Notes under the pieces: model-generated
The model's database searches: none
What the model was told of the DNA's origin: nothing
The model's input: the letters and a program-made list of their open reading frames with translations, nothing else
Shown: one piece after another, positions 1 to 25,898 of the stretch
Position numbering within the stretch: the first letter of the stretch is position 1
Layout of the letters: the number at the start of each line of letters is the position of its first letter
NCBI GenBank assembly: GCA_002731665.1
Contig: PCCJ01000024.1
Location: 1 to 25,898, forward strand
Reading direction: 5' to 3'
DNA from: Actinomycetota bacterium
Lineage (GTDB): Bacteria; Actinomycetota; Acidimicrobiia; Acidimicrobiales; Poriferisodaliceae
Length of the DNA stretch: 25,898 nt
Translations under genes and position numbers: made by a program

Positions 1-75
1 AAACTTGCTTCGTCGGAAGCTCGGAAGGCCTATTGCGAAACCCATCCGATAGTTTGCGTGGCTCATAAATCATAG
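1..75 (+). CDS. 3' end of an unidentified gene (partial)
   Basis: Frame 1 is open from the first base to a TAG at 73-75 and gives about 24 residues ending in C-V-A-H-K-S. The stop lies just before a GC-rich inverted repeat followed by TTTGCTT, as expected for a gene end that converges on the RidA gene. The other two plus frames close earlier or read less like protein. Too little remains to identify the product, and a chance open frame cannot be excluded. Confidence 0.35.
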   Translation, partial: KLASSEARKAYCETHPIVCVAHKS

Positions 76-104
76 GGGACGCGAGATCGTCGCAGCCCCT
101 TTGC
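74..104. terminator. Possible bidirectional terminator between convergent genes
   Basis: AGGGG (74-78) pairs with CCCCT (96-100), with partial GACG/CGTC pairing inside, followed on the plus strand by TTTGCTT. It lies between the end of the partial plus gene and the stop of the minus-strand RidA gene. The stem is interrupted, so this is a weak call. Confidence 0.35.
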
Positions 105-500
105 TTATACGCGTGGCTCTGTTGTTGCCGTAATCTCGATTTCAATTTGCCCCACAACAAGTGGCGCACCAACAGTGGTTCTGCAAGGGTATGGAGGTCT
201 AAAAACATCCTGAAAGACTTCGTTCCAAATGCTAAAATCGTCAACATTGGTCAGGTGAGCATTAACTTTGATTACGTGATCTAACGACAGTCCAATGTCT
301 GCAAGGATTAGGCCAAAGTTTTCAAGTGTAACTCGAGCCTGAGTAGCGATATCTCCATCGCTTACCTCAAAGGTGTTGAGGTCGATTGCAGTCATTCCGC
401 TGAATACGTAAAGATCGCCAACCTGTATAGCTGTAGCGTTTTTTATATCGTACTTTGCAAGTGCGGCAGCCGCTGTTGCTGATGAGTGAACAATAGTCAT
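105..500 (-). CDS. RidA/YjgF/YER057c family protein (enamine/imine deaminase-like)
   Basis: This 131-residue protein has the usual RidA length. RidA proteins are cytosolic trimers that hydrolyse reactive enamine/imine intermediates, such as those released by PLP enzymes. The signature parts are visible: V-G-D-L-Y-V-F-S-G around residues 27-35, an L-A-D-I-G-x-S-L-D-H-V segment near 66-76, Arg107 in the P-C-R-T motif (the position of the substrate-carboxylate-binding arginine in canonical RidA) and the C-terminal I-E-I-E-I-T-A stretch with Glu122. The ATG at 500 is preceded by a weak purine stretch. It is divergent from the next gene and probably monocistronic. Family assignment is firm. Many RidA paralogues have lost or changed the deaminase activity, so the substrate is unknown. 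Confidence 0.9.
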   Translation of the reverse strand: MTIVHSSATAAAALAKYDIKNATAIQVGDLYVFSGMTAIDLNTFEVSDGDIATQARVTLENFGLILADIGLSLDHVIKVNAHLTNVDDFSIWNEVFQDVFRPPYPCRTTVGAPLVVGQIEIEITATTEPRV

Positions 501-661
501 AGGAAGACCTTACATCTAAAGCTTCGAAGGGGAGAGAGGTTCTCACATCCGCATGGATAGAACCAAAATGTTGCCTTTTTCGTGACTTGGCTGAGAGAAG
601 ATCAGGGCGATAATGTTCCAGAAATGAAGTTCTAAAGTCTGACCTCTATCAATGCCTAGCT

Positions 662-1126
662 ATGTATCTGACAATTCGGTTTGAGGAGCACACGAGACGT
701 GGACACAAATTAGAATATTTACCGCTTACGATGGCCTATATGAATACCGAACCTCAGAAAGAAGCCTCCGAATGGGGCATTGACGATATTCAACCAGGTT
801 CGAAGCGAGTCGGTCCTCCATCCGAACTTCCACCGATAGACATGGGCTGGTTAAATCCAGGTTATGAACCGACTGCGTTGTCCTACTCACCGCAGCCAGA
901 AATCCTGTCTGAGGAGATTGACCAATCCAATTCATCTCAAATGCAGGAAGCTAACCGGTCACCTCTCAAGGCTCCCAAGCGAGCAAAACTAGCGAAGACC
1001 AAACAAAGCAAAGTCGCAAACGACGTTTATTCCCCCATTAAGACTGATACCGGAGTAAAACGAGGAGTTATTGTACTCCTCTTGTTGTTGATCGCATCGG
1101 CGGCTACGACTGCCCTCGTCTTCTAG
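662..1126 (+). CDS. Hypothetical C-terminally anchored membrane protein
   Basis: I recognise no family in this 154-residue protein. The N-terminal two thirds are acidic and rich in Pro, Ser, Glu and Gln, hence probably disordered. A basic stretch at residues about 103-119 contains many Lys/Arg. The last 20 residues (about 134-154) are a single hydrophobic segment running to the C-terminus with no charged residue after it, so it would be tail-anchored or end outside the membrane. No clear ribosome-binding site precedes the ATG at 662; internal ATGs at 731 and 740 are alternatives that would remove a less plausible basic N-terminus. The minus-strand open frame over the same DNA looks like a shadow. 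Confidence 0.55.
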   Translation: MYLTIRFEEHTRRGHKLEYLPLTMAYMNTEPQKEASEWGIDDIQPGSKRVGPPSELPPIDMGWLNPGYEPTALSYSPQPEILSEEIDQSNSSQMQEANRSPLKAPKRAKLAKTKQSKVANDVYSPIKTDTGVKRGVIVLLLLLIASAATTALVF

Positions 1127-1247
1127 TTCACAACAAATTATCGCTAGCCAATCGCTAGCTGGCCGAGGTCATGGACAATAAGCATCAGACAGACAAGACC
1201 TCTCCTTGGTCACTATCGTGACATCTGGGTCCCTTTAAGCAACAACA

Positions 1248-2177
1248 TCAGTCTGTTCTGTCTAACAAGGACAAAATTACTTCCACGCACCTACCAGGCT
1301 GTTGCTCCTGTATAAAGTGCCCTGCATCCTCAATAATAGTGTGTGGCTGATTTTTTGCGCCTGCCACTCTTCCAGACAAAAGGCCTTGCATAGAACCAGT
1401 TACATCATCATTAGCTCCAAATGCCGTCGTCAAAGGCACTTGACAGTCAGTTAGCAGAGACCAGGTCTCCCAACATATTGGCGCACTTGGATGAGTAGCC
1501 GAAGTCGGAACGATGAGCGGGAACTGGCGCGCCCCAGCGGTATAAACTTCTGTAGGAAATGGAGCGTCATAAGCCTTTCGTTCCTGGACTGAAAGGTCAC
1601 ATGCCATTCCTTCAATAGGAGTCGACTCCCCAGCTAAGCAAGCTGAGGCTAGAAACGGATCGAGGTCTTGGGAATACTGACGCCATCGGGCGAAAGCATC
1701 TTCACTAGTCCTCAAAAAATCTTTTCCTAGGGGTACTCCTGTGTTCGAAGCTACAACTCCCCTATATTTTTCTGCATTTCGGGCCATATGACTAAGTCCG
1801 ATCAAACCACCCCAATCCTGGCAGAACACGGTGAGTGGTCCAAGGTCATCTGAGCAACCGATCGCATCAATGCTTTCCGTTAGCCATCGGAGGTGGCGCC
1901 CATAGGTGTAGTCATCTCTCAGAGTCGGTTTGTCAGAGCGCCCGAAACCGATTAAATCCGGGGCGATTACACGACAACCCGATGCGACAAGTATCGGGAT
2001 CATTTTCCGGTATAGATAAGCCCAAGTAGGCTCACCATGGAGCAGCAGAACCGTGGGGCCTGAGCCTTCGTCAACGTAGTGGACGCGAAGAGAGTCGCTT
2101 ATCTCCACGTACTTTGGTTCGAAAGGCCAGTCAACCAGATCATCAAAGCGATTTTCCGGTGTTCTCAAAGATTCCAT
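1248..2177 (-). CDS. Haloalkane dehalogenase-like alpha/beta hydrolase
   Basis: This 309-residue alpha/beta hydrolase resembles haloalkane dehalogenases of the DhlA/DhmA type, which cleave carbon-halogen bonds to give alcohol and halide. Visible features are the oxyanion motif H-G-E-P-T-W (residues 47-52), the nucleophile elbow C-Q-D-W-G-G with Asp121 followed by Trp122 (the first halide-stabilising Trp in the family), a cap-domain Trp165 placed like DhlA Trp175, a catalytic acid at Asp257/258 after strand 7, and His287 in A-G-H-F. An Asp rather than Ser nucleophile separates it from esterases. It lies 53 bp after the epoxide-hydrolase-like gene on the same strand, suggesting cotranscription; halohydrin and epoxide chemistry are linked in known haloalkane pathways. 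The substrate is not shown by sequence. Confidence 0.85.
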   Translation of the reverse strand: MESLRTPENRFDDLVDWPFEPKYVEISDSLRVHYVDEGSGPTVLLLHGEPTWAYLYRKMIPILVASGCRVIAPDLIGFGRSDKPTLRDDYTYGRHLRWLTESIDAIGCSDDLGPLTVFCQDWGGLIGLSHMARNAEKYRGVVASNTGVPLGKDFLRTSEDAFARWRQYSQDLDPFLASACLAGESTPIEGMACDLSVQERKAYDAPFPTEVYTAGARQFPLIVPTSATHPSAPICWETWSLLTDCQVPLTTAFGANDDVTGSMQGLLSGRVAGAKNQPHTIIEDAGHFIQEQQPGRCVEVILSLLDRTD

Positions 2178-2230
2178 TATGTGAACTTAGCAACCACCCC
2201 AGAAGAATAAAAATGTTTCTGTTCTAAAGA

Positions 2231-3268
2231 TCAACTAGGAAATATTGGCCACCAAGAACTGACAGAGGACTGCAACCACGAAACAAGGGCAGCGTTCACT
2301 CTCGCGGGATCTTCTTGAGCCATCCAGTGGCCGGTATCTAATGTGAACTCCGTAAGGTTGCTGCAGTAGTCACGCATCGGTAGAGCCAACTCCGATGAGA
2401 TGGTTTCACACACATAGTCATACCGGGCGTGCAGAAACAACACTGGCATACTCAAAACACCATCATTGTCCGCACTCGCCGCATACGTTGAGTTAGCTTC
2501 ATGATTCAAATACCAGCTATCAGGGCCGAAAAAACCATTTCTGCCTAAAGCTTCAGCGTAAATTCTTAGATCATCTTCGGTTACGACATCATGGTCAGCA
2601 GGAACATCGGGGACTGCATCCGCTCCGCCGAACCACCCTCCATCGGCTCTCACTGAGGCCGTCAAAGCCGGTTTGCCAAGCCCCCTCGGGTCACCTTTAC
2701 GAAATAATGCTTTCACCGTCATATAAGGATCCGCTTCAAATACTCTGACTGCTTTCTCGAAGTTTTCCTGATAGAAAAGCTGGTAGTCCCACTGGCCGAC
2801 TGGGTACCGGTCAACTGGATAAACGTTGCGATCGACGAGAGCAACTATCTCATCCCAACTATGTTCCAAAGTTCGATAGGGCACACAGAGGCTAGCTACT
2901 GCATGGCATCGATCAGGGTGGTGGCTTGCGATATTCCACACGACTGGACTTCCCCAATCGTGGCCAATCCATACAGCACTCTCGCAACCAAGATGATCGA
3001 GTAGCTCTATCATGTCGGCAACGATTACTTCCTGACCAAAGTCAGCAACCGAGCCATAGGTTGCGGAGCGTCCATAGCCACGCATATCGGGGGCTACCAC
3101 CCGAAAGCCTAATCCTGCGAAGGTCGATATTTGGTGGCGCCAACTTAGCGAAAGTTCGGGCCATCCATGAACAAAAATGAGGAGAGGCCCATCGGTTGGG
3201 CCAGCAGCCAAATAGCCGGTTGTATGCCGAGAAGTCTCAAGCGTGTTTTCGGTTACCGTTATTTCCAT
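2231..3268 (-). CDS. Epoxide hydrolase-like alpha/beta hydrolase
   Basis: This 345-residue protein matches the soluble epoxide hydrolase branch of alpha/beta hydrolases (EphA-like), which open epoxides to vicinal diols. It has the H-G-W-P oxyanion motif (residues 34-37), the nucleophile elbow G-H-D-W-G-S with Asp104, the catalytic acid Asp284 in A-R-Y-D-Y, and His314 in T-G-H-W. The cap domain offers the two tyrosines needed to activate the epoxide: Tyr162 or Tyr166 in W-D-Y-Q-L-F-Y and Tyr253 in S-W-Y-L-N. It is upstream gene of a probable two-gene unit with the haloalkane dehalogenase. The start ATG at 3268 has no obvious ribosome-binding site. Fluoroacetate dehalogenases share the fold, but the paired Tyr residues favour epoxide hydrolase. 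Confidence 0.83.
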   Translation of the reverse strand: MEITVTENTLETSRHTTGYLAAGPTDGPLLIFVHGWPELSLSWRHQISTFAGLGFRVVAPDMRGYGRSATYGSVADFGQEVIVADMIELLDHLGCESAVWIGHDWGSPVVWNIASHHPDRCHAVASLCVPYRTLEHSWDEIVALVDRNVYPVDRYPVGQWDYQLFYQENFEKAVRVFEADPYMTVKALFRKGDPRGLGKPALTASVRADGGWFGGADAVPDVPADHDVVTEDDLRIYAEALGRNGFFGPDSWYLNHEANSTYAASADNDGVLSMPVLFLHARYDYVCETISSELALPMRDYCSNLTEFTLDTGHWMAQEDPARVNAALVSWLQSSVSSWWPIFPS

Positions 3269-3561
3269 ATTGACAAATACTTTTCTCTATATAAAACGGA
3301 TTGCATGGTCACTTGAACTGAGATTGTAATACTCCACCGAGGTCGGGCGCTGCTAAACACAAAGCTCAACATAAATACGTTTTTAATTATCGTCGAGCTT
3401 TGATGACAACTGGATCAAAAATCAATCAGCTCGGCAGAGACGCCTCATAACGCTAATTACAGCTATTCCTAATCATGTTTTGCCGTTAGATAAATACCTT
3501 GATTAAGAAATGGCACTAGTTTCAGTTAGATACGCATGACTGACCTAAAGGGAAACAAGTA

Positions 3562-4041
3562 ATGATTGTTGCTGATCAGCTAACAGAAGACGCGCCTGGT
3601 GCTATTCACATAGGAGACGAAGAGCTTCCATGGGTTTCCGATCAAAATGGCGGCGAAGTAAAATTGTTAAGCGCAAAGATCAAGGAAGGCCTTTGGATAG
3701 TTCGCGTTCGGTTCGCTGCTGGAACCAGAGTTCAAACCCATCGACACACCGGCCCTGTCTATGCGTACACGTCAACAGGCTCTTGGTATTACGCCGAAAG
3801 TGAGTATGTAAACCAAGCAGGATCATTCTTGTATGAGCCAGCAGGCTCAGTTCATACTCTTCTAGTGCCTGAGACAAACACCGAGCTGACTGACGTTTGG
3901 TTCCAAATTTACGGAGCGAATCTAAACCTTGATGAAGGTGGCGATGTATCTTCAGTGACTGATGCCACCTCAATTTTAGCTTGGTATCGAGCCGCCGCTA
4001 AAGATTTAGGCTGGGACAACCCTCCAGTGCTAACTGACTAA
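3562..4041 (+). CDS. Cupin protein of the 2,4'-dihydroxyacetophenone dioxygenase-like family
   Basis: A single-domain cupin of 159 residues. Cupin motif 1 is seen as T-H-R-H-T-G-P-V (His60 and His62) running into G-S-W-Y-Y-A-E-S-E (a glutamate near 79-81), and motif 2 as E-P-A-G-S-V-H-T-L with His98. These would bind one metal, usually Fe(II). The H-T-G-P-V spacing and the E-P-x-G-x-x-H-T segment match proteins annotated as 2,4'-dihydroxyacetophenone dioxygenase-like; many of these have no tested activity. AAAGGG about 10 bases before the ATG at 3562 is a modest ribosome-binding site. It stands alone and is divergent from the epoxide hydrolase, sharing a 293-bp upstream region. The family call is good; the substrate is uncertain. 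Confidence 0.75.
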   Translation: MIVADQLTEDAPGAIHIGDEELPWVSDQNGGEVKLLSAKIKEGLWIVRVRFAAGTRVQTHRHTGPVYAYTSTGSWYYAESEYVNQAGSFLYEPAGSVHTLLVPETNTELTDVWFQIYGANLNLDEGGDVSSVTDATSILAWYRAAAKDLGWDNPPVLTD

Positions 4042-4167
4042 TTGGGCTTCCCTGAGGAGCCACCGACATCTCGTATCTTTCTGAAATCAGGACCCGTTTT
4101 TAAGTTGGAGTCATGTGAGAGAGCGATCGCTCACCCTTAATTTGTGTTTCAAAAATGCTGGAGAATA

Positions 4168-4319
4168 GGTGGTCTGATATTGGAGATGAAAATTTAGATG
4201 TCCTCTGTTGCCTTCTGATCGTCCTACCTGGGCGGCTTTCATTGGCTTGGTAGCCGGTAGCGCTGACCAAGAGGTCATCTAAGCTGCAACACCTCTACTT
4301 AAACTGTTCACAAGATCGA
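4168..4319 (+). repeat. Leader-type repeat, orphan copy A (inverted relative to copy B)
   Basis: About 150 bases that align by eye (roughly 70-75%) with the reverse complement of 6588-6737, the leader of the arylsulfatase gene. Shared blocks include GATGAAAATTTAGATGT, GGGCGGCTTTC, TTGGTAGCCGGT, and a hairpin GCTGACC-aaga-GGTCATC (4262-4279). The similarity runs to the equivalent of a few bases before the arylsulfatase start codon, then ends. No plus-strand gene follows: the next 40 bases enter the convergent 3' end of the arylsulfatase gene. It fills most of the 318-bp gap between the cupin and arylsulfatase genes; nothing else was seen there. Confidence 0.75.
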
Positions 4320-4359
4320 TGCTGCGACTTCTATTTACTCTTCGCTGCTTGTTGAGTTG

Positions 4360-6582
4360 TTACTCGCGCATCATTTCTGCTCGACCCAGACCTTCTCCAT
4401 CGAGAAGTTGATCATCAGCTAAATCAATTGTTACCTTTATAAGGTCACCGGTGAATAGGTTTGGCGCTTCGTAATTCGACACAGCGGTTCCTCGATCGAG
4501 ACCAATATCTAAACCGGACCAGGAAATCATGAGGGAAAATATGTTGGCTGTTTCTTGCGTCGCCACCACATCACCATCGATAACTAATCGCCCCGACCCG
4601 CGATGGCTTTGTTCATCTCGCGACATGTAGAACCCTAAATTGGTTGTTCCAAGAGGAACCGGTTTAGGCGAGCGAAGTATCTGATGGCTTCCCCCAATAT
4701 TCAAATCGTGCACCAGATGGCCGCTACCGTCAAGATAAAGGCTGTAGCCAGAAGTTGCGTCGCCGTGAGCGATTAACACCCCTGAGACATCGGCTTTAGT
4801 CGGTTTAACCTGGGCGTCCATGCGATAGCTCCGACTTCGTAAATCAGGAGCCATATCGCTAGGCAAATGCCCCATCCCCTTCCAGAATGTGAAAAACGTG
4901 CGACCACCCAAATGACGGTCAGCGTTTTCGGCGAAGCGCTCGGCGAAACGGTCATCAAGAGGAAGCACTTGGTGCAATTCTGCCTGCTCCCACCAAAGTT
5001 CGATCATTTTGCTAAGTCGATCAGGTTCAGCTGATGACAGATCTTTAGATTCGTTGAAATCGTCCAGGAGATTGAACAATTCCCATTGATCATGTTCGTA
5101 CGGAGTTCCAGGTGGGTGAAAAGCGACTGCTTTCCACCCGTCATGGACTAGTCCACGATGGCCGAACATTTCGAAATATTGAGTTACTTTGCCGGTCTGT
5201 GCATACCGGTCTGTCAAGGTCGATGCAAAACTTACGCCTTCAATCGGCTTTTGCTGAACACCGTTAATTGTCTCGGGCGCCGCCACCTTTATCAAGTCAA
5301 GCAACGTGGGAACAATGTCAGACGCGTGGCAGAACTGGTCTCTCAATCCCGGATCTGTGATCTTGCGCGGCCAGTGCACAACTAAGGGATCTCTGACTCC
5401 GCCGCCGTGAGTGTTTTGTTTATATCGACGGAGCGGTGTGTTGGCGGTCATTGCCCACCCCCAGGGAAAGTTACTGTGAGTATCGGGCCCTCCGATGTCA
5501 TCGATTCTTTCAAATTTGGCTTCCATGGGTTCAGGGAGACCGTTATAGGGCCCCATAGCGTTTACGAAGCCGAGCGGTCCGCCCTCCTGACTTGCTCCGT
5601 TGTCCGAAAGAATCATGATCACGGTGTTGTCTAGTTGGCCCGAAAGGTCCAAGTGCTCAATAAGTCGAGCAAGGTGCACATCAGAATGATGGAGCATTGC
5701 GGCATATGCAGCTTGGAGTCGTGTAGCTACCTGATGAGTGATGTCGTCAAGTTGGTCCCAAGCTTCAACAAAGTCGTTTCGCGGCGGCAACTGAGTACCT
5801 CGTGGCACTATACCTAATGCGATCTGTCGCTCTAACCGTTCGGAACGCTCGGTATCCCATCCACGACGAAACATATTGTCATAGTGGTCAATAAGTTCCT
5901 TGGGGGCTTGATGCGGTGCGTGACAAGCACCGAGCCCTATCAAGGTCATCCAGGGGCTGTCGGGGATAGTCGCCTCGTGTGAAGTGATTAATTCGATCGC
6001 TTGGTCAAAAAGATCTTCAGTAAGGTGATATCCGGTGGAAAAATTTCCGGGCGGTGAAATGTGGCTGTTGTCACGAATCAGCTCCGGTGAGTATTGGTCG
6101 GTCTCGGCATCGAGAAAGCCATAGAACCGGTCGAAGCCCCTGCCTAATGGCCAACCGTCAAATGGCCCTGTAGGTCCTGATTCGGTTAACGGAGTAACAT
6201 GCCACTTTCCAATCATGTAGTTCCTGTAGCCGTGCGGACGCAGTATCTCGGCGAGAGTCCCAGCATCTGGACTGATTTTTCCTCTGTAACCCGGGTAGCC
6301 ACTATCGAAGTTAGCGAGGCATCCAACTCCAACGGAGTGATGATTCCGACCTGTCAGAAGAGCAGCACGCGTAGTTGAACACATAGCGGTCGTGTGAAAG
6401 CCCGTGTACTTTAGACCATTCGCTGCAAGTCGATCAATGGTAGGGGTAGAGATAGTTGAGCCATAGCATCCGAAATCCGAAAACCCCACGTCGTCAAAAA
6501 GAACAATCAAGACATTCGGGCTTCCGGCAGGTGGTGTTGCCTTTGCCGGCCAGCTTGGAGCAACTTCTTCTCTAAGGTTCAC
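4360..6582 (-). CDS. Type I arylsulfatase with C-terminal jelly-roll-like domain
   Basis: A 740-residue sulfatase that would hydrolyse sulfate esters, giving sulfate and an alcohol or phenol. Metal ligands are visible as D-D at 30-31, D-N at 327-328 and the G-K-W-H motif (Lys126, His128), with H-A-P-H near 221-224 and T-H-G-G-G near 391-395. The formylglycine site is Cys68 in C-S-T-T-R, where the usual motif is C-x-P-x-R; the following A-A-L-L-T-G-R-N-H-H is typical. After the sulfatase domain (about 20-540), residues about 590-725 look like the beta-sandwich tail common in large actinobacterial AtsA-like arylsulfatases. There is no signal peptide, so a cytoplasmic location is likely. Start is GTG at 6582 with AGGA about 8 bases upstream. 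A structured leader (copy B) precedes it. No formylglycine-generating enzyme gene is present here. Confidence 0.92.
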   Translation of the reverse strand: MNLREEVAPSWPAKATPPAGSPNVLIVLFDDVGFSDFGCYGSTISTPTIDRLAANGLKYTGFHTTAMCSTTRAALLTGRNHHSVGVGCLANFDSGYPGYRGKISPDAGTLAEILRPHGYRNYMIGKWHVTPLTESGPTGPFDGWPLGRGFDRFYGFLDAETDQYSPELIRDNSHISPPGNFSTGYHLTEDLFDQAIELITSHEATIPDSPWMTLIGLGACHAPHQAPKELIDHYDNMFRRGWDTERSERLERQIALGIVPRGTQLPPRNDFVEAWDQLDDITHQVATRLQAAYAAMLHHSDVHLARLIEHLDLSGQLDNTVIMILSDNGASQEGGPLGFVNAMGPYNGLPEPMEAKFERIDDIGGPDTHSNFPWGWAMTANTPLRRYKQNTHGGGVRDPLVVHWPRKITDPGLRDQFCHASDIVPTLLDLIKVAAPETINGVQQKPIEGVSFASTLTDRYAQTGKVTQYFEMFGHRGLVHDGWKAVAFHPPGTPYEHDQWELFNLLDDFNESKDLSSAEPDRLSKMIELWWEQAELHQVLPLDDRFAERFAENADRHLGGRTFFTFWKGMGHLPSDMAPDLRSRSYRMDAQVKPTKADVSGVLIAHGDATSGYSLYLDGSGHLVHDLNIGGSHQILRSPKPVPLGTTNLGFYMSRDEQSHRGSGRLVIDGDVVATQETANIFSLMISWSGLDIGLDRGTAVSNYEAPNLFTGDLIKVTIDLADDQLLDGEGLGRAEMMRE

Positions 6583-6587
6583 AACGT

Positions 6588-6737
6588 CGATCCTATGAAC
6601 AGTCGAAGTAGAAGCGTGACCGCCTAGCTGACCTCGTGGTCAGCACGACCGGCTACCAAAACGACGAAAGCCGCCCGCTGGGGCGACGTGGAAATAAAAC
6701 ATAGCACATCTAAATTTTCATTTCCACTAATAACCAC
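6588..6737 (-). promoter_or_regulatory. Structured 5' leader of the arylsulfatase gene, copy B (candidate riboswitch/attenuator)
   Basis: Reading on the minus strand: GTGGAAAT pairs with ATTTCCAC around a loop holding TTTAGATGTGCTAT. Next comes GTCGCC (6687-6682) pairing with GGCGGC (6675-6670), followed by CTTTCGTCGTTTT, which is terminator-like. A second hairpin, GCTGACC-acga-GGTCAGC (6644-6627), lies about 45 bases before the GTG start. The core recurs before an acyl-CoA ligase gene (16747-16816) and the whole element recurs at 4168-4319. The upstream DUF1330 gene has its own terminator-like hairpin (6802-6832), so this element probably belongs to the arylsulfatase transcript. The ligand or regulator is unknown; I recognise no named riboswitch class. 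Confidence 0.6.
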
Positions 6738-6801
6738 TTTTTTGGGTGTTTACAGTACTTTTTAGCTTAATTTGTATGTGATTTTACTACAAAACGCCAG
6801 A

Positions 6802-6832
6802 ACCCCTGCCTCAAGAGACAGCGGTTCTTTGC
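6802..6832 (-). terminator. Probable terminator after the DUF1330 gene
   Basis: On the minus strand AGAACC and CTGTCTC pair with GAGGCAG and GGTTCT (one G-U pair), a long stem with a very short loop, followed by GGCGTTTTG. It begins about 30 bases after the stop of the DUF1330 gene. The stem would also form in plus-strand RNA, where no gene needs it. Confidence 0.5.
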
Positions 6833-6863
6833 AGCTGCGAACCTTTATTTCTAATAAATGCCC

Positions 6864-7151
6864 TTACCTTAGGCCTTTGGCAAGAACAGCTCGAGAGTCG
6901 GTTGATGATAGCCGCAAAGGCAAAGCTTCTTGATACTCCGGAGAGTCATACCATTCCCGGAATGCCTCATCATCATCAAATTCAAGGACCACGAGTCTTG
7001 AACCATGCCAATCACCTTCAACGGCCGTGACATTGTTATCAACAATTATCGCTCGACCTCGACCAAGCGAAGAAGCGCTTGCCGCCTTCATGTAGCGTTC
7101 CAGACCGTCTTGGTCATTGACCTGTTCTTGCACAACGAAATAAACTGACAT
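6864..7151 (-). CDS. DUF1330-like dimeric alpha/beta-barrel protein
   Basis: A small protein (95 residues from the chosen start) resembling DUF1330 proteins of the dimeric alpha/beta (ferredoxin-like) barrel superfamily. It has a beta strand Y-F-V-V-Q-E-Q-V, a Y-M-K-A-A helix, V-E-G-D-W after the middle strand, L-V-V-L-E-F and the characteristic W-Y-D-S-P-E-Y-Q-E-A-L segment. The reading frame extends 13 codons further up to 7190, but GAGGAG (7158-7163) sits six bases before the ATG at 7151, which decides the start. Members are often found near catabolic genes; no reaction is established. It is followed by a hairpin at 6802-6832. Confidence 0.78.
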   Translation of the reverse strand: MSVYFVVQEQVNDQDGLERYMKAASASSLGRGRAIIVDNNVTAVEGDWHGSRLVVLEFDDDEAFREWYDSPEYQEALPLRLSSTDSRAVLAKGLR

Positions 7152-7267
7152 TTCAATCTCCTCTATCTTCTCGGTCTGCTGGATGTCCACAACCCTAGGA
7201 GAGTTCCAGAACTCGTGGGAGATTTTGTTTACGACGCCGCCATTTCTCGACAGAACAAACGAGTAAA

Positions 7268-7837
7268 TCAGCTTCGAGATTTTTTTGTTACTATGCGGTC
7301 GATCACGAAAGACCCGACTAGACCTCCCAAAAAACTTAGAAGAAGATCGCTAACCGTATCTTCGTAGGTGAGATGCAAACCGCTGGTACCACTCTTCATA
7401 ATAAGATATTCCAAGAGTTCCCAGAGAATGATAGCACTAGCTCCGAAGCCAGTACCCAATGCGATTCGATTCCATGAAGCCGCTACGCCCGGGTGAATCA
7501 TCGCCACGAAAGCAGCGCACAAAAACATCCAGTTAACGAAGTGCAACCCATCATCAAAATTTCGAATGTTATCGAACCAACCAAACAAGTTACCTAAGAG
7601 GTCCAACACGAACGGAGTTACTAGTAGCCCCGTAGGAACATACGGGAACTTCTCTTTACGTCCCTTACAAAACCAGATGATTCCCATAACCATCGCTGAC
7701 AGAGGGTAACCAACCGCTCGGGCAGCCCAGCCTTTACCTTGCAGCCGCTCCATCGGAACGAGTAATCCAACTAAAAGGCTCGCTACGAGAGCGGCTATCA
7801 TGATCCACATAGCCATACGTTGCCGGCGCTGATTCAT
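7268..7837 (-). CDS. Six-helix membrane protein, YjdF/DUF2238-like
   Basis: A 189-residue integral membrane protein. Hydrophobic segments lie at about residues 9-28, 40-57, 68-86, 98-115, 125-146 and 162-182, with a basic N-terminus (R-R-Q-R) and a basic C-terminal tail (T-K-K-S-R). Polar residues conserved in YjdF/DUF2238-type proteins appear at equivalent places: D-D-G-L-H near 95-99, W-E-L-L-E-Y near 139-144 and Y-E-D-T-V-S-D near 158-164. The function of the family is unknown. It lies upstream of the DUF1330 gene on the same strand (116 bp between the chosen coding ends), so the two may be cotranscribed, and is divergent from the hydrolase at 7921. Confidence 0.65.
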   Translation of the reverse strand: MNQRRQRMAMWIMIAALVASLLVGLLVPMERLQGKGWAARAVGYPLSAMVMGIIWFCKGRKEKFPYVPTGLLVTPFVLDLLGNLFGWFDNIRNFDDGLHFVNWMFLCAAFVAMIHPGVAASWNRIALGTGFGASAIILWELLEYLIMKSGTSGLHLTYEDTVSDLLLSFLGGLVGSFVIDRIVTKKSRS

Positions 7838-7920
7838 CTATCTTAAGAGTAGTTAGTAGCTAGGCCTTGCGCACTGAACATGGGCAATAATAAAGCATCA
7901 CAATTTTGTATAGGAGAATT

Positions 7921-8610
7921 ATGAACAGACCGATTGTTCTAGTACATGGAGCATTCCATGGAGCCTGGTGCTGGGATCGCGTTACTTCCCACTTAGACGC
8001 TGCTGGCGTTCCCTGGAGAGCACCAGATCTTCCTAGTTCCGCCAATGCAGCTTCCGGCGCAGCCATCGATGAAGATACGGCAGCAGTGGAATCAGTTCTA
8101 GATAACCTTCCCGGCGATGAGCCCGCTGTGCTTCTTGGGCATTCCAGGGGCGGAGCAGTCATTTCAGAAGCTGGGACTCATCACAGGGTCGGATCTCTTA
8201 TCTATCTGACTGCTTTGCTTCTAGAAAAAGGAGAGAATCCATCTGGTCGGATCGGGACAAGTTTGATCGAAGCAATGATAAAGAACGTTGATGGCTCTCA
8301 TAGCGCTGATGTTCCTTTAGGCACAGAACTTTTCTACAACGACTGTGATGGAGACCAGATTAGTTTCGCAACTCGTCAGTTACGACCACAAAATATCGCT
8401 CTCGATACTCGCAATTCCCGGCAAGCGTGGACTGAAAAGCCTTCTATCTATGTGGTGTGCACGCGCGATAAAGCCCTCACCCCAGATAGTCAACGTTCGA
8501 TGGCTGCCAAGGCGAACACAACACTCGAATGGGACACAGGTCATTCGCCGTTTCTTAATCGACCCGAAGTTCTCGCAGCTCTATTAATTGGCTTGAGCGT
8601 TGGATCATAG
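7921..8610 (+). CDS. Alpha/beta hydrolase, methylesterase/pheophorbidase-like
   Basis: A 229-residue serine alpha/beta hydrolase. It begins with the strand and oxyanion region V-L-V-H-G-A-F-H-G-A-W-C-W (residues 6-18), typical of the plant methylesterase/hydroxynitrile lyase-like branch and many bacterial relatives. The nucleophile is Ser75 in G-H-S-R-G-G, the acid Asp183 in C-T-R-D-K, and the base His208 in T-G-H-S-P. The cap is short, giving a smaller protein than the dehalogenase and epoxide hydrolase of this window. The frame is open from 7906 (TTG), but AGGAG at 7912-7916 just before the ATG at 7921 supports this start. It is convergent with the PhyH-like gene. An ester substrate is likely; which one cannot be told. 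Confidence 0.85.
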   Translation: MNRPIVLVHGAFHGAWCWDRVTSHLDAAGVPWRAPDLPSSANAASGAAIDEDTAAVESVLDNLPGDEPAVLLGHSRGGAVISEAGTHHRVGSLIYLTALLLEKGENPSGRIGTSLIEAMIKNVDGSHSADVPLGTELFYNDCDGDQISFATRQLRPQNIALDTRNSRQAWTEKPSIYVVCTRDKALTPDSQRSMAAKANTTLEWDTGHSPFLNRPEVLAALLIGLSVGS

Positions 8611-8617
8611 TCATAAA

Positions 8618-8651
8618 TTAAACAGTCGAAAAATATCTGTTTTGAATTTTT
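8618..8651. terminator. Weak terminator between convergent genes
   Basis: AAACAG (8620-8625) pairs with CTGTTT (8637-8642), followed on the plus strand by TGAATTTTTC. It is AT-rich with only six pairs, but lies in the 41-bp gap between two convergent stops. Confidence 0.35.
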
Positions 8652-9476
8652 CTAAGCCCAATGGATTAACGGAAACCTTTGATCGTCGTCAGGATATTGC
8701 CCTGTTACTGAACTAGTGTCTTCATCGGTAACAGTGGGGTCGCAACCTGCATGAGGAAACCATGTAACGTCATCGCCTAACCAACGAGTAGATAGAGCAG
8801 CTCGCCTTTTTGCTCCCGAATTACCTGGCGAACCATGAATAATCCAGGCTGAAAAAAAGATAGCGTCTCCTGGCTTCACATCAAATCCGATGATCTCATA
8901 CTCACTTCGAGATGCCTCAATATCGGGACATTTTTCACCCTCAAACTCTGAAGCCCAACCCTCTTTTCCATCAAAAGCTTCCGGCGCATAATATGAACCC
9001 CAAGCGAGTGATCCTTTAACAAATTCAAGAGAACTGTCTGCAACTTTTGCTTCAGTAATGGCTACCCAGGCGGAGCAAATCTGCTTTCCAAGAAAAGGCC
9101 AGTAAGGAACATCTTGGTGCCAGGGCGTCGGATTAGATGTCGAAGGTTCCTTAATTAACAGGTGATCAAAATAGAATCGAGAGGAGCTAGATTCCATTAA
9201 CGCAGCTGCTATCTCACCCACTCCAGATTTAAACACGAAATCGTTAATTACGGGATCAGTTTCCCACCGATAGCGGCTAGTGAACAAACGGCCCTCTGCA
9301 GCCCCCGGATTTGTGTCGGTAACCCACGGACCCGGATGAGCTAACTGATTATCGGCGACAGATGAAAGTTTTTCTAAACACTCAGTATTTACGACCTGTT
9401 CAATTTTAACTACGCCGTGCTCGCGGTACTCATTCTTTACTTCATCAGACACTTGCTCGTGAACCAAGATCGGCAC
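8652..9476 (-). CDS. Phytanoyl-CoA dioxygenase (PhyH) family protein
   Basis: A 274-residue non-haem Fe(II)/2-oxoglutarate-dependent dioxygenase of the PhyH superfamily, which hydroxylates diverse substrates including acyl-CoAs, ectoine and small natural products. The metal triad is visible as W-H-Q-D (His120, Asp122) and I-I-H-G-S-P-G-N (His214). Arg224/225 in R-R-A-A-L-S-T-R fits the 2-oxoglutarate-binding arginine, and the flanking P-T-P-W-H-Q-D and P-G-D-A-I-F-F segments are typical. Start is GTG at 9476 with GAGGGGG about six bases upstream, a good ribosome-binding site. It appears monocistronic, downstream of a 258-bp gap. The substrate cannot be predicted. Confidence 0.87.
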   Translation of the reverse strand: MPILVHEQVSDEVKNEYREHGVVKIEQVVNTECLEKLSSVADNQLAHPGPWVTDTNPGAAEGRLFTSRYRWETDPVINDFVFKSGVGEIAAALMESSSSRFYFDHLLIKEPSTSNPTPWHQDVPYWPFLGKQICSAWVAITEAKVADSSLEFVKGSLAWGSYYAPEAFDGKEGWASEFEGEKCPDIEASRSEYEIIGFDVKPGDAIFFSAWIIHGSPGNSGAKRRAALSTRWLGDDVTWFPHAGCDPTVTDEDTSSVTGQYPDDDQRFPLIHWA

Positions 9477-9734
9477 CGGACCCCCTCAAACAATCAATAA
9501 TCACGAAACGATAGTCACGCGCACTGCCATGCTAGCTCATTGAGACAGGCAGTGGCATTGCCTTAGAGACCGGCGCTTTGGCCAATATTGATGTCGTCAT
9601 AACGTCGGCGCCAAAGATACTAATCTCTGCACTCAGAGCAGAAACAACAGACAGTGCTGTTCGCTATGATTCGAGCAAAAGAACCTTTACATACCCAGGC
9701 CAATGCAGCCTTTATTTTTGAATTCAGCTAGCTA

Positions 9735-10064
9735 CTATGCCGCTTCTTGACAATTCTTTAGAGCTCGAGCCCTTGCGGCTACGACAGCTGTCCGCCGTTT
9801 CCAAGACTTACTCTTCCAATGAGCTAGTCGAGATCGGTTTCGGCCAACTCTCGTTCGCTTCCAATGCGCTTTGTGTTGCGGCGGCCGGTGAGCGGGCGGC
9901 GGTGCGACTATCTCATCCGCGTCTCTCTCAACGTCTAGTGCTGCCGCGAACTTAGTTAAGCGACGGAGCTCATCGTTCTCGCGATGCCTGACTGATCTTG
10001 ACTTGGCAACATAGAAGTTATGACTTCTTATTTTTTCGAAGTCGTCTACATTGGGTTTGGCCAT
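9735..10064 (-). CDS. Small basic hypothetical protein
   Basis: A 109-residue frame with the best ribosome-binding site of the window: AAGAGGAGGAG directly before the ATG at 10064. I recognise no family. The N-terminal half (1-52) is mixed charge and looks helical. A Pro-rich hinge (about 54-62) leads into a very basic C-terminal half with repeated H-W-K and S-W-K-R-R motifs. This could bind nucleic acid, or the second half could be read in a shifted frame: one alternative frame after residue 52 gives a short acidic tail instead. The antisense frame at 9737-9955 is open across the same DNA but lacks a comparable start site. It stands alone between long intergenic stretches and is divergent from the 38-aa peptide gene at 10445. 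Confidence 0.55.
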   Translation of the reverse strand: MAKPNVDDFEKIRSHNFYVAKSRSVRHRENDELRRLTKFAAALDVERDADEIVAPPPAHRPPQHKAHWKRTRVGRNRSRLAHWKSKSWKRRTAVVAARARALKNCQEAA

Positions 10065-10444
10065 TGCTCCTCCTCTTGCTGTTCCTGATGGATTAGCTTT
10101 TAGATGAAACTATTTACCGTTACTTTAATCCTAGTCGCAGTTCATGGGTCCACCGCGCCAACACGTCAGAAGTAGTCGCGACCGGGTGCGCTCGTTGAGA
10201 TTCTGACTTACCTGAGCTCGACAATTAAGATTTTCATGTCGACTCTATTGTTAGTAACGCCTGTCGTAGTAACGCTACTCAACTAACGATCTTCGAGCAT
10301 CGGCATCGAGCCGCCGCCTCTATCGCAATCAAATTCGCTTTATTTAGACTCATAAATTTTTGATGTGTCGTTGGTCACGAATGGACGCGGCAACCTGTCT
10401 CTCTGCATATCTTGATAGGACACGAGTTAAGGAAAGGCAGAGCA
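10065..10444. other. Long divergent intergenic region with repeated TAGTAACGC
   Basis: This 380-bp region separates the minus-strand basic protein gene from the plus-strand peptide gene and no coding sequence was seen in it. It contains two direct copies of TAGTAACGC (10252-10260 and 10267-10275) inside an inverted pair GTTAGT (10250-10255) / ACTAAC (10282-10287), which could be an operator. It also contains the 15-bp motif at 10364-10378 shared with the other peptide gene. Confidence 0.4.
10364..10378 (+). promoter_or_regulatory. Shared upstream motif TGTGTCGTTGGTCAC
   Basis: This 15-mer differs at one base from the 15-mer at 13974-13988. Both lie on the same strand upstream of the two paralogous 38-aa peptide genes, ending 66 and 44 bases before the start codons. 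A pyrimidine-rich stretch containing TATC follows in both. It may be a promoter element or activator site. The rest of the two upstream regions does not align, so the match is not simply recent duplication. Confidence 0.5.
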
Positions 10445-10561
10445 ATGACTATTCTAAAACTAATGACCAATAAGCTTTTCGGTGGGAAAGAACCTCGAAG
10501 TTTTTATGAGACTAAACAATCTCATTTGAGTCAACAGCTCGGACCAAGATCATATTCCTGA
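10445..10561 (+). CDS. 38-aa small protein, paralogue 1 (G-K-E ... Q-Q-L-G-P-R-x-Y family)
   Basis: ATG at 10445 to TGA at 10559-10561 encodes 38 residues. AAGGAAAGG about 8-15 bases upstream is a good ribosome-binding site. The N-terminus is a short amphipathic basic stretch (T-I-L-K-L-M-T-N-K-L-F-G-G-K-E), and the C-terminal half reads S-F-Y-E-T-K-Q-S-H-L-S-Q-Q-L-G-P-R-S-Y-S. The peptide at 14033-14149 has the same length and shares 16 of 24 positions from G-K-E to the final Tyr, while the codons differ at many third positions (for example CTC/CTA, GGA/GGT, CCA/CCT). That pattern argues for selection on the protein. An intrinsic terminator follows at 10625. The function is unknown. No maturation enzyme lies nearby, so a RiPP precursor is possible but unsupported. 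Confidence 0.75.
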   Translation: MTILKLMTNKLFGGKEPRSFYETKQSHLSQQLGPRSYS

Positions 10562-10624
10562 TCTACTCGTGATATCTGAAGATCGCTTGCCTTCCAAAGC
10601 GATACCCAGGTTGATTATTTGCGG

Positions 10625-10657
10625 GCCAGCCCTTCGGGGCTGGCTCTTTCACTTTTT
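10625..10657 (+). terminator. Intrinsic terminator with UUCG tetraloop
   Basis: GCCAGCCC (10625-10632) pairs perfectly with GGGCTGGC (10637-10644) around a TTCG loop closed by C-G, followed by TCTTTCACTTTTT. It lies 63 bases after the stop of the first 38-aa gene and would define a transcript holding only that gene. Confidence 0.88.
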
Positions 10658-10788
10658 AATCGAGTACAGTATTCTGCTGGCACAGAGGTCTACTGCAGCA
10701 TTTCCGCATCCTCATATTGGTAGCCTCGGCGCGTAAACGAATTGCAATTGAGTACGTCAACTTTACGAATCGCTGCGAGGAACAGAAC

Positions 10789-11259
10789 ATGCCTTCACTT
10801 ATCCCATGCAACGAAAGATGGTACGAAGACTTTACGGAAGGTGAATCATTTCTTCTCGGTAGCGTTGAAATGGTCGAGAAAGAAATGCTCGATTTCGCAA
10901 ATCAGTTTGATCCTCAACGGTTTCACATTGATCCCGAAGCCGCATCTAAAACTCTCTACGGAGGTTTAATAGCTTCCGGTTGGCATACCGGTTCCTTAAT
11001 GATGAAATTAACTGCCGAAGGGTTCTTGGGTGAACATAGCGTCGGTTCAACTGGACTTTCAGAGTTGTCATGGCCGTCCGCTGTCCGAGTTGGAGACATT
11101 CTTAGGCTCAAGATTGAAATTTTAAGTAAGCGGGTTAGCGGTTCGAGACCAAATCTAGGTTTCATTGAGCTTAAAACTCAGATGATTAAACAAAACGATG
11201 AAATAGCGGTGCAAACTGTAGGAACGTTACTAATAGAAAGAAAAAGTGTTTCTGATTAG
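10789..11259 (+). CDS. MaoC-like (R)-specific enoyl-CoA hydratase/dehydratase
   Basis: A 156-residue hot-dog-fold protein of the MaoC/PhaJ type, which adds water to enoyl-CoA or dehydrates 3-hydroxyacyl-CoA. The hydratase motif is F-A-N-Q-F-D-P-Q-R-F-H-I-D-P-E-A-A, with Asp41 and His46 as the likely catalytic pair, followed by Y-G-G-L-I-A-S-G-W-H-T. A later G-x-S-E-L-S-W-P-S-A-V-R-V-G-D segment is also typical. The frame is open from 10717, but GAGG at 10777-10780 is eight bases before the ATG at 10789 and the family starts here. It follows the peptide-gene terminator and so has its own promoter. It is convergent with the TauD-like gene, and no terminator was seen in the 228-bp gap. Confidence 0.86.
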   Translation: MPSLIPCNERWYEDFTEGESFLLGSVEMVEKEMLDFANQFDPQRFHIDPEAASKTLYGGLIASGWHTGSLMMKLTAEGFLGEHSVGSTGLSELSWPSAVRVGDILRLKIEILSKRVSGSRPNLGFIELKTQMIKQNDEIAVQTVGTLLIERKSVSD

Positions 11260-11487
11260 AAGCTCTTCACCTCATGATTTCGAGGCGTTAAATTAACATG
11301 CCGAAAATTAGAGTTCACAACCCTCTCCTCACGTAGATAACCCCGAGCAAGCAGAAACAAACGTCAACCGGCATGCATTTCGTGATAGTTCAGCAAATAT
11401 CTGCCACATCTTCTTCGAGCTATTCAGCAATCAACTAGTTCGAAACGCGTTTAAATCCAACAAGAAATTTCGAGCGGACTACACGGA

Positions 11488-12342
11488 CTACTCGTGGAGC
11501 GTTATTCCAGTTCCACGCACTCTTGTTTGCCTCATATTTCGGCGAAAGCGGTCAGCGTCATAACCAGTACCTCGATGCAGAACGCACCGATTGTCCCAAA
11601 AAATTGTATCGCCGGGCTCCCAACTGTGAGACCACCGATTTCTTGGCTCCGTAGCAAAATCATTAAGCTCATCAATCAAACGACGGCTCTCAATACCACT
11701 CCATCCGACAATCGAACGGGCATGTGAACCAAGGTAATAGTTGCAGATGCCATTACTAGGGTTAGTTCTGACCAGCTTCTGTTCCACTGGGGGCAAAGAT
11801 GCCGCATGATTATCATCAACCGGCGCAGTCTTAGTCCGGCTAAATACATAGTCATGGAGAACATGAAGATCGTTAATCGCGGTCTGTTTCGCAGCGTCTA
11901 ATCGTTTGTATGCAGCTCTCTGACTCACAAACTCAGTTTCGCCTCCCTCCGCAGGAACTTCATAGGCATGAAGAATCGATATATAGGAAGGCACTAGCCT
12001 AAAAGACGAATCTGAATGCCAAAGATTATTACCCTTAAGCGCTCGAGTCTGTGGATCCGACTCTCCACGTTTTCTATTGTCGTCAATAACGTTACCAACG
12101 GTACCTATGTAAATTTTTTCGCCCGTTCGGCCAAACGCAATGTGGCTTTCCTCCGGTTCGCCGAACGATCTAGTCAATGCCATCTGAGCTTTATCGCTCA
12201 TATTCTGTTCAGGGAATAGCAAAACTGAATGTTCGTCAATCGCTGCTCTCAAGCTCGTGATCTGGTGAGAAGCTAACGGCAGAGCCAAATCGATGCCAGT
12301 AATCTTCGCACCGAAGTCATCATGAAGAGCTTCGATTCTCAT
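11488..12342 (-). CDS. TauD/TfdA family 2-oxoglutarate-dependent dioxygenase
   Basis: An Fe(II)/2-oxoglutarate dioxygenase of the TauD/TfdA family (284 residues from the chosen start). From this start, H-S-D in L-W-H-S-D-S-S-F gives the first two metal ligands (His109, Asp111), and V-L-H-R-G-T the third (about His256). R-R-N-M-R-Q-T-R-V holds the 2-oxoglutarate-binding arginine. The N-terminal G-A-K-I-T-G-I-D-L motif is characteristic. The frame is open ten codons further up to a GTG at 12372, but the ATG at 12342 matches the usual family start; neither has a clear ribosome-binding site. It is the last gene of a likely three-gene minus-strand unit with the TIGR03084 and DMSP-lyase-like genes. 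The substrate is unknown; taurine is one of many possibilities. Confidence 0.87.
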   Translation of the reverse strand: MRIEALHDDFGAKITGIDLALPLASHQITSLRAAIDEHSVLLFPEQNMSDKAQMALTRSFGEPEESHIAFGRTGEKIYIGTVGNVIDDNRKRGESDPQTRALKGNNLWHSDSSFRLVPSYISILHAYEVPAEGGETEFVSQRAAYKRLDAAKQTAINDLHVLHDYVFSRTKTAPVDDNHAASLPPVEQKLVRTNPSNGICNYYLGSHARSIVGWSGIESRRLIDELNDFATEPRNRWSHSWEPGDTIFWDNRCVLHRGTGYDADRFRRNMRQTRVRGTGITLHE

Positions 12343-12452
12343 GGGAATAGCTTGACATACGAGATGCCACAATGCGAGCTTCGCTTATGTCTAATAACAT
12401 TCCGTAGCACAGCGAAAGCCCTATCAACCAGCGGTGTAGAAGCTGTTTTCTT

Positions 12453-13241
12453 TCAGGCTATATCGCTTATTCGCGGAGGCTCAATCCAAGGTTGTGCGAT
12501 TTGCATCCACTCAGCTGCTAGGTCTCCTTCGGTCTTAACTGCAGACTCGTCGACCGGGACTCGCCTTGTTATAACCTTACAAAACTCATAGGCGGTTGAG
12601 TGCACGCGGTCTGCGGCATCCTCTGGTCCCCAAACCCATTGCTCCCCACTTGGACTCATAAGCTCAACCCGCACTGGTTGGGTTGGTGGAGACAACCCTC
12701 GGTTAAGGTAACTAAACTCGCGAGTGACGACACCGATATGGGCAATGTGTCGAAGGCGGTCTGTTTGCGGATAATCACAACCGAAAGTATCGGCTAAGTC
12801 ATGGGAATGTGTCCAAGTTTCTAGTAGCCGACTCGTTGCCAACGACCGAGCGCCGATGTCTGGGCCCAGCCAAGTTATGCGGGATTTCGGGTCTGAGGTC
12901 CGCAAACCTTCGATCATTTCCATACGACCGTTGAGAAACCATTCCCAGAGTTGACAGCCCGTCATTGTCTGAACCTCGGAACCACCTAACCCGTTAGCTG
13001 ATACCTCGCCGTTAGCTAAGCTCTCGCGCATTACAGCAAACGTTTTTGGATCCTTGACCGCTAGGCAACACAGCAAATCGGTGCTACCAAGATGGAGAAT
13101 AGTTTCATGACTATCCCAACCCTCCGCGACCGTAGGTGCTCTCCACTGCTCTTCATCTAAGGAACCAACAACGTTTGATAGAGCCACAGTCTCTGCTTCA
13201 AGGTCATCGCAAATCGGATCCACAGAAAAAGTGTAGTCCAA
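12453..13241 (-). CDS. TIGR03084 family, maleylpyruvate-isomerase-like (DinB fold) protein
   Basis: A 262-residue protein of the actinobacterial TIGR03084 group, related to mycothiol-dependent maleylpyruvate isomerase. The N-terminal four-helix DinB-like domain carries a metal site made by His50 and the E-x-x-x-H pair Glu141/His145 in L-E-T-W-T-H. Family hallmarks include A-E-G-W-D, I-T-W-L-G-P, a histidine-rich R-L-R-H-I-A-H-I-G segment, W-V-W-G-P-E-D-A-A and the C-terminal I-A-Q-P-W. The start is a TTG at 13241; a GTG six codons later is an alternative, and neither has a good ribosome-binding site. It lies 53 bp after the DMSP-lyase-like gene. The reaction of TIGR03084 proteins is not established; thiol-dependent chemistry is inferred from the relatives. 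Confidence 0.86.
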   Translation of the reverse strand: MDYTFSVDPICDDLEAETVALSNVVGSLDEEQWRAPTVAEGWDSHETILHLGSTDLLCCLAVKDPKTFAVMRESLANGEVSANGLGGSEVQTMTGCQLWEWFLNGRMEMIEGLRTSDPKSRITWLGPDIGARSLATSRLLETWTHSHDLADTFGCDYPQTDRLRHIAHIGVVTREFSYLNRGLSPPTQPVRVELMSPSGEQWVWGPEDAADRVHSTAYEFCKVITRRVPVDESAVKTEGDLAAEWMQIAQPWIEPPRISDIA

Positions 13242-13294
13242 TATCAGCGAGGTCAGTAACGCAGAAAATCCATGGAAGAACCCAACTCTTGCCT

Positions 13295-13897
13295 CTAGGC
13301 TCTCGCTACTTCAAATCCCCAAAGTACATACAACGCAACAAGTGGAGTGTCGCCAGCTTGAACCGTGTGTAAATCAAAAGGGTGGTTGTATAAAACTGAC
13401 TCGGGTTTTACTTCAACCAGTGCTTTGGCGCCACCATATCTCCATTGCGCTGTGCCTGAAATAGTTAGATACATCTCTTGCGGAGGATGGTTATGAATCG
13501 GATACGAGCAACCACGGTCAACATACATTATTCCGACTTCTAGGCCTGGTAAATCAAAGGCATCAGACAAAACGCATAGCGCTCTTTCTCTGCCTCTATC
13601 TTTCCAACGCTCAGACTCAACCCATCGCAATGACGATGCAAATTCAGTGAACTCACGTGCTCGAGGCGTGTCGCAGACATCGCCGAGGTTCTGTAAAGCA
13701 GTTAGCTGCTTAGCTTCATAAGCTATCGGTGCCGCTTTCTCGATCGCCGATCGAAGTTGCCAAGCACCTTCTTTTGCTATCGCTTCGCTCGGGAGTGAAA
13801 TAGCGCTATCCGCCGCGCTGATTAACCAAGTGCGTATTTTGTCGTGGTCTTGAAGCACGTTCATAATCTCACCTGCAACCTCGAATTCTGAAATCAT
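13295..13897 (-). CDS. Cupin DMSP lyase-like protein (dimethylpropiothetin dethiomethylase)
   Basis: A 200-residue protein with a helical N-terminal half and a C-terminal cupin resembling DddL/DddQ/DddK-type DMSP lyases, which split dimethylsulfoniopropionate into dimethyl sulfide and acrylate. The cupin begins at S-Y-P-I-H-N-H-P-P-Q-E-M-Y (His135, His137, Glu141, Tyr143), continues through S-G-T-A-Q-W, and has the second motif near H-P-F-D-L-H-T-V (His177), then T-P-L-V-A-L-Y-V-L-W-G. The Tyr close after the metal-binding Glu and the W-R-Y-G-G turn fit the lyase group. The ATG at 13897 lacks a close ribosome-binding site; the ATG at 13864, preceded by AGGTGAG, is a good alternative (189 residues). 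It leads a probable operon with TIGR03084 and TauD genes. Other cupin functions remain possible. Confidence 0.7.
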   Translation of the reverse strand: MISEFEVAGEIMNVLQDHDKIRTWLISAADSAISLPSEAIAKEGAWQLRSAIEKAAPIAYEAKQLTALQNLGDVCDTPRAREFTEFASSLRWVESERWKDRGRERALCVLSDAFDLPGLEVGIMYVDRGCSYPIHNHPPQEMYLTISGTAQWRYGGAKALVEVKPESVLYNHPFDLHTVQAGDTPLVALYVLWGFEVARA

Positions 13898-13973
13898 AAA
13901 CGCTGGCGATCGAATCTCCTCTTTGTCGTTTCACCCTCTACATAAAACGTTTGCCTTTTATTACGATTAGCGC

Positions 13974-13988
13974 TGTGTCGTTTGTCAC
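13974..13988 (+). promoter_or_regulatory. Shared upstream motif TGTGTCGTTTGTCAC
   Basis: One-base variant of the 15-mer at 10364-10378, located 44 bases before the start of the second 38-aa peptide gene and on the same strand. A weaker partial copy, TTGTCGTTTCAC, begins at 13923. All lie in the 135-bp divergent region shared with the DMSP-lyase-like gene, so the site could act on either gene. Confidence 0.5.
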
Positions 13989-14032
13989 TTCTTAGACTTT
14001 CTACTTCTCTCATTCCTTATCGTGAAACCACT

Positions 14033-14149
14033 ATGAAAAAGTCACTTTCGAAACTCACTTATAAAGCGCTCACAGGGAAAGAAGCTCCAAGCTTTTATGA
14101 CTCCAAGAGAGCGCATCAAAATCAGCAACTAGGTCCTCGTAACTACTAG
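14033..14149 (+). CDS. 38-aa small protein, paralogue 2 (G-K-E ... Q-Q-L-G-P-R-x-Y family)
   Basis: ATG at 14033 to TAG at 14147-14149 encodes 38 residues. The basic amphipathic N-terminus (K-K-S-L-S-K-L-T-Y-K-A-L-T-G-K-E) is followed by A-P-S-F-Y-D-S-K-R-A-H-Q-N and Q-Q-L-G-P-R-N-Y at the very C-terminus. The peptide is clearly paralogous to that at 10445-10561. The ribosome-binding site is poor (GTGAAACC). There are no Cys residues and no membrane-spanning segment. It is divergent from the DMSP-lyase-like gene and followed within 20 bases by two tandem terminators, so it forms its own short transcript. The function is unknown; a conserved small regulatory, ribosome-associated or membrane-surface protein would all fit. 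Confidence 0.73.
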   Translation: MKKSLSKLTYKALTGKEAPSFYDSKRAHQNQQLGPRNY

Positions 14150-14166
14150 TCGCTTACAAAGCTTAA

Positions 14167-14196
14167 GTCGGTGGCCCCCCTTCCACCGGCTTTCTT
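14167..14196 (+). terminator. Intrinsic terminator after the second 38-aa gene
   Basis: GTCGGTGG (14167-14174) pairs with CCACCGGC (14183-14190; one T-G pair) around an eight-base loop, followed by TTTCTT. It starts 18 bases after the peptide stop codon. Confidence 0.75.
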
Positions 14197-14237
14197 AATA
14201 AGGATCGGCCACCTGCGCCGGTCCTTATTTATTTTTC
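14197..14237 (+). terminator. Second, stronger tandem terminator
   Basis: AATAAGGATCGGC (14197-14209) pairs with GCCGGTCCTTATT (14217-14229) in 13 consecutive pairs including one G-U, around a seven-base loop, followed by TATTTTTC. The A-rich left arm would let it also act on minus-strand transcripts. Confidence 0.85.
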
Positions 14238-14400
14238 ATTAGTCAGGTTGCCGACCAGACGCCCAAAAAACGGTCATAGTTAAAGGAGTGACCTCGCCGG
14301 CGCTAGCCATAGACAGCTTTACGTGCCCATTTTTTCTACGGAAGCGAACACGTCAAGGGCTTTTCATTACTTACGAAACACTTGCGTATCGAACCCCATA

Positions 14401-14501
14401 GACTTTCAGTGAAGCCAACAAGTGCGGCTGCGCCTGTTGGCTTCACTGAAAGTCCTCACCCGATGATCTCATCCATCAGACGGTGGGGACTTTCACTTTT
14501 T
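14401..14501 (+). promoter_or_regulatory. Overlapping hairpin pair ending in a T-tract
   Basis: A perfect 20-bp inverted repeat (14401-14420 with 14435-14454, 14-base loop) overlaps a second hairpin whose left arm TGAAAGTCCTCACC (14447-14460) pairs with GGTGGGGACTTTCA (14482-14495; one G-U), followed by CTTTTT. The last eight bases of the first stem are also the first eight of the second, so in plus-strand RNA the two full structures are mutually exclusive, as in attenuators. No gene follows on the plus strand. It may be a DNA-level palindrome, a terminator, or part of a small RNA. The remaining intergenic sequence (14238-14400 and 14502-14585) showed nothing recognisable. Confidence 0.55.
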
Positions 14502-14585
14502 CGTTCCAGATCACATCTCACGTCTCTCGCTAACAAATGAGCACCAGGGCTTTTTAATTCAATGCAGAGCTTCCGACTATGAGAT

Positions 14586-14963
14586 TTAGATTAAATTTTC
14601 GTAGCGTTTGAGCTCAATTTGATTACCGTCTAAGTCGCGGATGTAGACCGCTGGGCCCCAGCCTTGAGCACCGTAGATGGATGTAAACTCTCGAACAGTT
14701 TCTACATCATCATGAGCTAAAAGGGTCTCTAGGTCGCCCTCGACATATAGGGCTATATGGTCGACATTTTCACCTGAACGTTCAGTTTCGAGAAGATCTA
14801 TGATCGTGGTTTCATTTACCTTCATCGAGAGGAAGGGTGCCTTACCTGACTTCCACTCCTCATAGCGCAGTGGCTTCATCCCAAGCCGATCTCGGTACCA
14901 GCACATCGCTGTTTCAGCGTCGGAAACATTTATCACTAGATGATCTATTCCAATAACTTTCAT
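14586..14963 (-). CDS. VOC (glyoxalase/bleomycin resistance/dioxygenase) family protein
   Basis: A single VOC module pair of 125 residues. The start I-D-H-L-V-I-N-V-S-D places His8 as the first metal ligand, V-D-H-I-A-L gives His69, and the final strand R-D-L-D-G-N-Q-I-E-L gives Glu117. This H-H-E set is compatible with a metal-dependent lyase, isomerase or extradiol-type enzyme. The F-Y-R/W-Y-R-D-R-L-G motif at 22-28 is typical of the superfamily. ATG at 14963 follows AGGAAG, which overlaps the stop codon of the upstream acyl-CoA ligase gene, so the two are almost certainly cotranscribed and perhaps translationally coupled. VOC proteins catalyse many reactions; the neighbouring ligase suggests a CoA thioester or its precursor as partner. 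Confidence 0.85.
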   Translation of the reverse strand: MKVIGIDHLVINVSDAETAMCWYRDRLGMKPLRYEEWKSGKAPFLSMKVNETTIIDLLETERSGENVDHIALYVEGDLETLLAHDDVETVREFTSIYGAQGWGPAVYIRDLDGNQIELKRYENLI

Positions 14964-14977
14964 TTTGGATAATCTTC

Positions 14978-16663
14978 CTAGGTCTCTTCTATCATTACTT
15001 CGCGTAGCTCTCGTTTTAATATTTTGCCGCTCGCATTACGAGGAAGCTGCTCGGTCACAAACTTCATGTGTGTAGGCACCTTAAACTTTGCGATTCGTTC
15101 TGATAGAAAGTCCTGCAGTTCCTTTGCATCAATACTCTGGCCAGCTTTTACCATCACCGTTGTCGCTACTTCTTCTCCTAATCGGTCATGTGGCACGCCA
15201 TAAACCGCTGCTTCATAAACTCCTGGGTGCTCATATATAGCTGCCTCGACCTCGGCGCTGTAAATATTTTCCCCGGCTCTAAGCACCATGTCTTTGGCCC
15301 GATCAGCTACAAAAATAAACCCATCTTCGTCTAACCATCCAATATCGCCCGACCTAAGCCACCCATCGCTAATCGCCTCAGCAGTTTCGTCTGGTTTACC
15401 CCAGTAACCGCGAATAAGGTTGGCTCCGCGAAAACAAATCTCACCACGTTCATTGGGGCCTAAGACATTACCCTTTTCATCAATCACGGAAATATCCATC
15501 GACGGTGACGCTCGACCTGCTGAGGTGGGTTTCGCTATATAGTCATTACCGGAGTTTTGCGGTCCTAGCGCATTGGTTTCGGTCATTCCATAGCCAATAC
15601 CTGGCCTCGCTGTATCAAACCCGTCTTCTATTCTTCTCACCAGCTCGGGCGGAGCAGGGGCGCCTCCGCCACTTACTGAGGATAAGCTCGAGGTATCTCG
15701 TCGAGCGAAATCCGGGCTTTCCATCAATTCCCAACTCATAGTCGGAACACCAACGAATGTGGTAATTTTTTCTCGTTCGATAAGCTCTAGAGCCCGGTCA
15801 GGGTCCCATCGATGCATCATCACCAATCGCGACCCACTGACGAAGGTTCCCATCATCACTGGAACTAAACCAGTCACATGAAAGAGAGGGACACACAAAA
15901 TTACTGCAGGGTCACCTTCGCCAACCCCTACTTCGCCTCCAGATCCGGTAAGTTTTCCTATTTCTGCCCTGCATGCAAAACCGACTAAAGCGCTCAGTAC
16001 TGCTCTATGCGTCGAGACCGCTCCTTTAGGAAATCCTGTAGTTCCAGACGTATACAAAATGGTGGCATCGTCGTCTGTATCGATACCTATTTCTGGCATC
16101 TCTGCGCCCATCTCGACGACATCTTCATAGCGATCAATCCCGGGAGGGAGCTCTCCAGTAACTCTTATGGCTATCGCTGCAGCATTAGCCGCTTTCAGAA
16201 TCGGAGTAACTCGTTTCACACGTTCTTCATCAACGATGACAAGTTTAGAACCTGAATCTTTTAGTCCATATTCAAGCTCGTCGGTCACCCACCACGCATT
16301 TAACGCAACCGCGATCCCACCGATGGAGGTGATTGCAGCAAAAGCAACTATCCACTCTGGATAGTTGCGCATGGCAATCGCTACCCGATCACCTTTTTGA
16401 ATTCCGTAGTTATGCACCAGCGCATGAGCGAGTCCATCTATATGTTCAACAAGATCGGTGTAACTCCAAGTTTCATCTTCATAAACTAAATATGGTTTAT
16501 CGCCGTAGAGCCGGGCAATCATAAATAAGTCACGAAGTGAATTCGGGGTACGCGAATAGACTTTCGTCGGCAAACCCATTACTTCTTGCGTCGTAATCTC
16601 AAACGGGCAGCCAGGACCAGTGAGCGTCGAAACTGCTTCATCCCAAGTCATGTTCATATTCAC
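14978..16663 (-). CDS. Acyl-CoA ligase (AMP-dependent synthetase family)
   Basis: A 561-residue ANL-superfamily ligase that would activate a carboxylic acid to its CoA thioester through an acyl-adenylate. It shows the phosphate loop Y-T-S-G-T-T-G-F-P-K-G (204-214), G-Y-G-M-T-E-T, the hinge region R-S-G-D-I-G-W-L-D-E-D-G-F followed by D-R-A-K-D-M, and the C-terminal catalytic lysine Lys547 in N-A-S-G-K-I-L-K-R. The length suits medium/long-chain or aromatic acyl-CoA synthetases. The GTG at 16663 and ATGs at 16657 and 16651 are all possible starts and none has a clear ribosome-binding site. A conserved structured leader element (copy C) lies about 85-155 bases upstream. The VOC gene follows 14 bases after the stop. 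Confidence 0.92.
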   Translation of the reverse strand: MNMNMTWDEAVSTLTGPGCPFEITTQEVMGLPTKVYSRTPNSLRDLFMIARLYGDKPYLVYEDETWSYTDLVEHIDGLAHALVHNYGIQKGDRVAIAMRNYPEWIVAFAAITSIGGIAVALNAWWVTDELEYGLKDSGSKLVIVDEERVKRVTPILKAANAAAIAIRVTGELPPGIDRYEDVVEMGAEMPEIGIDTDDDATILYTSGTTGFPKGAVSTHRAVLSALVGFACRAEIGKLTGSGGEVGVGEGDPAVILCVPLFHVTGLVPVMMGTFVSGSRLVMMHRWDPDRALELIEREKITTFVGVPTMSWELMESPDFARRDTSSLSSVSGGGAPAPPELVRRIEDGFDTARPGIGYGMTETNALGPQNSGNDYIAKPTSAGRASPSMDISVIDEKGNVLGPNERGEICFRGANLIRGYWGKPDETAEAISDGWLRSGDIGWLDEDGFIFVADRAKDMVLRAGENIYSAEVEAAIYEHPGVYEAAVYGVPHDRLGEEVATTVMVKAGQSIDAKELQDFLSERIAKFKVPTHMKFVTEQLPRNASGKILKRELREVMIEET

Positions 16664-16746
16664 GCAAGATAACTAACTATCGCTGTCTCAGGACCAAAAA
16701 CCAAAAAAAAGGATCGTATCGGGACCAAAACCGGCGATATTCGCAT

Positions 16747-16816
16747 GAAAAATGCAAAAGCCGCCTCTTCGGCGACGTGAAATGCAATTATAGCCTATCT
16801 AATTTTTCGTTTCCAG
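16747..16816 (-). promoter_or_regulatory. Leader element copy C upstream of the acyl-CoA ligase gene
   Basis: Reading on the minus strand, this matches the core of copy B: TGGAAA-x-GAAAA-x-TTAGAT, then GCTAT, ATTTCACGTCGCC, a variable loop and GGCGGCTTTT. The hairpin GTCGCC (16776-16771) / GGCGGC (16765-16760) keeps its stem while the loop changes from CCAGCG in copy B to GAAGA here, and is followed by TTTTGCATTTTT. It lies between two divergent genes, where no upstream gene needs a terminator, so a conditional attenuator of the minus-strand ligase gene fits best. The second hairpin of copies A and B is absent. Confidence 0.6.
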
Positions 16817-16921
16817 CGAAAAGCCTTTTTTTCGGTAGTCGCACGGATTTTCTTGATACCGCACCTCCCTATTCATCTTCTCCACTGGTATCCAAGGCAG
16901 TATTTGGCTAGCTTTTGTCAC

Positions 16922-18454
16922 ATGAGCACCCCTTCTTACGATTGGATCGCCCACCATGCCTTAGTGCGCGGCGATAAATTAGCAGTCCACGACCTAGATT
17001 CAGGTCGTAAATTCACTTATACAGAGATGAATGAACGAACCAGCCGGCTTGCGACAGCGTTACGATCAGAATTCAACATCGAGCGAGGCGACAGAGTCGC
17101 AGTTCTGGCAGAAAACGATAGCAACACCCTCGAGGTCCAATTCGCTTGCTGGAAGCTCGGAGCCATATTTGTGCCACTTAACTGGCGGCTAACCATCCCA
17201 GAGCTCGAATACATAGTTGGTGATGCGGAACCAAAGGTGCTTTTCCATGATGATCCCCTTTGTGAACACAGCATAGAACTCTCTCAGATTTGTGACATCG
17301 CTCATCGCGTAACCTGGGGTCGGTCTATCGAGGAAGCCGCAGCTTACGAAGAAGTCTTATCTCTTCATGAACCTCTAGACACGTGCGTTGAGTGCACCCA
17401 CGATGACCCTCTCACCATCATGTATACCTCTGGGACTACAGGCCGGCCTAAAGGAGTAATAATTACTCAAGGAATGACTTTCTGGAACGCTGTTAACTGC
17501 GTCGAGTTTTATTCCCTAAGCGAATCAATGACCAATATTGTTTTCTTACCTCTGTTCCACACCGGTGGGTTGAACGTCTTCACAAACCCCGCATTTCATT
17601 TTGGGGGGACCAATCTAGTAATGAAAACGTTTGAACCTTCCAAAGCCTTAGCTCTACTCACTGATCCAGAGATAGCTATCACTCACTTGATTGGCGTTCC
17701 CGCTAATTGGCTTTTCATGAGCCAAGTTCCTGAATTTAAAGATGCTTCTTTCCCCACGATAGTTGCTCCTTCAGTCGGAGGTTCACCAACTCCAGTCCCC
17801 CTTATCGAAGCATGGGCGGAAAAGGGTTTACCTCTTCAACAAGCATTTGGCATGACAGAAACCAGTCCGCTTGTGCTGGCACTCCCAGCTGACAAATGTA
17901 CTGAAAAAATTGGTTCTGCTGGGCTGCCTGGAATGCATACTGCAGTCCGGATCGTCACCGAGGATGGGCGCGAAGCCGAAATAGGCGAAAATGGAGAACT
18001 CTGGTGCAAAGGACCCAACATCACTCCAGGATATTGGAACAATCCTCAAGCAACAGCAGAGTCTTTCGAAGATGGCTGGCTAAAAACAGGTGATGCGGCA
18101 CGACGCGACGAGGATGGCTTTTATTACATCGTTGACCGTTGGAAAGACATGTACATATCAGGCGGAGAAAACGTATATCCCGCAGAAGTGGAGAGCGTCA
18201 TATATCAGCTTCCGCAAATCAGCGAGGTTGCAGTAATCGGCATCCCTGACGAAAAGTGGGTTGAAGCTGGTCGCGCTATCGTCGTCGTTAAACCTGACGA
18301 GTCTGTTACCGAAAGTGAGATCATAAATCACTGCAGGGAAAACCTCGCTCGTTTCAAAGTCCCCCAGTCAGTAATATTCATTGACGAGATTCCCCATAAC
18401 GCGACAGGAAAAGTACTAAAACGAGAACTTCGTGATCAGCATAGCGATGTATAG
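16922..18454 (+). CDS. Acyl-CoA ligase (AMP-dependent synthetase, FadD-like)
   Basis: A second ANL ligase, 510 residues from the chosen start. Motifs are Y-T-S-G-T-T-G-R-P-K-G, F-G-M-T-E-T-S, K-T-G-D-A-A-R-R-D-E-D-G-F, D-R-W-K-D-M-Y-I-S-G-G-E-N and catalytic Lys497 in N-A-T-G-K-V-L-K-R. It is shorter and clearly different in sequence from the ligase at 14978-16663, so the pair is not a recent duplication. The frame is open to a TTG at 16853, but the ATG at 16922 starts a typical ligase N-terminus and is preferred; no ribosome-binding site is obvious. The CaiB-type gene begins 10 bases after its stop, so activation and transfer of the CoA group may act in one pathway. Confidence 0.92.
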   Translation: MSTPSYDWIAHHALVRGDKLAVHDLDSGRKFTYTEMNERTSRLATALRSEFNIERGDRVAVLAENDSNTLEVQFACWKLGAIFVPLNWRLTIPELEYIVGDAEPKVLFHDDPLCEHSIELSQICDIAHRVTWGRSIEEAAAYEEVLSLHEPLDTCVECTHDDPLTIMYTSGTTGRPKGVIITQGMTFWNAVNCVEFYSLSESMTNIVFLPLFHTGGLNVFTNPAFHFGGTNLVMKTFEPSKALALLTDPEIAITHLIGVPANWLFMSQVPEFKDASFPTIVAPSVGGSPTPVPLIEAWAEKGLPLQQAFGMTETSPLVLALPADKCTEKIGSAGLPGMHTAVRIVTEDGREAEIGENGELWCKGPNITPGYWNNPQATAESFEDGWLKTGDAARRDEDGFYYIVDRWKDMYISGGENVYPAEVESVIYQLPQISEVAVIGIPDEKWVEAGRAIVVVKPDESVTESEIINHCRENLARFKVPQSVIFIDEIPHNATGKVLKRELRDQHSDV

Positions 18455-18464
18455 GAGAAGCTAA

Positions 18465-19664
18465 ATGAGCTATCCCGGGGGGCCATTAGCAGGTATTAAA
18501 GTTCTAGACGCGGCTGGGATGATCGCAGCACCCAGCGCTTGCGCTCTCATGGCTGACATGGGCGCAGATGTAATAAAGCTGGAGCCCCCCCATGGAGATC
18601 TCTTACGCGGGCTTATCGAGTTTCCCGACGGCCCGGATCCTTGGTGGGAACTTGATAATCGAGGGAAGCGCGGTATCGCCATTGATCTTTCGAAAGCCGA
18701 AGGCCGAGCCACTACCCACGCCATAGCCAAAAGTTGTGACGTTTTTGTAACGAACTTCACTAAAGAACGACAACAACGCTTCGAACTTACGCCAGATGAT
18801 CTCCGAAAAAATCACGTAGAACTCATTCACACCAGTCTTACCGGGTATGGAAGCACAGGCCCTGATCAAAGCCGTTTAGCTTTTGACCACACCGCATTTT
18901 TTAGTCGCGGTGGGGTTCTCGATATTATGGGAGAACCCGGTCAAACTATTCCGGCCGGAAGAGCTGGCCAAGGCGACCACACTACCTCGCTAGCAATCTT
19001 ATCCTCAATTCTACTTGCCTTACGAGAACGCGACTTGACAGGAATAGGACAGGCCATCGAGGTAGCGCTGATGCAGACAGCAATGTGGACTCTTGCCTCA
19101 GATCTTTCTCTTGCTTTAGCGACAGGTGAAATTCCCGAACCCCGTCTCCGTATCGAAACTCCGAGCCCTTTAGTTGGCCGGTTCAAGTGCGCTGACGATC
19201 GGTGGATAATGCTAACAATGGCACCTGAAGGCCGTTACTGGGAAAGATTCTGTAATGCGATCGACAAAACTGAATGGATATCGGACCCTAGGTTCGTTTC
19301 CTCTGAGTCAAGAGCAGAGCGCGGGGCGGAACTGATGTTGATGTGCGACGAAGTTTTCTCGCATAAAGACAGAGACACCTGGGGTCATCTGTTTGACGAT
19401 GCGCAACTTATATGGGGAGCGGTGCATTCACTTACTGAAGTTATCAACGATCCTCAAGCCGAGGCTCTCGAGGCTTTTGTAGATATCAAAGACTTCGAGG
19501 AGCCACTCAGAACAGTCGCAGGCCCATTTCACCTAGCCGATTCTGACATACGTGTGCGTGGGCGAGCACCTAATCATGGGGAGCACACACACGACATTTT
19601 GTTAGAAGTTGGCTTCACTGAGCAGCAAATTCACGATTTATTGGAGAGTAAGTCCGTTTCCTAA
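18465..19664 (+). CDS. CaiB/BaiF family (class III) CoA transferase
   Basis: A 399-residue family III CoA transferase, which moves CoA between carboxylic acids. The N-terminal P-L-A-G-I-K-V-L-D-A-A-G segment, G-A-D-V-I-K-L-E-P-P (33-42), N-R-G-K-R-G-I-A-I-D (65-74), and Asp171 in G-Q-G-D-H-T (the position of the catalytic aspartate forming the acyl anhydride in formyl-CoA transferase) are all present. It has the normal single-module length, unlike DddD, the two-module DMSP CoA-transferase. AGGAG lies seven bases before the ATG, and the upstream ligase stop is 10 bases away, indicating one operon. It ends seven bases from the convergent J-domain gene. The donor and acceptor are unknown. Confidence 0.93.
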   Translation: MSYPGGPLAGIKVLDAAGMIAAPSACALMADMGADVIKLEPPHGDLLRGLIEFPDGPDPWWELDNRGKRGIAIDLSKAEGRATTHAIAKSCDVFVTNFTKERQQRFELTPDDLRKNHVELIHTSLTGYGSTGPDQSRLAFDHTAFFSRGGVLDIMGEPGQTIPAGRAGQGDHTTSLAILSSILLALRERDLTGIGQAIEVALMQTAMWTLASDLSLALATGEIPEPRLRIETPSPLVGRFKCADDRWIMLTMAPEGRYWERFCNAIDKTEWISDPRFVSSESRAERGAELMLMCDEVFSHKDRDTWGHLFDDAQLIWGAVHSLTEVINDPQAEALEAFVDIKDFEEPLRTVAGPFHLADSDIRVRGRAPNHGEHTHDILLEVGFTEQQIHDLLESKSVS

Positions 19665-19671
19665 GATCACT

Positions 19672-20343
19672 TCATCCACGCACAGAAACTAAACACAAAC
19701 GTTCACGCCTTTTCGGTTCACTAACCAATACGGCATTTTCGTCTGAGCATCTATCAGCTAAACGAAAATCCAATATTTCTACGATTTCGCCATCGTTGTC
19801 CCATGCGCATGGGACAACTCTTACGGTACTATTTTCTCGCAAACGTACACATTCTTGTTTCTCAGGTATCCGCGATGTCGGCAATGGTTGACTACGAGAA
19901 TTGGAAGCAAAAGCCGAAAAAACGAAAATGCCAACTCCTATGAGTCCGACAGCCAACCAAGGCAGCGCTCGCAAGAAAAAAGCGAATAACCAGCTACTCG
20001 TCACTAACAGCTGAGCAGTTTCTGAACCATCTTCATCTATTTCCCATCCCTCATCAATGTCTTCAATCGGGATTTCTTTGCTCTGCGCACGGTCCGCTTG
20101 TTTAATTGCTCTGCGACGTTCACGGTCATAGCTAGCTTTTAGCTCTTCGGACCCAAGCACCCTCCATGCTTCGTTTATACGTTGCATCTTTTCTTCAGCT
20201 TTAAGTCGAACAGCAGTGGAAGCATCCAAAAGAGTGTCGGGGTGATTCAGCCGAGCGGCTTGCACCCAGGCACGACGAATGTCCTCGTTACTAGCGCTCG
20301 GGTCGAGGCCTAACTCTGCATAAAAATCGACTCCGGTACCCAC
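19672..20343 (-). CDS. J-domain membrane protein
   Basis: A 223-residue protein with an N-terminal DnaJ domain (about 5-75) containing the essential H-P-D motif at 34-36, so it should stimulate an Hsp70 (DnaK) ATPase. An acidic linker (91-107) follows, then one transmembrane helix (about 126-147), and a C-terminal region of about 75 residues with four cysteines (Q-E-C, P-C-A-W, R-C-S-D, L-C-L-V) that would lie outside the membrane and could form two disulfides. There is no Gly/Phe region or zinc-finger domain, so it is a specialised class C type J-protein. The start is GTG at 20343 with GGAGG six bases upstream. It is divergent from the zinc-ribbon gene, with 32 bp between the starts. Confidence 0.85.
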   Translation of the reverse strand: MGTGVDFYAELGLDPSASNEDIRRAWVQAARLNHPDTLLDASTAVRLKAEEKMQRINEAWRVLGSEELKASYDRERRRAIKQADRAQSKEIPIEDIDEGWEIDEDGSETAQLLVTSSWLFAFFLRALPWLAVGLIGVGIFVFSAFASNSRSQPLPTSRIPEKQECVRLRENSTVRVVPCAWDNDGEIVEILDFRLADRCSDENAVLVSEPKRRERLCLVSVRG

Positions 20344-20375
20344 TTAGGACCTCCAAGTCGAAAGCTACTCGATCA

Positions 20376-20726
20376 ATGATCCATCGGGACGCTACGTTGG
20401 TCGACATGGAAGGATTGTCTTGCCCAGCATGCGGTGAAGAGGAACTACTCAGTGGAGTACCTCATGCAGACAGCATCGAAGTTAGCTGCGAGCCTTGCGG
20501 GCAGAAATGGTATCGAGACCCTCAGGCTCTACCGAATTGTGATCGCTGCGATGGTAACGACATGGAAGGCGCTGTCAAAGCAGTCGTTGAAAAATCTCGA
20601 GGCAGTCAACTTTCAATTGTCGCCACCCAAGTCGTGTACTTGTGTCGCGAATGTGACGCTACAATTTTAGCGTCATACAGGATAGGAAGAAGCCCGTTAA
20701 TGCCTGGTGAACTACCAACTACCTGA
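20376..20726 (+). CDS. Small zinc-ribbon protein
   Basis: A 116-residue protein with four C-x-x-C pairs (16-19, 38-41, 55-58, 90-93), enough for two zinc-ribbon sites. The first is C-P-A-C ... C-E-P-C and the second C-D-R-C ... C-R-E-C. No catalytic domain is visible and there is no membrane segment. The ATG at 20376 lacks a clear ribosome-binding site; an ATG at 20406 just before the first Cys pair is an alternative. It is divergent from the J-domain gene across only 32 bp, so their promoters must overlap the opposite coding regions or each other. It ends 14 bases from the convergent prfC gene. The function is unknown; nucleic-acid or protein binding is likely. Confidence 0.72.
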   Translation: MIHRDATLVDMEGLSCPACGEEELLSGVPHADSIEVSCEPCGQKWYRDPQALPNCDRCDGNDMEGAVKAVVEKSRGSQLSIVATQVVYLCRECDATILASYRIGRSPLMPGELPTT

Positions 20727-20740
20727 ATTCTGATTTAGGT

Positions 20741-22339
20741 CTAGCTCGACCCATCACCTAACCACTCTTGTTCAGCTAGAACTCTTTCAAGCACCAAATG
20801 ATCTTTTTCATTTTGGATTCGCTGCAAATAATATTCGTTCTCGAAAAGAGCAAGCAGCGCGCCATCGCTTCTGCCTAGAACAGTGGCCCCTGGGAGCCTA
20901 CGAATCTCAGCTGCGGATTCTGCATCGGTTCGGCGCGCAACGTTAAATGGTGCATTCGTAAGTATGACCGGCGCACCGAACTCATTCTCAAGTCGGTGAG
21001 TAGCTACTTCAAACTGCATCATTCCAACCGCTGCAAGCGTCGGCTCCACATCGCCAACGTCGGGGTCACGAAGAACCTGAATGACTCCTTCTTCGTCTAA
21101 CTGAATTAAGCCTCTTCTAAATTGCTTAAATCTACTCGTGTCTGTCACACGGATACGCCGAAAAATTTCTGGTGCGAATGAAGGAATAGTAGGAAATTTT
21201 ATTAGTTCCTCCCCGTAAAGTGTGTCTCCAACTCGAACATCCATTGCATTAACTAGCGCAACCACATCACCTGGCCACGCTTCTTCCACAGTTGAGCGAT
21301 CCGACCCAAACATGGTGTGCGCATACTTAGTCGCAAAAGGCTTTCCTGTCCTACTTTGCGTGACATTCATACCTCGTTCGAATCGTCCCGAACATACCCG
21401 CACATACGCAATCCTGTCTCGATGAGACTTATCGGTATTCGCTTGAACTTTAAAAGCAAACGCCGAGAATCCTGCATCAACTGGTTGCGGGACGTTATCA
21501 ACATCTAATCGTGAACTCGGAGCAGGTGCCAGATCAATAACAGCGTCAAGAAGCAGGCGGACTCCAAAGTTCGTCAACGCCGAGCCGAAAAAAATGGGTG
21601 TGACTTCTCCCGCCAAGAAACCCTTGTAGTCAATCTCACTGCCTAAAGCATCTAAAAGCTCAACTTCTTCTCTGGCCTCATCCCAACCTGAAACCGAGTC
21701 GTCTAGGTCAGAAAGTTCTATTCGCTCTTCGAGCGACTCAGTAGCACCACGAGCGGTTCGGTCATAGCGAATGAATTGTGAAGTAGAGCGATCTACGATC
21801 CCACGCAAATTGCCAGGCACTCCAACAGGCCAGGACATCGGCATTGGCCGCAACTGCAGCATGCTTTCGATCTCATCAATTAGCTCCAACGGGGCTCTAC
21901 CAGGACGGTCACACTTGTTTACAAAAGTTAGGATTGGAATTTCGCGCTGTCGGCACACTTCAAAAAGTTTTAAAGTCTGTGGCTCGATTCCTTTCGATCC
22001 ATCAATAACCATGACAGCTGCGTCAGTAGCAGCAAGTACCCGGTAGGTGTCCTCACTGAAATCTCTATGACCTGGAGTGTCCAGCAGATTCACGATGCAA
22101 TCTTTGTAATCAAACTGAAGCGCAGTCGATGTTATAGATATACCTCTTTTTTGTTCCAGCTCCATCCAATCTGAAGTTGCGGAACGTCTACCCGAGCGTG
22201 CTTTAACTGATCCCGCTACTGCTATTGAGCCTGAATACAAAAGAAACTTCTCTGTCAACGTCGTCTTGCCTGCATCAGGATGACTGATTATCGCGAACGT
22301 TCGGCGGCGAGCAGCTTCTTCTCTAACTCGTTCAGACAT
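20741..22339 (-). CDS. prfC: Peptide chain release factor 3
   Basis: A translational GTPase that recycles RF1/RF2 from the ribosome after termination. From the chosen start it has 532 residues, the normal RF3 length. The G1 loop S-H-P-D-A-G-K-T-T is at 19-27, and T-S-D-W-M-E-L-E-Q-K-R-G-I-S-I-T is the RF3-type switch I region; D-T-P-G-H and N-K-C-D follow as G3 and G4. The C-terminal half carries R-D-P-D-V-G and V-G-M-M-Q-F-E-V, as in RF3. The frame is open to a GTG at 22381, but the ATG at 22339 gives M-S-E-R-V-R-E-E-A-A-R-R-R-T-F-A, matching known RF3 N-termini. It is monocistronic and divergent from the F420 enzyme gene. Confidence 0.96.
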   Translation of the reverse strand: MSERVREEAARRRTFAIISHPDAGKTTLTEKFLLYSGSIAVAGSVKARSGRRSATSDWMELEQKRGISITSTALQFDYKDCIVNLLDTPGHRDFSEDTYRVLAATDAAVMVIDGSKGIEPQTLKLFEVCRQREIPILTFVNKCDRPGRAPLELIDEIESMLQLRPMPMSWPVGVPGNLRGIVDRSTSQFIRYDRTARGATESLEERIELSDLDDSVSGWDEAREEVELLDALGSEIDYKGFLAGEVTPIFFGSALTNFGVRLLLDAVIDLAPAPSSRLDVDNVPQPVDAGFSAFAFKVQANTDKSHRDRIAYVRVCSGRFERGMNVTQSRTGKPFATKYAHTMFGSDRSTVEEAWPGDVVALVNAMDVRVGDTLYGEELIKFPTIPSFAPEIFRRIRVTDTSRFKQFRRGLIQLDEEGVIQVLRDPDVGDVEPTLAAVGMMQFEVATHRLENEFGAPVILTNAPFNVARRTDAESAAEIRRLPGATVLGRSDGALLALFENEYYLQRIQNEKDHLVLERVLAEQEWLGDGSS

Positions 22340-22501
22340 ACTCACTGAGTCGATCGTAGAAGAACAACGACCGAACAGCACGCTCTTAGGAAGACTTCAC
22401 AGAAACCAATTTGGAACAAAACTAAAATTAGCAGGGCTTTTGGTGCGGTTCAGATGGCAAGATGTGCCTTTAGATAGTAAACGTCGCGGCAGGGAGACCC
22501 C

Positions 22502-23554
22502 ATGAAACTAGCAACTGGAGCAGGGTATTGGGCCGCAGGGCCGCCTAAAGATGCTCTCGAAACTCTGATGAAAGCCGAAGAGTTAGGGTTTCATTCATTT
22601 TGGACTGCCGAGGCTTACGGATCAGATGCTCTAACTCCCTTAGCCTGGTGGGGAAGCAACACGGAATCTATTCAATTGGGCACAGGAATCATACAGATGT
22701 CAGCTCGGACCCCGGCTGCAACCGCTATGGCAGCTATCACTATGGATCATCTCAGCAACGGTCGATTCATTTTGGGGTTAGGAGTAAGCGGCCCACAAGT
22801 TGTTGAAGGTTGGTATGGCCAGCCCTACCCGAAGCCGCTTGCTAGAACAAGAGAGTACATCCATATCGTCCGAGAGATTTGTGATCGGGAGAAACCGGTC
22901 GAATTCATCGGCGACCATTATCAGATGCCCCTACCGGGTGGGCTCGGACTAGGCAAACCTCTCAAATCGACTGTTCATCCGCTTCGTAAAACAATTCCAA
23001 TTTATCTCGGAGCAGAGGGCCCGAAGAACGTTGCTCTCGCCGGAGAGCTATGTGACGGTTGGCTTCCATTATTTTTCGCTCCGAAGGACAATCATTTTTA
23101 CGCTGATGCCCTCAACGAAGGGTTCACTGCTGCAGGCAAGCCTCGGATAGGACCTGATGGTAAAATTCCTGATAGTAACGACTTCGAGGTTGTATGCCCC
23201 GTGAGCATCATTCCAGATAACGACATAGAGAAAGCAGCTGACAAAGTCCGACCCATGCTCGCCTTATATATGGGTGGTATGGGCGCTAAGGGAGCGAATT
23301 TTCACTACGACGTTTTTTGTCGAATGGGATATCAAGATGTCGCCGATAAAGTTCAAGAACTTTATTTGCAAGGGAAAAAAGCTGAAGCTTCGGCAACCAT
23401 TCCCCTGGCATTGGTCGAAGAAGTGGCTCTGGTTGGTCCTCTCGGCAAGATCACAGAAGATTTAACGAAATGGGAAGATACAGTCGTGACAACTCTTCAA
23501 GTAAGCGGCTCTCCTGCTCTACTCGAAACAATCGCTGAGGTAGTACTTTCATGA
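22502..23554 (+). CDS. F420-dependent LLM-class oxidoreductase (Rv3520c-like)
   Basis: A 350-residue luciferase-like monooxygenase-fold enzyme. It resembles mycobacterial Rv3520c (TIGR03559 group) over its whole length, with characteristic segments G-Y-W-A-A-G-P-P, T-A-E-A-Y-G-S-D-A-L-T-P-L-A-W-W-G, G-V-S-G-P-Q-V-V-E-G-W-Y-G, P-L-A-R-T-R-E-Y and G-A-E-G-P-K-N-V-A-L-A. It would bind coenzyme F420 in the TIM barrel and reduce or oxidise an unknown substrate; in mycobacteria such genes sit near lipid or sterol metabolism. AGGGAG lies five bases before the ATG. Its stop overlaps the start of the thiolase-like gene by four bases (ATGA), so they are translationally coupled. Confidence 0.92.
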   Translation: MKLATGAGYWAAGPPKDALETLMKAEELGFHSFWTAEAYGSDALTPLAWWGSNTESIQLGTGIIQMSARTPAATAMAAITMDHLSNGRFILGLGVSGPQVVEGWYGQPYPKPLARTREYIHIVREICDREKPVEFIGDHYQMPLPGGLGLGKPLKSTVHPLRKTIPIYLGAEGPKNVALAGELCDGWLPLFFAPKDNHFYADALNEGFTAAGKPRIGPDGKIPDSNDFEVVCPVSIIPDNDIEKAADKVRPMLALYMGGMGAKGANFHYDVFCRMGYQDVADKVQELYLQGKKAEASATIPLALVEEVALVGPLGKITEDLTKWEDTVVTTLQVSGSPALLETIAEVVLS

Positions 23555-25023
23555 ATTCAATCAATCCTCGAACTCCCGTCTTAGTTGGAGCAGGTCAATT
23601 TCTCCAAAAGCCCGAGAATCCTGTAGATGCAATCGAGCCGGTCGCCATGATGCAAGCTGCACTCCAAGCTGCAGCTCAAGACGCTGGGGCCGCTTCGCTT
23701 CTCACCGACGCGACTCATACCTGGATCGTTAAAGGAGCATGGCCATATCCCGATCCCGGCGGCCTTCTGCGCGATAGATTCAAAAACAATAGCCGCACAG
23801 GACTATCGACTGACGGAGGAAACACACCTCAATCGCTTGTAAACAAAGCATGTGTCCGAATCAGTAATGGAGAAGCAAACATAGTTCTTATAGCTGGCGC
23901 TGAAGGCATCTGGAGCCGCCGCAGAGCGAAACGGGCCGGTGAACGCATCGCCTACACCGACCAATCACCCACTTCTCCAGATGAGACTCTTGGCAAAGAC
24001 GTAACCATGAGTCATGAGGTGGAACTCGAACGTGGTTTCGCAATGCCCATAAATTTCTATCCAATATTTGAATCAGCCTTCAGAGCGTCACGCGGCGAGT
24101 CAATAGAAGGCCACAGAAACCGAATCAGTAAGCTTTGGGCTACTTTTAACAAAGTTGCCGTTAGTAACCCGTATTCGTGGGTTCGCAACCCAATGACAGC
24201 TGAGGAGATAAAACAGCCAGATAATGGCAATAGGCTTGTCGGTTTCCCCTACACAAAAGCCATGAACTCGAATTGGGACTTGGATCAAGCGGCGGCTCTT
24301 ATCTTGTGCTCAGCTGAAGCGGCAGAGGCAGCCGGAGTTCCTAAAGATCGATGGCTCTTCCCTCATGCGGGCACTGATGGAGCTGACACCAACTTCGTTT
24401 CGAACAGGCAGAATCTATTTTCGTCACCAGCGATCAGAGTCGCTGGAAATCGCGTCCTTGAGCTAGCAGGAGTAACGGCGAACTCGGTGGACCATGTCGA
24501 TCTCTATAGTTGTTTTCCATCTGCCGTGCAGATCGCAGCTACTGAGATGGGATTGGACCTCGATAAGCAGCTGACACAAACTGGCGGACTAACTTTTGCA
24601 GGTGGTCCGCTCAACAACTACGTCACTCACTCGATAGCCACTATGGCAAATGTTCTGCGCGAAGACCCGGGAAGCGTCGGTCTTTGCTCAGCGAACGGCG
24701 GATACATAACAAAGCATGCTTTTGGGGTTTACAGCACAACACCCCCCTCTAAAAACTTCCAGCACGAAGACTGCCAAAAAGAGATTGACAGCTTCCCCAC
24801 TAAGCAACTGGATGCTGATTACGTCGGCCCAGCTACCATCGAGGCCTACACCGTCATGCATGGCGCGACGGGTCCAGAAGTTGGACTTGCTGCCTTGCTA
24901 ACACCGAACGGTAGGCAGTGGGCTCAAACCACTAACTCTGATCTGATGGAAACGATGATGGAATCTGAGCACGTCGGTCTGGCTGTGGAAGTTACATCAG
25001 ACTTTCAGTTTCATCTAATTTAA
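23551..25023 (+). CDS. Thiolase-like protein (acetyl-CoA acetyltransferase family, TLP type)
   Basis: A 490-residue thiolase-fold protein of the actinobacterial 'acetyl-CoA acetyltransferase' group that carries an extra C-terminal domain. The N-terminal half reads R-T-P-V-L-V-G-A-G-Q, and the loop that holds the nucleophilic Cys in true thiolases is G-G-N-T-P-Q-S-L-V-N-K here, with no cysteine at that place. The later A-G-A-E-G, H-V-D-L-Y-S-C-F-P and T-F-A-G-G-P-L-N-N-Y-V-T-H-S-I-A-T-M segments are typical, and the usual C-x-G motif near the end is replaced by S-A-N-G-G-Y. It therefore probably binds CoA esters but is unlikely to act by the classical Cys mechanism. The ATGA overlap with the F420 enzyme suggests a shared pathway or complex. 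Confidence 0.87.
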   Translation: MNSINPRTPVLVGAGQFLQKPENPVDAIEPVAMMQAALQAAAQDAGAASLLTDATHTWIVKGAWPYPDPGGLLRDRFKNNSRTGLSTDGGNTPQSLVNKACVRISNGEANIVLIAGAEGIWSRRRAKRAGERIAYTDQSPTSPDETLGKDVTMSHEVELERGFAMPINFYPIFESAFRASRGESIEGHRNRISKLWATFNKVAVSNPYSWVRNPMTAEEIKQPDNGNRLVGFPYTKAMNSNWDLDQAAALILCSAEAAEAAGVPKDRWLFPHAGTDGADTNFVSNRQNLFSSPAIRVAGNRVLELAGVTANSVDHVDLYSCFPSAVQIAATEMGLDLDKQLTQTGGLTFAGGPLNNYVTHSIATMANVLREDPGSVGLCSANGGYITKHAFGVYSTTPPSKNFQHEDCQKEIDSFPTKQLDADYVGPATIEAYTVMHGATGPEVGLAALLTPNGRQWAQTTNSDLMETMMESEHVGLAVEVTSDFQFHLI

Positions 25024-25091
25024 CAAGGAACAACGCTATTCCTTTGCATAGGTCCGCCACCTGAACCAATTCATTACCTATTCTCACTTAT

Positions 25092-25898
25092 GTGCAAACG
25101 GCGCTAATCGAACTGAGCAGTAACAGCTTCCGTTTAACCGTGTCTGACGGCATCCACAACGTTCTTCAACGGAATCATCATTTGGGTTTAGCAGCAAGCG
25201 TTAGCGTGAACGGCGCCTTCACTCAACCAGACATAGATCAGGCCACTTTCGTCGCTAAGGAATTAGCCTTCGTCGCTGAAAATTTTGGATATGACCAAAT
25301 AATGGTCGTTGCTACTGAAGCATTCCGTCTCGCTTCCAATGGAGAAAAGGTTGCTGAACACATCTCGCTCTCCACCGGCCACGAAGTGAGGATCCTCTCA
25401 GAGGTCGAAGAGACTGGCCTGGCCTGGGAAGCCATTTCATCTGAATTTCCAGCTCATCCGAACATTGCTATGGCAGATCTCGGCGGGGGCAGCCTGGGCT
25501 TAGCTTTCGGACCTACGAATTTGAATAGACCCCAACAACAGTCCTCACACCGGCTTGGTGTTAGTTTGCTAAGCCCTCGAACTCTTAAAAACGGAGTTCT
25601 TAGTTCTGATACTAGGATCAGGCTCGAACACCACATCGCGAGCGAGCTTCGGCCTGCAATACAAAAATCCAAAAACCAGCTTCCTCTGCCGACAGTTTTA
25701 GTTGGTGGAGCTGCACGAGGTATCGCACAGCTTATTTATGTGTCGCGCCGAGCAGAAATGCCCGAGACAGAGCATGGATTTGTTATCGATTGCTCAGATT
25801 TAGGGCATTTAATCAACCGTCTTTCAAAGTTTCCTTTGGCTTCTCGTCTAGCCATGCCGGGGATGAAAGAACGGCGGGCTGAAGCTATGCCACTTGCT
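25092..25898 (+). CDS. Ppx/GppA family phosphatase (3' end outside the window)
   Basis: A GTG at 25092 opens a frame that runs to the window end (269 codons). It matches the actin-like ATPase fold of exopolyphosphatase/guanosine pentaphosphatase proteins: the first phosphate loop I-E-L-S-S-N-S-F-R-L (family form I-D-I-G-S-N-S), a T-E-A-F-R segment, S-E-V-E-E-T-G, the second loop D-L-G-G-G-S at about 129-134, and V-G-G-A-A-R-G. Near the cut end M-P-G-M-K-E-R-R-A-E matches the R-x-x-R-A-D region. A stop at 25062 in the same frame limits the start; no ribosome-binding site is evident. The Asp-to-Glu and Gly-to-Ser changes in loop 1 are unusual and could affect activity. It may cleave polyphosphate or (p)ppGpp. 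Confidence 0.83.
   Translation, partial: MQTALIELSSNSFRLTVSDGIHNVLQRNHHLGLAASVSVNGAFTQPDIDQATFVAKELAFVAENFGYDQIMVVATEAFRLASNGEKVAEHISLSTGHEVRILSEVEETGLAWEAISSEFPAHPNIAMADLGGGSLGLAFGPTNLNRPQQQSSHRLGVSLLSPRTLKNGVLSSDTRIRLEHHIASELRPAIQKSKNQLPLPTVLVGGAARGIAQLIYVSRRAEMPETEHGFVIDCSDLGHLINRLSKFPLASRLAMPGMKERRAEAMPLA

Follow-up and report, generated by a model that had tools for sequence, protein, structure and literature searches.

SgrT, at 43 aa, is a small regulatory protein of carbon metabolism in enteric bacteria. Most RiPPs have a conserved leader and a variable core, and under the lasso rule the first residue of the core is G (alternatively A, C or S) and D/E stands at position 7-9, with Thr at position -2 of the leader. 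Classic CRP sites are centred at -41.5 or -61.5. For the actinobacterial CRP/GlxR cAMP regulons, PMC7999487 gives TGTGA-N6-TCACA as the GlxR consensus and describes a working ldhA GlxR site whose sequence differs from this consensus in two bases.

The locus described here lies in a window (the whole stretch of DNA analysed) of 25,898 nucleotides from an uncultured marine Actinomycetota bacterium of Poriferisodaliceae, and it resembles each of these systems in part. The pair of genes is comparable to SgrT in size, in standing alone and in a suspected carbon-state control, a likeness of general traits rather than of compared sequence and one that spans a different host phylum. Lasso and other RiPP precursors share with it the length, a conserved C-terminal part and G at position 1 with D/E at position 9 of the would-be core; they differ in the direction of conservation, in the T at -2 and in the lasso protease PF13471, matched in 0/2 genomes here. 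As in lineage-specific (orphan) small proteins, both products are below 50 aa, occur in one genus in the searches and have mis-started database entries; in contrast to them, the two copies, the shared promoter element and the invariant tail delimit a defined family.

Two paralogous frames and their transcripts

The first-pass annotation had claimed two 38-aa frames, at 10445-10561 and 14033-14149, as paralogues with a shared core. Both were confirmed, each encoding 38 aa, and the paralogy is borne out by a motif common to both proteins despite different codons. Identical residues in the core number 15/24, not the 16/24 claimed; as had been described, many use different codons (9/15 a synonymous codon, 6/15 the same codon). 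Aligned over the whole length, P0001 and P0002 have 51% identity and 19 invariant columns, and by count both are positively charged. The term "unannotated" holds only in part: one database cluster of gene 2, with 7 member sequences on 16 contigs and its start set far upstream, carries the name "hypothetical protein" (JGI). The features of both loci are as follows; G001 and G002 are the two genomes of the genus that were examined.

10364..10379, + strand: upstream element 1, TGTGTCGTTGGTCACG, CRP/GlxR-like site with 8/10 consensus bases (repeat D4)
10408..10413, + strand: TANNNT (-10-like) box TATCTT of gene 1, 44 nt past the first base of the element
10429..10437, + strand: Shine-Dalgarno-like AAGGAAAGG ahead of gene 1, identified in the sequence by reading
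10445..10561, + strand: gene 1, 38-aa small protein P0001 (ORF translation), orthologue in G001
10582..10646, + strand: two predicted 3' hairpins of gene 1, in the same places in G001 with altered sequence
13974..13989, + strand: upstream element 2, TGTGTCGTTTGTCACT, same CRP/GlxR-like site (repeat D4), G001 matches
14018..14023, + strand: TANNNT (-10-like) box TATCGT of gene 2, 44 nt past the first base of the element
14033..14149, + strand: gene 2, 38-aa small protein P0002 (ORF translation), identical protein in G001 and G002
14165..14229, + strand: two 3' hairpins of gene 2 (about 14165-14192, and 14197-14229), predicted in the window, G001 and G002

A more upstream start for gene 2, which three database proteins (58, 88 and 95 aa) would imply, was rejected: the residues upstream vary by species (PYRETT, PYREST, PYRDIT), a one-base length difference occurs upstream in the three-species alignment, and the shared element and the -10-like box fall inside the claimed upstream coding stretch. 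A further reason is that in gene 1 of G001 a stop stands at the sixth codon ahead of the ATG.

Each gene is probably its own transcription unit, since the layout places a hairpin after each of them and thereby points to separate single-gene transcripts. The second hairpin of gene 1 (10623-10646) is terminator-like, with a 10-pair stem and a T-rich tail, and TATTTTTC follows the second hairpin of gene 2. The terminators claimed earlier are supported by these hairpins, which are predicted in the same places in the relatives, but not by the terminator scan of 10000-14700, which found 6 vs 4.5 +/- 2.2 in shuffles and so was not above chance. Transcript 2 (z -6.2) and transcript 1 (z -4.3) were both predicted to fold better than shuffled sequences.

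Purifying selection and distribution

Gene 2 was compared among three species (window, G001, G002) and gene 1 between the window and G001. Only in G001 do the contigs of a relative span both loci, and there both genes occur together. Protein 2 is identical in all three species (38/38), and its gene differs at 11 sites with 11/11 changes synonymous, an outcome reached in 0/20,000 simulated placements. Identity across the three species is 91% in frame 2 vs 67% over the 100 bases before it. In G001 the frame of gene 1 is preserved through two in-frame length changes (-3 and +18 nt); the identity of this gene is 80% in frame and 80% in the preceding 100 bases, with 6 non-synonymous vs 7 synonymous differences over 35 codons. 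The selection at protein level that had been suspected from codon usage is upheld by the exclusively synonymous changes of gene 2 and by the motif that the paralogues hold with different codons, although gene 1 is less constrained than gene 2. Frameshifts and internal stops, named earlier as the contrary sign, are absent from the three orthologues outside the window (two of gene 2, one of gene 1). Both frames are almost certainly real protein genes, and at the level of sequence comparison the data establish their coding status together with purifying selection, strong on gene 2 and weaker on gene 1.

A profile search recovered the homologues anticipated in related genomes, but only within the genus (2/397 genomes of the order and 1/396 of the phylum, both sets being samples), where the family is present in 2/2 genomes examined. 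An order-wide pattern search, now superseded, had matched 3/397 genomes, namely G001, G002 and, by chance, G296; the pattern was too narrow, since it demanded that the codon next but one to Tyr be a stop and would therefore pass over the window's own gene 2. Two of four contig-scan loci (L002, L003) were dismissed as chance on account of reading frames at odds with the family, and weak matches in G001 and G002 (E 0.06, 0.51) were judged chance on inspection by eye. The statement that no known family bears this signature agrees with the searches of Pfam and NCBIfam (2 proteins) and PHROGs (3 proteins), in which no family matched at E of 10 or below. The best match was at E 1.4 in a PDB profile search and at E 4.8 in a Foldseek search with the predicted model; a strict pattern gave 0 matches in viral contigs, and the window gave none to Rfam families, tRNA or tandem repeats. 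In CC-licensed PMC literature, "QQLGPR" was not found, nor was any article with both "small proteins" and "Acidimicrobiia". No relative was found in these searches beyond this one small genus.

Element 2 lies 77-92 bases upstream of a divergent cupin ORF, and the cupin is present in 15/39 genomes of the family. A short-motif scan of about 1.5 kb on each side found no small gene in 13/13 cupin neighbourhoods outside the genus. Nor was one found in 9/13 of these when 12-20 kb were compared with 17 window proteins, the small pair included; the other window neighbours were not kept beside the cupin in these nine.

The shared upstream element and predicted CRP control

Beyond what the first-pass annotation described, both genes share a 15-nt upstream element at a fixed distance from a -10-like box, an arrangement established here by sequence comparison. 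The distance from the first base of the element to the TANNNT box is 44 nt in 5/5 promoters, and a fraction of 0.00325 of 20,000 column-shuffled controls reached the same fixed offset. The TATCGT box of gene 2 is unchanged in the three species. In the 2.6-Mb G001 the 15-nt form, TGTGYCRTTNGTCAC, is matched exactly at 2 places, both upstream of the small-protein genes, and the element has 1 exact match in G002, likewise upstream of the small-protein gene. When up to one mismatch was allowed, 3 places were found in each genome vs 1 (G001) and 0 (G002) for the reversed pattern; the 3 one-mismatch places among these 6 have no such small gene within the next 240 bases. Within the window, at 3 mismatches, 3 occurrences vs 1.9 expected indicate that the element is not rarer than chance.

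The element matches 8/10 CRP/GlxR consensus bases in 5/5 promoters, departing from the consensus at positions 5 and 16. Over 5 registers this match is reached by 0.2% of random 16-mers, with this motif taken alone, and 15 places in the window reach it, the two element sites included. As in the known regulons, one CRP-type (cNMP-binding) protein is encoded in each of G001 and G002. In the PDB, the G001 protein has its best match in a Crp/Fnr regulator (E 1.6e-37), with which it shares the recognition-helix residues ASRE-VNKAL; with NCBI's CRP model it scores 94.5 bits, well below the cut-off of 266. The strict TGTGAN6TCACA is not enriched (1 place each in G001 and G002 vs 2 and 1 for the reversed control), so no wide CRP regulon is visible. 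The centre of the element, near -48 relative to an inferred transcription start, is unlike the classic spacing. CRP control of both genes is a prediction from sequence, to which we give somewhat less than even confidence.

Alternative readings and the proposed role

The AlphaFold model, built from 4 sequences (mean pLDDT 78, pTM 0.33), predicts helices at residues 5-14 and 21-33. Residues F21, Y22, K25, H28, Q31 and Q32, common to both paralogues, recur every 3-4 residues in the second helix, although its hydrophobic moment is not above shuffles (49% and 89% of shuffles reach the same). The amphipathic N-terminus proposed earlier had to be abandoned, being no better than shuffled sequences: 39%, 64% and 10% of the shuffles attained the hydrophobic moment of P0001, P0004 (the gene 1 orthologue protein of G001) and P0002. 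With it, an anchoring of the proteins in the membrane by an amphipathic first helix becomes very unlikely, even though the predicted first helix contains lysines and leucines. Chance frames within conserved non-coding DNA are scarcely credible: the frames are short and gene 1 is no more conserved than its flank, but the purely synonymous changes of gene 2, the in-frame length changes of gene 1, the motif held with different codons and the intact orthologues all speak against them. Dual-function transcripts, in which a structured small RNA that also encodes the peptide is the main actor, could explain the folding scores and the 3' hairpins predicted in relatives despite altered sequence; however, much of the structure sits in those hairpins, and RNA constraint alone does not give the purely synonymous changes in frame 2, which leaves this reading very improbable as well.

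Direct binding to ribosome, RNA or DNA, with the charge providing the contact and the tail lodged at a set position within a large assembly, is the least unlikely of these alternatives, although still unlikely. The excess of basic residues (8 K/R vs 2 D/E in P0002, 6 K/R vs 2 D/E in P0001) would suit it and an identical protein 2 in three species fits a fixed contact, but a core component of the ribosome or nucleoid should occur in more than one genus, the sampled searches having matched this genus only, and the best PDB match has E 1.4. Precursor peptides, either RiPPs or secreted signals whose invariant C-terminal stretch would be released by cleavage, with possible modification and export, are rather less probable. 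Such precursors could account for the invariant tail behind a more variable front half, and G followed by D/E at ring position 9 occurs in P0001, P0002 and P0004, a weak sign that easily arises by chance. Yet a conserved tail with a variable front is the reverse of the usual RiPP pattern, the front part has merely 12-14 residues, position -2 is L, F and L in P0002, P0001 and P0004 rather than Thr, and no signal peptide was seen by eye. PF13471 went unmatched in both draft genomes, whose completeness is unstated, and a Pfam scan of 20 window ORFs (3/20 had no match at all) brought up no recognisable maturation or export protein, in agreement with the earlier remark that no maturation enzyme is nearby.

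The reading preferred here, offered tentatively as a whole, is a co-regulated pair of genus-restricted small regulators, both of which use the invariant tail to dock on a common partner; the regulator, the docking and the partner are the parts that we infer. The single CRP/GlxR-type regulator of the genus would bind the element, centred near -48, and both small proteins would then be made in response to cAMP, as a signal of carbon state, energy state or growth phase. Docking on one shared protein partner may involve helix 2 together with the invariant tail FY-x-x-K-x-x-H-x-x-QQLGPR-x-Y, and the divergent first helix could give each copy its own specificity. Both would act as small protein regulators in the manner of SgrT and not as enzymes. 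A more specific version, considered quite unlikely, follows from the DMSP-lyase kind of cupin with which copy 2 shares its promoter region: this cAMP/CRP-controlled, tail-docked family of two members might couple the utilisation of sulfur compounds from algae to carbon state.

The two genes represent a clean, testable example of an orphan family of small proteins, from marine bacteria that are represented here by metagenome drafts alone. Their promoter rule is explicit, selection on the protein sequence is demonstrated, and gene 2 is given too early a start in the database entries seen. If the docking is true, the tail would be a ready bait for the partner.

Two short frames, their distribution and their neighbours

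The genes discussed here, with two neighbouring features, are the following:
10445-10561, + strand, gene 1, encoding a 38-residue protein
14033-14149, + strand, gene 2, encoding a 38-residue protein
13295-13897, - strand, cupin gene with a Pfam match to PF16867, DMSP_lyase (45 bits, cut-off 27)
9735-10064, - strand, gene for an Arg/Lys-rich protein of 109 residues for which Pfam and NCBIfam gave no match; its G001 counterpart is 90% identical

Both frame positions and the common length of 38 residues agree with the first-pass annotation, which had claimed a paralogous pair. The 24-residue motif is indeed common to both proteins, with 15 of 24 positions identical, one below the claimed 16, and 9 of these 15 residues are encoded by different codons, as had been noticed. 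Searching all six frames of the window for the motif revealed no third copy, and a profile run against its open frames found nothing further better than E 10. The nearest relatives found for the window are the draft genomes FRAM18_bin006 (G001) and 0.2_20180319_Bin_108 (G002); because identity is 83-92% across aligned blocks of at least 2 kb in G001 and 87% in one common 6.3-kb block in G002, the window is taken to represent a third, related species. The four-row profile (E up to 10) matched exactly gene 1 and gene 2 in G001. A two-row profile gave one additional weak match per genome, at E 0.06 in G001 and at E 0.51 in G002, both taken as chance by eye.

The distribution was assessed in genome contigs, sampled genomes and a protein database. 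A strict back-translated pattern found four loci in genome contigs (84,980 species per the database description), two of them real and both in the window's genus. Profile searches matched 2/2 genomes of the genus, 2/39 of the family, 2/397 sampled genomes of the order and 1/396 sampled genomes of the phylum, where G002 is absent from the matches, probably not having been drawn into the sample; since the profile was built from four sequences, a distant relative with an altered tail could escape it. Among 5.8 billion database proteins there were three entries, all gene 2 and all with the start placed upstream; one is a cluster comprising seven members on 16 contigs.

Gene 1 lies ahead of a MaoC-type hydratase and gene 2 is divergent from the cupin gene, with TauD, PhyH, MDMPI-type, acyl-CoA ligase, hydrolase and glyoxalase genes nearby. 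No maturation enzyme, toxin partner or mobile element was recognised by Pfam among 20 window ORFs (three without any match), in line with the earlier remark on maturation enzymes. Cupin homologues occur in 15/39 family genomes; in the 9 neighbourhoods fetched from 13 sites outside the genus, the other window neighbours were not retained beside the cupin and no small gene was found near it. Elsewhere in the window, an inverted repeat of about 150 nt (4178-4327 and 6579-6729, 76% identical over 152 columns) brackets a sulfatase gene (4360-6582).

Coding constraint and downstream hairpins

Comparison with related genomes and counts of synonymous and non-synonymous changes, suggested in the first-pass annotation, gave an all-synonymous pattern for gene 2 in three species and a retained frame for gene 1 in G001. 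The gene 2 protein is identical in the window, G001 and G002, the 11 variable sites in its 38 codons all being third-position and synonymous; random placement of changes never gave an all-synonymous outcome (0/20,000). Three-way identity is 91% in the frame, 67% in the preceding 100 bases and 79% in the following 100.

The gene 1 comparison covers the window and G001, as the G002 contig stops at about window position 11123; window 8600-11100 found one place in G002, a 70% match within the MaoC gene. The G001 orthologue has one residue fewer ahead of FYETKQ and a six-residue repeat behind it, both in frame. Outside these changes, the 35 codons (17 + 6 + 12) hold 7 synonymous and 6 non-synonymous nucleotide differences, and identity over the whole frame is 80%, equal to that of the preceding 100 bases, so constraint on gene 1 is far weaker than on gene 2. 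The case for gene 1 as a coding frame comes from its two length changes, each in frame, and from the motif common with gene 2.

Past gene 2, two adjoining hairpins (14395-14505; arms 14401-14425/14430-14454 and 14447-14467/14475-14495) have TGAAAGTC in common and end in CTTTTT. Both stem cores are also predicted in G001 and G002, with altered sequence, and an Rfam search of the window gave no match; the pair is a candidate RNA of no Rfam family, or a terminator. An identical 12-mer, CTTTCACTTTTT, occurs at the gene 1 terminator tail (10646-10657) and at the end of this hairpin pair (14490-14501).

Promoters and a CRP/GlxR-like element

The element TGTGTCGTT(G/T)GTCAC is found upstream of gene 1 and gene 2 alike (10364..10379 and 13974..13989). 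Exact matches to TGTGYCRTTNGTCAC number two in G001, each ahead of one of the genes, and one in G002, ahead of gene 2; allowing one mismatch gives three places in each genome, and one and none, respectively, for a reversed control pattern. Five promoters were compared (gene 1 from the window and G001; gene 2 from the window, G001 and G002). A -10-like TANNNT box starts exactly 44 bases past the element's first base in 5/5, while the distance from element to ATG varies (59, 81 or 82); 0.3% of column-shuffled controls had such a common box. If transcription starts 12 bases past the box start, as assumed here, the leader of gene 1 would be about 25 bases long and contain AAGGAAAGG. Gene 2 would then have next to no leader, in keeping with the lack of an evident Shine-Dalgarno sequence there.

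The element matches the CRP/GlxR consensus, TGTGA-N6-TCACA (PMC7999487), at 8/10 bases in 5/5 sites, but 15 window places reach that score, these two included. The positions varying among the five copies (5, 7, 10 and 16, by eye) include none of the eight consensus-matching ones. Strict consensus CRP sites were not enriched in G001 or G002. Each genome has one cNMP-binding protein; comparison with solved structures classes the G001 protein as CRP-type, though it falls below the cut-off of NCBI's CRP model. The sole strict CRP site in G002 is a perfect palindrome, TGTGACACTTGTCACA (L054 1501-1516; G002:C129:3587-3602), upstream of a SulP-type-transporter-like gene (by eye) adjoining the RidA-type gene with which the window begins.

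Predicted structure and standing of the pair

AlphaFold predicted helices at residues 5-14 and 21-33 with a C-terminal tail beyond both (mean pLDDT 78, pTM 0.33, 4 sequences), and comparison of this model with PDB folds gave nothing meaningful (best E 4.8). The amphipathic character previously proposed for helix 1 fails a shuffle test. Most residues common to the paralogues fall within helix 2, the turn leading into it and the tail, and they may form a docking surface for one partner. The function proposed for the pair is a partly supported guess. The two genes are genuine, an orphan pair encoding small proteins and following one promoter rule; they form a family new to the libraries searched, of a kind, lineage-specific small proteins, that is already known.
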